A stretch of 64,000 nucleotides of DNA. It comes from Trueperaceae bacterium (GTDB lineage: Bacteria; Deinococcota; Deinococci; Deinococcales; Trueperaceae). The notes under the pieces are model-generated. The model did no database searches, had not been told where the DNA came from, and was given only the letters and a program-made list of their open reading frames with translations. Location of the stretch: contig JACCWH010000237.1 in NCBI GenBank assembly GCA_013697735.1, positions 1-64,000 of the forward strand, in the 5' to 3' direction. Of the stretch, positions 1 through 64,000 are shown piece after piece. A program made the position numbers and the translations under genes. Numbering within the stretch: the first letter of the stretch is position 1; every line of letters begins with the position of its first letter.

Positions 1-30
1 CACCCCGACCCCGACCCCGACCCCGACACC
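1..30 (+). repeat. CCCCGA hexanucleotide tandem repeat (about 4 units)
   Basis: In-frame CCCGAC/CCCCGA units encode a Pro-Asp dipeptide run in the truncated acetyltransferase. The repeat may continue upstream of the window. A six-base unit keeps the frame, so length changes would alter a linker rather than switch the gene off. Confidence 0.7.
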
Positions 31-840
31 GACGCGAACGGGGCCGGGGTCGCCTCGTCGCTCGCAACCATCATCGATCTCGATCGCATTGCGGCGGCGG
101 CCGTTCCTGCCCGCGAGTACGTCGTCGACGACGGGTGGTTCCTCCGCAGCGACGACGGCGGGCACGTCCGTCGCACCAACAGCGTCGCCCCCTCCGAGGC
201 CGGACGCGATCCCATCGACCTCAAGGTGGCGCGGGTCGTGCGCTGGTACACCGCGAGAGGGCGTAGGCCACGCATTCAACTCAGCCCCGGGGCGATGCCG
301 CGCGACCTCCGCACCACGCTGATGGCGCTCGGCTGGGTCTTGGAGGTACCCGTCGCGGTGATGGTGCGAGTCGCCGACGCCACGGATGGCACCGGGCTCG
401 CTCACGAATCGCTCGACACGAGCGAGGTTCGACTCTCCCGACACGCGACACCCGAATGGCAACGCGCCTACCGACGGACCCTCGCACACGCTCCCCCCGG
501 CGAGGTGGCGGCGCGACTCCGCCTGGCCGTCGACGCGCCGGCACCGAAGGCGTACGCGTCCGCCGGCGTCGCGTCGCCGGTCGCCGTGGGGGTGGCCGTG
601 ATGGGCGAGGGGTGGATGGGGATCTTCGACGTCGCGACGATGCCCGAATCACTGCGACAGGGTCACGCCACGCGGGTCGTGCGCGCGCTTTCGGCGTGGG
701 GGAGTGAGATGGGCGGTGGCAGCCACTACCTCCAGGTAGCGGTGGCGAACGTCGGCGCACGCTCGCTCTACGAGCGGCTCGGCTACCGCACTGCCTACAC
801 GTACGTCTACGCGGTGCCGGGCCGGGACGCGGGTCAGTAG
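1..840 (+). CDS. GNAT-family N-acetyltransferase, 5'-truncated by the window edge
   Basis: The reading frame is open from base 1, so the true start lies upstream of the window. The first visible residues are a Pro-Asp run (HPDPDPDPDTD) from a hexanucleotide repeat. Around residues 38-65 comes a segment typical of GNAT N-termini (GWFLRS...RRTNSV). The C-terminal half has an acetyl-CoA-binding-like core (LRQGHATRVVRAL) and the closing GNAT strand-helix with NVGARSLYERLGY, which is diagnostic. The substrate cannot be read from sequence. The last 7 bases overlap the convergent mreB gene. The family call is firm; the function within the family is open. Confidence 0.85.
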   Translation, partial: HPDPDPDPDTDANGAGVASSLATIIDLDRIAAAAVPAREYVVDDGWFLRSDDGGHVRRTNSVAPSEAGRDPIDLKVARVVRWYTARGRRPRIQLSPGAMPRDLRTTLMALGWVLEVPVAVMVRVADATDGTGLAHESLDTSEVRLSRHATPEWQRAYRRTLAHAPPGEVAARLRLAVDAPAPKAYASAGVASPVAVGVAVMGEGWMGIFDVATMPESLRQGHATRVVRALSAWGSEMGGGSHYLQVAVANVGARSLYERLGYRTAYTYVYAVPGRDAGQ

Positions 841-1844
841 GTGTCGTACTTGTTGCGCGCGTCCTGGAGTAGATGGGCCATGTCGAGTGCCGCCGAGGTG
901 CCGATCACGACGCAGTCCTCGGGATTGGCTGCAACGGCCACTGGGATGTTGGTCACGCGCTGCACGAATTGATCGAACGATCGGAGCTGCGCCCCGCCAC
1001 CCGTCATCACGATGCCGCGCTCGATCACGTCCGAGATCAACTCGGGTGGCGCCTGCTCGAGCACCCGCCGAATGCCGACGGCGACCTTGTCGAGCGATGG
1101 TCGCAGCGCGCTCACGACGTCTTCGGTCGTCACCTCGACCGTCTTGGGCATGCCGTCGATCAGGTTCCGCCCCCGCACCTCCATGGTCGGCATGTCGCTT
1201 CCGCTCGGGACCATCGCGGCACCGACGGTGCGCTTGATCTCCTCGGCCGTACGGTCGCCGATCAGCAGATTGTGCTTCGCCTTGATGAAGGCCATGATGT
1301 CGCGGTCGAACACGTTCCCGGCGATCCGCATGGAGGTCGAGATCACGATGCCCCCCATGCTGATCACTGCGACGTCGGTCGTGCCGCCACCGATGTCGAT
1401 GATCATGGAACCGACCGGTTCCTCGATTCGGATGCCGGCGCCGATCGCGCCGGCGATGGGCTCCTCGATGAGGAGCGCCTTGCGCGCACCGATCTCGTGC
1501 ACCGCCTGCACCACGGCGCGCTTTTCGACCTCCGTGATGCCGGACGGGATGCAGACCATGATGGTGGGTCGCAGGAAGCGCGCCGGACCGGTCAGCACCT
1601 TGCGGATGAACGCCTTGAGCATCTTTTCGGTGAGCGTGTAGTCTGCGATCACCCCGTCGGCCATCGGGCGCACTGCCGTGATGTTGCCCGGCGTGCGGCC
1701 GAGCATCCGGTACGCCTCGATGCCCACCGCCTTGACGTCGGTCGTCCCCTTGACCACGGCGATCACCGCCGGCTCCCGGAGGACGACGCCCTTGCCCTTG
1801 ACGTGGATGCGCACCGTGGTGGTCCCGAGATCGACACCGATCAT
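834..1844 (-). CDS. mreB: MreB-like actin homologue, paralogue 1
   Basis: 336-residue bacterial actin of the MreB family, which polymerises under the inner membrane and guides sidewall peptidoglycan synthesis. Visible: phosphate-1 motif IGVDLGTTTV at the N-terminus, phosphate-2 motif IIDIGGGTTDVAV near residue 160, adenosine-motif MTGGGAQL near residue 285, and EEPIAGAIGAG. I chose the ATG at 1844 because it begins MIGVDLG and a TAGCGT box lies 5 bases upstream; an in-frame start further up adds only a basic, non-family stretch. It stands alone, without mreC or mreD, and is divergent from the quinone oxidoreductase. A second MreB (51708-52742) is encoded in the window, so the two probably have different roles. 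Confidence 0.93.
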   Translation of the reverse strand: MIGVDLGTTTVRIHVKGKGVVLREPAVIAVVKGTTDVKAVGIEAYRMLGRTPGNITAVRPMADGVIADYTLTEKMLKAFIRKVLTGPARFLRPTIMVCIPSGITEVEKRAVVQAVHEIGARKALLIEEPIAGAIGAGIRIEEPVGSMIIDIGGGTTDVAVISMGGIVISTSMRIAGNVFDRDIMAFIKAKHNLLIGDRTAEEIKRTVGAAMVPSGSDMPTMEVRGRNLIDGMPKTVEVTTEDVVSALRPSLDKVAVGIRRVLEQAPPELISDVIERGIVMTGGGAQLRSFDQFVQRVTNIPVAVAANPEDCVVIGTSAALDMAHLLQDARNKYDTY

Positions 1845-1849
1845 GCGAC

Positions 1850-1855
1850 ACGCTA
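1850..1855 (-). promoter_or_regulatory. -10 box TAGCGT for mreB paralogue 1 (leaderless)
   Basis: TAGCGT ends 5 bases before the ATG, which would put the transcription start at or next to the start codon. No good -35 is visible. Confidence 0.6.
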
Positions 1856-1897
1856 CCACCCGGGCGCAGGGGCGCATCCACCCGCCAGGGGGACGGG

Positions 1898-1903
1898 TAG
1901 GAT
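1898..1903 (+). promoter_or_regulatory. -10 box TAGGAT for quinone oxidoreductase (leaderless)
   Basis: TAGGAT followed by 6 bases and ATG, with no Shine-Dalgarno sequence between. The spacing predicts a leaderless transcript. Confidence 0.6.
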
Positions 1904-1909
1904 GCTCGC

Positions 1910-2899
1910 ATGAACGCCATGATCGTCACGTCCGCAGGTGATCTCGACTGGCGTCGAGTACCCGACCCCATCGCGGGACCCGGCGACGCGATCGTGGCGG
2001 TGCGCGCCACGGCGCTCAATCGCGCCGACCTCGCGCAGCGATCGGGGAACTATCCGCCTCCGGCCGGGGAGAGCGACGTCCTCGGACTGGAACTCGCCGG
2101 GACGCTGACGCACGTCCCGGCGGGAGATCACGATTTCGCGGTCGGAGATCCGGTCTGCGCACTCGTCGCCGGCGGCGGCTACGCCGAACTCGCGCGCGTG
2201 CCGCTCGGCATGCTGATGCGGCTGCCGCGTGGCTGGTCGTTCGTCGAGGCGGCCGCGATGCCCGAGGTCTACTCCACCGCCTATCTCAACCTCGTGCTCG
2301 AGGCCGAGCTCCGCGCCCGGGAGCGTGTCGTGATCCACGGCGGTGCCAGTGGTGTCGGAACCGCCGCCATCCAGGTCGCGAAGGCGTGGGGTTGTGACGT
2401 GGCTGCCACCGCGGGCTCCGCCGAGAAGACCGCGATATGCCTCGCCCAGGGGGCGGACGTCGCGATCGACTACACGAAGCAGGACTTCGCGGAGGAGATC
2501 GGCGCCGTCTTCGAGGGCGGTGTCGATGTGGTGCTCGACATGGTGGGTGCCGAGTATTTCGGGCGCAACCTCGATCTCCTGCGCGTCGGCGGTCGGCTCG
2601 TGATCATCGCCACCCTCTCGGGTGCGAAGGCGACGATCGATCTCCGGGAGCTGATGGCGCGCCGTGCGCGAATCGTCGGATCGACGCTCCGCAATCGACC
2701 GCTCGAGGAGAAGGTATCGCTCCGTGATGCGCTCGTGCGCGACCTGTTCCCGCGCTTCGAGGAGGGCACGATGGCCCCCGTGATCGACGCGGTGGTATCG
2801 ATCGGGGACGCCGAGGATGCGCACGCACGCATGCGTGCGAACGAGAACGCCGGCAAGATAGTGTTGGTGGTGGCACCGGGGTCGGACGAACGGCCGTGA
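1910..2899 (+). CDS. Zinc-independent NAD(P)H quinone oxidoreductase (PIG3-like)
   Basis: 329-residue medium-chain reductase. The N-terminal GroES-like fold includes ALNRADLAQRSGNYPPP and VLGLELAG, which match the PIG3/quinone oxidoreductase subgroup and lack the zinc ligands of alcohol dehydrogenases. The Rossmann part starts at about residue 140 with VVIHGGASGVGTAAIQVAK, the nucleotide-binding AxxGVG loop. Expected reaction: NAD(P)H-dependent one- or two-electron reduction of quinones or enals. It is monocistronic and divergent from mreB. The physiological acceptor is unknown. Confidence 0.88.
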   Translation: MNAMIVTSAGDLDWRRVPDPIAGPGDAIVAVRATALNRADLAQRSGNYPPPAGESDVLGLELAGTLTHVPAGDHDFAVGDPVCALVAGGGYAELARVPLGMLMRLPRGWSFVEAAAMPEVYSTAYLNLVLEAELRARERVVIHGGASGVGTAAIQVAKAWGCDVAATAGSAEKTAICLAQGADVAIDYTKQDFAEEIGAVFEGGVDVVLDMVGAEYFGRNLDLLRVGGRLVIIATLSGAKATIDLRELMARRARIVGSTLRNRPLEEKVSLRDALVRDLFPRFEEGTMAPVIDAVVSIGDAEDAHARMRANENAGKIVLVVAPGSDERP

Positions 2900-2930
2900 C
2901 CGCGAGCTTGGCTCGGGCACGACCGAAGAA

Positions 2931-2985
2931 CCTTGAAGGGATCCCCGTTGGGGGGGCAGCGGGGTACGGGGACACCCCCTCAAGG
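2931..2985 (+). terminator. Long two-part hairpin after quinone oxidoreductase
   Basis: An outer stem (2931-2940 with 2976-2985, one mismatch) encloses an inner 7-bp stem (2942-2948 with 2966-2972). It sits between the oxidoreductase stop and the methyltransferase start. It could be a factor-independent terminator, although no T-run follows, or a structured leader of the next gene. Confidence 0.45.
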
Positions 2986-3038
2986 TCTGAGAGATCGTAT
3001 CGGGTCGCTGCGACGCCGACGGGAGTCTGGGCCACGAT

Positions 3039-3917
3039 GTGCGCCGCGTCGGGACGACGGTCGTGAGCGCAATCCGGGACGCCGCAGCCGCGGCGGCCGC
3101 GCGGCATGCCCCCTTCACGGCGCTCGCGAACGTCTACGACGCGATCATGCAGGACGTTCCGTATGAGGCCTGGTGCGAGTTCGTGCTCCGAGAGCTGCGC
3201 ATGCGCGGGTGGCAGGGACGACGACTGCTCGACGTCGGCTGCGGTACGGGCAACGCGTCGGCGCCGATGGTCGAGCGTGGCTACCACGTGGTCGGACTCG
3301 ACGCCTCCCCCGAGATGGCCGCTCGAGCGCGAGCGAAACGTCCGGGTGCGGACGTGCTGGTCGCGGACGTCCGCGACTTCTCGCTCACGGTGCCGGTCGA
3401 CCTCGCGTACGCCGTCTTCGACGCTCTCAACAACCTCACCGACGACGGTGACCTCGACCGCGCCCTCGCATGCCTGCACGCGAACCTGGTCCCCGGCGGA
3501 TGGTGCATGTTCGATGCGAACACGAGCGAAGGGCTACGGGCCCTCTGGGAGGATGGTGTCGCAGAAGGATGGGCCGACGGCGTCCACTACCGCTGGGTCC
3601 ACACCTGGGACGAGCAGTCGCGGCGCGCGACGGTGGAGGCATACTGTCGAACGGACGTCATGGAGTTCGTCGAGCGTCACGTCGAACGCCCCTTCGATCC
3701 CGAGGAGCTCCTGCACGCCATGCTGGCGGCAGGTTTCGAGGCGGTCGAAGTGATCGGGTATCCGCTCGGTCGACCCGCCGAGGCCGACGAGGCGCGGGTC
3801 TGGGTACTCGGGCGGCGACCAATCGCCGCCTTGCGGCGACCGATCGCCGCCGTGCGGCGACCGGCCGTGCTCACTCCAGGCCGGCGGCCTCGCGCACGGC
3901 GCGGGCGATCGCACTGA
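3039..3917 (+). CDS. Class I SAM-dependent methyltransferase
   Basis: 292 residues (from the GTG at 3039; a GTG at 3063 is equally possible). Motif I LLDVGCGTGNAS is near residue 64, acidic motif II VVGLDASPEM follows, then ADVRDF and a FDALNNLTD/PGGW segment. The order is that of Methyltransf_25/Ubie-type small-molecule methyltransferases; the substrate is not predictable. The C-terminus is odd: three copies of an RRPIAAL-like heptapeptide followed by an Arg-rich tail, encoded by a 21-bp repeat that also folds into hairpins. The last 47 bases overlap the convergent dehydrogenase gene. Confidence 0.82.
   Translation: MRRVGTTVVSAIRDAAAAAAARHAPFTALANVYDAIMQDVPYEAWCEFVLRELRMRGWQGRRLLDVGCGTGNASAPMVERGYHVVGLDASPEMAARARAKRPGADVLVADVRDFSLTVPVDLAYAVFDALNNLTDDGDLDRALACLHANLVPGGWCMFDANTSEGLRALWEDGVAEGWADGVHYRWVHTWDEQSRRATVEAYCRTDVMEFVERHVERPFDPEELLHAMLAAGFEAVEVIGYPLGRPAEADEARVWVLGRRPIAALRRPIAAVRRPAVLTPGRRPRARRGRSH
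3812..3862 (+). repeat. 21-bp tandem repeat with internal inverted repeats
   Basis: The unit GCGGCGACC plus 12 bases recurs at 3812, 3833 and (partly) 3854. Each full unit contains GCGGCGA...TCGCCGC, a 7-bp inverted repeat with a 4-base loop. It encodes the repeated C-terminal heptapeptide of the methyltransferase and lies just before the convergent gene end, where it may also terminate transcription. Confidence 0.75.
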
Positions 3918-4746
3918 CGTCCTCGTCGCCGTGCCCGCGGGCGACGAGTCCGGTCTCGAGTTGCTCGACGTACGCCGCGACCGGGAGCGGTACGCCGGCC
4001 TCGCGCGCGCTCTGAAGCGCGATGCCGAGATCCTTGCGGTGGAGTCGGACGCGGAACCCGAGCGGGTATTCGTTGCGGATCATGTTCCGTGCGCGGTGGG
4101 TCAGGACCCACGATCCGGCCGCACCGCCGGAGACGGCGCGATGTGCCGCCTCCACGTCGATGCCGCTGGCGAGGGCCAGCGCCACGCCCTCGGCGACCGC
4201 CGCATAGGTCCCCGCGATGATGACCTGATTCATCGCTTTCGCCACCTGGCCACTGCCGGTCCCGCCGACGTAGGTCACGGTGGTGCCGAGGACCTCGAAG
4301 AGCGGGGTCAGGCGCTCGTGCGCCGCGGCGTCTCCTCCGACCATGATCGAGAGCGTCCCCTCACGCGCCCCTTCGCTCCCCCCGGAGACGGGGGCGTCGA
4401 GCAGGATCACGCTGCGACGCTCGAGGCGCTCGGCGAACGCTCGCGTCGCGGCCGGCGAGATCGTGCTCATGTCGACGACGATGGCCCCCGTTCCGAGCCC
4501 TTCTGCCGCACCCGCATTGCCGAAGAGCACGTCCTCGACGTCGGGTGTGTCGGAGACCATCGTGATGAGCACGTCCACGCCGGTCGCGGCGTCGCGGGGC
4601 GTGGCGGCGCGCGCGGCACCCCGCACGGCGAGCGGCTCCTCGCGTTCGCGCGTACGGTTGTGGACGGTGACGTCGTGTCCGGCGTCGAGCAGGCGCCCGG
4701 CCATGGGCGCGCCCATGGTGCCGAGGCCGATGAATCCGATGTGCAT
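3871..4746 (-). CDS. 3-hydroxyisobutyrate dehydrogenase-family NAD(P)-dependent reductase
   Basis: 291-residue beta-hydroxyacid dehydrogenase. The N-terminal Rossmann motif is GFIGLGTMGAPMA. The substrate-binding signature DAPVSGGSEGAREGTL is near residue 117, and the catalytic lysine lies in GSGQVAKAMNQ near residue 168. The Arg after VHN in the cofactor loop (HNRTRER) suggests NADP(H). Possible substrates are 3-hydroxyisobutyrate, tartronate semialdehyde or succinic semialdehyde; sequence alone does not decide. A good Shine-Dalgarno (GAGGTGG) precedes the ATG, and its own promoter lies at the end of the upstream acuC gene. Confidence 0.87.
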   Translation of the reverse strand: MHIGFIGLGTMGAPMAGRLLDAGHDVTVHNRTREREEPLAVRGAARAATPRDAATGVDVLITMVSDTPDVEDVLFGNAGAAEGLGTGAIVVDMSTISPAATRAFAERLERRSVILLDAPVSGGSEGAREGTLSIMVGGDAAAHERLTPLFEVLGTTVTYVGGTGSGQVAKAMNQVIIAGTYAAVAEGVALALASGIDVEAAHRAVSGGAAGSWVLTHRARNMIRNEYPLGFRVRLHRKDLGIALQSAREAGVPLPVAAYVEQLETGLVARGHGDEDVSAIARAVREAAGLE

Positions 4747-4789
4747 GCGACCACCTCACGCACCGTGTGCGTGCCACGGCGTCACGCCG

Positions 4790-4795
4790 AGTCTA
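4790..4795 (-). promoter_or_regulatory. -10 box TAGACT for the dehydrogenase, overlapping the acuC stop codon
   Basis: The TAG stop of acuC is the first three bases of TAGACT. The predicted transcript has a leader of roughly 35-40 bases that contains the Shine-Dalgarno sequence. Confidence 0.45.
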
Positions 4796-6007
4796 CAAGG
4801 GAGCGTCGTGATGGGCGCTCCGGCGCCACCCGGCCCAGATCGGTGTGAGAGCGGCGAGCGTGCGGTGCGCGACGGCACGATTGTGCGACGCGATCCGAGC
4901 CCGTCGAGCGTCGTCGGTCGGCCCGGCGTCTTCCGGTTCCAACGCCGTCGTCGGCAGTTCCGTCGGAATCCGGCCGCGCCAGGCGGCGTGCCACGACGCC
5001 GGCAGCGTCTCGGGGAGCCGTCGCCCGGCCATCTCGCACCAGAGGTGCGCCCAGGCTCGGGGGACGGTCCGATACGGATCGTAGCCGCCGCCGCCGGTGA
5101 CGACGAGTCGCCCTGCCGAGAACCTGTCGGCGAGCGCCATCACGCGCTCGTAGACGGCGATGAGACCGGCGATACTGAGCTCGAGGTGCGCGAGGGGGTC
5201 GAAGCGGTGGGCATCTGCACCCGCCTGCAGGAGGATCACGTCGGGACGGAACGCGGCGAGCGCGCTCGGGACCACCAGGTCGAAGACCTCGAGGTAGCTG
5301 GCGTCGTCGGTTCCGGGATCGACCGGGACGTTCACGCAGGTGCCGAGGCCGGCGCCGCGGCCGATCTCGTCCTCGAAGCCGGTTCCTGGGAAGAGGAAGC
5401 GACCGGATTCGTGGAGGCTGATGGTGAGCACGTCGCCGCGCTCCTCGAAGGCGGCCTGCACGCCATCGCCGTGATGTGCGTCGATGTCGAGGTAGGCGAC
5501 GCGCAAGCCATAGCGGCTCGTCAGCAATTCGATGGCGACCGCGAGATCGTTGAAGAGGCAGAATCCGGATGCGCGTGCTCGCTGGGCGTGATGGAGGCCG
5601 CCGGCGAAGGAGGCGGCGCGCAGCGCCTCGCCGCGGGCGACGACGGCGGCAGCCGTCACCGTGGCGTCGACGATGCGGAGGGCGGCGACGTCCATCCTCG
5701 GGACGATCGGGTTGTCGGCGGTGCCCAAACCGTAGGTCCAGGCGTCGTCGAGGGGGTCGCCACGCGCTGCGAGCTTGACGGCCTCGACGTAGTCGGCATC
5801 GTGGACGCGGTAGAGGAGGCGGGGGTCGATACGCTCGGGAGCGACGATCTCGGTCGGGTCGAGGAGGCCGGCGTGCTCGAGGAGCGTCCGAGTGAGCGGC
5901 AGCCGTACCGCCTTGAAGGGGTGGTCGGCGCCGAGCATCGGTTCGTCGAGCTCGGGAGCGCTCACGAAGCGGACGCTCCCGGCTGCAGCGCCCCCGGAGG
6001 TGCTCAC
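4793..6007 (-). CDS. acuC: AcuC-like class I histone-deacetylase-family protein
   Basis: 404-residue zinc-dependent deacetylase fold. Hallmarks are GGLHHAQRARASGFCLFND (the two active-site histidines), the metal-binding DIDAHHGDGVQ, QAGADAHRFDPL, and TGGGGYDP near residue 285. In Bacillus, AcuC deacetylates acetyl-CoA synthetase, and the acuB gene lies next to it; here too acuB directly precedes with a GTGA overlap, which fixes the GTG start at 6007. An acetoin or acetylpolyamine deacetylase role is the alternative. No acsA lies in the window, and the acetyltransferase at the window start is not adjacent, so a full AcuABC system is not shown. Confidence 0.85.
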   Translation of the reverse strand: MSTSGGAAAGSVRFVSAPELDEPMLGADHPFKAVRLPLTRTLLEHAGLLDPTEIVAPERIDPRLLYRVHDADYVEAVKLAARGDPLDDAWTYGLGTADNPIVPRMDVAALRIVDATVTAAAVVARGEALRAASFAGGLHHAQRARASGFCLFNDLAVAIELLTSRYGLRVAYLDIDAHHGDGVQAAFEERGDVLTISLHESGRFLFPGTGFEDEIGRGAGLGTCVNVPVDPGTDDASYLEVFDLVVPSALAAFRPDVILLQAGADAHRFDPLAHLELSIAGLIAVYERVMALADRFSAGRLVVTGGGGYDPYRTVPRAWAHLWCEMAGRRLPETLPASWHAAWRGRIPTELPTTALEPEDAGPTDDARRARIASHNRAVAHRTLAALTPIWAGWRRSAHHDAPL

Positions 6008-6660
6008 GTCGGAACCCCGGCCGTGTCGACGGTGACGGGCCAGAGCACGGTGAACCCGTCATCGCGCAGCGCGCGAGCGACGCCGGCGGCGTCGATCGTG
6101 TCGAGGCGAATGGCGAAGGCGACGGCGTCGGCGTCGCTGCGGGTCGTGTTCACGCTCGCCACGTTGAGGTCGAGGCGCGCGAGCGCCCCGAGCACGCCGA
6201 GCAGTCCACCCGGGCGATTCGGTACCTCCACCTCGAGGAGCGACGACGGCTGGTGTCCGGCGCGCTGCCCGGCAAGGGCCTCGATGAGATCGACGGCACT
6301 GACGATCCCGACGAGGCGGTCGTCCTCGATCACCGGCAGCGCCCCCACGCGGTGGCGGCGGAGCCGCCGCGCTGCGTCCTCGATGGCGTCGTCGGGGTGC
6401 GCCGTGATGACGGGCGTGCTCATGATGAGGCGGACCGGGTCGAAGACGCTCACGTCGGGCCGGGCGCTCGGATGGGGCGAACCGACCGCCCGGAGGTCGC
6501 GATCCGACACCATGCCCACCACGCGGGCGCCGCCGGAGCCGTCCTCGACGATCGGGAAATGGCGGAAGCGGCGGAGTTCCATCAGGGTCGTCACGTCGCG
6601 GATCGGCATGTCGGGGCCGATCGCGGCGACGTTGCTCGTCATCGTCGCTCGAACCAGCAT
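6004..6660 (-). CDS. acuB: AcuB-like protein with two CBS domains and an ACT domain
   Basis: 218 residues. CBS domain 1 begins at MTSNVAAIGPDMPIRDV (residues 7-60), CBS 2 at MSTPVITAHPDDAIEDA (about 75-135), and the ACT domain at EVEVPNRPGGLLGVLGAL (about 138-210). CBS pairs bind adenosine nucleotides and ACT domains bind small metabolites, so this is a sensor or regulator, presumably of AcuC activity. The start at 6660 begins MLVRATMTSN and overlaps the stop of the upstream gene (TGATG); the longer in-frame version adds an Arg-rich stretch unlike the family. Confidence 0.85.
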   Translation of the reverse strand: MLVRATMTSNVAAIGPDMPIRDVTTLMELRRFRHFPIVEDGSGGARVVGMVSDRDLRAVGSPHPSARPDVSVFDPVRLIMSTPVITAHPDDAIEDAARRLRRHRVGALPVIEDDRLVGIVSAVDLIEALAGQRAGHQPSSLLEVEVPNRPGGLLGVLGALARLDLNVASVNTTRSDADAVAFAIRLDTIDAAGVARALRDDGFTVLWPVTVDTAGVPT

Positions 6661-9600
6661 CACGCGGCCCCGAGTTCGACGCGCTCGTCCGGAGCCGAGC
6701 TCACGCCGATCGTGATGCCGCCTCGCTGCCATAGGGACACGAGCATGTCCGCGAAGCGGAGCGGATGGGACGTACTCCGACCGCGTAGGTCGAGCAGCGT
6801 GCCGAGGTCGGAGGAGAGCACGTCGGCGATCAGCTCCTCCTGCTCGACCGAGTCGCCGAACTGTCGTAGGAGGTCGGCGTGGAAGGGCGCGAGCTCCGCG
6901 CGCACGAGTCCCGCGGCCACTCGGTCCCCGGCGTCCTGGCCGTCGCGCACGACGAGCGCGGTCGCTGCGTCCATGCCGATGAGCCAGGCGGCGAGCTCGA
7001 GGTCGCCACGCTCTCCCGCGGGCGCACCCTCGAGCGTTTCGAGGAGGGCGCTCTCCGAGGCGCGCACGTGCTCGTCGGCGGTCTCTGCCGAGCGACTGCG
7101 GAGCGCAGCAAAGGCCGCGTGGGCATGCGCCTGGGCGCGTTGATAGGGATAGCGCGACTCGTCGAGTGAGCGCAGCGCCAGATCGAGCGAGACGTCGCCC
7201 GCTTGTGCGAAGAGGTTCGCCGCGAGGAGGGCGTCGCGGTAGAGGGTGCCGAGGTGCTCGCGATCCTTCGCCACCTCGATGCTATCGACGACGTGCTGCA
7301 ACAGCGCTCGAGCGTGACGGAGGTCGAGGTGATCACCGTCGAGTGCGGGGGTGATCCCGAAGGGGCGGCGAAAGGGCTGCGAGACCGCGCGACAGCCGTA
7401 GCCGAGCGCGAGGCGGAGCGTCGCCCGCAGAATGCGGTAGGTACCGTCGACGCCCTGTGAATCGGCGTACTGGTGGAAGCGGCGCACGTCCCGCTCGAAG
7501 CCGTGGATCGCTTCGTCGTACCGGCCCTCGGCCAACAGGTTGAGCGCCGCCTCGTCATCGACTCGCGCGAGCCAGAAGGCGTGCTCGCTCTCGTCGGCGA
7601 GGGCGCCCTGGGCGCGACGGTCGGTGCCGTGGCCGCTCGCGAGGACCTGGCGCGCCTCTTCGAAGTCCGCGGCGGCGAGCACCGTCGCGCCGCGACGACG
7701 GTGCACCGTGCCCCGACGCGAGAGGTAGCGAGTCTGCTCCGCGATGAGCGCTTCGGAGCGCTGCGCCAACGTCACGGCCTCGTCGAGTGCCTCGAGCGCA
7801 CGCCCGAAGTGCCCGAGCTTCATGAAGACGTCGCCCCGTTGGAACGCGACGCGCGCGCTCATGAGGTCGTCGCTCCCGCCGACCACGTCGAACGCCTCCA
7901 GCGCCGCCGTGAAATCGCCGCGGTCCTTCGCGATCAGGCCGTCCCATAGCGCGGCCTTGGCACGGACGCTGCGGGTTCGGGGATCGTCGCCGGCACGCGC
8001 GAGGTGACGTGCGACCTCGTCGCGCACGAGGCGCGCCGCCTCGTCGGGGCGTCCGCGCCAGCGGGCGATCGACGCCTGCGCGAGCGCGGCCTCCGCCTCG
8101 AGGCGGGGGGCGCACGCCTCCGGTAGCGAGGCGAGGAGCGCCTCGGCCTGATCGAACTGGCCGCGGAGCGTCAAGCCCTCGGCACGCTGCAAGGCCGTCC
8201 ACACCCTCGTGTCGACGTCGTCGGAGACCGCGAGCACCGCGAACGCGTCGCGTGCATCCTGGTGCTGGTAGGAGCCGAGCACGACGTAGTGACCGGCGAC
8301 TTGCCGTGCCAGGGTCTCGAGTTCGGCGCCTTCGGCGAGCTCCTGGGTGGCGGCCAGCCAGATGCGCTGGACGAGGGACTGTTGCGTGCCGTGGGAGGCC
8401 ATCCAAGAGGCGAGCGCCGTCCACGCGCGCGCCTCGAAGAGGTGACTGAGGTAGCGCGTGGCGACGTCGCCCCCCGGGTCCTCGTCGGCGACGTTCCGGT
8501 AGAGCGACGCTGCGGCGAGGTGCAGCGTCCGGTGCCGCTCCGGGAGTTCGGTGCGGAGGGCGTCACGCAGTCCGGTCGCGAGCCGTCGCGAGAAGCAGCG
8601 GAAGGTGTCGCCCGCGCCGGGCACCGCGTCGAGGAATGCCAACTCGATGTTGTTGAGCGTGTCGCCGGGCTCGGCCCCTTCGACGCCGTCGCCGTCGCGT
8701 GCGGCCGCACGGAGGCGAGCGAGCACGTCGGAGCGGAAGTTCGGGAACTCGGCGAGGGTGAGGGTCGCGACCGCGGCCAAGAACTCGCGCAGCCGGGTGT
8801 CGGACGACGTCGCGACGAGGTGCGAGAGCTGCGTCATCGACTTTTCGGAGACGGGCACCTCGTCGGGAGCACCCGGGTCCCGGATCTCGGCCAGGAGCGT
8901 GAGCGTGCGGAGCTCCTCGAAGGAGCGGCCGGCGCGCTGCACGATCTCCTCGTGACGTGCGGGGTTCGCTGCCGGCAGCCGCGCGCGTACGAAGCGTCGT
9001 GCCTCGTTCGCGGTCGGTGGCGTCAGCTTCACCGGACCATCGACGGCTCCCATCTGCTGTGCGGCTCGCACCGGGACGTCACCCATCGAGATCAGCAACG
9101 CCGTGTGTGGCAGCCGCGCGAGCGGTTCGAAGAGCGACAGCCAGAGCCATTCGGATGCGGAGACCCGCGGAACCTCGGGCGTGTTGAGTCGCAGGCTTGC
9201 CAGACCCATCGAATCCTGGCCGGCGAGCGACATGGAGACGTGGAGGATGAAGATCTGCGACCCGCTGAAGGCCCTCGCCGCGTCGAGGATGGTACGCGCG
9301 ACGTCGGCCTGCGCATCGGCCTGCACGGCGAAGGCGCTCGAGGAGCCGATCTTGACGAGCTTCGCTTCGATCGCCTCGGGCGTCGCACCCACCGCGCCAC
9401 CGAGCCGCGTCAGCGACGTGCCGAGGTCGGTGCCGCCGAATTCGAGCCGGATGATGCGGTCGGCGGCGACGGGCTCGATTTCGAGCGCCTGCTGGATGTA
9501 ATCCGAGAGGAGCGTCTTGCCCGACCCCGCACGGCCCGTCACCACCAGCTTCGGATGCGTGCCCGAGCGGACGCCCTGTACGAAGTCGCGGTAGGTCCGC

Positions 9601-9947
9601 CGCTTCTCTCGCCCGAGGAGCTGGAGGATCTCCTGATCGTTGCCGCTGCCCGGAGCGAGGACCACCTCGAGCTCCGGAGCCTTGAGTGGCTCCTGCCCGG
9701 TGCTCCTCCACAGGTCGTCGAGGATCGAGTAGAGGACGCGCTTGTCGGGGAGCTTCCCCTTGTCGCGATAGATGATGTTTCGAACCACGTTCGGGTTCGC
9801 GCCACGCGACTCCATCTGGGCGCGCAGCCAATTGATGCTGCCGACCACGCCATGCTCGTCCCGTCTGTTCGCGATTTCCCGCCGTACGTTCTCGAAGATC
9901 GGCCGCCAAGGGCTGGTGGTGCCGGGTCTGCCTGAGGTGGACGCCAT
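6660..9947 (-). CDS. Large STAND-like P-loop NTPase with C-terminal TPR-like repeats
   Basis: 1095 residues. A helical N-terminal domain of unknown type covers about residues 1-90 (IINWLRAQ-like helix, NIIYRDKGKLPDKRVLY). Walker A GRAGSGKT is at 138-145, followed by a hydrophobic Walker-B-like strand SQIFILHVSMSL near 225. The C-terminal ~600 residues are alanine-rich helical hairpins of TPR type (for example GHFGRALEALDEAVTLAQ and EGRYDEAIHGFERDVRRF). This layout is that of STAND signalling ATPases, which switch on by oligomerising after ligand binding. It leads an operon with acuB and acuC, so a link to acetylation control is possible. The start is set by a TATACT box 8 bases upstream. Output and ligand are unknown. 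Confidence 0.75.
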   Translation of the reverse strand: MASTSGRPGTTSPWRPIFENVRREIANRRDEHGVVGSINWLRAQMESRGANPNVVRNIIYRDKGKLPDKRVLYSILDDLWRSTGQEPLKAPELEVVLAPGSGNDQEILQLLGREKRRTYRDFVQGVRSGTHPKLVVTGRAGSGKTLLSDYIQQALEIEPVAADRIIRLEFGGTDLGTSLTRLGGAVGATPEAIEAKLVKIGSSSAFAVQADAQADVARTILDAARAFSGSQIFILHVSMSLAGQDSMGLASLRLNTPEVPRVSASEWLWLSLFEPLARLPHTALLISMGDVPVRAAQQMGAVDGPVKLTPPTANEARRFVRARLPAANPARHEEIVQRAGRSFEELRTLTLLAEIRDPGAPDEVPVSEKSMTQLSHLVATSSDTRLREFLAAVATLTLAEFPNFRSDVLARLRAAARDGDGVEGAEPGDTLNNIELAFLDAVPGAGDTFRCFSRRLATGLRDALRTELPERHRTLHLAAASLYRNVADEDPGGDVATRYLSHLFEARAWTALASWMASHGTQQSLVQRIWLAATQELAEGAELETLARQVAGHYVVLGSYQHQDARDAFAVLAVSDDVDTRVWTALQRAEGLTLRGQFDQAEALLASLPEACAPRLEAEAALAQASIARWRGRPDEAARLVRDEVARHLARAGDDPRTRSVRAKAALWDGLIAKDRGDFTAALEAFDVVGGSDDLMSARVAFQRGDVFMKLGHFGRALEALDEAVTLAQRSEALIAEQTRYLSRRGTVHRRRGATVLAAADFEEARQVLASGHGTDRRAQGALADESEHAFWLARVDDEAALNLLAEGRYDEAIHGFERDVRRFHQYADSQGVDGTYRILRATLRLALGYGCRAVSQPFRRPFGITPALDGDHLDLRHARALLQHVVDSIEVAKDREHLGTLYRDALLAANLFAQAGDVSLDLALRSLDESRYPYQRAQAHAHAAFAALRSRSAETADEHVRASESALLETLEGAPAGERGDLELAAWLIGMDAATALVVRDGQDAGDRVAAGLVRAELAPFHADLLRQFGDSVEQEELIADVLSSDLGTLLDLRGRSTSHPLRFADMLVSLWQRGGITIGVSSAPDERVELGAA

Positions 9948-9955
9948 CGACACGC

Positions 9956-9961
9956 AGTATA
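9956..9961 (-). promoter_or_regulatory. -10 box TATACT for the STAND-acuB-acuC operon
   Basis: TATACT ends 8 bases before the ATG at 9947; the transcript would have almost no leader. It drives the three-gene operon divergently from mqnC. Confidence 0.6.
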
Positions 9962-10046
9962 CCTGGTGGACCAAAACGGGTACACAATGCCTGGGGAGCG
10001 TAAGGGACGCGTCGGAGCGGCGACCCGGCCGGCGGCGTGCCGGTGC

Positions 10047-10052
10047 TACACT
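10047..10052 (+). promoter_or_regulatory. -10 box TACACT for mqnC (leaderless)
   Basis: TACACT, 6 bases, ATG. No Shine-Dalgarno sequence fits between. Confidence 0.6.
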
Positions 10053-10058
10053 CCCCTC

Positions 10059-11195
10059 ATGTGCCCACTGCACGCGCCTGCGGGCGCCCGAACGAGTCCA
10101 GACGACGCGCTCGCGTTCTACCGTCGCCCGCTCTTCGACCTCGCCGGCGAGGCCTTCGAGGCGCGGAGCGAGCGAACCGACGCCAGCGTGGTCACGTACC
10201 TCATCGATCGCAACGTGAATTACTCCAACGTCTGCAACGTCGGCTGTGCCTTCTGCGGCTTCTACCGCACGCGGCGTCAGGACGACGCCTACACCCTCTC
10301 CTTCGGCGAGATCTCGGCCAAGTTGCGTGAACTCGAGGCAGTGGGCGGCACGCGCGTGTTGATGCAGGGGGGCGTCAATCCCTACCTGCCGTTCGAGTGG
10401 TACCTCGACCTGCTCGCCCACCTCAAGCGCGCGCACCCGACGATCCGCGTCGAGGCCTTCAGCCCCGAGGAGATCAAGGGGATGACGAAGCTCACGGGAA
10501 TGTCGCCCCTCGAGGTACTGCGCGAACTCCAGGTCGCGGGCCTCGACGGTCTACCCGGCGGCGGCGGCGAGATGCTCGTCGACGAGGTGCGGCACGCCGC
10601 ACACGTCTCACCCGCGCGCATCTCGACCGACGAGTGGCTGTCGATCATGGCCGACGCCCAGCGACTCGGGCTCTACACGACTGCGACGATGGTCATCGGT
10701 TTCGGTGAGAGCAACGCGCAGCGTGTGCAGAGCCTGATGCGCCTTCGTGATGCCCAGGATCGTGCGCTCGCAGAACACGGCAACGGCTACTCCGCCTTCA
10801 TCGCCTGGACGCTCCAGACGAAAGGGGTCCGCATCGAGGGGAAAGCGCCCGGGGCCGGAGCGTTCGAATACGTGCAGCACGTGGCGGTGAGCCGGCTCGT
10901 GCTCGACAACATCGTCAACGTCCAGGCGTCGTGGCCGACGATGGGGTACAAGGTCGCCCAGACCACGCTCTTCGCTGGAGCGAACGACTTCGGCTCCACG
11001 ATGCTCGAGGAGAACGTCGTCTCGCAGGCGGGTGCCCGCCTGCGTGCGACCCCCGAGCGGGAGATGGTCCGGCAGATCGTCGACGCGGGGTTCGAGCCGC
11101 GGCAGCGCGACAGCCTCTACAACGTGATCCGCACCCCCGACGTGGAGGCCATGCTCGCGCCGCCTACGCCGGTGCCGGTCGCGGCACCGGCGTAG
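10059..11195 (+). CDS. mqnC: Dehypoxanthine futalosine cyclase (radical SAM)
   Basis: 378 residues. The radical-SAM cluster motif is CNVGCAFCGFYR (CxxxCxxC) near residue 64, preceded by YLIDRNVNYSNVC, which is typical of MqnC/MqnE/CofH relatives. MQGGVNPYLPFEWYLDLL and GLDGLPGGGGEML point to MqnC. It cyclises dehypoxanthine futalosine in the futalosine route to menaquinone. The start is supported by the leaderless promoter. It lies 2 bases before an amidohydrolase that fits the deaminase step of the same route; other mqn genes are not in the window. Confidence 0.9.
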   Translation: MCPLHAPAGARTSPDDALAFYRRPLFDLAGEAFEARSERTDASVVTYLIDRNVNYSNVCNVGCAFCGFYRTRRQDDAYTLSFGEISAKLRELEAVGGTRVLMQGGVNPYLPFEWYLDLLAHLKRAHPTIRVEAFSPEEIKGMTKLTGMSPLEVLRELQVAGLDGLPGGGGEMLVDEVRHAAHVSPARISTDEWLSIMADAQRLGLYTTATMVIGFGESNAQRVQSLMRLRDAQDRALAEHGNGYSAFIAWTLQTKGVRIEGKAPGAGAFEYVQHVAVSRLVLDNIVNVQASWPTMGYKVAQTTLFAGANDFGSTMLEENVVSQAGARLRATPEREMVRQIVDAGFEPRQRDSLYNVIRTPDVEAMLAPPTPVPVAAPA

Positions 11196-11197
11196 GC

Positions 11198-12409
11198 GTG
11201 CGCGCGAGCGACGACGGTGCCTCATCGACCACGCCGGCCGTGGCCGAGTCGGGAACGATCGGGCGCGAACTCTGGACTGCCGACGTCGCCTACGCCGGCA
11301 TCGGCTCGGCGCTGGGCGGGGCGGGTGTCGCGGTGCAGCGCCGCCCCGACGGCGACCGTACGATCGTCGCACTCGACACCCTCGATCGGTTGCGTCGCCG
11401 CTTCCCCGATGCGCCCACGGTGGAGCATCGCGCCGTGCTGGCACCGCCCGCAGTCAACGCGCACACCCACCTCGATCTCTCCGACATGCCGTTCACGCCA
11501 GGGCCGTACGGCGCCTTCATCGCCGAGGTGATCGCCTTCTCGCACGCGGGTCGTCGAGGTGAGGCCGCCACGCGCCGTGGGCTCGCCGAGCTCCGGGCCG
11601 CCCGCACGACGACCGTGGGCGACATCGTCACCACGGAGGAGGGCATGCGCATCCTCCTCGACGCACCCGACATCGACGGGGTGGCGTATTGGGAGGTGCT
11701 CGCACCCGACCCGGAGCGGAGCGAGGAGGTGCTCGCAGCGACAGAACGAGCGATCGACCGCTTCTCCTCCTGGCAGCGGCAGGGGGGAGTCCGCGTCGGG
11801 CTCTCGCCGCACGCGCCACACACCGTCTCACCCCGCCTCATGGTCGGGCTCACCGCGCTGGCGCGTCGGCGCGGACTCCCGATGCAGATCCACGTCGCCG
11901 AGAGTGAGGGCGAGCAGACGCTCCACCGTCGTGGCGACGGGCCGCTCGCCACGGCGCTGGCTGCGCTCGGGGCGTCGTGGGTGCCGTCGGGACGCAGCCC
12001 GATCGGCTATCTCGAGGACCTCGGTGTGCTCGAGGTGAGGCCGACGCTCGTGCACATGGTTCACGTCGACGAAGACGACGTTCGGGCCGTGGCGCGCGCG
12101 GGGAGCGCGGTCGTGCACTGCCCGCGCTCCAACGAGGCGCTCGGGTGTGGAACGTTCCCGTGGGCGCTCTTCGCCCGGCACGGCGTGAGCGTCGGCCTCG
12201 GTACCGACTCGCGCGGCTCGTCACCCGACCTCGACGTCCGGCGTGAGTGGCTGGCCGCACTGCGTCTCCACGGCGATGGGGCGAACGCCGCGCAGCTCGT
12301 GTGGTCGGCCGTCAAGGGGGGAGCGCGGGCGCTGGGCACGAGACCGCGCGCCGCGCGCCGCGGCGAGCCACTCGATGCATTGTCGTCGTGGACACTGCCT
12401 GTACACTGA
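11198..12409 (+). CDS. Amidohydrolase, probable aminodeoxyfutalosine deaminase
   Basis: 403-residue metal-dependent hydrolase of the ATZ/TRZ-cytosine-deaminase type. Metal ligands are visible in NAHTHLDLSDMPF (HxH), HVAESEGEQ, HMVHV and the Asp of GLGTDSRGSSPDLD; HCPRSNEALGCG is the usual segment between them. The position 2 bases after mqnC makes 6-amino-6-deoxyfutalosine the likely substrate, deaminated to futalosine; that step is inferred from context. A GTG at 11198 is used as start because of the coupling distance; a GTG at 11240 is the alternative. The promoter for thioredoxin lies within its 3' end. Confidence 0.75.
   Translation: MRASDDGASSTTPAVAESGTIGRELWTADVAYAGIGSALGGAGVAVQRRPDGDRTIVALDTLDRLRRRFPDAPTVEHRAVLAPPAVNAHTHLDLSDMPFTPGPYGAFIAEVIAFSHAGRRGEAATRRGLAELRAARTTTVGDIVTTEEGMRILLDAPDIDGVAYWEVLAPDPERSEEVLAATERAIDRFSSWQRQGGVRVGLSPHAPHTVSPRLMVGLTALARRRGLPMQIHVAESEGEQTLHRRGDGPLATALAALGASWVPSGRSPIGYLEDLGVLEVRPTLVHMVHVDEDDVRAVARAGSAVVHCPRSNEALGCGTFPWALFARHGVSVGLGTDSRGSSPDLDVRREWLAALRLHGDGANAAQLVWSAVKGGARALGTRPRAARRGEPLDALSSWTLPVH
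12380..12407 (+). promoter_or_regulatory. Promoter for trxA inside the 3' end of the deaminase gene
   Basis: TTGTCG, 16-base spacer, TACACT: the closest match to a sigma-70 promoter before trxA. A second TAGCAT box at 12437-12442 lacks a good -35. Confidence 0.5.
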
Positions 12410-12455
12410 GCGACAGCGCCGGGCCACCTCCGTGCCTAGCATGAGCGGAGCGAGA

Positions 12456-12472
12456 GCCACGCTCGGCGTGGC
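12456..12472 (+). other. Perfect 7-bp hairpin in the trxA leader
   Basis: GCCACGC, 3-base loop, GCGTGGC. No T-run follows, so it is more likely an mRNA-stabilising or attenuating structure than a terminator. Confidence 0.5.
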
Positions 12473-12505
12473 CGGTCGAAATCGAAAGCGACCGTAGGAG
12501 GAATG

Positions 12506-12844
12506 ATGTCCGACGACACCGTTACATTCAGCGACGCCGACTTCAAGGCCCAGACGAGCGAGGGCCTCGTCCTGGTCGACTTCTGGGCGCCCTGGTGCGG
12601 CCCGTGTCGCATGGTCGGCCCGATCATCGACGACCTCGCCAGCGAGTACGCCGGCAAGATCCGTGTCGGCAAGCTCAACGTCGACGACAACCAGCAGACC
12701 GCGATGAGCTTTCGCGTGATGAGCATCCCCACCGTGATCCTGTTCAAGGACGGCGAACCCGTGGAGACGATCGTGGGTGCGCTGCCCAAGGGCGCCTACC
12801 AGCAGCGGCTCGAGAAGCACGTGGTGAGCCCCGCCGTCAACTAA
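12506..12844 (+). CDS. trxA: Thioredoxin
   Basis: 112 residues with the redox site WAPWCGPCRM near residue 30 and the cis-Pro loop SIPTVILF near residue 75. It is a cytosolic disulfide reductase that acts with thioredoxin reductase, which is not in the window. Two ATGs stand in tandem (12503 and 12506); the second sits 4 bases after the strong AGGAGG at 12496-12501, so it is preferred. Monocistronic, ending in a clear terminator. Confidence 0.95.
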   Translation: MSDDTVTFSDADFKAQTSEGLVLVDFWAPWCGPCRMVGPIIDDLASEYAGKIRVGKLNVDDNQQTAMSFRVMSIPTVILFKDGEPVETIVGALPKGAYQQRLEKHVVSPAVN

Positions 12845-12861
12845 CGCCCCCACGTAGGCAT

Positions 12862-12908
12862 GAACGCCTCGCACCCGTGCGCGCACGCGCCGCACCCGCG
12901 AGGCGTTC
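12862..12908 (+). terminator. Terminator hairpin between trxA and the convergent lipoprotein gene
   Basis: A perfect 11-bp inverted repeat (12862-12872 with 12898-12908) around a GC-rich loop. It may work in both directions, since the lipoprotein gene on the other strand ends at 12959. Confidence 0.65.
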
Positions 12909-12958
12909 TTCGTGGCGCGGTCGCACGCCGGTCGCGCCGCTCAGGCCGCACGGCTCGT

Positions 12959-13339
12959 TTACGAGGGGGTCCGTTGCACCCCGCGCGGGCTCACGAGCCA
13001 GGCGGCGCCGTCGACCGCGTCGGATGTGAGTCGCAAGGTGTAGTCGCCGTCGCTGAAGGCCTCTACGGTGATGCGCGCGCCGCGGGGGAGGTCGAGGTCG
13101 ACGAGCACGTTGGTGGTGTAGACGCCGGTTCGCAGGCGACCGATCTCCATGCGGTGGAAGGCCTCGTGCGCGACCCGCTCGACCGCTTGGGCCGCCGGGG
13201 TGTCGAACGCGGCACTGGCGGCACCAGCGGCACCAGCGGCACCGGTGGCACCGTCGACCGCCGGTGCGCAGGCGGCGACGAGCGCGAGCACGAGGAGGGC
13301 GAGTGCCAGGGGGCGGCGGGCGGACGCGATCGGGAGCAT
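12959..13339 (-). CDS. Small lipoprotein of unknown function
   Basis: 126 residues. A basic N-terminus is followed by a hydrophobic stretch and a lipobox (LVAAC), so residue 20-21 should be the lipidated cysteine. An Ala/Gly-rich linker (GAAGAAGAAS) leads to a ~85-residue domain with EAFHRMEIGRLRTGVYTTNVLVDLDLP and DGDYTLRLTS. The second part resembles the mature region of type IV pilin-like minor proteins in length and beta-rich pattern, but I do not recognise a family. The start at 13339 is supported by a TACGCT box 5 bases upstream. Confidence 0.75.
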   Translation of the reverse strand: MLPIASARRPLALALLVLALVAACAPAVDGATGAAGAAGAASAAFDTPAAQAVERVAHEAFHRMEIGRLRTGVYTTNVLVDLDLPRGARITVEAFSDGDYTLRLTSDAVDGAAWLVSPRGVQRTPS

Positions 13340-13344
13340 GCTCC

Positions 13345-13350
13345 AGCGTA
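13345..13350 (-). promoter_or_regulatory. -10 box TACGCT for the lipoprotein gene (leaderless)
   Basis: TACGCT, 5 bases (GGAGC), ATG. The GGAG is too close to the start to serve as a normal ribosome site. Confidence 0.55.
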
Positions 13351-14061
13351 TCAGTCTCGGCCGCTCCCGCCGCGCTCGCTCATGATGGCCGCCAGACCGA
13401 CGTGCACCACGTAGCGCTGTGCACCGCGGCGGCGGCCGTAGCGCAGGACGATGTCGAAGAGCTCGCGTTGCAGCGCCTTGGCATCCTCGAAATCGAGGTA
13501 GAGCTGGTCGCGCCAGGCCGACAGGGCGGCGGGCATGTCGGCGTCGAGGAGCGTGGCGTTGGCGGCGGGGGAGATGGCCGTTTGGACCTGCAGTCGACCG
13601 CGGGCGTCGCGATAGATTCTCGTGCCCCAACTCTCCATCGTTTCGCTCCTCGCCCGCACCACGTTGCTCCGCAGGAGGCGCTCGTGGTAGGCGTCGCGCT
13701 CGGCGAGCGCGCTCTCGAGGCTCTCGGCCCCCGTCGCCTCGAAGGGGATGAAGAAGACGTCGGCGGTCGTCCTGTAGCGGTGGATCGAACGGCCCGCGCG
13801 TGCGACGGTCTCGACCACCTCGATGAGTTCCAACTGCTGGAGGCGCTTGACGCGCCGCAGCACCGTGTTGGGGAGTTCGCCGGTCTCGCTCGCTGCTTCG
13901 CCCACGCTCCGGTCGACGCCGAGGAAGGGCTCGATCTGTCGCAGCCCCGACGGGCGCAGGAGCCAGCGCGCCGCTGCCGGGTCGCGTACTACGACGATTC
14001 GACCAGGGTGGGCCGGACGCTCGTCCCCCGCGGTCACGCTACGTGAACCTCGCTCTAGCAT
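13351..14061 (-). CDS. ArsR-like winged-helix transcriptional regulator
   Basis: 236 residues. The winged-helix segment spans about residues 25-95: ARWLLRPSGLRQIEPFL, SVGEAASETGELPNTVLRRVKRLQQLELIEV and a wing ending in RYRTTADVFFIPF. The C-terminal ~140 residues are helical and may sense a ligand or dimerise. It is divergent from aconitase with a 113-bp shared upstream region, so acnA control is the obvious hypothesis. Metal-binding cysteines of the ArsR/SmtB sensors are absent. Confidence 0.72.
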   Translation of the reverse strand: MLERGSRSVTAGDERPAHPGRIVVVRDPAAARWLLRPSGLRQIEPFLGVDRSVGEAASETGELPNTVLRRVKRLQQLELIEVVETVARAGRSIHRYRTTADVFFIPFEATGAESLESALAERDAYHERLLRSNVVRARSETMESWGTRIYRDARGRLQVQTAISPAANATLLDADMPAALSAWRDQLYLDFEDAKALQRELFDIVLRYGRRRGAQRYVVHVGLAAIMSERGGSGRD

Positions 14062-14071
14062 GTCATGTTGA

Positions 14072-14077
14072 AGCGTA
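14072..14077 (-). promoter_or_regulatory. -10 box TACGCT for the ArsR-like regulator
   Basis: The box ends 10 bases before the ATG, giving a predicted leader of only a few bases. Confidence 0.45.
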
Positions 14078-14174
14078 GCAGACTGATGGGACCGGCGGGG
14101 CTCGCCTCGCAGCCCGCCACGGATGAACGAACCCGGCCCGGCGCTCCGTCGACGGGCGAACGTTGGAGGAGACC

Positions 14175-16907
<2,733 letters not shown>

Positions 16908-17035
16908 ACGTCGGAGGGCGCTCACGACGGGGGAGCGGCGTCGCGCGAGGGCGTCCGGCGCGCGTCTCGCGGCGCGGAGGCGAGGAGGCGAGGAGCACGT
17001 GAAACCTTCCATACCGGCGCACGGGTGCGGGAACC

Positions 17036-17041
17036 TATACT
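17036..17041 (+). promoter_or_regulatory. -10 box TATACT for the small anchored protein gene (leaderless)
   Basis: TATACT, 6 bases, GTG start: one of the cleanest leaderless arrangements in the window. Confidence 0.65.
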
Positions 17042-17047
17042 GGCACC

Positions 17048-17467
17048 GTGCGCGACATCGTCATCTTCCTGCTGATCCTCACCGGTATCTACTTCGCGGT
17101 CGGGGAATGGCGCGGCTGGTACATCGGGTTCCCGGGGCAGACGCCGGTCGTGCTCTACAAGAAGGACCACTACGCCCGCACGCCCATCCGGACGATCGCA
17201 CGCTCCGACATGCCCCTGTCGATCACGGGTCAGGTGCGAGCCGGCACGGTGAGGATCCAGGTCTTCTACGAACGCCCCGCGAGTTTTCAGACGAACCTGC
17301 AAGGGGCTCCCGAGCGCATGATCCACGAGTCGACGTTCACACGAGGGCAACGCGTGCTGTTCAACGAGATCTTCGACCAGGGACGCGGCATCTACACGAT
17401 CGCCATGACCTACGAGGGCGCGAGCGGAACCTTCCGCTTCGCGCACCCGTCCGCCTCCGAGCTCTGA
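17048..17467 (+). CDS. Small protein with N-terminal membrane anchor, function unknown
   Basis: 139 residues. The N-terminus (RDIVIFLLILTGIYFAVGEWRGWYIGF) is a single membrane helix or uncleaved signal anchor. The rest is a predicted beta-rich extracytoplasmic domain with SITGQVRAGTVRIQVFYERPASFQT and YTIAMTYEGASGTFRFAH, a pattern seen in small beta-sandwich domains. I do not recognise a family. The following SpoIID-like gene starts 28 bases later and may be co-transcribed. Confidence 0.72.
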   Translation: MRDIVIFLLILTGIYFAVGEWRGWYIGFPGQTPVVLYKKDHYARTPIRTIARSDMPLSITGQVRAGTVRIQVFYERPASFQTNLQGAPERMIHESTFTRGQRVLFNEIFDQGRGIYTIAMTYEGASGTFRFAHPSASEL

Positions 17468-17495
17468 GGCGGTCCGTGCGGCAGCGAGTCACACG

Positions 17496-18605
17496 GTGAA
17501 GGCGGCGGCGTGGCGTGTCGCGGGAGCGCTCCTCGGAGGGCTCCTCTTGCACGTCGCGCTCGCGCAGCCGCTCGTTCGGGTCCTGCTGGAGCAGCACGAC
17601 GGGACCGCCCAGGTGACGTTCGACGGACCCCACCGCGGCGCGATCGACGGGCGCCCGTTCTCGACCCCGTTCGGGCTCACGTGGCCCATCGAGGTCCGAG
17701 GCGACCGCCTCTACATGGAGGGACGCGACATCGGGCGGCAACTCGACCTGGCACCCGAAACGGGCCTGCTGCGCTTCGAGGGGCGGCGCTACCGCGGGAC
17801 GTTGCGCCTCGTGGCCGCCGATGGACGGCTCATGGCCGTGAACGTGCTCGACCTCGAGAGTTACCTCCGCGGAGTGGTGCCATCGGAGATGCAGGCGAGT
17901 TGGCCCATGGAGGCGCTGAAGGCGCAGGCGGTCGCCGCCCGCACCTACACGCTCGTCAACGTCGCTCACGATTCGCTCTACGACGTCTGTGCCACCACCG
18001 ACTGCCAGGTCTACCGAGGGGTCGAGGCGGAGCACCCGAGGAGCGACCAGGCGATCGCCGAGACGGGCGGCTTGGTCCTGACGTACGACGGCGGCTTCGC
18101 GCGCACGTACTATCACGCCGACAGCGGTGGCGTGATCGCGTCGTCGGGCGAGGTGTGGGGCATGACGCTGCCCTACCTACAGGCCTTCCAGGACGTGGCG
18201 GCGACCGGCCCGCACCGACGATGGGAGGCGCGACTCGAACCGGCGGTCGTGGCCGCCTCGCTCGCCGCCCTCGGCAGGAGCGTCGGTCCCGTCCGACGGG
18301 TGCGCGTGCTGGCCGTGAGTGAGTCGGGGCGGGTGGCGCGACTCGAGGTGACCGGTGACGCCGGGTCGAGCGTGCTCGAAGGCAACGTCGCGCGCACACA
18401 GGCGCGTGCGTGGGGTCTCAAATCGACCCGGTTCGTGATGACGGGCGACCTGCACGTGCGGGGTGAGGGGTGGGGGCACGGGGTCGGCATGAGCCAGTAC
18501 GGCGCGCGCCAACTCGCCCTCTCGGGGCACGGTTTCGCCCAGATCCTCGGTTTCTACTATCCCCATACGGCGATGCAGCGCGTGGCGAGCGTCGCGCAGC
18601 ACTAA
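17496..18605 (+). CDS. SpoIID/LytB-domain protein, probable peptidoglycan-remodelling enzyme
   Basis: 369 residues with a cleavable signal peptide (ending about HVALAQ). The SpoIID domain starts near residue 100: NVLDLESYLRGVVPSEM, LKAQAVAARTYTL, YYHADSGGV, and the closing GWGHGVGMSQYGARQLA near residue 320. SpoIID of Bacillus is a lytic transglycosylase acting on stem-peptide-stripped glycan; non-sporulating bacteria carry the domain in exported proteins of similar type. The GTG at 17496 is the only start with an intact signal peptide. Confidence 0.87.
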   Translation: MKAAAWRVAGALLGGLLLHVALAQPLVRVLLEQHDGTAQVTFDGPHRGAIDGRPFSTPFGLTWPIEVRGDRLYMEGRDIGRQLDLAPETGLLRFEGRRYRGTLRLVAADGRLMAVNVLDLESYLRGVVPSEMQASWPMEALKAQAVAARTYTLVNVAHDSLYDVCATTDCQVYRGVEAEHPRSDQAIAETGGLVLTYDGGFARTYYHADSGGVIASSGEVWGMTLPYLQAFQDVAATGPHRRWEARLEPAVVAASLAALGRSVGPVRRVRVLAVSESGRVARLEVTGDAGSSVLEGNVARTQARAWGLKSTRFVMTGDLHVRGEGWGHGVGMSQYGARQLALSGHGFAQILGFYYPHTAMQRVASVAQH

Positions 18606-18661
18606 TCGCCGCACGGCACGACCGCCCGTACCCCCCGGGGATAGCGCAGCGTCGGTTCGCC

Positions 18662-18706
18662 GATGATCTGCACCCCGATGGTCTGCACCCCGATGATCTG
18701 CACCCC
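18662..18706 (+). repeat. Three 15-bp iteron-like direct repeats upstream of the DUF104-like gene
   Basis: GATGATCTGCACCCC at 18662, 18677 (one change) and 18692, followed by a degenerate fourth unit that runs into the TAGCCT box. The third unit covers the expected -35 position, so the array looks like an operator. Confidence 0.75.
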
Positions 18707-18716
18707 GGCGACCTGC

Positions 18717-18722
18717 TAGCCT
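18717..18722 (+). promoter_or_regulatory. -10 box TAGCCT for the DUF104-like gene and rsmI
   Basis: TANNNT box immediately after the 15-bp repeats. The predicted leader of about 48 bases contains a GGGAGGAG Shine-Dalgarno before the ATG at 18777. Confidence 0.5.
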
Positions 18723-18776
18723 GTCGGCGTACGGCCGCCGGCCCATGCGGGCCGAGAGCGGAGAGGGAGGAGCCGA

Positions 18777-18986
18777 ATGCGCGCGTTCAAGGGCATCGTG
18801 CGGGACGGTCGCATCGACCTCGCAGAGGGCGTGCACCTCCCGGAAGGCACGCACGTAACGGTCACCGTCGGCGAAGCCGAGCTCGTGCGCTCCACGCTGC
18901 GGGCTGCCCTGCGTCGCAACGTCCGACGTCGCAGCCGCGGGCGGCGCTGGGGCCCGATCTATACCGCCGACGCCGGGGACGGGTGA
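18777..18986 (+). CDS. Small DUF104/AF2212-like protein (antitoxin-like fold)
   Basis: 69 residues. Residues 1-32 (KGIVRDGRIDLAEGVHLPEG followed by HVTVTV) match the short beta-hairpin domain of DUF104/AF2212-like proteins, which are often annotated as antitoxins. The C-terminal half is very basic (RRNVRRRSRGRRW), unlike typical antitoxins, and could bind RNA or rRNA. No toxin gene is adjacent. Instead it overlaps rsmI by GTGA, so it is co-translated with an rRNA methyltransferase. A role as a small regulator or partner of RsmI is possible but not shown. Confidence 0.65.
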   Translation: MRAFKGIVRDGRIDLAEGVHLPEGTHVTVTVGEAELVRSTLRAALRRNVRRRSRGRRWGPIYTADAGDG

Positions 18987-19882
18987 CGCACGGCGACCGG
19001 CCGGCGCCTGCCGCCCACCGTCTCACGCTCGTTCCGACGCCGATCGGCAACCTCGGCGACGTCACCGTTCGCGCGCTCGACGTGCTGCGTGCGGCGGACG
19101 TGGTGGCCGCAGAAGACACCCGGCGAAGTCGCACCCTGCTGGACCGCTACACGATCACCACGCCGCTCGTGCGCCTCGATGCCCACACCATGAGCGCTCG
19201 CGCGCCACGCCTCCTGGAAGAACACGCCCACATGGCCTTCGTGACCGATGCCGGCAGCCCCGGCATCAGTGATCCCGGCGCCGACCTGGTGCGTATCGCG
19301 CTCCGGCAGGGCGTCCACGTGGAGGCGCTGCCGGGGCCGACTGCGTTCGTGCCCGCGCTGGTGCTCTCCGGGCTCTCCGTGGCGCGCTTCACCTTCGAGG
19401 GTTTCCTTCCGCGCCGCGGCGGCGCGCGTCGCGAGCGGCTCGAGGCGATCGCACGCCGCGATCACACCAGCGTCGTGTACGAGTCGCCCCACCGCCTCGC
19501 GGCCACGCTCGGCGATCTCGCCGTCACGTGTGGAGCCCGGCGTTCGGCCGCAGTTGCGCGGGAACTGACGAAGCGCTTCGAGACGGTCGAGCGTGGGACC
19601 CTCGAGGAGCTGCGGGTCCTCTTCGAGGCGACGCCCGCGCTCGGCGAGATCGTGATCGTGGTCGAGGGGGCGGACCTCGCCGAAGCGACCGCAGGAGGTG
19701 GGGCTTCGGGGGCCGACGCCGAAGTCCGCGCCGATCCCGTGGCGGCGGCCGAAGCGCTCGCTGCACGGGGCCTACGGGGGCGCGACCTGCTGCAGGCGCT
19801 CCTCGAACGCGGCGTCGCGCGCCCGCAGGCCTACCGCCTCTCCGTGCGCCACAAGCGCGACGTCGGCGACGACGAAGGGTAG
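18983..19882 (+). CDS. rsmI: 16S rRNA (cytidine-1402 2'-O)-methyltransferase
   Basis: 299 residues of the tetrapyrrole-methylase fold. [19 protein letters not shown] near the N-terminus, [24 protein letters not shown] and [14 protein letters not shown] are the RsmI signatures; [15 protein letters not shown] closes the domain. RsmI methylates the ribose of C1402 in the decoding centre, using SAM. The GTG start at 18983 overlaps the preceding stop (GTGA); a far longer frame upstream is rejected because it runs through the 15-bp repeats. A ~30-residue insertion ([14 protein letters not shown]) lies before the C-terminal [16 protein letters not shown] segment. Confidence 0.93.
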
Positions 19883-19885
19883 GAT
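19880..19885 (+). promoter_or_regulatory. -10 box TAGGAT for mfd, overlapping the rsmI stop codon
   Basis: The TAG stop of rsmI is the first half of TAGGAT. The predicted start lies about 37 bases before the mfd ATG. Confidence 0.45.
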
Positions 19886-19928
19886 GCCGAGCGCGACTGC
19901 GCGCCATCGGCGCGAGCGCCACCCTTCG

Positions 19929-22900
19929 ATGACCGAAACCGCACCCCCCACGACCGAGCCGATCGCGCTCCAGTCGAACGGAGTCGACACACCGAGCCGC
20001 GTGCGACTGCTCGGCCTCCCAGGTGTCGCGCGGCTCGCGCGCTTCGCTCGCCACGACGGTCCTGCCGTCCTCGTCACGACCGCCGAGCGGCTGCCGCGGC
20101 TCGAGGCGACGGGCGTCTTTGGGGTTCGGCGCAGCGTCGACCCGACCCTCGAGGATTGGCACGAGCGCGCTGAGAAGGTCGTGCTCAGCGTGCAGCACGC
20201 GCTCACGCCGTTCCCCAGCGACCCGTCTCGCTACGCCCTGGAGCTCGCGGTCGGAGGTACGTACGCGCGCGACGACCTGCTCGAGCGCCTCGTGCGCTAC
20301 GGCTACACGCGCGACGAGGCGCCCGGCTTCAGGGTGCGGGGCGACACGATCGAGATCCTCGCGAGCGACGATGCAACGCTCCCGCCGCTCCGTCTCGAGT
20401 TCTTCGGCAACGAGCTCGAGTCGATGACTCGCTCCGGTGTGGGCGTGCCGAGCACCGTCATCGGACCGCGAGATCTGGCGGCGCTGCACGAGGCGGAGGA
20501 GGCCGACGCCGACGCCCCCGCACCGTGGACGTCGAGCGTCCTGGCGTCGCTTCCGGGCACCGTCTACCTCGACGCCCCCGAATTGATGGAGGGGGAGCTC
20601 GGCGACGCCGGCCCCCTGTGGCACGCGCTGCGGGAGCGCGACGTGGTCTCGTTCGGACGCGATCCCCTCGACCTGAGCGTCCGTGCACCCACGGAGGTGT
20701 CGCTCCCGCACTATCGCGCGAAGCTCCGTGACGCAGCGGCCGACCTCGAGACCTGGCTCCGAGACGGCTACGCCGTCCACCTGTTGCTCGGCTTCGAGCG
20801 GACGGGACGCTACCTGCGCGAGCGCGTCATCGATCACCTCCCAGTCGCCTGGCACCGCGACGTGGCGCAGCGCGAGGGCGAGGTCGCGATGATCCTCGCC
20901 CCTCGGCTCGAGGGGGGGTACCGCGATCCGGAGCGGCGCGAGGTCGTCGTCACGGAGGAGCTGCTCTACGGCTACCAGGGCGGCCGGAGCCTCAAGCGCC
21001 TCCCGGGCCGTGGCGTCCACGATCCGACCTCACTGAGTGTGGGCGACTTCCTCATCCATCCGGACCATGGCGTCGGCCGCTTTCTCGGCCTCGAGCCTCG
21101 GCAAGTGGTGGGCGTGACGCGCGACTACCTGTTGCTGCAGTACGCGGGGGAGGGGAAGCTCTACCTGCCGGTGGAACACCTGCCGATGCTGCGGCGGCAC
21201 AGCGGGACGACCGACGATCCCCCGCGGCTCTCGACACTCGGCACCAACGAGTGGTCGCGCTCTCGCGAGCGTGCTCGGGCGAGTGCGGAGAAGCTCGCGG
21301 CCGAGCTCATCAAGAGCTATGCCGCGAGGCAGGTCGCCTCGGGCGTCTCCTTCGGGCCACTTCCGGAGTGGGATCCGGAGATCGAGTCGGGGGTCGATTT
21401 CGACCTCACGCCCGACCAGGTGACCGCGGTCGCGCAGACCTTCGCCGACATGGCGAAGCCGGTGCCGATGGATCGACTCATCTCCGGCGACGTCGGCTTC
21501 GGCAAGACGGAGGTGGCGATCCGCGCCGCGCATCGCGTGGTGGGGCACGGCTACCAGGCGGCGATGCTCGTGCCGACCACCGTCCTCGCCAGCCAGCACT
21601 TCGAGACCTTCAAGGAGCGCTTCGCGGGACTCCCGGTGCGTGTGGAGATGCTGTCGCGCTTCTCGAGCGACAAGGAGGCCGACGTCGCCATGCGCGGCCT
21701 CGCCGACGGCACCGTCGACGTGGTGATCGGCACGCACCGGCTGCTCTCCGAGGGGTTGCGCTTCGCGCGTCTCGGTCTCCTGATCGTCGACGAGGAGCAC
21801 CGGTTCGGGGTGCAGCAGAAGGAGCGTCTCAAGGCGCTCAAGAGCGATCTCGACGTCATCTCGCTCTCCGCGACACCCATCCCGCGAACGCTCTACATGA
21901 GCCTCGTCGGGCTACGCGACGTATCGCAGATCATGACCCCGCCGGTGGGGCGCAAGCCGATCCAGACGGTGCTCCAACCCTACGACCCGATCACGGTGCG
22001 CGACGCGATCCTGTTCGAGATCGAGCGCGGTGGGCGCGTGTACTACATCCACGACCGCATCGGTTCGATGAGCCTCCGCGGGCGGACGCTCGCGCAACTC
22101 GTACCCGAGGCCCGCATCGGCGTCGCGCACGGTCAGATGGCGTCGGACGAGCTCGAGGACGTGATGCTCGGGTTCCACGAGGGGGCGTTCGACGTGCTCC
22201 TCGCCACCACCATCGTCGAGTCGGGGCTCGACGTGGCGGGGGCGAACACGCTCGTGATCGAGCGTGCCGATCGACTCGGCCTCGCGCAGCTCTACCAGCT
22301 CCGGGGCCGTGTCGGGCGACGGCAGACGGAGGCGTGGGCCTACCTGCTCTACCCCGGGAAACTGACCGAGCAGGCCCAGCGGCGGCTCTACGCCATCGCC
22401 GAGCTCGACGACCTCGGCAGCGGCCATCGGCTTGCGGAGAAGGACATGGAGATCCGCGGCGTCGGTAACCTCCTCGGGCCGGAGCAGCACGGGCAGATCG
22501 CCGCCGTGTCGCTCGAGGTCTATACCGAGATGCTCGCTGAGGAGATCGCCAAGCTCAAAGGGGAGCGCGCAGCAGACGGCGTCCCCAGGGTGGCGATCGA
22601 CCTCGCCGTGGATGCGCGCCTCTCACCGGGGTACGTGGCCGACGACGCCGCGCGCGTGGGGTACTACGGTCGCTTGGCCGAGGCCGCCACGCTCGCCGAC
22701 CTCTCCAACGTCACGCGCGAACTCCGTGAGCGCTACGGCCCCTTCCCGAGTGAGGTGCGCGCCTTCATCGACCTCGCCAAGCTCCGTCTCCTGGCAGCCG
22801 GGCGTGGCGTCGCGAGCATCACCGAGCACATGACCGACGTGCAGATCTCGTTCCACGACGCCGTCGTCGACTACGACCCGCGTCGCATCAAGGAGCTGCG

Positions 22901-23015
22901 CTTCACCGTCGCGGCGACCCGCTATCCGCCCGGCTTCTCGATCAAGAAGCGTGGCATCGGCGAGGGAGCACAGCTGCTCGGCGCGATCACCGACGTACTC
23001 TTCGCCTGCGCGTGA
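19929..23015 (+). CDS. mfd: Transcription-repair coupling factor
   Basis: 1028 residues, shorter than the E. coli protein (1148) mainly at the N-terminus. Order: UvrB-like region (residues 1-330), RNA-polymerase-interaction domain beginning [21 protein letters not shown] (near 375), SF2 helicase with Walker [14 protein letters not shown] (near 520), [25 protein letters not shown] and [14 protein letters not shown], then the TRCF C-terminal domain. It pushes stalled RNA polymerase off DNA lesions and recruits UvrA. The start at 19929 gives MTETAPP; no clear Shine-Dalgarno sequence precedes it. Confidence 0.95.
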
Positions 23016-23026
23016 GACGCGACGGC

Positions 23027-23078
23027 GCACGAAAGACACGCCCCGGGGGAGTGAAACCCCGGGGCGCGTCTTTCGTGC
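23027..23078 (+). terminator. Strong terminator hairpin after mfd, shared with the convergent OMP gene
   Basis: GCACGAAAGAC and its complement GTCTTTCGTGC bracket a CGCCCCGGGG/CCCCGGGGCG stem, giving about 20 paired bases around a short loop. It lies between two convergent genes and should work on both. Confidence 0.8.
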
Positions 23079-23089
23079 CTTGGTGAGGT

Positions 23090-23542
23090 CTAGAAGTGGT
23101 AGTTGAAGCCGAGGCGCCCAGCGAAGCCGAAGCCGAAGGGCGCGAGGCCGATCGACGGCCCCACTTCGAAGAAGACGCCACCCTGGGGGAGGCCCACATC
23201 GACGAGGCGATACTCCGCACCGACGAGCAGGTTGACGCTCGCAGCGAGGCCGGCGCCGAAGCCGAGCCCGATGCCGCCGCCGACGTAGGTCGAGAGGGGG
23301 GCGAGGCCGGTATCGAGATTCAAGTTGTAGAGGGCGTCGACGCCGAAGGAGAAGCCCACGGGGAAGTAGTTGTAGCCGAGATTGGCACGAACGTCGAGGT
23401 TGTTCACGACGTTCTCGACACCGAAGTGCAGCGAGGCTCCGGGGAAGCCGGCACTGATGCCAGCCCACGTGCCGGTCTGCGCGAAGGTGGCACCGGTGCC
23501 CAAAGCGGCGACGGCGATCAAGGAGATGAGGAGCTTACGCAT
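23090..23542 (-). CDS. Small outer-membrane beta-barrel protein
   Basis: 150 residues. A signal peptide (RKLLISLIAVAALGTGATFA) is followed by alternating hydrophobic strands rich in Gly and aromatics and a C-terminal Phe (RLGFNYHF), the terminal-strand signature recognised by the BAM machinery. The length fits a six- or eight-stranded barrel such as OmpW/OmpX-type porin-like proteins. It supports a diderm envelope. GGAGGG lies 6 bases before the ATG. The terminator is shared with mfd. Confidence 0.8.
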   Translation of the reverse strand: MRKLLISLIAVAALGTGATFAQTGTWAGISAGFPGASLHFGVENVVNNLDVRANLGYNYFPVGFSFGVDALYNLNLDTGLAPLSTYVGGGIGLGFGAGLAASVNLLVGAEYRLVDVGLPQGGVFFEVGPSIGLAPFGFGFAGRLGFNYHF

Positions 23543-23697
23543 GCGGACCCTCCAGGGTGGAATGAGAAACTCGGACGCTTCTCGTATGCCGGGTTATATC
23601 ACGTTACCGACGGCGTGCACGAGGGAATGCTCACAGAAAGCTCACTCCGAGACCGTCCAGGACGACATAGTGCTGCATTCGCGAGGCGCCGGTGGCA

Positions 23698-24048
23698 TCA
23701 CCGCGACGTCGAGCGCTCGACCCAGCGACGGCGAGCGCCACGCACGAGCGGAACGGCGGCGTTGCACGCCGGAACGCGTCCGTGACGCACGGCGTGGGCT
23801 GCCAGCAGGTCGGCCTCGTCGGCTTGCGGTATGCGACTGAACCGGTAGCGCCAGAAGACCGCGCGCTGGGCGACGCAGCCGTCTTTCGCCAGGTGCTGGC
23901 GCAGACGGTTGGGGACGTCGGTCGCCGATTGACCGATGTAGATGACGCATCTGTCGGCGTCGGCGAGCTCGTAGACGCCAGGCAGTGCGTCGCGGCCACG
24001 CGGGGCCGGGAGGCGGTCGAGCGACCGCCAGCGTGCTGCGATCGGCAC
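23698..24048 (-). CDS. GIY-YIG-like nuclease-domain protein
   Basis: 116 residues from a GTG 1 base after the era stop. The segment GVYELADADRCVIYIGQS holds the GVY...YIG pair of the GIY-YIG family, followed by RLRQHLA (the Arg of the active site) and an Asn (PACNAA) near the end where the family has its metal-related residues. Such short stand-alone domains occur in repair or restriction contexts; the role here is unknown. Co-transcription with era is likely from the 1-base spacing. Confidence 0.7.
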   Translation of the reverse strand: MPIAARWRSLDRLPAPRGRDALPGVYELADADRCVIYIGQSATDVPNRLRQHLAKDGCVAQRAVFWRYRFSRIPQADEADLLAAHAVRHGRVPACNAAVPLVRGARRRWVERSTSR

Positions 24049-24049
24049 G

Positions 24050-25147
24050 TCAGACCTCGTATCCGAGTTCGCGCAGTGCGTCGCGGTCGTCGCGCCAGTC
24101 GCGTCGCACCACCACTTCGAGGTCGAGGTAGACGCGCCGCTGCATGAAGAGTTCGAGCTGCTTGCGCGCGGTGCGCCCGATCTCCTTGATCATCGCGCCC
24201 CCCTTGCCGAGCACGATCGGGCGGTGCCCCATCTTCTCGACCCAGATCTCCGCGTGCATGTAGACCGGCTCGTCGCGTCCTTCGGGCGGGTCGCGCCACT
24301 CCGTGACGTTCACGGCGACCGCGTACGGGATCTCCTGGCGGAGGTGGGTCATGGCGCTCTCGCGAACGAGCTCTGCAACCCACGTCTCGCGCGACTGATC
24401 GCTGCGGACGTCGCCGGGGAAGAAGAACGGGTTCGACGGGAGCAGCTCGAGGAGGTCGTCGCGAAGGGCGTACACGGCTTTGGGGTCGTTCAGGGCCGAG
24501 ATCGTGATCACGCGCTCGACCTTCGGGGCGAGGTCGCCGTAGAGCGCGAGCGCCTCGTCCGGGTACTTGGCGGCGTCGACCTTGTTGCCAACGAGCCAGA
24601 CCCGGGCCTCGGGTCCGATGCCCCCCAGCATCCGTGCGACGTCCCTGTCTTCGTCGCCAGGGGGGCGCCGCAGGTCGACGACCCAGAGCACGACCTCCAC
24701 GTCGATGACGCTATCGCGCACGGACTGGTTCATCGCCCCCGAGAGCGCCGTCCCTCCCCGGTGGTAGCCGGGCGTGTCGAGGAACACGAGTTGGCGGTGT
24801 TCGACGGAGTAGATCCCGCGAACGCCCCGGCGCGTGGTCTGCGGCTTGTTGGTGATGGGCGCCACCTTGACACCGAGGAGTGTGTTCAGGAGCGTCGACT
24901 TGCCGACGTTCGGCTTGCCGACGATGGCGACGAAGCCGGCGCGCGTCGGGGTGTCGCCCGGCGGCTGGAACGGGCCGTCGAACGTCTCGCCCTCCGGCAG
25001 CCCACCCTCGTGGAGCGCCTCGAGGCCGTGCGCCTCGGGGTCGTGAGGCGCGTCGTCGTGCCCGTCGTCGTCGGCGTCGTGGGCCCAGTCGAGGTCGGCG
25101 CCTTCGGCGCTCGCAGCGCGTTCCTGATCCTGATCGTGATCGGTCAT
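24050..25147 (-). CDS. era: Ribosome-assembly GTPase Era with acidic N-terminal extension
   Basis: 365 residues; typical Era is about 300. GTPase motifs: G1 GKPNVGKST at 77-85, G3 DTPG, G4 NKVD, G5 SAL; the C-terminal KH domain has HRPIVLGKGGAMIKEIG. Era binds the 3' end of 16S rRNA during 30S maturation. The first ~66 residues are an acidic, His/Asp-rich low-complexity extension (HDADDDGHDDAPHD) absent from most Era proteins. GGAAGGG lies 6 bases before the ATG, supporting this start over one at the GTPase domain. Confidence 0.94.
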   Translation of the reverse strand: MTDHDQDQERAASAEGADLDWAHDADDDGHDDAPHDPEAHGLEALHEGGLPEGETFDGPFQPPGDTPTRAGFVAIVGKPNVGKSTLLNTLLGVKVAPITNKPQTTRRGVRGIYSVEHRQLVFLDTPGYHRGGTALSGAMNQSVRDSVIDVEVVLWVVDLRRPPGDEDRDVARMLGGIGPEARVWLVGNKVDAAKYPDEALALYGDLAPKVERVITISALNDPKAVYALRDDLLELLPSNPFFFPGDVRSDQSRETWVAELVRESAMTHLRQEIPYAVAVNVTEWRDPPEGRDEPVYMHAEIWVEKMGHRPIVLGKGGAMIKEIGRTARKQLELFMQRRVYLDLEVVVRRDWRDDRDALRELGYEV

Positions 25148-25297
25148 GTCGATCCCTTCCGCTCACGGCATGCGTGATCGCCCTACCGTACCCGTCGGCC
25201 GAGACTCGTGCAGCGCAGGCGTGGCCCCCGGGACCCGCTGCGGAGAGGGCGGCGCCCGTGTCGCAATGGGTCGTGAGCACACGAGGACCACACGAGA

Positions 25298-25325
25298 ACG
25301 AGGGCCCTCCGGAGAGGGCCCTCGT
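25298..25325 (-). terminator. Terminator hairpin downstream of tRNA-fMet
   Basis: Perfect 12-bp stem (25298-25309 with 25314-25325) and a 4-base loop, 5 bases after the tRNA 3' end. Each arm contains GAGGGCCCTC, which is itself a palindrome. Confidence 0.7.
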
Positions 25326-25330
25326 GCGTA

Positions 25331-25407
<77 letters not shown>

Positions 25408-25422
25408 GCGAACGCAAAAACA

Positions 25423-25452
25423 ATCGTACACCCGGGGCTCGTGATGTGTCAA
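25423..25452 (-). promoter_or_regulatory. Consensus promoter of the initiator tRNA
   Basis: TTGACA, 18-base spacer, TACGAT. It is the best -35/-10 pair in the window and shows that the housekeeping sigma factor uses standard elements. Confidence 0.8.
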
Positions 25453-25525
25453 TCGCGCATGGACGGGCCGCGGGCGCCATGGTCGCGACGGATCGCCCAG
25501 GGGCCACCCCAGTGACCGATAGTCG

Positions 25526-26803
25526 TCAGCGCACCACGTCGAGCACGAGCGGCCGCCGCACTTCGCTCGAGCCGATCCTCGCGGCGCCCTCGAGCGCGAG
25601 GAGCGCATCCTCGACCGCCGAGCCGCCGCGGTGAAGGAGCGTCACGAGTGCGTCACCTGCCGACACGTGGTCGCCGACCTTGACGTGCACGTGGGCGCCC
25701 ACGGCGAGGTCGATGGCGTCGCCCTTGCGTCTGCGGCCGCCACCGAGCCGCGCGACGGCGAGACCCACGCGCTCCGCGTCGAGCGCGAGCAGCTCGCCGC
25801 TCGAGGTGGCGCGCCAGACGCTCGTGTTCGGCGCCACCTCGAGCGCATCGAGTGCGGAGACGTCGCCGCCTTGCGCCGCGATCCAGCGCTCGAATCGCTC
25901 CGCCGCCCGGCCGTCGGCGAGCGCCGCAGCCACGTCGCCTTCGTCGAGATCGAGCCCGCTCGCCTGCAGTACCTCGGTCGCCAGGACGAGCACCAGCGCT
26001 CGCACGTCGGGTGGGCCGTCGCCGCGGAGCGTGGCGAGCGCCTCGATCACCTCGACGGCGTGGCCGACCGCGTTGCCGAGGGGCTCGTCCATGTTCGAGA
26101 GCACCGCACGCACGTTGCGCCCAGCGTGGCGCCCGATCGCGACCATCGCTCCGGCGAGTGCACGCGCCTCCTCCTCGGACTTCATGAACGCGCCGTGTCC
26201 GACCTTCACGTCGAGCACGAGGGAGCGCGCGCCGCTCGCGAGTTTCTTGCTCATCACGCTGCTCGCGATGAGCGGCACCGATGCGACCGTCGCCGTCGCG
26301 TCGCGGAGCGCGTAGAGGAGTCCGTCGGCAGGTGCGAGCTCCCCGCTCTGGCCGGTCACGGCCACGCCGATGTCGCGCGCCTGGCGCAAGAACTCGGACT
26401 CACTCAGCGTGGCACGGAAGCCCGGGATGCTCTCGAGCTTGTCGATGGTGCCACCCGTGTGGCCCAGTCCGCGCCCCGACATCTTGGCGATCGTCCCGCC
26501 GAGCGACGCCACGAGCGGCGCGAGGACGATCGTCGTCTTGTCGCCCACGCCGCCGGTGGAGTGCTTGTCGAGCGTGTGGGGGAGGGCAGCGAGGTCGAGC
26601 TGGTCACCCGACGCCGCCATGATGCGGGTGAGATCGGCGGTCTCGCGTTCGCTCATCCCACGCCAACAGACCGCCATGAGCCACGCGGCCACTTGATAGT
26701 CGGGGATCTCACCGCCCACGAAGCCCAGCACGAATGCCTCGAGGTCGTCGTGCGCGTGCTCCTCCCCACGCCGCTTGGCGAGGATCACCTCGACCGGGTT
26801 CAT
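25526..26803 (-). CDS. pdp: Pyrimidine-nucleoside (thymidine) phosphorylase
   Basis: 425 residues. Signatures: KHSTGGVGDKT (phosphate binding) near residue 79 and MSGRGLGHTGGTIDKLESIPG near residue 105, then the C-terminal domain with VHVKVGDHVSAGDALVTLLH. It reversibly phosphorolyses thymidine, uridine or deoxyuridine to base and (deoxy)ribose-1-phosphate. The start at 26803 (MNPVEVI) has GAGGGG upstream. It is the third gene of the dNK-murE-pdp operon, 10 bases after murE; the nucleoside kinase in the same operon suggests nucleoside salvage. Confidence 0.93.
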   Translation of the reverse strand: MNPVEVILAKRRGEEHAHDDLEAFVLGFVGGEIPDYQVAAWLMAVCWRGMSERETADLTRIMAASGDQLDLAALPHTLDKHSTGGVGDKTTIVLAPLVASLGGTIAKMSGRGLGHTGGTIDKLESIPGFRATLSESEFLRQARDIGVAVTGQSGELAPADGLLYALRDATATVASVPLIASSVMSKKLASGARSLVLDVKVGHGAFMKSEEEARALAGAMVAIGRHAGRNVRAVLSNMDEPLGNAVGHAVEVIEALATLRGDGPPDVRALVLVLATEVLQASGLDLDEGDVAAALADGRAAERFERWIAAQGGDVSALDALEVAPNTSVWRATSSGELLALDAERVGLAVARLGGGRRRKGDAIDLAVGAHVHVKVGDHVSAGDALVTLLHRGGSAVEDALLALEGAARIGSSEVRRPLVLDVVR

Positions 26804-26813
26804 CGTGCACCCC

Positions 26814-28331
26814 TCATGCGCCCTCGGGAGTCGCCGCACGCGCGCGCCGCACGGCGGCGGTCACTTCGCTCGCTTCGTCCCATGTCAACACCTCATCCGT
26901 GCGCTCCAGCGTCCGCTCGTGGCCCTTGCCGCAGAGCAGCACCACGTCGCCGGGCCGAGCGGAGGCGATCGCGGCCGCGATCGCCTCGCGGCGGTCGGGG
27001 ATCACCAGGAAGTCCACCCCGGGGCGGGCACCCGCCGCCACGGCGCTCGCGGCCATCGTCGCCAGTATGGCGCCCAGATCCTCGCTGCGGTGATCTTCTT
27101 CGGTGAAGACCGCGAGGTCGGCGCCGGCCACGGCGGCGCGCGCGATCGGCTCGCGCTTCCCGGGATCGCGCTCGCCGGCCGCGCCGATCACCACGATCTT
27201 CCTCCCGCCTGCCGCCGTGGCGATGGCCGCGAGCGCCTTGGCGAGCGCGGGGGCGGTATGGGCGAAGTCCACGATCACGCCGAAGGGCTCCTTCGACACC
27301 AGCTGCATCCGCCCGGGCACGCCCGGGAACGTAGCGAGGCTCCGCACGCCGTCGTGCCACGGCACGCCGACGAGATCGGCGGCGGCGAGCGCCGCGAGGG
27401 CGTTGTGCACGTTGAACGTCCCCACCATCGGCAGCGCCACGGTGATGGGGTCGTGGTCGCGGACCACGAGGTCGAAGGTGATCCCGGTCGCGCGCACGTC
27501 GATACGCTCCGCCCGAACGTCCGCGTCGGGGTGGACGCCGTAGGAGCGCAGCGAGCGTGCGACGGCCGCGAACGCCGCGAAGGCGGGATCGTCGCGGTTG
27601 AGGATCGAGATCGGCGCGCGTCGCACCAGCGTCCGCTTCGCCTCGAGGTACGCCTCGAGGGTGCCGTGATCGTCGAGGTGCTCGGGCGTGAACGTGGTCC
27701 AGACGCCGATGGCGTAGGCGACGTGCTCGAGGCGTCCGAGCGCGAAGCCGTGCGAGCTCGACTCGACGACGGCGAGCGTGACGCCGGCGGCGCGCATGCG
27801 CGCCAGCACCGCATGGACCTCCGTCGCCTCGGGGGTGGTGAAGTGCCCGGGGAGTGTCTCGTGCGAGCGGCCGATGCGCACGCCGACCGTGGCGAGCAGA
27901 CCGGCCACGGCGTCGTCTCGCTCCCCCTGCAGGATGTGGTGGAGGAGCGTCGCGGTGGTGCTCTTGCCATCGGTACCGGTCACGCCGATCGTCGTCAGCG
28001 CGCGCGACGGGTGGTCGTGGAAGGTGGCGGCGAGCGCGGACGTCGCCCAGCGATCGTCGGCGACGTGGACGTAGGGAACACCCCCGGCAACGTGCGTGCT
28101 CCCCGACCGCGTGCCGACCACGCAGACGGCGCCGCGCTCGATCGCTGCAGGTACGAGGTCGTGAGCATCGGAGCGACGGCCGACCCGGGCGACGAAGAGG
28201 CTGCCGGGGACGACCCGGTCGTGCGACTGCGCGACGCCCCTGACCCGTACGTCGTCGACGTCGTCGCGCAGCACGCCGAGCGCGTCGCGGAGGAGGTCGC
28301 GCAGGTGCCACACCCCCGATCCGGCGCTCAT
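26814..28331 (-). CDS. murE: UDP-N-acetylmuramoyl-tripeptide synthetase
   Basis: 505 residues with the three Mur-ligase domains. ATP loop GVTGTDGKST at about 116-125, TTPEATEVHAVLARM, VVESSSHGFALGRLEHV, and the C-terminal domain with VIVDFAHTAPALAKAL and IGAAGERDPGKREP. It adds the third residue of the peptidoglycan stem peptide. Where meso-diaminopimelate enzymes have DNPR, this protein has EEDHRSED, so the amino acid is probably not meso-diaminopimelate; L-ornithine is expected if the organism is a deinococcote (inference). The start at 28331 overlaps the kinase stop (ATGA). Confidence 0.9.
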   Translation of the reverse strand: MSAGSGVWHLRDLLRDALGVLRDDVDDVRVRGVAQSHDRVVPGSLFVARVGRRSDAHDLVPAAIERGAVCVVGTRSGSTHVAGGVPYVHVADDRWATSALAATFHDHPSRALTTIGVTGTDGKSTTATLLHHILQGERDDAVAGLLATVGVRIGRSHETLPGHFTTPEATEVHAVLARMRAAGVTLAVVESSSHGFALGRLEHVAYAIGVWTTFTPEHLDDHGTLEAYLEAKRTLVRRAPISILNRDDPAFAAFAAVARSLRSYGVHPDADVRAERIDVRATGITFDLVVRDHDPITVALPMVGTFNVHNALAALAAADLVGVPWHDGVRSLATFPGVPGRMQLVSKEPFGVIVDFAHTAPALAKALAAIATAAGGRKIVVIGAAGERDPGKREPIARAAVAGADLAVFTEEDHRSEDLGAILATMAASAVAAGARPGVDFLVIPDRREAIAAAIASARPGDVVLLCGKGHERTLERTDEVLTWDEASEVTAAVRRARAATPEGA

Positions 28332-28951
28332 CGCACCGCCAACGGCTCGAGGCCGTTGCGCTCGAGCAACTCGAACACCGTGCGTCGGTCGTCCTCGCGA
28401 CGCACGACGTCGAGCCGGTCGACGTCGAGTACCAGCACCGGCGAGGCGTCGTACGAGGTGATCCAGCGCTCGTAGTTCGCCGCGATGCGCTCGAGGTAGG
28501 CGTCGCTCACGTCGTGCTCGAACGATCGCCCACGCAGGGCGATGTGCCTCCGCACCGTGGGGAGCCCGGCGCGCAGGTAGACGAGCAGGTCGGGCCGCCG
28601 CAAGGAGCGCCGGACGGCGTCGTACATGCCGTGGTAGACGGCGAAATCGCGCGCATCCATGTGACCGTCGTCGAAGAGCGCGCGCGCGAACACGGCCGCG
28701 TCCTCGTCGACCGTGCGGTCCTGGACGACGCGCTCCTCGGGGTTCACCTGGTCGAGATGCTGCCGCAGGCGCGTCGCGAGGAAGAATATCTGGGAGTGGA
28801 AGGCCCACCGTCGCATGTCGGCGTAGAAGTCGCTGAGGTAGGGGTTCTCGTCGACCGCCTCGAGAACGGGGCGAAGATTGTAGCGCTGGGCGATCAGTCC
28901 CGTGAGGGTGGACTTGCCCGCGCCGATCGTGCCCGAGATCGCGACGTACAT
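28328..28951 (-). CDS. Deoxynucleoside kinase (dCK/dGK family)
   Basis: 207 residues. P-loop ISGTIGAGKSTL at the N-terminus, VDENPYLSDFYADMRRWAFHSQIFFLATRL, VVQDRTVDEDAAVFA (the family's DRS/DRT motif) and LVYLRAGLPTVRRHIALRGR (lid arginines). It phosphorylates deoxynucleosides using ATP; which base is favoured cannot be told. First gene of the operon with murE and pdp, with a leaderless-type promoter. Confidence 0.9.
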   Translation of the reverse strand: MYVAISGTIGAGKSTLTGLIAQRYNLRPVLEAVDENPYLSDFYADMRRWAFHSQIFFLATRLRQHLDQVNPEERVVQDRTVDEDAAVFARALFDDGHMDARDFAVYHGMYDAVRRSLRRPDLLVYLRAGLPTVRRHIALRGRSFEHDVSDAYLERIAANYERWITSYDASPVLVLDVDRLDVVRREDDRRTVFELLERNGLEPLAVR

Positions 28952-28958
28952 GCCGACG

Positions 28959-28964
28959 ACGATA
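28959..28964 (-). promoter_or_regulatory. -10 box TATCGT for the dNK-murE-pdp operon (leaderless)
   Basis: TATCGT, 7 bases, ATG. A 10-bp palindrome (28980-28989) lies at the -35 position and faces the divergent CorC promoter as well. Confidence 0.55.
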
Positions 28965-29008
28965 CCAGGCCGCGTGTGGCCTGATCAGGACGGCGCGAGC
29001 GCCTGTGC

Positions 29009-29014
29009 TATCAT
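29009..29014 (+). promoter_or_regulatory. -10 box TATCAT for the CorC-like gene
   Basis: The box ends 10 bases before the ATG at 29025, so the leader would be only a few bases. Confidence 0.5.
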
Positions 29015-29024
29015 CTCGCAACTG

Positions 29025-30458
29025 ATGGATGACATCCCGCCGAGTTCGCACTCACGGCGCTCCCTTCGCACTCCGCTCCTCGTAGTCCCGGTCGTCGCCC
29101 TTCTCACCGTCGCCTTCGCGCAGAACGCGCAGGCGAGTGGCATCGGCGTGGGACAGATCGTGCTCCTGGTGGTGCTGCTCGTGCTCTCCGGCCTGATTTC
29201 GGGCTCGGAGACCGCGCTCACGGCGCTGGGCGAATGGAAGATCCGCCAACTGCGCGAGGAGGGGGGCGACCCGAGCGGCGTCTACGGCTTGCTCGAGCGC
29301 GAGCCGACGCGCTTCATCACCACGCTCCTCATCGGCAACAACCTCGTGAACATCTCCGCCACCGCCCTCGTCACGCAGATGAGCATCCAGCTCTCGCGCC
29401 AGGGGGCCTTCAGCGAGACGGTCGCGGTGGGGTACGCGACCGCGATCATGACCGTGTTGGTGCTGATCTTCGGCGAGATCACCCCGAAGTCGATCGCGGT
29501 GCACCACACGCTCGCCTACTCACGGCTCGCGATCAGGCCGGTGTACCTCCTCTCGGTCTTCCTCTACCCGGTCGGGCTCGCGTTCGCCTGGCTCACGACG
29601 AGCATCCTGCGACTCTTCCGGCTCGAGTCGTCTCACGACCCGTTCATCACCGAGAACGAGCTCCGGCTGATGCTTCGGAGCGCCGAGGAACACGGCGTGA
29701 TCGAGGCGAACGAGCAGGCCATGATCCGCGGGATCATCGATCTCGAGGAGACCGTCGTCCGCGAGGTGATGACGCCGCGTGTCGACGTCGTCGGCCTGCC
29801 AGCGCACGCCTCGCTCGAGACGATGCTGGCGCTCGTCACCGAGCACGGCTACAGCCGGCTCCCCGTCTACGGCGAGACCATGGACGACATCCGGGGCGTG
29901 GTCTACGGGCGCGATCTGCTCCCGTTCCTCGGCCGCTCCGAGGCGCTCACACAGACGACGGCGGCCGACATGATGCAGCCGCCGCAGTACGTTCCCGAGA
30001 CGCTCTCGATCCTCAACCTCATGCGCGACATGCGCATCCGCAAGAACCACATGGCGATCGTGGTCGACGAGTTCGGTGGCACTGCGGGTGTGGTGACGCT
30101 CGAGGACATCATCGAGGAGATCACGGGCGAGATCTACGACGAGACCGACGAGGACGAGGAGGAGGACTTCCTCCCGCTCGACGAGCGCGTCACGAGGGTG
30201 CGAGCGTCCGTCCACCTCGACGAGGTCGAGCAACGGCTCGGCGTCGTCTTCGAGGACGACGGCGAGTACGACACCCTCGGTGGCTTCATGGTGTCGGAGT
30301 TCGGTCGGATACCGCAGTCCGGGGAGTCGCTCGAGCACGACACCGTCCGCTTCACCGTCGATGAGGCCGACGAGCGGCGCGTGGTCTCGGTCTTCGCCGA
30401 GACCGTCATCGACGACGAGCCGAGCTTCCCGGCGGCGTCGGACGAGGCGTCGCCGTAG
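29025..30458 (+). CDS. HlyC/CorC-family membrane protein (DUF21, two CBS, CorC domain)
   Basis: 477 residues. An N-terminal hydrophobic segment is followed by the DUF21/CNNM transmembrane domain (VLSGLISGSETALTAL, GNNLVNISATALVT, IFGEITPKSIAV), the CBS pair (EVMTPRVDVVGLPA and the segment around MMQPPQYVPETLS) and a C-terminal CorC_HlyC domain (YDTLGGFMVSEFGRIPQSGE). Relatives move or regulate Mg2+/Co2+. An acidic stretch (ETDEDEEEDF) lies between CBS and CorC domains. The last 53 bases overlap the convergent alr gene. Confidence 0.88.
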   Translation: MDDIPPSSHSRRSLRTPLLVVPVVALLTVAFAQNAQASGIGVGQIVLLVVLLVLSGLISGSETALTALGEWKIRQLREEGGDPSGVYGLLEREPTRFITTLLIGNNLVNISATALVTQMSIQLSRQGAFSETVAVGYATAIMTVLVLIFGEITPKSIAVHHTLAYSRLAIRPVYLLSVFLYPVGLAFAWLTTSILRLFRLESSHDPFITENELRLMLRSAEEHGVIEANEQAMIRGIIDLEETVVREVMTPRVDVVGLPAHASLETMLALVTEHGYSRLPVYGETMDDIRGVVYGRDLLPFLGRSEALTQTTAADMMQPPQYVPETLSILNLMRDMRIRKNHMAIVVDEFGGTAGVVTLEDIIEEITGEIYDETDEDEEEDFLPLDERVTRVRASVHLDEVEQRLGVVFEDDGEYDTLGGFMVSEFGRIPQSGESLEHDTVRFTVDEADERRVVSVFAETVIDDEPSFPAASDEASP

Positions 30459-31602
30459 GCGAGGACGCCACGGCAGCTGTGGCGTCGACGTAGCGCCGCG
30501 CGACGCGGGCGCCGATGCGCGTCAGCAACTCGTAGGAGACGGTCCCCGCCCGTTCGGCGAGCCTCTCCGTGTCGGGTCCGCCGGGACCGAAGGCGATCGC
30601 CGTGTCGCCGAGCGCGACATCGCCACCGTCGGCGCCGACGTCGAGCATGAGCTGGTCCATGCACACCCGCCCGACCACGCGCACCTCGCGTCCGTGGAGG
30701 TGCATCCAGCCGACGTTCGCGAGTGCCCTCGGGTACCCGTCGGCGTAGCCGAGTCGCACCGTCGCCACGACCGTGTCGGTGGCAGCCGTCCAGCTGGCAC
30801 CGTACCCGATGGTGTCGCCACCACGAACCCGCTTGATGAACGTCACCGGTGCCCGGACGCTCACCACCGGCTCGAGGTCGCCGGCAGCGGCCCGCACCGA
30901 CGGCGAGGCGTGGTGGCCGTAGAGCGCGATGCCGGGGCGCACCATGTCGTGGTGGGCGTGCGGGAGCACGAGCGCGGCGGCGGAGTTCGCCGCGTGCGCG
31001 ATCGGCGGGCGGAGTCCGGCGCGCTCGAGGTCGGTCAGTGCGCGCTCGAAGCGACCGAGCTGCCGTCCGGTGTGGCTGCGCGCGTCGGCGGCGTTCGGAT
31101 CGTCGGAATCGGCGAGGTGGGTCCAGACGCCCTCGACGTCGGTGTATGGCGACGTCGCCGCGGCACGCACCAATGCCACGGCCGCTTCCGCCGGTACGCC
31201 GAGGCGTCCCATGCCGGTGTCGAGCTTCACGTGGACCCGCACGACGCGCGTCGGCCGGGCGGCCTCGATGGACCGTAGGCTCGCCTCGTCGGCGACCGTG
31301 ATCGCGACGTCGTGCTCTGCGAGCTCGCCGATGCGCTCGTGCACGACCCCGAATACCAACACCGGAGCCGTGACGCCCGCAACGCGCAGCGACAGCGCCT
31401 CGTCGGCGGTGGCGACCCCGAAGCGGTCGACGCCGAACGACTGCAGGGCGGGCGCGATCATTCCTGCGCCGTGCCCGTAGGCGTCCGCCTTGACGGCGGC
31501 GAGGAGCAGGGTACCGGGCGCGAGTCGCTCCCGGATGCGGAGCACGTTGCGATGGAGGGCCCCGAGATCGACGAGTGCGACCGGAGCGTCGTCGTGCCTC
31601 AT
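30406..31602 (-). CDS. alr: Alanine racemase
   Basis: 398 residues. The PLP lysine is in AAVKADAYGHGA near residue 40, the catalytic tyrosine in DTIGYGASW, and MVRPGIALYG and GRVCMDQLMLDVG are family signatures. It makes D-alanine for peptidoglycan. The start at 31602 overlaps the permease stop (ATGA). The C-terminus carries a ~20-residue Thr/Pro/Ser/Arg tail, most of it encoded in the part antisense to the end of the CorC-like gene, so the tail probably arose by stop-codon loss into the neighbour. Confidence 0.93.
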   Translation of the reverse strand: MRHDDAPVALVDLGALHRNVLRIRERLAPGTLLLAAVKADAYGHGAGMIAPALQSFGVDRFGVATADEALSLRVAGVTAPVLVFGVVHERIGELAEHDVAITVADEASLRSIEAARPTRVVRVHVKLDTGMGRLGVPAEAAVALVRAAATSPYTDVEGVWTHLADSDDPNAADARSHTGRQLGRFERALTDLERAGLRPPIAHAANSAAALVLPHAHHDMVRPGIALYGHHASPSVRAAAGDLEPVVSVRAPVTFIKRVRGGDTIGYGASWTAATDTVVATVRLGYADGYPRALANVGWMHLHGREVRVVGRVCMDQLMLDVGADGGDVALGDTAIAFGPGGPDTERLAERAGTVSYELLTRIGARVARRYVDATAAVASSPTATPRPTPPGSSARRR

Positions 31603-32768
31603 CGCGTCCAGGTCGACTTCCGCTCGACCCATTTCACCAGGCTCGACGCCGCCAAGGTGAGCGCGATGTAGAGCAACGCCACCGTGTTGTAGGGCGGGAA
31701 CGTCATGAACGTCGATGCCTGGAACTCACGTGCACGCTGCGTGATGTCGCGCACGGAGAGGATCGAGAGGAGCGACGTGTCCTTGAGCATGGCGATGAAC
31801 TCGTTCCCGAGCGGCGGCACCACGATTCGCAGCGCTTGTGGCAGCACGACGTGCCGCGTCGTCTGCCATGGAGCGAGCCCGAGACTCCGCGCCGCCTCGC
31901 GCTGCCCCTTCGGCACCGCCTCGATGCCGGCGCGGAAGATCTCCGCCATGTAGGCGGCGTAGCCCAACGACAGGGCGACCACGCCGCGAGACATCCGCGT
32001 CATGTCGATCGCGCCCCCCGTCGCTTCGCGCAGCGCCCCCTGGAGCGGAAAGCCGACGTAGAGGATCACGACGAGCATCGGAATGCCGCGAAGCGTGTCG
32101 ACGTAGAGCTCGGCGAAGATCGCCAGCGGGTGCTGGGCGCTCACGAGCGCCCCCACGGCGAGGAGCGCGAGCACGATGCCGAGCGCCGTCGCCGCCACTG
32201 CGCCACGCGCGATGCGTGGTGGCAGGAAGGTCGCCTCCCACGCGACACGAACCCCCTGGGGCACGGCCGACAGCGGGACGAACGCCGCCGAGACGTCACC
32301 CTCGGCGAGCCGGAGGAGCGCTCCGTCGACGCCGTCGACGGCGCGAACCGCGAGGGGCACGGGCTCCCCCTCGATTCCTGCAAACCGGCCGCTGCGCACT
32401 GCATCCGCGACACCGGACGGGGTGCCCTGCACGATCGCGACGCGGGCGCCGGGCGTGATCTCGCCGGCGAGCGCCCAAGTGGCCCGCGGCTGGAGCCACA
32501 GCGCAGTGGCGACCGCGAGCGCCCCGATCGCGAGGTAGCCGCAGCGGCGCCACGTCGTCCGACGGGCGCGAAGCACCAGCAGCCACGCCAGCACGAGGCC
32601 CAGCACCATCGAGGCGAGGTAGGCGGCGACCGTGGCGGTAATCGTCACCCAGATCCCGGGGAGGATGAAGGTGAGCGCCCGGCGGTAGCTCTCCGCGGTC
32701 GCGAAGATGTAGAGCACGAAGGGGAGGGCCGAGAGGAGGATGAGCGTGCTCGCTCGCCAGCCGCGCAT
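31599..32768 (-). CDS. Polar amino acid ABC transporter permease with an internal domain insertion
   Basis: 389 residues, about 170 more than a simple His/Glu-type permease. Helices at about 8-25, 35-66 and 75-92 are followed by a ~90-residue soluble insert (about 93-185) that looks like part of a periplasmic binding domain (TPGARVAIVQGTPSGVADAV). The normal permease core comes after: ELYVDTLRGIPMLVVILYV, the EAA loop AGIEAVPKGQREAARSLGL, and a LKDTSLLSILSV segment. It imports a polar amino acid with the binding protein encoded 26 bases upstream; no ATPase gene is nearby. It is coupled to alr. Confidence 0.85.
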   Translation of the reverse strand: MRGWRASTLILLSALPFVLYIFATAESYRRALTFILPGIWVTITATVAAYLASMVLGLVLAWLLVLRARRTTWRRCGYLAIGALAVATALWLQPRATWALAGEITPGARVAIVQGTPSGVADAVRSGRFAGIEGEPVPLAVRAVDGVDGALLRLAEGDVSAAFVPLSAVPQGVRVAWEATFLPPRIARGAVAATALGIVLALLAVGALVSAQHPLAIFAELYVDTLRGIPMLVVILYVGFPLQGALREATGGAIDMTRMSRGVVALSLGYAAYMAEIFRAGIEAVPKGQREAARSLGLAPWQTTRHVVLPQALRIVVPPLGNEFIAMLKDTSLLSILSVRDITQRAREFQASTFMTFPPYNTVALLYIALTLAASSLVKWVERKSTWTR

Positions 32769-32794
32769 CCGAACGGCTGCCCGCGGGGGGGCGC

Positions 32795-33538
32795 TCAGTC
32801 TTCCGCCACGAACCAGCGGAGCTTCAGCGCCTCGAGCGTGCCGTCGGCCTCGATCTCGGCGAGCCCCTCGTTGAACGCGTCCACGAGGTCGCTGCCGATC
32901 GGGAAGACCAAGCCGAGCGGATCTTCACCGAGACCACGGATGTCGACCACGAGGCTGCCGGCATACTCGGCCGCGAAGGCGTCGGCGGGTACCGAATCGA
33001 TCACGACGCCGTCGACGTCGCCATTGAGGAGCGCCTGCACCGCCTGCGAGAAGGTGTCGTAGAGGTTGAGCCGATCGCGGCCGAAGGCGTCCTCGGCGAA
33101 GAAGGCGTTCGTGGTGCCGGTCTGCGCACCGAAGACGCGCCCCTCGTCGGCGACGAGATCATCGAAGGTGAGGTCGGCGTCGGCCACACGCACGGTGATC
33201 GCCTGGGTCACGACGTGGTAGGGCTCGCTGAACTCGACGACCTCTGCGCGCTCGGGGGTGATGGATACGCCCGATGCGACCATGTCGAACTCGCCCGCCG
33301 CGAGTGCTGGGAAGATCCCGTCCCACGCAGTCGACTCGAAGCGCGCGACGCAACCGATCCGTTCGCAGATGGCGTTCACGAGGTCGACGTCGAACCCGAC
33401 GATCGTGCCGGTCTCGTCCACGAACTCGAAGGGGGGATAGGTCGTGTCGGAACCGACCGAGATCTCACGGCCGCCGAGGTCGGCAGCGAGGGCGACGGTC
33501 GCAAGGAGCGACAGGATGAACGTCGAGGGGAACTTCAT
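32795..33538 (-). CDS. Periplasmic amino-acid-binding protein (SBP family 3)
   Basis: 247 residues. A Sec signal peptide without lipobox (KFPSTFILSLLATVALA) is followed by ISVGSDTTYPPFEFVDE, GFDVDLVNAICERIG and ASGVSITPERAEVVEFSEPY, the standard family-3 motifs. The absence of a lipobox means a soluble periplasmic protein, consistent with an outer membrane. GGAGG precedes the ATG. First gene of an SBP-permease-alr operon. Confidence 0.9.
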   Translation of the reverse strand: MKFPSTFILSLLATVALAADLGGREISVGSDTTYPPFEFVDETGTIVGFDVDLVNAICERIGCVARFESTAWDGIFPALAAGEFDMVASGVSITPERAEVVEFSEPYHVVTQAITVRVADADLTFDDLVADEGRVFGAQTGTTNAFFAEDAFGRDRLNLYDTFSQAVQALLNGDVDGVVIDSVPADAFAAEYAGSLVVDIRGLGEDPLGLVFPIGSDLVDAFNEGLAEIEADGTLEALKLRWFVAED

Positions 33539-33625
33539 GGCAACCTCCAGCGGATGCGAGCGACGTGGCGTACTGCGTGTGGCGCGGCTAGCGCACGAGC
33601 GGCTCGCCGGCAGCCTCGAAAGCGC

Positions 33626-33654
33626 AGCCTACCCTTGTGCTGCGCGTGCGGCAA
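33626..33654 (-). promoter_or_regulatory. Promoter of the SBP-permease-alr operon
   Basis: TTGCCG, 17-base spacer, TAGGCT, about 90 bases before the start codon. This is an ordinary leadered promoter. Confidence 0.6.
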
Positions 33655-33679
33655 GGTGTCGTCCGCGCTCGGGGCTCCC

Positions 33680-35128
33680 TCACGGCGTCGAGCGCGCATG
33701 GCGGCCGTACCACCAGTCCCAGGCCACCAGTACGAGTCCGGCGATGATACCGATCTGCACCACCGTGAGCACGTCCTGGAGCCCGGCGACCTGCAGTGCA
33801 GGCGCAAGGGTGGTGGCGTCCGTCCCGGAAGGAGCACTGCTGCGCGCCACCGACCGTGCCGCCCAGACGCTCGCGAGCACTGCGGTGCCGAGCACCTGGC
33901 CGAGGAAGCGCGTGAGCGAGAGCAAGCCCCCGCCGACGCCGGACGATCCGCGCGGAACGGCGCCCATGATGGCACTGTTGTTCGACGTCTGGAAGATGCC
34001 CATGCCGAGGCCGACGGGAAGGAACCGCACGATGTAGCCGAGCGCCGTGGTGTCGGTGTCGAGCGTGCCCACGGCGAGATAGCCGACGAGGATCGAGATC
34101 ATCCCGACCAGCGTGACGGGGCGCTCACCGAAGCGGTCCGCGGCCCAGCCCGCTACCGGCGCCATCACCACCAACACGATCGGCACCACCGCCATCAGGA
34201 CCCCCATCTGGGCAGGCGAGTAGCCGAGCACGCCCTCGAGATAGAAGGGCATCAGGAAGATCACGCCCGAGATGGCCACGAAGGTGGTGAGACCGCTGAT
34301 CAGCCCGACCGTGAGTGCACGAGATCGGAAGAGGGAGAGATCGACCACCGGCGACGGCGCACGCCGCTCCACGGCGACGAAGGCGACGGCGGCGACCAAG
34401 GCCACGGCGAAGAGCGCCACCACGCTCGCCGCGCCGAAGCCGACCGTCTGCCCGAGCGTCAGGGCCAACGACAGCGACAGCAGTGAGGTGAAGATGGTCG
34501 CCGCGCCGGCGACGTCGAATCGTTGTCCCCTTTGCGCTTCGTAGCGCGGGACCACTCGCCAGGCGAGGAGGAGGCCGACGCCGCTCACGAGCACGCCGCC
34601 CGCGAAGACCCAGCGCCACGATGCGAGATCGGCGACGATCCCGCCGAGACTCGGACCGAGCACGATGCCGGCGGAGATGACCGCGCCGTTCACGCCGATG
34701 GCGCGACCCCGTTCCTCCGCCGGGAACGCGTCGGTCACGAGCGCCAGACCGAGAGCCGCGAGCGCTGCGGAGCCGATGCCCTGGATCGTCCGCACCGCGA
34801 CCAGCACCTCGATGGAGGGAGCCAGCGCGCACAGGAGCGACCCGAGCGCGAAGAGGGCGTAGGCGACGAAGTAGACCTTGTGCTTGCCGACGAGGTCGGC
34901 GAGGCGCGCGACGATCGGTAGGAGCGCGATCGATGCCATGAGGTACGCCAACACGACCCATTGCACCGTCGCGAAGGGCGTGTCGAACGTCTTCGAGAGG
35001 GTGGGGAGGATGACGTTGACACCGGTGGCCATCACCGTCGACGCGAACGCTCCGAGCGCCGAAGAGGCGAGGATCCATCGACGACGCACGGGATCCGGCA
35101 GGCTCGTCACCGCGCCATCAGACCACAC
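33680..35128 (-). CDS. MFS multidrug-type exporter (DHA2, 14 helices)
   Basis: 482 residues with about 14 hydrophobic segments. Motif A ADLVGKHKVYF, the motif-B region VRTIQGIGSAALAALGLALV and the motif-C-like GIVLGPSLGGIVADLASWRWVF place it in the drug:H+ antiporter-2 group. The substrate is unknown. The start is GTG at 35128 or, six codons in, GTG at 35110; neither has a clear ribosome site. Divergent from recG. Confidence 0.87.
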   Translation of the reverse strand: MWSDGAVTSLPDPVRRRWILASSALGAFASTVMATGVNVILPTLSKTFDTPFATVQWVVLAYLMASIALLPIVARLADLVGKHKVYFVAYALFALGSLLCALAPSIEVLVAVRTIQGIGSAALAALGLALVTDAFPAEERGRAIGVNGAVISAGIVLGPSLGGIVADLASWRWVFAGGVLVSGVGLLLAWRVVPRYEAQRGQRFDVAGAATIFTSLLSLSLALTLGQTVGFGAASVVALFAVALVAAVAFVAVERRAPSPVVDLSLFRSRALTVGLISGLTTFVAISGVIFLMPFYLEGVLGYSPAQMGVLMAVVPIVLVVMAPVAGWAADRFGERPVTLVGMISILVGYLAVGTLDTDTTALGYIVRFLPVGLGMGIFQTSNNSAIMGAVPRGSSGVGGGLLSLTRFLGQVLGTAVLASVWAARSVARSSAPSGTDATTLAPALQVAGLQDVLTVVQIGIIAGLVLVAWDWWYGRHARSTP

Positions 35129-35172
35129 GGCCGCGGCCGCGCGCTTCGCCCGTGACGGAGGCGGTGCCTGGC

Positions 35173-35178
35173 TAGACT
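35173..35178 (+). promoter_or_regulatory. -10 box TAGACT for recG (leaderless)
   Basis: TAGACT, 5 bases, GTG. Confidence 0.6.
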
Positions 35179-35183
35179 GGGGT

Positions 35184-37550
35184 GTGGCGACGGTCGCCGA
35201 CCTCAGGACACGGCTACGCCGCCCGCTCGAGCGTGAGCTCCAGAGCGGGTGTCACGACGCCGTGGTGGTGGGCGGCCTGGAGCGGCTGGTCGAGCGGGTC
35301 GGACGTCCGTTCGCAGATGTCGCAGCCGCGCTCGACGGCTACGCCACGCTCGACCGGGAGCGACGTCGCGAGCGGGTCGAGCGCGCACTCGCGCTCCTCG
35401 CAGAGGCCGACGGCGCAGCGGCCGCGATGAGCGCGGAGCGGGGGCTCACACGGCGCCGCGCCCACGCGAGAGCCCCCGACGAAGGACCATCGCTGGACGA
35501 CCGACTCGAGCGCCCGCTCGAGGAGCGTGCGCTGGACGTGGGCGCTCACGCCCCGCGCAAACTCGCGGAGATCGGAATGCGTACCTATCGCGATCTCCTC
35601 GAGCACGTCCCCCGCCGGTGGGAGGACCGGCGTGCACTGCCGTCGTTCGCCGCGATCACGGCCCTCGAACACGCCACCGTGGCCGGCGTCGTGCGCGGTC
35701 GGAAGGCGCTCCCCACGCGACGCGGGCTCTCGATCCTGCGCGTGCTGATGGAGGACGGCGTCGGTGGTCGCCTCACCGCGATCTGGTTCAACCAGCCGTG
35801 GCTCGAGGGGCAGATCTTCCCCGGGAAGCGGCTCATCGTCACCGGACGCGTCAAGCTCCGGGGGGCGCAGCTCGAGCTGCAGGTCACGGGGCACGAGGTC
35901 GACGACGAGGGGCCGTCGCTGTCGACGGGTCGGATCGTGGCGGTGTACCCGACGGTTCAGGGTACGAGTCAGGCCTACCTACGTGGCTCGGTCGACAAGC
36001 TCCTCAGCGCCCTCGGTCCGCTCGTCGATCCCCTGCCGCGGCGCCTGCTGCGCGAGCTCGACCTCGTCTCGATCGATCGAGCGTGGCGCGACCTCCACCA
36101 ACCGCCGGACGAGGAGGCGCTGCGCGCCGCGCGCGCGAGACTCCGCTTCGACGAGTACCTCCTGCTCGAACTACGCGTGCTGCTGCAGCGCGAGGGGGGT
36201 GGCGCGGGGCGGCAGCACGAGGTGCCCGACGCCGACATGATGCGCTTTGCAGAGGCGCTCCCGTTCGAGTTGACGGGGGCGCAGGCGCGAGCGATCGAGG
36301 TGATCCGGCACGACATGGCGAGCGACCGGCAGATGGCTCGGCTCCTCCAGGGGGACGTCGGATCCGGGAAGACCGCCGTCGCAGCCGCCGCGGTCTGGAT
36401 CGCGGTGCGTTCCGGGCGGCAGACGGCGGTCATGGCGCCGACGGAGATCCTCGCCCGTCAACACTTCATCAACCTGCAAGCGCTGCTGTGGCCGCTGGGT
36501 GTCCGCTGTGACCTGCTGCTCGGGACGGGGCCGGCGCCCGTCCGGCGCGAGGCGCGGGCTCGGATCGCGTCCGGGGAGAGCGATCTCGTGATCGGGACGC
36601 ACGCGCTCATCCAAGACGGCGTCGAGTTCGTCGACCTCGGCCTCGCCGTCATCGACGAGGAGCATCGCTTCGGCGTCGAGCAGCGGCGCCGCTTGATCGC
36701 GGGCTCGCCCGACGTCTTGGTGATGAGCGCAACCCCCATCCCGCGATCCCTGGCACTCACCGCCTACGGTGATCTCGACCTCACCGTGATCGACGAACTC
36801 CCACCGGGGCGGACGCCCGTCGCGACCACCCTGCGACGGGCGACGGAGCGAACCGCCGTCTACCGCGAAGCCCTCGCCGACGTCCGCGCCGGGCACCAGG
36901 TCTACGTGGTCGCGCCGCTCATCGACGACAGCGAAGCGCTCGAAGAGGTGCAGTCGGCCACCCGCCTCGCCGACGATCTGCGCGCGATCTGGGGCGACGC
37001 AGTCCGTCTCGGGCTGCTGCACGGCCGGATGCCGGGGCCGGAGAAGGAGGGCGTGATGGAGGCATTTCGCGCCGGGGCGCTCGACGTGCTCGTGTCGACC
37101 ACCGTGATCGAGGTGGGGGTCGACATCCCGAATGCGACGGTGATGCTCGTGGAGAACGCCGAGCGCTTCGGGCTCGCGCAGTTGCACCAGCTTCGTGGCC
37201 GCGTCGGACGCGGAAGCGCGGCGAGTCGCTGCGTGCTCATCGCCGGCGACGCGAGCCGCGCGACGATGCAGCGTCTGAAGATCGTCGAACGCCATGCCGA
37301 CGGGTTCGTCATCGCCGAGCAGGACCTCGCGCTGCGCGGCCCGGGCGAGCTTCGGGGAACGCGCCAATCCGGGCTCGCCGACCTCCGGTTCGGCGATCTC
37401 GCCCACGACGTCGCCACCATCGAGCGCGCGCGCGAGATCGCGACACGTATGCTCGCCGCCGACCCGCGCCTCGAGGCGCCGTGGTCGGCCGGCATCCGCC
37501 GCGAGCTACGCCGGCAACAGCGCGCCGCCGGCTTCAGGGAGACGCTGTGA
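35184..37550 (+). CDS. recG: ATP-dependent DNA helicase RecG
   Basis: 788 residues; E. coli RecG has 693. The extra ~110 residues are an N-terminal helical domain (ERELQSGCHDAVVVGGLERL), as in Deinococcus and Thermotoga RecG. Then comes the wedge/OB domain (VAGVVRGRKAL...RLIVTGRVKLRG) and the helicase with [42 protein letters not shown] and [10 protein letters not shown]. It reverses stalled forks and branch-migrates junctions. The start GTG 35184 is set by the leaderless promoter. Confidence 0.95.
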   Translation: MATVADLRTRLRRPLERELQSGCHDAVVVGGLERLVERVGRPFADVAAALDGYATLDRERRRERVERALALLAEADGAAAAMSAERGLTRRRAHARAPDEGPSLDDRLERPLEERALDVGAHAPRKLAEIGMRTYRDLLEHVPRRWEDRRALPSFAAITALEHATVAGVVRGRKALPTRRGLSILRVLMEDGVGGRLTAIWFNQPWLEGQIFPGKRLIVTGRVKLRGAQLELQVTGHEVDDEGPSLSTGRIVAVYPTVQGTSQAYLRGSVDKLLSALGPLVDPLPRRLLRELDLVSIDRAWRDLHQPPDEEALRAARARLRFDEYLLLELRVLLQREGGGAGRQHEVPDADMMRFAEALPFELTGAQARAIEVIRHDMASDRQMARLLQGDVGSGKTAVAAAAVWIAVRSGRQTAVMAPTEILARQHFINLQALLWPLGVRCDLLLGTGPAPVRREARARIASGESDLVIGTHALIQDGVEFVDLGLAVIDEEHRFGVEQRRRLIAGSPDVLVMSATPIPRSLALTAYGDLDLTVIDELPPGRTPVATTLRRATERTAVYREALADVRAGHQVYVVAPLIDDSEALEEVQSATRLADDLRAIWGDAVRLGLLHGRMPGPEKEGVMEAFRAGALDVLVSTTVIEVGVDIPNATVMLVENAERFGLAQLHQLRGRVGRGSAASRCVLIAGDASRATMQRLKIVERHADGFVIAEQDLALRGPGELRGTRQSGLADLRFGDLAHDVATIERAREIATRMLAADPRLEAPWSAGIRRELRRQQRAAGFRETL

Positions 37551-38065
37551 GAACACTCGGTCGCATGCTGCTCGGAATCGTGCTCCTCGGCCTGGTGGCC
37601 GGATGGATCGTGCGCCCGCGACTCCCGCGTCGGAGGCTGCCGCTCGTCCTCGCCCTCGCCTTCGCGCCGGCGGTCGTCCACGGTGTCGGCATCACGTGGT
37701 GGTCGACGGCCGCGGGCTTCCCGCCGGCGTTCGTCGCCTTCTATGGTGTCGCCGTCGCGGTGCTCCTCGGCCTCTCTTGGTGGTGGCTGCGGCGGAGCTA
37801 CGGGACGCGCCCCTTCATGGCGCCCTTCGCCCTGCCGGTCCAGGCGTTCCTCCAGGTGATGCTCACGAGCCTGCTCGGACGCAGCACCAGCGCGGCGGGC
37901 GTCGCCGTCGACATACTTCCGGGTGTCGCGCTCATGGGGCTGGCGGTGGCGATCGCATCGGCGCTCGTCGTCGTTCTCCCCACGCGCGATCACTTCCCGC
38001 GCTTCGGGGTCTCAGCTCCGCGCTGGCTACGAGCGTTGGGGCGCGCCCTGGGTCGACGTCGCTGA
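37547..38065 (+). CDS. Integral membrane protein of unknown function
   Basis: 172 residues with four or five hydrophobic segments (LLGIVLLGLVAGWIV, LPLVLALAFAPAVVHGVGI, FVAFYGVAVAVLLGLSWWW, LPVQAFLQVMLTSLLG, GVALMGLAVAIASALVVVLP) and a basic C-terminus (LRALGRALGRRR). The GTG start overlaps the recG stop (GTGA), so it is co-translated with recG. No family recognised, and no link to recombination is evident. Confidence 0.7.
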   Translation: MRTLGRMLLGIVLLGLVAGWIVRPRLPRRRLPLVLALAFAPAVVHGVGITWWSTAAGFPPAFVAFYGVAVAVLLGLSWWWLRRSYGTRPFMAPFALPVQAFLQVMLTSLLGRSTSAAGVAVDILPGVALMGLAVAIASALVVVLPTRDHFPRFGVSAPRWLRALGRALGRRR

Positions 38066-38101
38066 CGCCGGCCCTGTCACGAACGCACGGCGGCCGTCTG
38101 C

Positions 38102-38107
38102 TAGATT
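38102..38107 (+). promoter_or_regulatory. -10 box TAGATT for the LEA-type lipoprotein (leaderless)
   Basis: TAGATT, 6 bases, GTG. Confidence 0.6.
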
Positions 38108-38113
38108 GAGGCC

Positions 38114-39187
38114 GTGACGCAGCCCATCGACGTCGTGCGCCGAACGCGACCGTCCCGCGCCCCGCTGCGCGTGGCTCGGGTGGTGGGGGCGGTTGCGGTG
38201 CTGGTGGTGCTCGTCGTCGCGGCGTGCTCGCCCACGAGCCGACCGTCGAGCGGGGCGGAGATCACCTCGGCAACGCCGATCGGTGACGTGTTCGGGCCAC
38301 GCTTCGAGCTCCTGGCCGAGGAGACGTTCATCGAGCGGTTCGATCCCCCCGGTGCCGGTGCCGCTCTGGTCGTGGCGATCGCGACGACGGTACGCAACCC
38401 GAACGACTTCCCGGTGACGATCGACCACGTCGACTATCGCCTCTCGCTCGCCGGCGTGAGCGTCGCCGCCGGTGTGCTCGAGCCCGGGCTCGAGCTCACC
38501 CCTGGTGATGCGCAGCAGCTGACGTGGCGGGTCGACGCCGACCTCGCGGAACGACGGGAGCTGTGGCGCGCGGTGGTCGACGCCTACGCCGGCACGCCGC
38601 TCCCCTTCACGATCGACGGCGCGGTGCGGTTCACGTCGGAAGCGTACGCCTTCACCACGCGGTCGCGGACGCTCGTCGACGGCTCCCTCCTCGCGACCCA
38701 GGCCGTGGTGGCCCCGCGACTCCGGCTCGACGGTCGGGAGAGCCGGCTCACGATCGTCCGGGCGGACGCCCCCGTCGTGAGCCTCGCGCTCTTCGCCGTG
38801 AACGTCGGCGACGTCGGCTACTTCCTCTCGGGGCGCGAGCTCGAGCTCGAGCTCAACGGCCACGTACTCGCCACCATCGACCTCGGACCCGTCCCGGTTC
38901 CGGCCGGTGAGACGAGCCGCGCCGATCTCCTCTTCATCATCGACCGCGGCCGGCTCTCGCGGGCGGCGGGCGAGGCGCTCGACGAGGCGCTCGCGGGAAG
39001 GCGCGGTGACGTCAGGCTCCGTGGCGCCTTCGTGTACGACGTCCTCGGCGTCGATTCGTACCTCGCGCCGATCGGCGAGGGCCTGCTGGTGACGCTCCCC
39101 GCCTCGCGACTCCCGAGCGCTGCGCCCGAGGCGACGCCAGGAGCCGCGGAGCCCGGCGAGGACGATCAGGACGACGCGGCACCGTAA
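38114..39187 (+). CDS. Lipoprotein with two LEA14/WHy-like domains
   Basis: 357 residues. The N-terminus has twin-Arg-like basics, a long hydrophobic stretch and lipobox VVAAC near residue 38. Two similar ~130-residue halves follow: the first has VRNPNDFPVTIDHVDYRLSLAGVSVAAG, the classic LEA2/WHy pattern in which NPN is diagnostic; the second has VGDVGYFLSGRELELELNGHVLATIDLG. LEA2 proteins are linked to desiccation protection and to partner binding. The acidic Ala/Pro tail is low complexity. Confidence 0.75.
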   Translation: MTQPIDVVRRTRPSRAPLRVARVVGAVAVLVVLVVAACSPTSRPSSGAEITSATPIGDVFGPRFELLAEETFIERFDPPGAGAALVVAIATTVRNPNDFPVTIDHVDYRLSLAGVSVAAGVLEPGLELTPGDAQQLTWRVDADLAERRELWRAVVDAYAGTPLPFTIDGAVRFTSEAYAFTTRSRTLVDGSLLATQAVVAPRLRLDGRESRLTIVRADAPVVSLALFAVNVGDVGYFLSGRELELELNGHVLATIDLGPVPVPAGETSRADLLFIIDRGRLSRAAGEALDEALAGRRGDVRLRGAFVYDVLGVDSYLAPIGEGLLVTLPASRLPSAAPEATPGAAEPGEDDQDDAAP

Positions 39188-39207
39188 GCGCCGTAGACGC
39201 GTGTGGA

Positions 39208-39213
39208 TATGAT
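39208..39213 (+). promoter_or_regulatory. -10 box TATGAT for serA
   Basis: TATGAT ends 8 bases before the ATG; near-leaderless. Confidence 0.55.
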
Positions 39214-39221
39214 GCGCCGCG

Positions 39222-40793
39222 ATGCCGCGCATCCTCGTCACGGACACGATCAACCTCGGAACTGCCCGCTTCCCCGACATCGACGTCGACGATCGCCCCG
39301 GCATCGCTCGGGACGAACTGCTCGACGTGATCGCCCCCTACGACGCGATCATCACGCGCTCGCGAACCCAGGTAGACGACGGTCTGCTCAGGGCCGCCAC
39401 CAACCTCAAGGTGATCGGACGCGGAGGCGTGGGCGTCGACAACATCGACGTCGAGGCCGCGAGCCGTCGGGGCATCCTCGTACTCAACGCGCCCGAGGCG
39501 AACAACGTCTCGGCCGCGGAGCTCGCCATCACCCTCATGCTCGCCGCCGCGCGCGGCGTCGCCCGATCCGACCGTCTGGTTCGCGCGGGCGTCTGGGATC
39601 GCTCCTTCTTGGGGCGTGAGGTGAAGGGTGCCCGACTCGGCATCGTCGGGCTCGGTCGGATCGGCTCGCTCGTCGCGAAGCGCGCAGCCGGCCTCGGCAT
39701 GAGCGTGGCCGCGTTCGATCCGTACATCACGAGGCGCCGCGCCGAGGAGCTCGGTGTCGAGCTCTGCGATACGCTCACCGACCTGATGGCGAGGAGCGAT
39801 TTCGTCACGGTCCACACCCCCTTCACGGAGGAGACCCGCGGCATGATCGGCGCCGCCGAACTCGCCGCCATGCCCCGTGGCGGCATCGTCGTGAACGCTG
39901 CCCGCGGCGGCATCGTGGTCGAAGACGACCTCGCGGCTGCGCTCGAGTCGGGCCACCTCCGCGGAGCGGGGCTCGACGTCTTCGTCACCGAACCGCCGCC
40001 GGTCGATCACCCGCTGCTCCGGCGCGACGACGTCGTGGTCACGGCCCACCTGGGTGCGAACACGGTCGAGGCGCAGCGGCGCGTCGGCTCCGAGATCCTC
40101 GAGCGCACGGCGCTCGCCCTCCTGGGCGACATCTCGCGCGGCGCCGTGAACGCTCCAGCCATGGCCCCGGAGGTGGTCAAGGCCCTCGGGCGCTTCCTGG
40201 AGCTCGGCGAGGTGCTCGGCCGCGTCGCGAGCCAGCTGGCCTCGGGGCGGGTCCGGGAGCTCGAGGTCGAATTCTCCGGCACGTTCGCCGTCGATCCCGA
40301 CCCGATCGCGACGGCGGTCACCAAGGGCTTTCTCGAACCGATCCTCGACGAGCCACCGAACTACATCAACGCCGCCGCCATCGCCAAGGAGCGCGACATC
40401 CGCGTCTCACGGGTCGTTGCGGCCCGGAGCCGCGGCTACACCCAGCACGTGCTCGTCAGCGCTCGCGGCGCCGACGTCGACACCGCAGTGGGTGGCACCG
40501 TGCTCGGCGACCACATCCGCATCGTCTCGATCGACGGCTATCCCATCGAGATCCGTCCCGAGCGGGCGATGCTGATATGCACCAACTACGACCGGCCCGG
40601 CGCCATCGGCCGCGTGGGTACGGTGCTCGGCGACGCCGGCGTCAACATCTCGGGTATGCAGCTCTCCCGCGTCGGCGACGATGGCCTCGCGATGTTCGCC
40701 CTCACGCTCGACGCGGTTCCGAGCGACGACGTACTCGACGTGCTTCGCGGGCTCACGGACGTCATCCACGGCCTCCGAGCGATCCGACTCTGA
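39222..40793 (+). CDS. serA: D-3-phosphoglycerate dehydrogenase
   Basis: 523 residues, the long SerA type: substrate domain, Rossmann domain (GLGRIGSLVAKRAAGLGM), catalytic Arg/Glu/His in NAARGGIVVEDDL, DVFVTEPPP and TAHLGANTVEAQ, an intervening ASB domain and a C-terminal ACT domain (ICTNYDRPGAIGRVGTVLGDAGVNI). It makes 3-phosphohydroxypyruvate from 3-phosphoglycerate with NAD, and the ACT domain normally confers serine inhibition. The next gene, 32 bases on, is a class V aminotransferase that fits the following step. Confidence 0.95.
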   Translation: MPRILVTDTINLGTARFPDIDVDDRPGIARDELLDVIAPYDAIITRSRTQVDDGLLRAATNLKVIGRGGVGVDNIDVEAASRRGILVLNAPEANNVSAAELAITLMLAAARGVARSDRLVRAGVWDRSFLGREVKGARLGIVGLGRIGSLVAKRAAGLGMSVAAFDPYITRRRAEELGVELCDTLTDLMARSDFVTVHTPFTEETRGMIGAAELAAMPRGGIVVNAARGGIVVEDDLAAALESGHLRGAGLDVFVTEPPPVDHPLLRRDDVVVTAHLGANTVEAQRRVGSEILERTALALLGDISRGAVNAPAMAPEVVKALGRFLELGEVLGRVASQLASGRVRELEVEFSGTFAVDPDPIATAVTKGFLEPILDEPPNYINAAAIAKERDIRVSRVVAARSRGYTQHVLVSARGADVDTAVGGTVLGDHIRIVSIDGYPIEIRPERAMLICTNYDRPGAIGRVGTVLGDAGVNISGMQLSRVGDDGLAMFALTLDAVPSDDVLDVLRGLTDVIHGLRAIRL

Positions 40794-40825
40794 AGTAGGG
40801 CGCCGCCGGCGCCACGGAGGACACC

Positions 40826-41971
40826 ATGTACCGTTCGCGCCTGCTCGCCCCCGGCCCCGTCGCCGTCCCTCAGGCCGTGCTCGAGGTGCTCGCCCGCCCC
40901 GCGGTCCATCACCGTACGAGCGCGTTCCGCGAGACGCTCGTGCGCGTGCGCGAGCGCCTCGCGGACCTCCTGCAGGTGCCCGGCGACGACGTCCTCGTGG
41001 TGGGGGGGTCGGGCACGACCGCGTTCGAGGCGGCCCTGCTCGCCGCCGTTCCGGCGGGCTCCACGGTCGTCGTGGCGCACGCCGGCAAGTTCGGCGAGCG
41101 CTGGGCACGTATGGCCCGGGCGTTCGGGTACACCGTGCACGAGGTGGAGGCGCCGTGGGGTGCGGTGCTCGATCCGGACGCCGTTGCCGGTGCGCTCCGC
41201 GACCATCCGGCGACGGCCGCGCTCCTGCTCACGCACTCCGAGACGTCCACGGGCGCCCTCCACGACCTCGAGGCGATCGCTGGCGCCGCGCGGGCCGTGC
41301 TCCCCGACGTTCTCGTGGTGGTGGACGCGGTCACGAGCGCAGGTGCGGTGGAGCTCCGGCCGCACGCGTGGGACGTCGACGCCGTGGTCGCGGGGTCGCA
41401 GAAGGGTGTGATGCTCCCTCCCGGCCTGGGCTACGCCTGGCTCTCGCAGCGGGCGTGGGCGCGGGCACCGCAGGGGACGCGCGTGCCGTCGTTCACGCTC
41501 GATCTGCATGCAGAGCGCCCCCGTCAGCGCCAGGGCGACACCGGCGCCACGCCGAGCGTGCCGCTCGTGCTCGCGCTCGAGGTCGCGCTCGACATGATCC
41601 TCGCGCAGGGTATGGAGGCGCGCTGGCGTGAGAAGGCGCTCCTCAACGAGGCCGTGCTCGGCGGCGCCGCGGCCGTCGGCTACGCCCCGTTCGCCGCGCG
41701 ACCGAGTCCGGCCGTGGCGGCGTTGCTCACACCCGACGGGATCTCGGCGAAGGCCGTGACCCGCGCCATGCTGGCCCGTGGGATCCGCATCGGGGGTGGG
41801 CAGGATGCCTACGCCGAACGGATGATCCGCCCGAGCGTGCTCGGTGACGCCGACGCCTTCGACGCGCTCACGATCGTGGCGGCGCTCGAAGCGGCCCTCG
41901 TCGATCTCGGAGCGACCGTGGCGGTCGGCGAGGGCGTCGCCGCGGCGCAGCGGCTCCTCCTCACCGCCTGA
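40826..41971 (+). CDS. Class V PLP aminotransferase, probable phosphoserine aminotransferase
   Basis: 381 residues. The PLP lysine is in VAGSQKGVMLPPGLGYAWLS near residue 194, with LLLTHSETSTGALHDLEAIA and VVVDAVTSAGAVELRPHAWDVD before it. This is the alanine-glyoxylate/serine-pyruvate branch, which in archaea and some bacteria does the SerC reaction. Adjacency to serA favours phosphohydroxypyruvate as substrate (inference). GGAGG lies 6 bases before the ATG. Confidence 0.85.
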   Translation: MYRSRLLAPGPVAVPQAVLEVLARPAVHHRTSAFRETLVRVRERLADLLQVPGDDVLVVGGSGTTAFEAALLAAVPAGSTVVVAHAGKFGERWARMARAFGYTVHEVEAPWGAVLDPDAVAGALRDHPATAALLLTHSETSTGALHDLEAIAGAARAVLPDVLVVVDAVTSAGAVELRPHAWDVDAVVAGSQKGVMLPPGLGYAWLSQRAWARAPQGTRVPSFTLDLHAERPRQRQGDTGATPSVPLVLALEVALDMILAQGMEARWREKALLNEAVLGGAAAVGYAPFAARPSPAVAALLTPDGISAKAVTRAMLARGIRIGGGQDAYAERMIRPSVLGDADAFDALTIVAALEAALVDLGATVAVGEGVAAAQRLLLTA

Positions 41972-41990
41972 CGAGGCGGCCGGGGCGGCC

Positions 41991-42764
41991 TCAGATCCGC
42001 GCCACCGCCGCCATCACCGTCGACGCCGCCGTGAACGGCCCGCGACCGAGGTCGCCGAAGAGCCGCGTGCTGCGGAAGCCGGCGCTCGCGAGTGCCCGCT
42101 CGAGCTCGAACCGCGTCCAGTAGCGTTGGCGTAGCACGGCCGCGCGACGCTGCAGGCGACCGTCGTCGTCGATCGTGTCGAGTCGAAGCTGGGTGGTGAT
42201 CACCTGCTCCACCTCGTCGTGCTCCTGCCAGAGCAGGAGGTCGCCACCCAGGCCGTCGGGACCGCTCGGCATCGACTCCGAGCGCACGACGCCGGGTGCG
42301 CCGAAGCGCGGGACGAACAGGTCACACGCGAACGCCCCACCCGGCGCGAGGTGCGCACGCGCGCTCGAGAGCGCGGCGTCCTGATCGTCGAGTCGCTCGA
42401 GGTGCATGAGCGTGTTGAACGGTGCGATCACGAGTGCGGCGCGCACGTCGAGCTCGAGGGTGCGCGCGTCGCCCGCCACGACGCGGACGCGGACGTCGCG
42501 GTCGGGCTCGTCTCGTGCGAGATCGGCGAGGCGCGCTTCGCAGCGCGCGCGCATCGCCGGGTGTGGTTCCACCGCCACGATCTCGAGCCCGGTGCGGGCG
42601 AGCACCGCGGTGAGGCGGCCGCTGCCGGCGCCGAGCTCGATCACCGGCCCTCCCTGGTCGAGGGCGAGCCGGCGATAGAAATCGACGTCGTCGCGGTAGC
42701 CGGCGTGCAAGCGATCGTAGAGGTCGGCGTCGTCGTAGAGCGCCGAGCGCGAAGGGTCGTTCAC
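41991..42764 (-). CDS. Class I SAM methyltransferase at the end of the lipid A operon
   Basis: 257 residues. N-terminal YDDADLYDRLHAGYRDDVDFYRRL, then SAM motif I VIELGAGSGRLTAVLA near residue 42, VAVEPHPAMRARC and a post-motif APFNTLMHLE. The GTG start overlaps the ABC transporter stop (GTGA), so it is the last gene of the lpx operon. It could modify an envelope glycolipid or be an unrelated passenger; the sequence does not tell. Related in general type to the methyltransferase near 3 kb. Confidence 0.82.
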   Translation of the reverse strand: MNDPSRSALYDDADLYDRLHAGYRDDVDFYRRLALDQGGPVIELGAGSGRLTAVLARTGLEIVAVEPHPAMRARCEARLADLARDEPDRDVRVRVVAGDARTLELDVRAALVIAPFNTLMHLERLDDQDAALSSARAHLAPGGAFACDLFVPRFGAPGVVRSESMPSGPDGLGGDLLLWQEHDEVEQVITTQLRLDTIDDDGRLQRRAAVLRQRYWTRFELERALASAGFRSTRLFGDLGRGPFTAASTVMAAVARI

Positions 42765-44512
42765 GCCGTTCGTCCTCCCTCGGCCGTGGCGGACGGGAGC
42801 AGGCGCTCCTCGTGCTCGATGCGAGCGTTCGCGAGGCGCACCACGTGGTGTGCGCGGTCGACCACCGCGCGACGGTGGCTCACGGCCACCACCAGACGCT
42901 GGCGGGACTGCTCCACGAGCACGTCGACCACCTCGCGCTCACTCCCCTCGTCGAGCGCCGAGGTCGGCTCGTCGAGCAGCAGGATGGAGGGTTCCCCGAG
43001 CAGTGCACGGGCGATCGCGAGCCGCTGGCGTTGGCCTCCGGAGAGCCCGCCGCCGTCCTCGCCGAGATCGGCTTCGAGTCCCGACGGGAGGGCCCGCACC
43101 GAGGCCGCCATGCCGACGGCCTCGAGTGTCGACCAGAGCCGCGTGTCGTCGTACGCGCGGCCGATCGTGAGGTTGTCGCGGACCCGCCCCGAGAGCAGGT
43201 CGGTCCCCTGGGCCACGACCGCGACGCGTGTGCGCAGCGCGCGTTCCTCCTCGGCGGTCCGACCGCCGCCGCCGGGATGGGCGACGCCGAGCACGACGCC
43301 TGCGATCGTCAGCGTGCCGGCTTCGATCGGCACGAAACCGAGCGCAGCCCGCAACAGGGTCGTCTTGCCGGTACCGCTCACGCCTGTGAGGGCGACGAGC
43401 GCCGGACCCCGGAGCTCGAGGGTGGCCCGCTCGAGCACGCGGGGTCCACCGGGGAGTACGAGCGTGAGATCGTCGATGCGTACGACCGGAACTGCCGGGG
43501 CGACCCCGTCGGCCGCCGGAGCCCCGGAGCGCGTCGTGGCGTCGGGGATCGACGGTCTCGGGCCGTCGGCCTCCTGAAGCTCGCCGAGTCTGCGCCAGGC
43601 GGCACGCGCCTGCTGCGCCAGCGCGAGCACCTTGGGGAGGAGTTGGGCGGGTGTCGCGAGCAGCGCCACCAAGGTGATGAAGCTCACGACCTGACCGGTG
43701 GTCACGAGCCCCGCGGCAACGCGCCCGGCCAACAGCGCGACGAGGCCTCCGATGGCGACGAAGACCAGGATCTGCGTGACGGGGACCTGCAACGCCGCTA
43801 ACGCGGTGCGGCGCGTCATCGCGCGCTCGGTGGCGAGGTTGTCGGGGGCGAGGCGGTCGGCAACGAAGGCGTCGGCCGAGAAAGCGCGCACGGTCTCGTG
43901 GTGACGGAAGGCCTCCTGGAGACGGGCGCCGACGCGTTCGACACCGACCTGATGCCGGTGGGAGGCCGCCTCGATGCGCGTGCCGATCAGGCGCATCACC
44001 GCCACGGCCGGAAGCGCCAGCACCACCAGCGCGAGCGTGGCGAGCGCATCCGTCCACGCCAGCACCGCGAGCACGGCCACGAGCGTGACCCCCTCGGCGA
44101 CGAGCGAGCCGACGCCGAAGAGCACGAACGTCTCCACCTCCCGCAGATCGGCGAGGAGCCGCGCGCTGACGCCACCGCTCGTACCCGGCAGCGTTCCGGG
44201 TGCTCGGCGGACGAGCCCGGCGCCGAGCGCGGCACGCCACGAGGCACTCGCCGCCGCCGCCGCGCGGCCGAACGATGCATCCTGGAACCAGAGCATCACC
44301 GCGCCTCCGAGCGCCAGCGCCCCACCCACGAGCAGGAGCGGCGGGAGCGCACCGAGGTCGGCGGTCGCGAGCACACGGTCGAAGACCGGCGTGACGAAGA
44401 GCGGGACCACCGCCACGCGGAGAACGGCCCCCACCACGGCTGCCACGGCCCCAGCCGCGAGGAGCCGTGCAACGCGCGCGCGGGAGACTGGATCGAGCCG
44501 CGGCCCCGCCAT
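42761..44512 (-). CDS. ABC transporter, MsbA-like half-transporter
   Basis: 583 residues: an N-terminal exporter membrane domain with about six helices (residues 1-330) and one nucleotide-binding domain. Walker A GVSGTGKTTLL near 370, Q-loop VAVVAQGTDLLSGRVRDNL, signature GGGLSGGQRQRLAIARALL, Walker B ILLLDEPTSALDEGS, switch SHRR. Homodimeric exporters of this type next to lpxB are usually the lipid A flippase MsbA; the lpx position makes that likely here. The start overlaps the lpxB-like stop (TGATG). Confidence 0.8.
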   Translation of the reverse strand: MAGPRLDPVSRARVARLLAAGAVAAVVGAVLRVAVVPLFVTPVFDRVLATADLGALPPLLLVGGALALGGAVMLWFQDASFGRAAAAASASWRAALGAGLVRRAPGTLPGTSGGVSARLLADLREVETFVLFGVGSLVAEGVTLVAVLAVLAWTDALATLALVVLALPAVAVMRLIGTRIEAASHRHQVGVERVGARLQEAFRHHETVRAFSADAFVADRLAPDNLATERAMTRRTALAALQVPVTQILVFVAIGGLVALLAGRVAAGLVTTGQVVSFITLVALLATPAQLLPKVLALAQQARAAWRRLGELQEADGPRPSIPDATTRSGAPAADGVAPAVPVVRIDDLTLVLPGGPRVLERATLELRGPALVALTGVSGTGKTTLLRAALGFVPIEAGTLTIAGVVLGVAHPGGGGRTAEEERALRTRVAVVAQGTDLLSGRVRDNLTIGRAYDDTRLWSTLEAVGMAASVRALPSGLEADLGEDGGGLSGGQRQRLAIARALLGEPSILLLDEPTSALDEGSEREVVDVLVEQSRQRLVVAVSHRRAVVDRAHHVVRLANARIEHEERLLPSATAEGGRTA

Positions 44513-45789
44513 CACTCCCCCGGGGCGCGGGCGTCGGCCGGCGCCGCCACGCCGAGGGGCGGCGCCTCCCAACCGGCGTCGTGGTAGATGCGTCGCACGA
44601 GACGCTCGGCCGCGCCTGGGCCCGGCATGGTGGCGAGCAGTCGCGCCCTGCGTCGGGCGAGGTCGTTCGTATCGTCGATGAGCGCCGCCGCCGCCGCCGC
44701 TACGCCGCTCGGGTCGACCACGCCCTTGAGCTCGACCATGAGCGCTTCTCGCGAGAACTGGTTGGGGAGCGAGATCGGGTAGCGCAGACGCTCGACGAAG
44801 AGGCGGACGGCGTTCCGCTTGAGCGCCGTCCCGACCACCGGGAGGAGTGAGAGCCAGTGGCCGGGGCCTTCGAGTGGGATCACTTCGGGGCGGTTGAGCG
44901 GCAGCATCACCACGCTCGGCACGCCGGCGATGCCGAGTTCGAGCGTGTTCGTGCCGGGGATGGTGACGGCGATCGTGGCCGCGCGCATGTGCGCGTGACG
45001 CTCCCCTTCGGGCACCATCTCGACCACCGCGCCGTGCGGCGCGTGCACGCGGTCGCCGTCGCGTCGCCCAGCCACGCCGCCGAGCGTGCCGGCTTCGACG
45101 CCCGCGATGCCGGCGTCGATCGTCGCCTCTCGCAGGAGGCGACTGACGGGCCAGACGAAGCGGGCGCCGGGGTAGCGCGGGGCGAGCTGGTCGGCGAGCG
45201 CGATCATGAACGGTATCAGGTGCACGGCGAAGGCGTCGCGGGATCCGGCGAGGAGCAACACGTGCGGCGATCCGGCGTTGGCGATCGGCGGCGCCGCGTG
45301 GACGGCGTCGGCGACGAGGTTCCCCACCACCTCGACCCGGTCGGCCGAGGCGCCGAAGAGGCGCGCCTTGCGACGCGTGGCGTCGTCGTGCACGAAGAGG
45401 CGCTCGAGGCCGCGCGCGAAGTAGGGGACGAAGCTGTAGCGAACGGCCGGCACGCGCAGTCGTCGCGCCAGCGACACCGCCAGCGCGCCGTTCCCGCCCA
45501 TCGATACCACCACGCCGCGATCGGCGCCCTGCAGCGCCGCCGGCGCCCGCCCGGTGGCCGCCGCTCGGACGTACTCTTGCGGCGTGGTGACGGCGTCGGC
45601 GCCGAAGGTCGCCGCGAGGGTGCTCTCGCTGCCGCCGGCGAATTGGCACGGGATGAGCGCGATCGCCACACGCACGTCGGGATCGAGTCTGCGGAGTGTG
45701 TCGAGGGTCGGGCGCACCCACGTCAGGAGCTCGCCGGGGCCGTTGCTGACGAGCACCACCTGGCGATTAGGGGCGCTCGGCGGCGTCAT
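44512..45789 (-). CDS. lpxB: Lipid-A-disaccharide synthase-like glycosyltransferase
   Basis: 425 residues, longer than E. coli LpxB (382). The N-terminus VVLVSNGPGELLTWVRPTLDTL replaces the usual AGEASGD motif; VVSMGGNGALAVSLARRL, HVLLLAGSRDAFAVHLIPFM and the C-terminal donor-site region TIPGTNTLELGIAGVPSVVML are of the LpxB/GT19 kind. It would join UDP-2,3-diacyl-GlcN and lipid X. Similar diverged proteins are annotated as lipid-A-disaccharide synthase-related, so acceptor specificity is less sure than for lpxA, C and D. ATGA overlap with lpxA. Confidence 0.72.
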   Translation of the reverse strand: MTPPSAPNRQVVLVSNGPGELLTWVRPTLDTLRRLDPDVRVAIALIPCQFAGGSESTLAATFGADAVTTPQEYVRAAATGRAPAALQGADRGVVVSMGGNGALAVSLARRLRVPAVRYSFVPYFARGLERLFVHDDATRRKARLFGASADRVEVVGNLVADAVHAAPPIANAGSPHVLLLAGSRDAFAVHLIPFMIALADQLAPRYPGARFVWPVSRLLREATIDAGIAGVEAGTLGGVAGRRDGDRVHAPHGAVVEMVPEGERHAHMRAATIAVTIPGTNTLELGIAGVPSVVMLPLNRPEVIPLEGPGHWLSLLPVVGTALKRNAVRLFVERLRYPISLPNQFSREALMVELKGVVDPSGVAAAAAALIDDTNDLARRRARLLATMPGPGAAERLVRRIYHDAGWEAPPLGVAAPADARAPGE

Positions 45790-46559
45790 CGTTCGGCCAG
45801 GAATCGAGCGACGCCTCGGCGCGACGCCTTGGCGAACGCCTCCATGGTCGCGACGTCGTCGTGCAGCGTGGCGAGGTGCGCAACGGTGTCGCGATCGCGT
45901 CGGCGGAATGCGCGTAGCGCCTGCTCGAGCGCGGTGTAGCGCTCCCCCTGCACGCCGCGCCGCAGCAAGCCCACGCGGTTGAGCCGAAAGTGTCGGGCCG
46001 GTGCGCCACGCGCCATCGTGAAGGGGAGGACGTCGCGGTTCGTCCCCGATCCGGCACCGAACATGGCGCCGCGCCCGATGCGGCAGTGCTGGTGCACGAG
46101 GCTCGCGGCGCCGACGACGGCGCCGTCACCGATCTCGACGTGACCGCCGAGCTGCACCCCGTTCGTGAGCACGCAGTCGGCGCCTATGTCGTCGTTGTGG
46201 GAGACGTGCACGTAGGCCATCACCAAGGTGCGGGCGCCGACGCGCGTCGACATGCCCTCGCCGGTCGCCCGATGGACGGTCGCGAACTCGCGCACGTCGA
46301 CACCGTCCTCGAGCAGCACGCCGCTCGGCTCGCCTTCGAACGTGGTGTCCATGGGATCCCCGCCGATCACCGCGTACGGTCCGACGCGGCAGCCGACGCC
46401 CACGACGGTCCCCGCATGCAGCACCGTGCCGATGTTGATCACGCTGCCGGCACCGACGCGCACACCCGCCTCGATCACGGCTCCGGCACGGACATCGACG
46501 TCGTCGGCGAGCTCGGCCCCCGGGTCGACGTGCGCGGCTGCGTGAACGCGTGCCTCCAT
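45786..46559 (-). CDS. lpxA: UDP-(GlcNAc or GlcNAc3N) acyltransferase LpxA
   Basis: 257 residues: a left-handed beta-helix of imperfect hexapeptides followed by a helical C-terminal domain. The family points are GVDVREFATVHRATGEG, the catalytic histidine in AYVHVSHNDDIG, and SLVHQHCRIGRGAMFGAGSGTNRDV before LPF. It transfers a 3-hydroxyacyl chain from ACP to position 3 of UDP-GlcNAc, or of UDP-GlcNAc3N if the GnnA-like gene upstream is functional. It sits 2 bases after fabZ, which competes for the same hydroxyacyl-ACP. Confidence 0.9.
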   Translation of the reverse strand: MEARVHAAAHVDPGAELADDVDVRAGAVIEAGVRVGAGSVINIGTVLHAGTVVGVGCRVGPYAVIGGDPMDTTFEGEPSGVLLEDGVDVREFATVHRATGEGMSTRVGARTLVMAYVHVSHNDDIGADCVLTNGVQLGGHVEIGDGAVVGAASLVHQHCRIGRGAMFGAGSGTNRDVLPFTMARGAPARHFRLNRVGLLRRGVQGERYTALEQALRAFRRRDRDTVAHLATLHDDVATMEAFAKASRRGVARFLAER

Positions 46560-46561
46560 CG

Positions 46562-46987
46562 TCAGCGGGCGTAGACGAACGAGAGGGTAGCCGTCGCAGC
46601 GACCTCGTCACCGACGAGCGCGATGGCCTCGACCGTACACAGGCCGCGGCGAAAGCGCGTGATGGTGCCGGTGAGGCGGAGCCGGTCGCCCGGAACGACC
46701 TTGCGTCGGAACCGGGCCCCGTCGATGCCGGCGAGGTACCCCACGGCGCCCTCGGGCATGGTGTCGCCCTCGCGCATCTGGAGCCCGATGGCGGCTGCCT
46801 GCGCGAGTGCCTCGATCATGAGCACGCCCGGCATCACGCTTTCCGACGGGAAGTGCCCCTGGAAGTAGGGCTCGCCGTGACTGACGTTCTTGACGCACTC
46901 GAATTCGTCGCCGCGCTGCGAGACGAAGGCGTCGACCATGAGGAACGGGAATCGGTGGGGGAGCATGTCGCGCACGTCGACCGCCAT
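46562..46987 (-). CDS. fabZ: 3-hydroxyacyl-ACP dehydratase FabZ
   Basis: 141 residues. Hot-dog fold with MLPHRFPFLMVD near the N-terminus (catalytic His) and GHFPSESVMPGVLMIEALAQ (catalytic Glu). It dehydrates 3-hydroxyacyl-ACP in fatty-acid elongation; fabZ next to lpxA is a common arrangement because both draw on the same pool. It has its own leaderless promoter, so the lower half of the lpx cluster can be expressed separately. Confidence 0.95.
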   Translation of the reverse strand: MAVDVRDMLPHRFPFLMVDAFVSQRGDEFECVKNVSHGEPYFQGHFPSESVMPGVLMIEALAQAAAIGLQMREGDTMPEGAVGYLAGIDGARFRRKVVPGDRLRLTGTITRFRRGLCTVEAIALVGDEVAATATLSFVYAR

Positions 46988-46993
46988 GCGCGC

Positions 46994-46999
46994 ACTCTA
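46994..46999 (-). promoter_or_regulatory. -10 box TAGAGT for fabZ (leaderless, internal to the lpx cluster)
   Basis: TAGAGT, 6 bases, ATG. Confidence 0.6.
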
Positions 47000-47052
47000 C
47001 CGTACGCCTGCGCCTGCGTTCGGACGCCGCCGGCGGCCGCGTACCTCGTGCC

Positions 47053-48033
47053 TCACGTCGCTCCGTCGCCGACCACGGCGCGGCTTCCGGCGAGGCGCGC
47101 CAGCAGATCCGTCGCGAGCGTGAGCGAGCGGAGATCGTCCTCGAGCGTCCCGATCGGCGGCGCCGCGTTCCGGATGCGAGCGAGGAAGTGCTCGAGCTCC
47201 TTACGAAGGGGGTTGTCTTCGAAGACGACGTGGCGGTCGACGTGGACGTGATTGCCGTTGCCGGCGCTCGGTTGCGGGCGGTAGATCGCGATCTCCGTGT
47301 GCGGTTCGCGAGCGAAGTCGAGGCGGAACGTCTGATTCGCCTCGGCTACCACGAGGCTCCGCTCCGCGTCCGGAGCCACGCGTGACGCGAGGAACCGCGC
47401 GATGCAGCCGTCCGTGAAGGTGATCTGGGCTGCCGCGACATCCTCGTGGCGGCTGCCGTTGAGCGCGTGACCGGCCACGCACACGTCGGCGACGGGCGCC
47501 TTCACGAGGCCGAGCACGATGTCGATGTCGTGGATCATCAGGTCGAGGATCACGCCCACGTCCTTGATGCGGGTGTTGGGGGTGAGGCGGCGCGCTTCGA
47601 TCAGGTACGGCCGCGTCACCTCGCGCTTCAGGAGTTGCACTGCCCGGTAGAAGCGCGTGATGTGGCCGACCTGCATCACCTTGCCGCGGAGCCGACTGAG
47701 GGCGGCGAGTTCACGCGCCTGACCGACCTCCGTCGCGACCGGTTTTTCGACGAGGATGTGGATGCCGGCTTCGAGCATCTGCGTGGCGATGCGATGGTGG
47801 AGGCTCGTCGGCGCCGCCACGCTCGCCGCCTCGACGTCGACGGCGCCGAGCATCGCGTCGACGCTCTCGAAGACGTCGCAGCCGTACTGGGCCGCGGCGT
47901 AGGTGCGTGCATCCGGGTCGGGATCCACCATCGCCACGAGGCTCGCGCTCGGGAGGGCGGTGTAGACCGAGGCGTGGTATCGCCCCATCACACCGGCGCC
48001 GACCACGGCGACTCGCGTGTGGGGCGCCTTCAT
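47053..48033 (-). CDS. Gfo/Idh/MocA oxidoreductase, GnnA-like
   Basis: 326 residues. NAD(P) motif VAVVGAGVMGRYHA, the family EKP motif in ILVEKPVATEVGQA near residue 97, and the histidine of MIHDIDIVLGLV near residue 172. Position between lpxC and fabZ-lpxA matches UDP-GlcNAc 3-dehydrogenase (GnnA), which with aminotransferase GnnB makes the 3-amino sugar for amide-linked lipid A in Acidithiobacillus and Leptospira. No gnnB is in the window, so this remains a hypothesis. The start overlaps the lpxC stop (ATGA). Confidence 0.7.
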   Translation of the reverse strand: MKAPHTRVAVVGAGVMGRYHASVYTALPSASLVAMVDPDPDARTYAAAQYGCDVFESVDAMLGAVDVEAASVAAPTSLHHRIATQMLEAGIHILVEKPVATEVGQARELAALSRLRGKVMQVGHITRFYRAVQLLKREVTRPYLIEARRLTPNTRIKDVGVILDLMIHDIDIVLGLVKAPVADVCVAGHALNGSRHEDVAAAQITFTDGCIARFLASRVAPDAERSLVVAEANQTFRLDFAREPHTEIAIYRPQPSAGNGNHVHVDRHVVFEDNPLRKELEHFLARIRNAAPPIGTLEDDLRSLTLATDLLARLAGSRAVVGDGAT

Positions 48034-48854
48034 GCGGGCCCCGGGGTCCGGAGGCCCGTCGCGGACTCGCCGCGATCGCTCATGCTCGCCGCCAGCGTCC
48101 GCAGGTGTCGCACGAAGCGGACGTGCGCGGCGTGCGAGCCCCGCACGATCGTGAGCGCGCCACCGAGGGGCCGTCCGAGCAGCGCGAGGTCACCGAGCGC
48201 GTCGAGCGCCTTGTGACGCACCGGTTCGTCGGCGGTGTGCAGGGGGGTGTCGGGACCGGCGGGTGAGAAGACGACGCCGCAGCCGGGCACCGCCCCGCGC
48301 GCGAGACCGCGAGCATGGAGCTCGGCGATCTCATCGCGGAACGCGAACGTGCGCGCCGCGAGCAGATCGCCGTAGCTCGTCGGTCTCCCGCTCCACGACT
48401 GCAGTCCGATCGGCTCCGGGAACGACACGCGAACCTCGAGAGAGCTTTCCCCGACGCTTGCCTCGAGCGTCGAGCGCTCGTGGACGACGCGGATCGGCGC
48501 GAGTACATCGAACGGGTCGGGCGTGGGCGGTGGTGGTCCCAAGGCGGCGACCGCTTCCCCCCACGCGCTCGCCGACCCGTCGAGGATCGGCAGCTCCGGA
48601 CCCTCGACCTCGATCGTCACACCGGACCAGAAGCCGGCGACCGACAGTGCGGCGAGCAGGTGCTCCACCATCGCGACGCGTGCGCCGTCGCGGCCGAGTA
48701 CCGTGCAACGGGGCGTATCGACCACGTTGTCGACGTCCGCCAGGACCACCGCGCCGCCGCAGTGGAACGCGAGCGGCCCATCGCAGCGGTGGAGGCGTAC
48801 GCGTACGCGCTCCCCGCTGTGGACGCCCGTACCGGTGACGTGAGCTTCGCTCAC
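48030..48854 (-). CDS. lpxC: UDP-3-O-acyl-N-acetylglucosamine deacetylase
   Basis: 274 residues. Zinc ligands and catalytic residues are visible: MVEHLLAAL (first His), [16 protein letters not shown] (His and Asp), and the catalytic His in [26 protein letters not shown] opens domain I and [12 protein letters not shown] is the family loop. It commits the pathway to lipid A by removing the N-acetyl group. The GTG start at 48854 overlaps the lpxD stop (GTGA). Confidence 0.93.
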
Positions 48855-49906
48855 CGTGGTTCGCCCGCCGCGCGCACCGCTTGCCACATGCGCTCGAGTT
48901 TGTTGATCAGGTATCGCTCTCGCACCCAGCCGCGGAAGGGTTGCGCCGGTAGTCCCCCCCACGTCTCGCCGGCCGGTATCTCCTTCGAGACGCCGCTCCC
49001 ACCGGCGAGGCGGACGTCGTCGCCGACGGTGACGTGATCGGCGATCATGCAGCCTCCGCCCATCACGACACGAGCGCCGATTCGGCAGGAGCCGGCGAGT
49101 CCCGAGAGCCCGGCGATCACGGCGTCGTCGCCGATGACGACGTTGTGGCCGATCTGGCACAGGTTGTCGACCTTCACGCGGTTCCCGATTCGTGTGTCGT
49201 CGAGCGTGCCGCGGTCGACGGCGGTGTTGGCGCCGAGTTCGACGTCGTCCCCGATCGTGACACCCCCGAGGTGGTGGATCTTCTCCGCACCGTTGGGTCC
49301 GAAGGCGTACCCGAACCCGTCCGCTCCGATGACCACACCGGCGTGGAGCCGCACGCGGTCTCCGATGCGCACGCCGTCGTAGAGCACCACACCATCGTGC
49401 AGGACGCCGTGCGCGCCGATGGACGATCCGGCTCCGACGCTGCAGCGAGCGCCGATCGCCGTTCCTTCGCCGATGGTGGCGTCGGGGCCGACGTAGGCTC
49501 CGGGTCCGATACGGACGTCGGCCCCGAGGCGCGCGCTCGCGTCGACCACGGCGCTCGCCGCGATCCCGGGCGGCGTGGTCGCGGGGCGGGCATCGAGCCG
49601 GGCCGAGGTGCGCGCCAACGCCACACGGGTGTCGCGCACGCCCACGAGCGCGACGCCTTCTCGCAGGGCAGCGGCGCGGAGCGTCTCCTCGTCGACCCGT
49701 ACCTCCTCGACGATCAGGGCGACCAGCCCGGCCTGCGCGAGCGCTCCGATCCGCTCCGGATCGGGCTTTGGCCAGACGGCCACGGCCCCGGGGACCGGGC
49801 GTGCGACGCTCACGAGGACCTCCACGCTGCGCGCGTCGCCGTGGTGGCGTCCGTCCACGAGCGCTGCCAGTTCGGTGCTCGAGACGCTCACTCCCGACCC
49901 GCTCAC
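48851..49906 (-). CDS. lpxD: UDP-3-O-(acyl)glucosamine N-acyltransferase
   Basis: 351 residues. An N-terminal uridine-binding domain (1-105) is followed by a hexapeptide beta-helix ([20 protein letters not shown]). The catalytic histidine is in [13 protein letters not shown] near residue 240, with [17 protein letters not shown] before it; the C-terminal helix contains [20 protein letters not shown]. It adds the second 3-hydroxyacyl chain. The GTG start at 49906 overlaps the stop of the S55 protease gene (GTGA). Confidence 0.93.
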
Positions 49907-51708
49907 GGATCGTCCCCCGTCGACACGTTGTCGTCTCCCTCCGGCGCTACCACGTCGGCATCCTCTCCTGGCGGGGCCACGTCGATCGACAACGTTCTGG
50001 CGCCTTGGATCACGTAGGGCAGCGCGAGCCTGCCGATTTCGTTCCACGGCCCTCCTTCGGCACGGATCTCGACCACTAGGTCGGCGCCCTGTGGTCGCTC
50101 CCGGAGCGCGGTCAGTAACTCACCGTACGACAAGAGCACGTCGTCGGCGTGCACATCGTTCTCATCTCGTGCCTCGCCCCCACCCCGCACCCGGAGCTCG
50201 AGATCTCCGGAGAGGTCGGCGGGAAGGCGGCCGTAGAAGGCCTTCACCTCCGAGGCGCGTCGCCACGGTTGGAGGCGGAGCATCAGGGAGAGCCACCCCC
50301 CGGCGACGGGTACCTCGCCGTCGACGAGGACCTCGACGACCTCGGCATCTCGCCGCCGCTCGTCGATCGTGATCGCCACCTGCACGGCGGTCGGACGCGC
50401 TTCCTGAAAGGCGTTCGTCGCCAGAATGGCGAGTGGGAGGCTCGCGAGTCGCGCCGCTGCCAGCGAGACGTCGACCGCGTGGGCGGTCCGCTCCGTGAGG
50501 CGCAAGGGTGGCCCGCCGGGGAGGTCGATCTCCCAGGCGATGTCGGCCGTGCCGGATCCCGTGCGCCGCCACGTGCGGTCGATCGCCTCGAGCGTCGAGA
50601 TCGCGAGCAGGACCGGCCACACGCGTTCGTCGGCGACGACGTCGAAGCGCAGCGTCTCGTGCCTCGATCCGGTGGTGACGCCGACCGTGACCGCTACCAT
50701 CTCGGGATCCTCACCGAGCGCCGCCGCGATGCCGGCCGGGCCATCCTGCACGACCGTGCCGAGGAGCTCCCCGCCGACGTTCGCGAGCTTGAACGGGACG
50801 ACGCGGCTCGGCACGATCGCCGTCACCGTCGCTGGAACGAGCGGCCATGAGGTCGGACCGACGCCGAGGAACGGGTGGCCGAATGCCAGCAGGGCGTCGG
50901 ACGTCACGTCGGTGACCGTGCCGACGACGGCGATCGTGATGTCGCCGCGGACGAGCGCGACGGCGACCGCCGACCCCGGGACCGGCTGGCGGGCGGCGTC
51001 CGGGCTGCGGCTGGCACCTCCGGCCTGAACTGGACGTAGCGCATGCGTCGCGGTGCTGAGGACGGTCTGGTCGAGGAGCGCGAGCGCGCGTGCGCCGAGA
51101 CCGGCGACCGCGAGCGGCGTGGCGATCGGCACCACCCCGTTCGCTCCGAGGTCGGCGTGCGGCGCGAACGTGCCCGCCGAGGGCCCGTCGCCCCAGTCGA
51201 GCGCTCCTTCGCGCATCGCGTCGATGGGCGTCACGAGCGCGAGGCGGGCGTCGCTCTCGGGGAAGACGTACGCGAGGGCGCCGAGCAAGGCTTCGCCCCG
51301 CGCGTGCGGGAGGTAGACCGGGCTACCGCTCATGCCGGCGGCAACGCCGCCGATGGCGTCGATGAACGGCCCCTCCACGCGCACGAGAACGAGCGGCAGG
51401 CCCGGTCCGAGGTCGTATTGCAGCGCGATCACGGTGACCGGGAAGCGCTCGATGACGTCGCCGGGGGCGGCCGTGAGGGCGTAGCCGACGGTGCCGGGCT
51501 CGAGTTCGTCGAGCGGAAACGCCGGAAACGGCGCAGTTCGCGTGGTTCCCGCCTGTGCCGCCCCCAGATTGCCGAGCGAGAGGCCGAGGGAGACCACGAG
51601 CACGGTGAGCACGCCCGTGACGCTCGACCGCGCCCGCAGTGTGCGCCGAGCGGTATGACGCCCCTCGTGGTGTGCGCGGGCGAGTGGCGGTGAGACCGCC
51701 CGTGGCAT
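49903..51708 (-). CDS. SpoIVB-type serine protease (peptidase S55 domain), exported
   Basis: 601 residues. A basic N-terminus and a signal peptide (residues ~30-52, [21 protein letters not shown]). The S55 domain (about 65-290) has [23 protein letters not shown], the nucleophile segment [10 protein letters not shown] near 123, and FGHPFLGVG, where the active-site His is expected. The C-terminal ~300 residues are beta-rich and unassigned. No PDZ domain is seen. It is translationally coupled to mreB2 upstream and lpxD downstream, so an envelope-quality or regulatory role is plausible. Confidence 0.82.
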
Positions 51709-52742
51709 CAGCGCCGCAAGAAGGTGTCTGAAATCAATGCATCTTGCAGCACGGGGATCATGTCGAGCGCTTGACCGGTGCCGAGTGCGACGCAGTCCGT
51801 GGGATTCTCGGCTACGACCACCGGTATCCCGGTCGTCTGGCGCAGCAATTCGTCGAAATTGCGCAGCATCGCGCCACCGCCCGTCATGATGATGCCGCGA
51901 TCGATCACGTCCGAGACGAGTTCCGGGGGGGCCGCCTCGAGCACGCGACGGACACCGTCGGCGATCTTCTGGATGGGCTCCTTGAGCGCCTCGACCGTGT
52001 CTTCCGTGGCGACGCGGATCGTCTTGGGGAGGCCGTTGATCAGGTCACGGCCGCGCACCTCGATCTCGCGAGAATCCTCCTTGCGGTTGATGATCGCGGC
52101 GCCGACCTTCATCTTGACTTCCTCGGCCGTCCTGTCGCCGATGAGGAGGTTCTCCTTATGGCGGATGTAGCGGATGATCGCCTCGTCGAACTCGTTCCCC
52201 GCGATCCGGAGCGATTCCGACACCACGATGCCGCCGAGGCTGATGATGGCCACGTCGGTGGTGCCGCCACCGATGTCGACGATCATCGACCCGGTCGGTT
52301 CGGCGATGGCGACGCCGGCACCGATGGCCGCGGCGAGCGGCTCCTCGATCAGGAACGCCTTGCGGGCACCCACCTCGCGCGTCGCCTGCAGCACGGCCCG
52401 CCGCTCCACCTCCGTCACGCCGGAGGGGACGCAGACCATCACGTTCGGTTTGAAGAAGCGCCCGGCCCGGCCGACCACCTTGCGGACGAACGCCTGCAGC
52501 ATCTTCTCGGTGAGGTCGTAGTCGGCAATGACGCCGTCGCGCATGGGTCGAACGGCAATGATGTTGCCCGGCGTCCGTCCGAGCATGCGATAGGCCTCCT
52601 CGCCGACCGCCTTGACGTCGCCCGTGTCGCGCACCATTGCGATCACGGAGGGTTCGCGCAGCATGATGCCCTTGCCTTTGACGTAGATGAGGACGGTCGC
52701 CGTCCCGAGGTCCACGCCGATCTCTTGCCACAGTCTGAACAT
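51708..52742 (-). CDS. mreB: MreB-like actin homologue, paralogue 2
   Basis: 344 residues. IGVDLGTATVLIYVKGKGI, VDIGGGTTDVAIISLGG, IEEPLAAAIGAG and MTGGGAMLRNF are the actin-fold nucleotide motifs. It is close to paralogue 1 over its whole length but has an N-terminal FRLWQ that could be a membrane-binding amphipathic end, which paralogue 1 lacks. It opens an operon with the S55 protease and lpx genes (TGATG overlap), not with mreCD. AGGAG lies 5 bases before the ATG. Confidence 0.93.
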   Translation of the reverse strand: MFRLWQEIGVDLGTATVLIYVKGKGIMLREPSVIAMVRDTGDVKAVGEEAYRMLGRTPGNIIAVRPMRDGVIADYDLTEKMLQAFVRKVVGRAGRFFKPNVMVCVPSGVTEVERRAVLQATREVGARKAFLIEEPLAAAIGAGVAIAEPTGSMIVDIGGGTTDVAIISLGGIVVSESLRIAGNEFDEAIIRYIRHKENLLIGDRTAEEVKMKVGAAIINRKEDSREIEVRGRDLINGLPKTIRVATEDTVEALKEPIQKIADGVRRVLEAAPPELVSDVIDRGIIMTGGGAMLRNFDELLRQTTGIPVVVAENPTDCVALGTGQALDMIPVLQDALISDTFLRR

Positions 52743-52874
52743 CGATGCTCCTGGCGCCGGTGGGATGCCGGAGGGCCACTCGCCCGGCCGGCCCGTCCGG
52801 CGAGAGGAACGCGGGGGGTGGGGTGCGCGCCGTCGGAGACGGAGCGCGGGCGTGGGTCACGCCGCTGTCGTAGC

Positions 52875-52880
52875 AGTATA
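52875..52880 (-). promoter_or_regulatory. -10 box TATACT of the mreB2-S55-lpxD-lpxC operon
   Basis: The -35 position falls inside the terminator hairpin at 52883-52916. The predicted leader is about 125 bases long. Confidence 0.55.
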
Positions 52881-52882
52881 CC

Positions 52883-52916
52883 CACGCCGTCCGGCGTCGA
52901 CGCACCGGACGGCGTG
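52883..52916 (-). terminator. Terminator hairpin after tsaB, abutting the mreB2 promoter
   Basis: Perfect 12-bp inverted repeat (CACGCCGTCCGG and its complement) with a 10-base loop, starting 3 bases after the tsaB stop codon. Confidence 0.7.
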
Positions 52917-52919
52917 GCG

Positions 52920-53495
52920 TCAGCCGTATCGGGGTAGGAGCGGCGCACCGGCGCGCGCGGCGCGGGCGGCATGGAACGCGTCGGGTGCGATCCCTTCGAC
53001 CAGACGCGCCCCGGGTGGTACCTCCGCGCGCGGGCGCCGGCGCCCCTCCTCGAGCACGTCGATGTCGTCGCCGATCCGCCGAAAGCGGCCCGCATAGACG
53101 GCGCCTCGGCGGGCATCGATCGCCGACCAACCGACCTCGCCGTCGTCGAGGCCGGCAAGTGCGAGGGCCTCGAGCGTTCCCGCGCCGGCGACTGCGACCC
53201 CGAGCCCGCGGCCGAGCCCGAGTGCCGCCGCGATCCCGATTCGGATCCCGGTGAACGACCCGGGACCGACCCCCACGCCGATCGCCCGAAGCGCCTCGGG
53301 CGCGACGTCGTGGGCACGCACGAACGCGTCGAGCTCGCCCATGAGTGCTCCGGCGAGGTCGCGACCGAGGTCGATGGCGTGGCGGTGCACCACGTCGGTC
53401 GCACCGTCCGCACCAGCTGGCGACCACAGCGCGAGCGCGAGCCACGGCGTGGCAGTGTCGAGGCCGAGGTACCACGGTGAAGGGTCGCTGGTCAT
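52920..53495 (-). CDS. tsaB: tRNA t6A synthesis protein TsaB
   Basis: 191 residues of the ASKHA fold: YLGLDTATPWLALAL at the N-terminus, GVGVGPGSFTGIRIGIAAALGLGRGL near residue 65 (the TsaB signature) and SAIDARRGAVYAGRF. It is the platform of the TsaBDE complex that puts threonylcarbamoyl on A37 of ANN-decoding tRNAs. The start at 53495 overlaps the tsaE stop (ATGA). tsaD and tsaC are not in the window. Confidence 0.92.
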   Translation of the reverse strand: MTSDPSPWYLGLDTATPWLALALWSPAGADGATDVVHRHAIDLGRDLAGALMGELDAFVRAHDVAPEALRAIGVGVGPGSFTGIRIGIAAALGLGRGLGVAVAGAGTLEALALAGLDDGEVGWSAIDARRGAVYAGRFRRIGDDIDVLEEGRRRPRAEVPPGARLVEGIAPDAFHAARAARAGAPLLPRYG

Positions 53496-53923
53496 GCCGG
53501 GCCGCGTCGCCAGGTGGCACCGTGCCGCGCGTCGACCCGATCGAGTTCGAGGTGGAGGGCGTCGGGGTAGAGCGGCTCGAGCGGCGCCCCCCACTCGACC
53601 ACCACGGCGCGGGCTCGATCCAGGTATTCGTCGAGCCCGAGCCGCACGAGGTCGACAGCCGCGTCGAGGCGGTAGGCGTCGACGTGGACGAGGGGTCCGT
53701 GCGGCGTCGGGTACTCGTGCACGAGCGTGTAGGTCGGGCTCGTCACGTCGGCGTCGCTGCCGAGCGCGCGCGCGAGCGCTCGGACGAACGTCGTCTTACC
53801 CGCGCCCAGTGGCCCGCTCAGCAGGAGGAGAGCGCCATGGGGGAGTGTGGCAGCCGTCGCGCGCGCGAAGGCACGCGTGGCATCGAGGTCATCGAGTGGG
53901 CGTCGACGTGCCGGAGGGGTCAC
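53492..53923 (-). CDS. tsaE: tRNA t6A synthesis ATPase TsaE
   Basis: 143 residues. Walker A LSGPLGAGKTTFVRALA near residue 36, switch region SPTYTLVHEYP, VHVDAYRLD, and VVVEWGAPL. It is the small ATPase that resets the TsaBD complex. The GTG start overlaps the stop of the large coiled-coil roadblock gene (GTGA), so expression of t6A genes is tied to that gene. Confidence 0.92.
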   Translation of the reverse strand: MTPPARRRPLDDLDATRAFARATAATLPHGALLLLSGPLGAGKTTFVRALARALGSDADVTSPTYTLVHEYPTPHGPLVHVDAYRLDAAVDLVRLGLDEYLDRARAVVVEWGAPLEPLYPDALHLELDRVDARHGATWRRGPA

Positions 53924-56916
53924 CCGAGCGGGGCCGAGTCGGTCTCCCCGTCGTGCTCCTCGCGAAGCCGTGTGGTGAGGGCCGGCACGGCGTCGAGATC
54001 ACCGACGAGGAGGGCGAGATGGCCGCCACCGCGAGTCGGAACCATCAGCAGGTGATGTCGGGGGAGCGCGAGGTCGATGACGTCGGCCGACCCCGCCTCC
54101 CAGATCGTGCCGAGCTGCCGAAACGCGCTTGCGGTCGCCGACACCGCTGCGGCGACGTCGACCGTCGGCGCGCCGGCGAGTGCTCCGCCGAGCGGGCGAC
54201 CGCCACCGTCGACGGCGAAGACGGCGTCCACGCCTTCGAGTTCCCGATACGCGTCCATGCGGGACGCGAGATCGGGATCGATCGGTCCCTCGGGGGCCCG
54301 TTCGTCCGACACGACGACCTCGTCCGGCACGGTGACCTCGTCCGGTACGGCGCTTTCGTCCGGTGGAACATGGACGACGCCCTCCTCGGTCGGTGCATCG
54401 TCGAATCCGAACCCGCCCGAGAGGTCGTCGAAGAAGCCGAGGACGTCGTCGAGCATGCTGCCCGACACGAGTTGGTCGGCGACCGCCCGCGTGGCCTCGT
54501 AGGCCTCTTCGAGCCCCTGCAGGAGCATTTCTGCCTCGGCGAGGGCGCCGACGAGCTGCGCCTGGAGACCGGGAGAGACGCGGCCGATGGCGTCGCGTTG
54601 CGAGTCGAGGTGGGTGAGGATCCGGCGAACGGCGGCGACGTCGTCGTTGTTGAGTCGCTCCACCGTGGTGAGTGCCGCCAATGCGACGTCGAGCCGATCT
54701 TCGAACGCGGCGAGCCGCTCCCGCATCTGGCGCTCGATCTCCACGACGGCCGTCTCCGCGGCGTCGAGATGCCGCGTCGCCGGTCGTCCCTCGTCGAGTT
54801 CGGCCCGTGCGGTGGCGAGCGAGGCGCGGAGACGCTCGACGCTCGGTACGCCGCTCGTGTCGAGGCGTGACCCGTCGAGCTGCAGGCGCTGGAGTCGCGT
54901 CTGATCGCGCTCGCGGGCGGACGCCCGCTCCTGGTCGATCACGAGCCTGAGCCGGTCGAGGTCGGGGAACGTGTCCGCCGCGAGGCTTCGCGCGGCGGCC
55001 TGGAGTTCGCGGAGCACGACCTCTCCGACGGATTCCCCCGCCTCCTTCCCGAGCGAGTCGAGTCGGTGCGCGGCCTCGGCGACGGCGTCGGCGTGGAGCC
55101 GGTCGACGAGCGATCCGAGTGCGGCGACGTGCGCCTCGTCGAGGTCGTCCTCGTCGGCGAATCGTGCGATCTCCTGGCGGAGGTCCGCGGCGCGCGCCGG
55201 CACGCTGCCGAGCTGCGGGAGGGCCGAGAGCCGCACGTCGCAGCTGCGCAGGCGGGCCCGGACGCGTTCGCGGGCGTCGTCTGCCCGCTCGGCCACCCCC
55301 CGCTCCCATCGGGACTCGCCCCGGCGGGCACGCTCGAGTGCGTCGCTGTCGGCCCGACCCGCCTCGATCGCCTCGGCGAGTGCGTCGCGCGCGTCGCCGA
55401 GCTCGGTGCGGAGGGGAGCGAAGGCGTCGCTCTCGAAGCCAGGGCGCGCGAGCGCGGCGTCGATGCGCTCGAGCACTTCGACCTGAGTGGCGATCTGGGT
55501 CGCCGTCCGACTCCGAACCTCCTCCTCGCGTCGGGTGAGCTCCTCCGAGCGCTCGCGGGCGCTGCGGTGGAGGTCGCGTATCACGTGCACGTCGTCGAAG
55601 GCTGGCAACCCCTCCGCGAGCACGTCGCGGGTGACGCGTACCGCACGCTCGAGCGTGGCGACGCCCACGTCGGGATGCAACCCCGGGATCTCGTCGGCAA
55701 CGGCGTCGAGCTCGTGCTGGAGATGGTTCCGCTGCACCGCCGACGTCTCGGCCAACGTCTCGCGGAGGGACTTCAGGTCGCCCGCGACGCTGGTGCGCCC
55801 ATCGAGCCCACCGCGGATCGATTCGAAGTGCGTCGCGAGGTCGGGGAGATAGCGAAGCAGTTCGCCGTGTTCAGCCTGCAAGGAGGCGAGCTCCTTCGTT
55901 TCCGACTCGAGATCGAGACGGAGCAGCCGTTCGGTGACCTCCGCGCTGAGGTGCTCGGGGACCACCTCTTCGGCGCCGAGCGGCAGCGAGGCCGCGGCGG
56001 CGGCGAAGTCTGCTGCGGCGCCGAATTGCGCGGCGGCGCCGAAGTCCGCGGCGGCGCCGAAGTCCGCGGCGCCAGCCGGAGGGGCGTCGTCGCGGCGCCT
56101 CCGCCCTTCGAGGGAGGTGTCTGGCGGGTCCTCGGGCCGATAGACGCTCGACTCCATCAGCTTGCGAAGGTCGCGTGCGAGCGTGCGACCGCGTTCACAT
56201 TCCGCATCGGCCAGCGTTCGCTCGGCCTGGGCCTGACGGACCTGGCCGACGAGTGCTTCGAGTCGGCGGACGCGCGGGCCGCCGAGGTTGGCGACGGCTT
56301 CGAATGCCTCCTCGAGCTCACCGAGGTCGCGCGCCTGCAGGACCAGTTGGTCCTCGAGCTTCTGCTCCACGATCCGCAGCTGCGCCTCCGCCTCGTCGAA
56401 GGCGGCCTCGAGGTCGTCGCGTGTTGCAACCTCGCTCTCGAGCACCTGCACTTGCGCCCGGAGCTTGCGAACCTCGGGCCAACCGAAGTACAGGTTGAAC
56501 GGCCGCATGGCGGCGCGCAAGGTGGCGAGCCGCGCCACCGACGATGCGGACGCCGCGCCCGCAGCGGGTGCGGCGGCGTGCGACGCGTCGGTCACGCCGG
56601 TCACGACATCGACGGTCGCGACTGCGGACTCCTCGGCGCGTACGACGGGGACCTTCGTGGTCGGCTCGACCGCTGCTACCTGAAGGCGCTCGAGCAGTCC
56701 CGCTACCATCGTGCGCGCCTGCTCGGCGGGATTGGTCACCTGTAGGTACTTGAAGACCGCACCTTTGAGGATGCGTTCCACGTCGCCGAAGGCGACGCTG
56801 GCCGGAGTCTGATCGACCTCACCAAGCCCCTCCTTGAGCGCACGCGACACCACCCGAGGGGGGAGCACCGCTTCGAGCTCCTCGACGGTCGCTTGGTACA
56901 GGGCATTGGGACGCAT
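53920..56916 (-). CDS. Large coiled-coil protein with a C-terminal roadblock/LC7-like domain
   Basis: 998 residues. N-terminal domain (1-80) MRPNALYQATVEELEAVLPP is homologous to that of the 240-residue protein at 58873-59595. Next an Ala-rich region, a coiled coil (LRAQVQVLESEVATRDDLEAAFDE), four ADFGAA hexapeptides near residue 300, and long helical Glu/Arg-rich segments (350-830). An acidic linker with VPDEV repeats leads to a roadblock/LC7-like domain (about 888-985): [21 protein letters not shown], then HHLLMVPTRGGGHLALLVGDL. Roadblock proteins bind or regulate small GTPases (MglB), but no GTPase gene is adjacent. No signal peptide or membrane helix, so cytosolic. The start is set by a TAGCGT box 8 bases upstream. 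Confidence 0.75.
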   Translation of the reverse strand: MRPNALYQATVEELEAVLPPRVVSRALKEGLGEVDQTPASVAFGDVERILKGAVFKYLQVTNPAEQARTMVAGLLERLQVAAVEPTTKVPVVRAEESAVATVDVVTGVTDASHAAAPAAGAASASSVARLATLRAAMRPFNLYFGWPEVRKLRAQVQVLESEVATRDDLEAAFDEAEAQLRIVEQKLEDQLVLQARDLGELEEAFEAVANLGGPRVRRLEALVGQVRQAQAERTLADAECERGRTLARDLRKLMESSVYRPEDPPDTSLEGRRRRDDAPPAGAADFGAAADFGAAAQFGAAADFAAAAASLPLGAEEVVPEHLSAEVTERLLRLDLESETKELASLQAEHGELLRYLPDLATHFESIRGGLDGRTSVAGDLKSLRETLAETSAVQRNHLQHELDAVADEIPGLHPDVGVATLERAVRVTRDVLAEGLPAFDDVHVIRDLHRSARERSEELTRREEEVRSRTATQIATQVEVLERIDAALARPGFESDAFAPLRTELGDARDALAEAIEAGRADSDALERARRGESRWERGVAERADDARERVRARLRSCDVRLSALPQLGSVPARAADLRQEIARFADEDDLDEAHVAALGSLVDRLHADAVAEAAHRLDSLGKEAGESVGEVVLRELQAAARSLAADTFPDLDRLRLVIDQERASARERDQTRLQRLQLDGSRLDTSGVPSVERLRASLATARAELDEGRPATRHLDAAETAVVEIERQMRERLAAFEDRLDVALAALTTVERLNNDDVAAVRRILTHLDSQRDAIGRVSPGLQAQLVGALAEAEMLLQGLEEAYEATRAVADQLVSGSMLDDVLGFFDDLSGGFGFDDAPTEEGVVHVPPDESAVPDEVTVPDEVVVSDERAPEGPIDPDLASRMDAYRELEGVDAVFAVDGGGRPLGGALAGAPTVDVAAAVSATASAFRQLGTIWEAGSADVIDLALPRHHLLMVPTRGGGHLALLVGDLDAVPALTTRLREEHDGETDSAPLG
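56007..56075 (-). repeat. 18-bp tandem repeats encoding ADFGAA hexapeptides
   Basis: GCGGCGCCGAAGTCC-type units recur about four times in frame within the coiled-coil roadblock gene. They make a flexible or self-associating Ala/Phe-rich segment. Confidence 0.65.
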
Positions 56917-56924
56917 GATGGTCG

Positions 56925-56930
56925 ACGCTA
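56925..56930 (-). promoter_or_regulatory. -10 box TAGCGT of the coiled-coil roadblock-tsaE-tsaB operon
   Basis: The box ends 8 bases before the ATG at 56916. Its -35 position lies in the hairpin at 56943-56970. Confidence 0.55.
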
Positions 56931-56942
56931 CCGAGGCGCGGG

Positions 56943-56970
56943 CCGTTCGGTGCCGCTCAGCACCGAACGG
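56943..56970 (-). terminator. Terminator hairpin between the membrane protein and the coiled-coil gene
   Basis: Perfect 11-bp stem (CCGTTCGGTGC and its complement) with a 6-base loop, 10 bases after the membrane-protein stop codon. Confidence 0.7.
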
Positions 56971-56980
56971 GGGTGCGTCC

Positions 56981-58876
56981 TCAGACGTCGTCGTCCCAGT
57001 CGATGCTCTCGGCGGTGGCGCGGGTCGAGCGCGTGGTGCGCGTGGAGCGCGACGACGCCGGCGCTGCGGGCTTGCGACCGACGAGCCCGAACTGCGCACA
57101 GATGCCGTAGAGGCCGGTGATCGCGAACAGTACGGCGAGGAGCATCATCGCCGCCCACACGGTCTGGGCGACCGTCGAAGCGAAGACCGAGAACGCCGCG
57201 AGCGACGCCAATACGTCGAGTCCGGCGTAGTGCACGAGGAGTGCACCGAGCGCGACCACCCCTTCGTAGAGTGCGGGCACGAGGAGCAGGAAGAGCGCGA
57301 CGCCGATCAGTTGCCAATTCCGGTTGCCGCCGCCGAAGGCGAGGTTGAGCAGGAAGAGCGGTATGAGCGCCAGGATGCCGATCACGAGCAGGACGACCGT
57401 GCGCACGAGGCCGGCCCAGATCGTCGTCGTCTGACGCGCGCCGGCCTGAATGGCGGAGGGGGCCGCACCCGAGAGGGCGCCGCGGACGGCCTCCACCTGG
57501 CCGCTCACCACGACGGCGTCTTGCACCCTGAGGCCGACGGCCCCGTTGAGGTGTGCGAGCAGCTCGAGCGTGTCGAGGTCGAGCGCCGCGTCCACTGGGC
57601 GCACGATGGGCGAGAGCTGGGTTTCGTAGAGGGCTGAGCCCGTGCGTAGCGCCGACACCACTGCGGCGTCGTCGCCGCGATGTGCTCCCGCCGCGATCGC
57701 GCTCGCAGCGGCCGCGAAGGCGTCGAGCGCGCCGGCGAGGCGCTCGAAGCCGGCGTCGAGGAGCGCTTCGGCGCGAGCCGGCCGGAGGTCGCTCGGGACG
57801 CCGGCCGCGGCGAGGTCGACCTCGAGCCGGTCGAGCCGCTCGCGTCGGGCGTCCGCCTCGAACTGCGCCAAGAGCGCTTCGAGGTCGACGAGTGTCAGCT
57901 CGGTCGCCTCCTCGCCGTCGACCAGGAGTTCCGCTGCGCCCTCGTCGGTCGCAGCGGCAGCCGGATCGGGCTGCTCCGAGACGCTGGGCGCCTGGGCGTC
58001 CGCTGGCGCCTGGGCGTCGGCCGTCGCCTGGGCGTCGGCCAGCGGAGGCAACTCGGCCGGCTCACCGGCAGGCGCGCCGGCGGCGGCGGTCGGCACCGCA
58101 CCGTCTCGGGCGCGTGCGGCGGATGCGAGGGCGACGACGTCGCCCTCGATGATCGCGAGCGCGTCGTCGAGGGCGGCGTCGTCGCCCTCGACGAGCGCGT
58201 TCGCGGCGTCGACGAAGGCGGCATTCATGGTCGCGGCCGCACGCGGCGAATCCTGCACGAGCAGGAATGCGCCGTAGGCGCGTGCGAGCGCTCGATAGGC
58301 GCCTCCACCGGTCCCGAGCTCGCGAGCAGTCGCGACTCGCGCGGCGATGACGTCCGCGACTCCGGCCTCGAGCTCGAAGCGCAGCGCGGCTGCGACGCCA
58401 TCGGTATCGGCGAGCGCGACCCGCTCCGCCTCCGCGACGCCGAGCCCTTCGGCGAGGCGAACGAGCCGTGTGCGCGCGAGCGGCAGGTCACCGTCGGCGG
58501 CCGAACGTAGGGCAGCGTCGTAGACGAGGCGCTGGAAGCCCCCTTCGAGCACGGCGGCCTGCACGGCGAGGTCGTCCTGGCTGGCGTTCGTGATCGCCGT
58601 GCGGGCACGCTCGAAGACGCGTTCGAGGGCGGTCGCCAGCGGCCCGGAGGCGGTGTCTCGTGAGAGGGTCAACAGCGCAGTGAAGGCGAGGTCGATCTCC
58701 TCGCGAGCGAGGATTGCGTCCGTTGGCAGGGCCTCGACCGCTCGCTCGAGGTTGCCGATCGCCAGGTCGTAGCGATCGAGGTACGCGTCTTGGTCCTGTG
58801 CGGTCGCAAGCGTGGCGACGAGCGCCAGTGCGAGCACGACGGCCCGGCTGCCGAGCGGAAGCATGAAGGTGTTCAT
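56981..58876 (-). CDS. Exported/membrane protein of the roadblock locus
   Basis: 631 residues. A signal peptide (SRAVVLALALVATLATAQ, residues ~10-27) is followed by ~450 residues of Ala-rich helical extracytoplasmic sequence, interrupted near residue 300 by ADAQAP-type hexapeptide repeats and a low-complexity linker. Three hydrophobic helices follow at about 492-512, 522-550 and 562-592, and a basic Ser/Thr/Arg C-terminal tail ending IDWDDDV. I recognise no family. GGAGGAGG precedes the ATG, which overlaps the stop of the roadblock gene upstream (ATGA). The topology suggests a periplasmic sensor or scaffold with a short cytosolic tail that could contact the roadblock proteins. Confidence 0.75.
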   Translation of the reverse strand: MNTFMLPLGSRAVVLALALVATLATAQDQDAYLDRYDLAIGNLERAVEALPTDAILAREEIDLAFTALLTLSRDTASGPLATALERVFERARTAITNASQDDLAVQAAVLEGGFQRLVYDAALRSAADGDLPLARTRLVRLAEGLGVAEAERVALADTDGVAAALRFELEAGVADVIAARVATARELGTGGGAYRALARAYGAFLLVQDSPRAAATMNAAFVDAANALVEGDDAALDDALAIIEGDVVALASAARARDGAVPTAAAGAPAGEPAELPPLADAQATADAQAPADAQAPSVSEQPDPAAAATDEGAAELLVDGEEATELTLVDLEALLAQFEADARRERLDRLEVDLAAAGVPSDLRPARAEALLDAGFERLAGALDAFAAAASAIAAGAHRGDDAAVVSALRTGSALYETQLSPIVRPVDAALDLDTLELLAHLNGAVGLRVQDAVVVSGQVEAVRGALSGAAPSAIQAGARQTTTIWAGLVRTVVLLVIGILALIPLFLLNLAFGGGNRNWQLIGVALFLLLVPALYEGVVALGALLVHYAGLDVLASLAAFSVFASTVAQTVWAAMMLLAVLFAITGLYGICAQFGLVGRKPAAPASSRSTRTTRSTRATAESIDWDDDV

Positions 58877-59595
58877 CGTTCCTCCTCCAGCGCTGCGAGC
58901 GCTGCGTAGACCGCACCGATGTTCAGGTTGGTCGCGCCGGTGACGGCGAGCCATTGCGGCGGGACGGGCACGGTGACGAGCACACCGTGCGTGGTGGTGA
59001 CACAGACGGTACGGAGTGCGCCGTGGCGAGCGAGCAGCGCGCCACCCGCAGCGATCACACGCCCGAGGGCTTCGGAATCGTGCACGTCGCCGCGGATCCG
59101 AACGGTGCGGCCGGCCTCGTCGAACACGGCGATGCCCTCCACGGCGTCGAGCACGGCCAGCGCCAGGAGCACACGGTCCGGATCGGCCGGTAGGGTGCGC
59201 GCGAGAGCGCTCTCGGGATCCTGCTCGACCGCTGCGACCTCGGGCGTGGGACGCGTGCGCGGTTCGGGAACGGGAGCGGAAGGGTGTTCGTCCGGCGACG
59301 CGACGGCCACCACGGCCTCCGCGGGCAGCTGCTGCGCTCGCTCGGGCGCCTCGATCGCGGCCACCGTGCGGGCCAGGAGTTTGATCTCGCGCCGCAGTGC
59401 GTCGCGCGGCAACACACCGACGAGGCCGTGATAGACCGGTCCGAGGAGGAGCTGGGCCATCTCGGAGCCGCTCACGGCGTCGGCCGTCCGCTCCTTCGAC
59501 TGCAGGGCATCGTCGAGGATGCGGCGCGCGGCACGCCCCGGCAGGAGGCCGGTGAGCCCTTCACGGGTGCGTTCGTAGACGGCATTCGGCGTCAT
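58873..59595 (-). CDS. Roadblock-like protein sharing its N-terminal domain with the coiled-coil partner
   Basis: 240 residues. Residues 1-80 (MTPNAVYERTREGLTGLLPG) align with residues 1-80 of the 998-residue protein: PNA, Y, LLP/VLP, R, L, G and P positions coincide. A Pro/Glu-rich linker (~100-135) leads to a roadblock-like fold (about 142-236): LDAVEGIAVFDEAGRTVRI, THGVLVTVPVPPQWLAVTG, NIGAVYAAL. So both proteins have the same domain order and differ by a ~700-residue helical insert. No signal peptide. First gene of a two-gene unit with the membrane protein. Confidence 0.75.
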   Translation of the reverse strand: MTPNAVYERTREGLTGLLPGRAARRILDDALQSKERTADAVSGSEMAQLLLGPVYHGLVGVLPRDALRREIKLLARTVAAIEAPERAQQLPAEAVVAVASPDEHPSAPVPEPRTRPTPEVAAVEQDPESALARTLPADPDRVLLALAVLDAVEGIAVFDEAGRTVRIRGDVHDSEALGRVIAAGGALLARHGALRTVCVTTTHGVLVTVPVPPQWLAVTGATNLNIGAVYAALAALEEER

Positions 59596-59833
59596 CGGGT
59601 CGCGGCTCGGCCGGTCCGGAGGCGGGTGCCGGAGGGTGGGTGTGACGTGCTGGTATGTCGGTCCATCGTGACAACGGCACCGGAACGCGCCCGGTGCGCT
59701 CGACCCTCCCGGAATCCCCATCAGGATAGGCCCGCGGTCGTCCAACCCCTGTGAAATTCCTCGGGCGTCGCCATCGTGCCGAACTGCGTCTACGCCGGCG
59801 TCGGCGCCGGAGCGGGAACGATCCCGTCCGCGT
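59596..59833 (-). other. Longest intergenic gap (238 bp), upstream of the roadblock operon
   Basis: It holds a possible -10 box TATCCT (59723-59728) that would give a leader of about 120 bases for the roadblock gene. I see no strong -35, no terminator with a T-run after hrcA, and no short coding frame with a start and ribosome site. Confidence 0.35.
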
Positions 59834-60778
59834 TCAGGCTGCGCCCTCTCCACGAGCGGCGTCGGAGACGCCACGGACGACACGAACGGCCGGACCGTAG
59901 CGCATCCGTGCCGGGCCGACCAAGGTGAGGATGCCGGTCGATTCGCCGATTCGTACCGTGCCGTGAACGCGTGCCACCGCCTCGTCCGTGGCGACCACGA
60001 CCGCATCACCGTCTCCCGGTACGTGCGTAGGACCTTCGATGTGATCGATCACGAGCCGTACGAAGTCGGGATCACGCGACTCGGGCTCGTTGAAGAGTCC
60101 GCGGAGTCCGGCGCTCGCGCTCCGGTCGGGCGTCACGTCGGGCCACGCCGACGCGATCGCCCGGAGCGTGCGCGAAAGCTCGGTCTCGGCGCCGAGCGCC
60201 AGCCGTTCGAGCGCCGCGGGCACCTGACGCAGCGGCAGCGTGAGCTGGCGCAGGTTGCGCTCCGCGTCGTCGAGCGTGGAGTCGCTCGGCGCGGGATCGA
60301 GCGACACGCGCAACTCTCGCACGATGCCGTTTTCGAGTACGACTACCGCGAGGAGCGTCCGGTCGGAGAGTACCGACAGGTGAATCTCGTGCGCATGGAG
60401 GTGGTCGTCGGCCGGGAGTGTCACGACGACCGCGTACCCGGAGAGTTCGGCCGTGGCGTCCGCCAACTGGCGGAGGAGCGCTTCACCGTGGACCGCGCCG
60501 AGGCGGGCGCAGAGGTAGCGCCGCGCCGTTGCCGGCAACGGACGCGGGGGGAGGAACCGTGCGGCGTAGCGGTGGAACCCGTGCGGGGTCGGGATTCGAC
60601 CGGCCGAGGCGTGCGGTCGTTGCAGGTAACCCTCTCCTTCGAGGGCGGCGAACTCGTTTCGGACCGTGGCGCTCGAGAGATCGAGCACCTCGGCGATCCG
60701 TGCCGACGGCACCGGCTGGGCGGTGCGGATGTAGGACTCGGCCACGAGGTGGAGGATCCTGAACCGCCGGCTGTTCAT
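59834..60778 (-). CDS. hrcA: Heat-inducible transcription repressor HrcA
   Basis: 314 residues. N-terminal winged helix: RRFRILHLVAESYIRTAQPVPSARIAEV, then LSSATVRNEFAALEGEGYLQRPHASAGRIPT, the HrcA signature. A GAF-like domain follows (LSGYAVVVTLPADDHLHAHEIHLSVLSDRTLLAVVVLENG) and a C-terminal IGESTGILTLVGPARMRYG. HrcA represses chaperone genes at CIRCE sites. No grpE/dnaK neighbours and no CIRCE repeat are seen here. The start at 60778 is 5 bases after a TAGAGT box. Confidence 0.93.
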   Translation of the reverse strand: MNSRRFRILHLVAESYIRTAQPVPSARIAEVLDLSSATVRNEFAALEGEGYLQRPHASAGRIPTPHGFHRYAARFLPPRPLPATARRYLCARLGAVHGEALLRQLADATAELSGYAVVVTLPADDHLHAHEIHLSVLSDRTLLAVVVLENGIVRELRVSLDPAPSDSTLDDAERNLRQLTLPLRQVPAALERLALGAETELSRTLRAIASAWPDVTPDRSASAGLRGLFNEPESRDPDFVRLVIDHIEGPTHVPGDGDAVVVATDEAVARVHGTVRIGESTGILTLVGPARMRYGPAVRVVRGVSDAARGEGAA

Positions 60779-60783
60779 CCCCC

Positions 60784-60789
60784 ACTCTA
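60784..60789 (-). promoter_or_regulatory. -10 box TAGAGT for hrcA (leaderless)
   Basis: TAGAGT, 5 G residues, ATG. Confidence 0.6.
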
Positions 60790-60828
60790 TCACCGTCTCA
60801 CACCCACGAGATCACGTCGGGCACGGCT

Positions 60829-61335
60829 TCAATCAGGAGCGCTTCGGCGAACGTCGGTGGCGGCGAGCGCTACCAGCACATCGAGGTGCTCGGGGGAGAC
60901 CGGCATCACACTGAGACGATTGCCGCGCCGAGCCACGAGCAGCTCGCGAAGCACGGGATGCGCTTTGATCTCGGAGAGCGGGATCGAGCGCGCGAACGGA
61001 CGCAGGGCCCGTACGTCGACCAGCAACCAGCGCGGTTCACCGGGATCGCTCGTCGGATCGGCGTACGGGGAGTCGGCATCGAACTGGCTCGGGTCCGGGC
61101 GCGCGGCGGAGGCGACCTCCGCCAGGCCGACCGCGCAGGGGGGTGTCGCGTTCGAGTGATAGAAGACGACCTCGTCGCCCACGCGCATGTCGTCGCGCAT
61201 GTAGTTCCGCGCCTGGTAGTTGCGCACGCCGTCCCATGGCGTGGTCGACTCGGGCGCGGCGAGCAGGTCGTCGAACGAGAACGTCGTCGGTTCGGATTTC
61301 ACCAGCCAGCAGCGTCGCTCGTGCTTCACTCCCAT
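60829..61335 (-). CDS. EVE-domain protein
   Basis: 168 residues, essentially one EVE (PUA-like) domain: [45 protein letters not shown] split by the [11 protein letters not shown] signature, and [21 protein letters not shown] domains bind modified bases in DNA or RNA. The ATG at 61335 overlaps guaA by 10 bases; a GTG at 61329 would give the GTGA overlap common in this window and loses only two residues. Confidence 0.9.
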
Positions 61336-62858
61336 TCGATCGTTCCAGGCGGCTTGCTCGTGATGTCGTAGACCACGCGATTGACCTCGGGGACGGCATT
61401 GACGATCCGGCTCGACACCGTCGCCAAGAACTCGTGGGGTAGCCGCGCCCAGTCGGCGGTCATGCCGTCCACGGAGGTCACGGCGCGCAGCGCGACGGTA
61501 TTGGCGTAGGTCCGTCCATCGCCCATCACCCCCACGGATCGCAAGGGCGTGAGCACCGCCAGCGCTTGCCAGGTGTCGTCGTAGTGCCCGAACTCCCGCA
61601 GTGCCGAGATGAAGACGTCGTCGACGCGCCGCAAGACCTCGAGCCGCTCGCGCGTCACCTCACCGAGGCAGCGAATGGCGAGCCCCGGCCCGGGGAATGG
61701 GTGGCGGTCGCGGAGGTGTTTGGGCATTCCGAGGATGTCGGCGACCTCGCGTACCTCGTCCTTGAAGAGTGTGCGGAACGGTTCGATGAGTTCGAAGGCG
61801 AGGTCGTCGGGGAGACCGCCGACGTTGTGGTGCGACTTGATGTTGGCCGCGCCGTGCCCTCCGGCGGACTCGATCACGTCGGGGTAGAGCGTCCCCTGTG
61901 CTAGGTAGCGGATGTCGCCCCGTTCGTCCTGGACGCGCGCGGCCTCGGCGGCGAAGACTTCGATGAAGGCGCGCCCGATCGCCTTGCGCTTCGCCTCCGG
62001 ATCCACCACGCCCTCCAGCGCGTCGAGAAAGCGCTCGGAGGCGTCGATCACGGTGAGGTCGACGCCGAGCGCGCGCAGCGCGCGCTCGACCTCCTCGGCT
62101 TCCCCGAGACGCAACAGGCCGTGGTCGACGAAGACCGCGACCAGACGCTCGCCGATCGCCCGATGGAGGAGCAGACCGAGCGTCGAGGAGTCGACGCCGC
62201 CCGAGATACCCAGGAGCACGCGCGCGTCGCCCACGCGCTCGCGGACGTCGCGCACGGCAGTGTCGACGATCTGCTCCGGCGTCCAGTCGCGAGCGACGTC
62301 GGTGGCGGCGACGAAGCGCTCGAGCAGGGCGATACCCTTGGGTGTGTGCCGCACCTCGGGGTGGAATTGCAGGGCGTAGCGACGCGCAGCACGGTCCTCC
62401 ATGGCGGCGATGGTCGTGTCGGCGGTGGCGGCGGTGGCCACGAACCCCGGGGGCGGCTCGACGACGCTGTCGCCGTGGCTCATCCAAGCCACGAACTCCC
62501 CCTCGATCCCTTCGAAGAGTGCACCCTCGTAGGAAGAGAGCACGGCCTTGCCGTACTCGCGGCTCGGCGACGCCTCGACGCGGCCACCGAGCGCCCGCGC
62601 GAGGAGGTGCATGCCGTAACAGATCGCGAGCACCGGCAGCCGTGTCTCGAGGAGCCCTTCCGGTAGCTCGGGGGCACCTGGAGCATAGACACTCTGCGGG
62701 CCCCCCGACAGGATGACGCCGCGGGCGTCGTGCTCTTCGAGGGTGCGGACGTCGACATCGGGACGCTCGATGACGGAGAAGACCTGGAGTTCGCGCAGGC
62801 GCCGGGTGATGAGTCGCGTGTACTGCGACCCGTAGTCGATGACGACGATACTTGACAT
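61326..62858 (-). CDS. guaA: GMP synthase (glutamine-hydrolysing)
   Basis: 510 residues. The glutamine amidotransferase domain has [21 protein letters not shown], nucleophile Cys in [11 protein letters not shown] and the His of [10 protein letters not shown]; the ATP-pyrophosphatase loop is [12 protein letters not shown] near residue 225, and the dimerisation domain has [17 protein letters not shown] and the closing KPPGTIEWE. It converts XMP to GMP. The start at 62858 ([10 protein letters not shown]) is 5 bases after CGGAG. It lies 19 bases after the pseudokinase-like gene. Confidence 0.97.
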
Positions 62859-62877
62859 GAAGACTCCGGAGGGCGCG

Positions 62878-64000
62878 CTACGGCGCGTCGGTGAAGGACA
62901 GCGTGATGGCGGTGTCGCCCGGGACGACGAGCGTGACGATCTCGCTCCGGCGCCCGTCGAAGCCCCCTTGGAGCTGCCAAGTTCCCGCGCGATCGAGGGT
63001 GATCCTGTCGGGGACGCTCCGGATCGTGGTTCCCGCGCCGTGGCTCGAGCCGGGGGGACTCGATACCACCACGAGCGAGACCGGCGGAAGTCGGGCGGGC
63101 GACACGAAGACGTCGACGGCGTAGCTGGCGCTGCCGCTCGCAGCGCCGTTGGCAGGGGCGGGGTCGCCGGCACGGTCACCGGCGCGTTGCCCCCACACGG
63201 TGACGAGTGCCAATGCGAGGGCTGCGACCACGAGCAGCCCGACGAGCCAGACGCGGCGACGATCGCGCACCGAACCGACCGCGGCCTCGACCCGATCACC
63301 GACGGTGCGTCCAGGCCTGATCTCGTCGCCGGAGCGGTAGGTGACGTCGGGGGGGAGGGTCTTGGAGAACCGTGCTCCCGAGGTGCGGGCGGGGGTCGCC
63401 GTCGGTGGAGCGGTCGAAGCCGGGAGCGTGACCGGCACGGGATCCCGCCCCCTCGCCGGAGTCGGGGGCAGGTCGGGCGCGCTCTCGATGCGGACGTGAG
63501 CGAACGCCTCCGGAGCGGCGTTGCGTGGTGGGCGTGGCGTGGCGCGTGCGCTCGCGTCGGGGAGTCTGATGTCGGCAGCGCCCGGCGCGGCACGCTGCGG
63601 GTCGTCGGCGAGGACGGGGCCGGCGGCGGCCGGCGCTCGCTCCTGTGCGCCGGGCTCGTGCGCGCCGGCGTCGTGCAAGGCGGCGCTCGCGGCGGCGGCG
63701 TCGCCATCGTCGACGGTGCGTCGCAGAACGTCGATCGCCGCTTCTGAGAGCGCGTGCCCCGGGAGTTCGAGCATGCTCCCCGCTAGTCGCCGGGCGTCGT
63801 CGGCGAGTGCACCCGCTCCGGCCGCAGCCGCCTCGCTCCCGAGTGCGTCCCACGGCACCCCGTACCCTTCGATCCAGACGTCGTCGACCCGTCGGAAGAT
63901 GCGTTCGGCACCGAGATCCCCGTGCACGACGCCGAGCCGTGCTGCTCCTGCGATCACCTCGAATGCGCGCGCGGCGACGTACACATCGAGGGAGGCGGGC
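62878..64000 (-). CDS. Pseudokinase-like membrane protein, 5' end beyond the window
   Basis: The frame is open to the last base, so the N-terminal part is missing. The visible start ([29 protein letters not shown]) looks like the end of a protein-kinase fold: HGDL stands at the HRD position and IEGYG where DFG is expected, and the Asn of the catalytic loop is absent, so catalysis is unlikely. An Ala/Pro-rich juxtamembrane region, one membrane helix ([19 protein letters not shown]) and a ~100-residue beta-rich extracytoplasmic domain follow ([19 protein letters not shown]-like). Putative role: membrane signalling or cell-wall sensing. The kinase part is judged from one motif region only. Confidence 0.6.

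Follow-up and report, generated by a model that had tools for sequence, protein, structure and literature searches.

Three consecutive genes, A, B and C, encode two proteins with predicted roadblock domains and, between them, a predicted membrane protein. The set occurs in almost all of the Thermus, Meiothermus and Truepera-type genomes that were searched. It has been lost together with the small GTPase MglA, a switch governing where pili act, which makes it a candidate for the missing partner of that switch. We consider it an even call whether the three proteins act as a roadblock scaffold, anchored in the envelope, that serves the small-GTPase switch MglA/MglB. The set is undescribed and unnamed in Pfam, NCBIfam and the open-licence literature that we searched, as the preliminary description of this DNA had supposed; a description of the gene set elsewhere is possible.

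The A-B-C genes and their proteins

The three genes lie in the window, the whole stretch of 64,000 nucleotides that was analysed, and are read from the minus strand in the order hrcA, A, B, C, tsaE, tsaB, mreB2. Genes A and B overlap by ATGA with a GGAGG site ahead, and C and tsaE overlap by GTGA; these overlaps and the GGAGG site make the genes look co-transcribed and partly co-translated. The features discussed below, in window positions, are:

58873..59595, minus strand: protein A, 240 aa, consisting of N-domain, linker and roadblock (AF2 mean pLDDT 84.6)
59335..59583, minus strand: A, four-helix N-domain, residues 5-87, common to C (AF2 helices, hhalign)
58882..59181, minus strand: A, roadblock/LC7 domain, residues 139-238 (profiles, AF2, Foldseek, hhalign)
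56981..58876, minus strand: protein B, 631 aa, predicted signal peptide, extracytoplasmic region, three TM helices and cytosolic tail (orthologs in 108 of 111 genomes)
57308..57343, minus strand: B, residues 512-523, conserved loop LAFGGGNRNWQL that joins TM1 to TM2 on the predicted cytosolic side
56984..56998, minus strand: B, C-terminal WDDDV, residues 627-631, the local version of the [VI][DE]WD[DE][DE] tail motif
53920..56916, minus strand: protein C, 998 aa with an ATG start, consisting of N-domain, helical core, helical rod and roadblock (AF2 mean pLDDT 86.0)
56668..56904, minus strand: C, four-helix N-domain, residues 5-83, common to A (hhalign, AF2)
56146..56568, minus strand: C, residues 117-257, helical core and best conserved part, with invariant W146, E148 and R153 (orthologs, AF2)
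54418..55944, minus strand: C, residues 325-833, rod in which long helices alternate with short ones (AF2)
53938..54276, minus strand: C, roadblock/LC7 domain, residues 881-993 (profiles, hhalign, AF2, Foldseek)
53492..53923, minus strand: tsaE, overlapping the C stop; context, not counted in the system (kept where A and C are lost)
51708..52742, minus strand: mreB2; context, not counted in the system (kept where A and C are lost)

This is part of a Trueperaceae gene order, guaA-EVE-hrcA-(A-B-C)-tsaE-tsaB-mreB. A SpoIVB-peptidase-S55-like protein, recognised by a weak profile match (E 0.01-0.02) at 49903-51708 of the window, is conserved beside mreB2 across the family, and a second mreB lies at the opposite end of the window, at 834-1877, where the MreB survey located it at 870-1844.

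Proteins A and C were expected to share an N-terminal domain, and their N-domains do align profile to profile (hhalign 99.4%, E 5.4e-22). In hhalign A is joined to C in both the N-domain and the roadblock, and mismatched domain pairs score <1%. The AF2 model of A has four helices and a short fifth (residues 5-87), followed by a low-confidence linker. The same N-domain (E 5e-23) also occurs in a 791-aa protein of genome G001 (L211:1650-4022, minus strand) in which no roadblock was recognised and whose C-terminal part resembles, by eye, an outer-membrane efflux-type coiled coil.

The C-terminal domains of both proteins, residues 139-238 of A and 881-993 of C, are modelled with the fold order a-b-b-a-b-b-b-a and with pLDDT mostly >90. 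The best 50 PDB matches listed by Foldseek are, for the A model and for the C model alike, all roadblock proteins or complexes with one; those listed include Ragulator p14/MP1, archaeal roadblocks, dynein roadblocks, and MglB alone or with MglA. Using sequence profiles without structure, the top match of A is a roadblock (7f8m, E 3e-5), as are the top matches of C (7f8m, E 0.002; 3leq, E 0.011), and comparison with canonical members of the roadblock family, profile against profile, gives E 6e-9 for A and 7e-7 for C. A single MglB sequence gave a negative comparison with the A and C roadblocks, whereas profile against profile was positive. Neither A nor C of the window matches PF03259 (Robl_LC7) above the Pfam gathering score; at E <= 0.1 this profile matches 6 of 25 A orthologs (best E 4.6e-4) and 2 of 37 C orthologs (best 0.0046). 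By model and profile the C-termini of A and C are true roadblock/LC7 folds. Of the two results that would have refuted the preliminary description, C-terminal domains of another fold or N-domains that fail to align, neither was obtained. The preliminary description had recognised them from the raw sequence, correctly and not trivially, since no Pfam or NCBIfam match of the window's A, B or C reaches any cut-off. The window's genome also has two adjoining short roadblock-like genes (L002:1037-1420 and L002:1417-2061), which lie apart from mglB-mglA.

Protein C had further been credited with a long helical stretch that might polymerise. Helical it is in the AF2 model, as a rod in which long and short helices take turns (325-833), not as one continuous coil; there is no evidence of polymerisation. 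Weak matches of C to MutS_III, FliD and similar proteins were dismissed as coiled-coil noise.

Prediction likewise bears out the account of B as a signal-peptide protein with three membrane helices, encoded between A and C. A signal peptide and a large predicted extracytoplasmic part are accompanied by three hydrophobic stretches (about 494-512, 523-541 and 575-593), from which, together with a basic C-terminal segment, a cytosolic tail is predicted. Pfam, NCBIfam and profile searches found no similarity of B to known families. The motif [VI][DE]WD[DE][DE] is at or beside the B C-terminus in 56 of 56 named loci, although B orthologs are often just 23-30% identical; the outer motif positions show a small number of variants, such as Q, or F replacing V/I.

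Distribution and joint loss with MglA

We searched 111 genomes, all placed in the same order as the window's genome (Trueperaceae, Thermaceae and relatives, with Deinococcus absent from the set). B turned up in 108 of them, C in 101 and A in 102, a handful of the A matches being the N-domain of C only. The set, whose shared N-domain the preliminary description had advised searching for in prokaryotic genomes, is not local. A genome-wide scan with B, using a single strict pattern, found matches only in Trueperaceae, Thermaceae and relatives and none in Deinococcus, and a tblastn search of plasmids with C found no match. Several families share the order A-B-C-tsaE. Thermus and Meiothermus retain all three genes, with A and B still adjacent and C relocated.

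There is no MglA within the window and no kinase or GTPase beside A-B-C, nor does mglA neighbour A-B-C at any locus examined. The preliminary description had remarked on the missing Ras-like GTPase and had suggested a distant one, and the window's genome does encode a single MglA, whose gene neighbours mglB on a different contig. As the PF00025 (Arf) profile is a poor MglA detector that catches translation-type GTPases of ~575 residues, the genome's own MglA replaced it as the query. The presence of MglA and of C is identical in 26 of 26 good-quality Trueperaceae genomes, with 21 having both and 5 having neither (Fisher 1.5e-5, kinship ignored). Genomes G101, G104-G107 and G110, of which G105 and G110 are small, all lack MglA, A, C and any Robl_LC7 match. 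In a tree of neighbouring genes the joint losses fall in two separate clades, G101 with G110 (UFBoot 100) and genus g15, in which the fifth genome, G103, is a sister that keeps everything; there were at least two independent joint losses, two or three given a support of 48 for the placement of G105. At the loss loci either all three genes or A and C have disappeared from between hrcA and tsaE-tsaB-mreB, which remain.

Protein B persists in three of these genomes (G104, G106 and G107) without A, C, MglA or MglB and must therefore have some role of its own. In these three proteins the tail tryptophan and aspartate are 0% kept and the loop 29%, compared with 70% for the conserved extracytoplasmic columns, and loss of the tail is restricted to them. 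From these alignments we infer that the tail and loop may be a docking site for C or for a partner of C, as this is the pattern of loss that such a site would be expected to have. In genus g16 (G109 and G108, loci L212 and L213) MglA, B and a shortened C are kept and A is lost, with no mglB beside mglA, so the parts are not inseparable. The B tail in these two genomes reads L[DN]WDEDF and the membrane part has diverged. The profile misses a roadblock in g16 C, yet the sequence reads as an apparent diverged roadblock, and the idea that the domain had been lost there was dropped.

The same three genomes that keep B without A and C also keep PilB and two PilT types and lack a third PilT type, which means that possession of pili cannot by itself account for the link. 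The lost package is MglA, MglB, A, C and one PilT paralogue, not pili as such. The third PilT paralogue (G000:C141:15400-16425, L209) and its relatives are on the mglA contig, ~22-30 kb away in several genomes.

A scaffold for MglA and its alternatives

Structures of Thermus MglA and MglB were studied long ago (Miertzschke 2011, as cited in PMC4316618). Thermus mglA/mglB mutants misplace their pili, and the literature calls it unclear how pilus polarity, or the polar bias, is brought about there (PMC12024867, PMC12393216). A membrane-linked cytosolic scaffold, proposed in the preliminary description, finds support in the predictions for A, B and C, and its working could be as follows. B in the inner membrane would show its GGGNxxW loop and WD-acidic tail to the cytosol. 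C would dock on B by physical contact, A would join through the common N-domain, and the helical rod would hold the docking end of C apart from its roadblock domain. The roadblocks of C and A, paired together or with MglB, may then hold or tune MglA in a Ragulator- or MglB-like manner, and the output would most likely be the site where type IV pili act. Each of these detailed steps is less likely than the scaffold statement itself. In favour of that statement are the gene order, the roadblock folds and the N-domain common to A and C, the disappearance of A and C along with MglA/MglB, and the loss of the B tail in the same genomes. Against it stand the small number of independent losses, two of the genomes concerned being small, the position of mglA away from A-B-C, the separability of the parts in g16, and the survival of B in three genomes without A and C. 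Tentatively, the set could be a Ragulator counterpart in working principle, in which three-TM B recruits, by its invariant WD-acidic tail, a roadblock pair sharing a docking domain, so placing MglA on the envelope and setting pilus polarity in Thermus and relatives; we hold this fuller version to be doubtful.

Roadblock domains can also act purely as dimerisation modules. A, B and C might thus be a structural envelope scaffold, of the pilus machine or of another complex, with roadblocks that only dimerise and a loss that merely mirrors the loss of surface motility along with MglA. The mostly rod-like AF2 model of C would suit such a role, as would G101 and G110, which have no PilT-family match, and G105, which has none above the cut-off. 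However, PilB and two PilT types were retained in G104, G106 and G107 despite the joint loss of MglA, MglB, A and C, and we consider a purely structural role unlikely.

The gene mreB2 lies a few genes downstream of A-B-C in the window and in most Trueperaceae, and the preliminary description had offered MreB2 as a partner. A-B-C would on that account serve the MreB cytoskeleton or cell wall synthesis, with C bridging MreB2 filaments to the membrane via B. This link did not survive as a main reading, because mreB2, tsaE and tsaB stay at the same locus in genomes from which A and C have been deleted; mreB is moreover present in 39 of 39 Trueperaceae genomes and was not recognised beside A-B-C in other families. 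The proximity comes only from the Trueperaceae gene order, and we regard the MreB role as improbable. It is very unlikely that A-B-C regulates another small GTPase, unrelated to polarity, as an alternative GAP/GEF set: most genomes do have several Robl_LC7 proteins and Meiothermus has other Arf-like matches, but a single MglA is encoded in the window's genome, C co-varies with MglA, and that genome's sole Arf-profile match sits in an open frame of ~700 residues typical of a translation GTPase.

As an envelope-anchored scaffold for MglA/MglB, the set would offer widely conserved candidates for the missing polarity anchor and adaptor in Thermus and relatives. The short B peptide motif is the first thing to examine, in an easily transformed organism. 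If the scaffold reading is true, bacterial roadblock domains would be used as membrane-tethered GTPase platforms.

Comparison with known roadblock systems

MglB has the roadblock fold of A and C, is found in the same genomes, and its structures are among their PDB matches. It is the ~160-aa roadblock GAP of MglA in Thermus and Myxococcus and is encoded beside mglA, whereas the A and C genes are not; A and C have an extra N-domain and C a rod of ~500 residues, neither of which is present in MglB. RomY and MglC are second roadblock proteins that work with MglA/MglB, as A and C would be; neither is known to have such an N-domain or a membrane partner resembling B. Both belong to the polarity module of Myxococcus as accessory roadblock proteins (PMC9481161, PMC7949163).

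The actinobacterial conservons (CvnA-D) likewise combine a membrane protein, a roadblock and a small GTPase, and CvnB5 (3leq) was matched by profile. Their operon encodes a histidine-kinase-like membrane protein, a roadblock, a DUF protein and a small GTPase, and the kinase and GTPase are those absent beside A-B-C. Ragulator/LAMTOR is a membrane-tethered roadblock scaffold that recruits small GTPases, as is proposed here, and its p14/MP1 are the best structural matches of A among those listed, the likeness of A and C to it being at fold level. Ragulator is eukaryotic and serves Rag GTPases. It is held by a lipidated subunit that wraps two roadblock heterodimers, whereas the putative anchor here, B, has three predicted TM helices and a C-terminal peptide.
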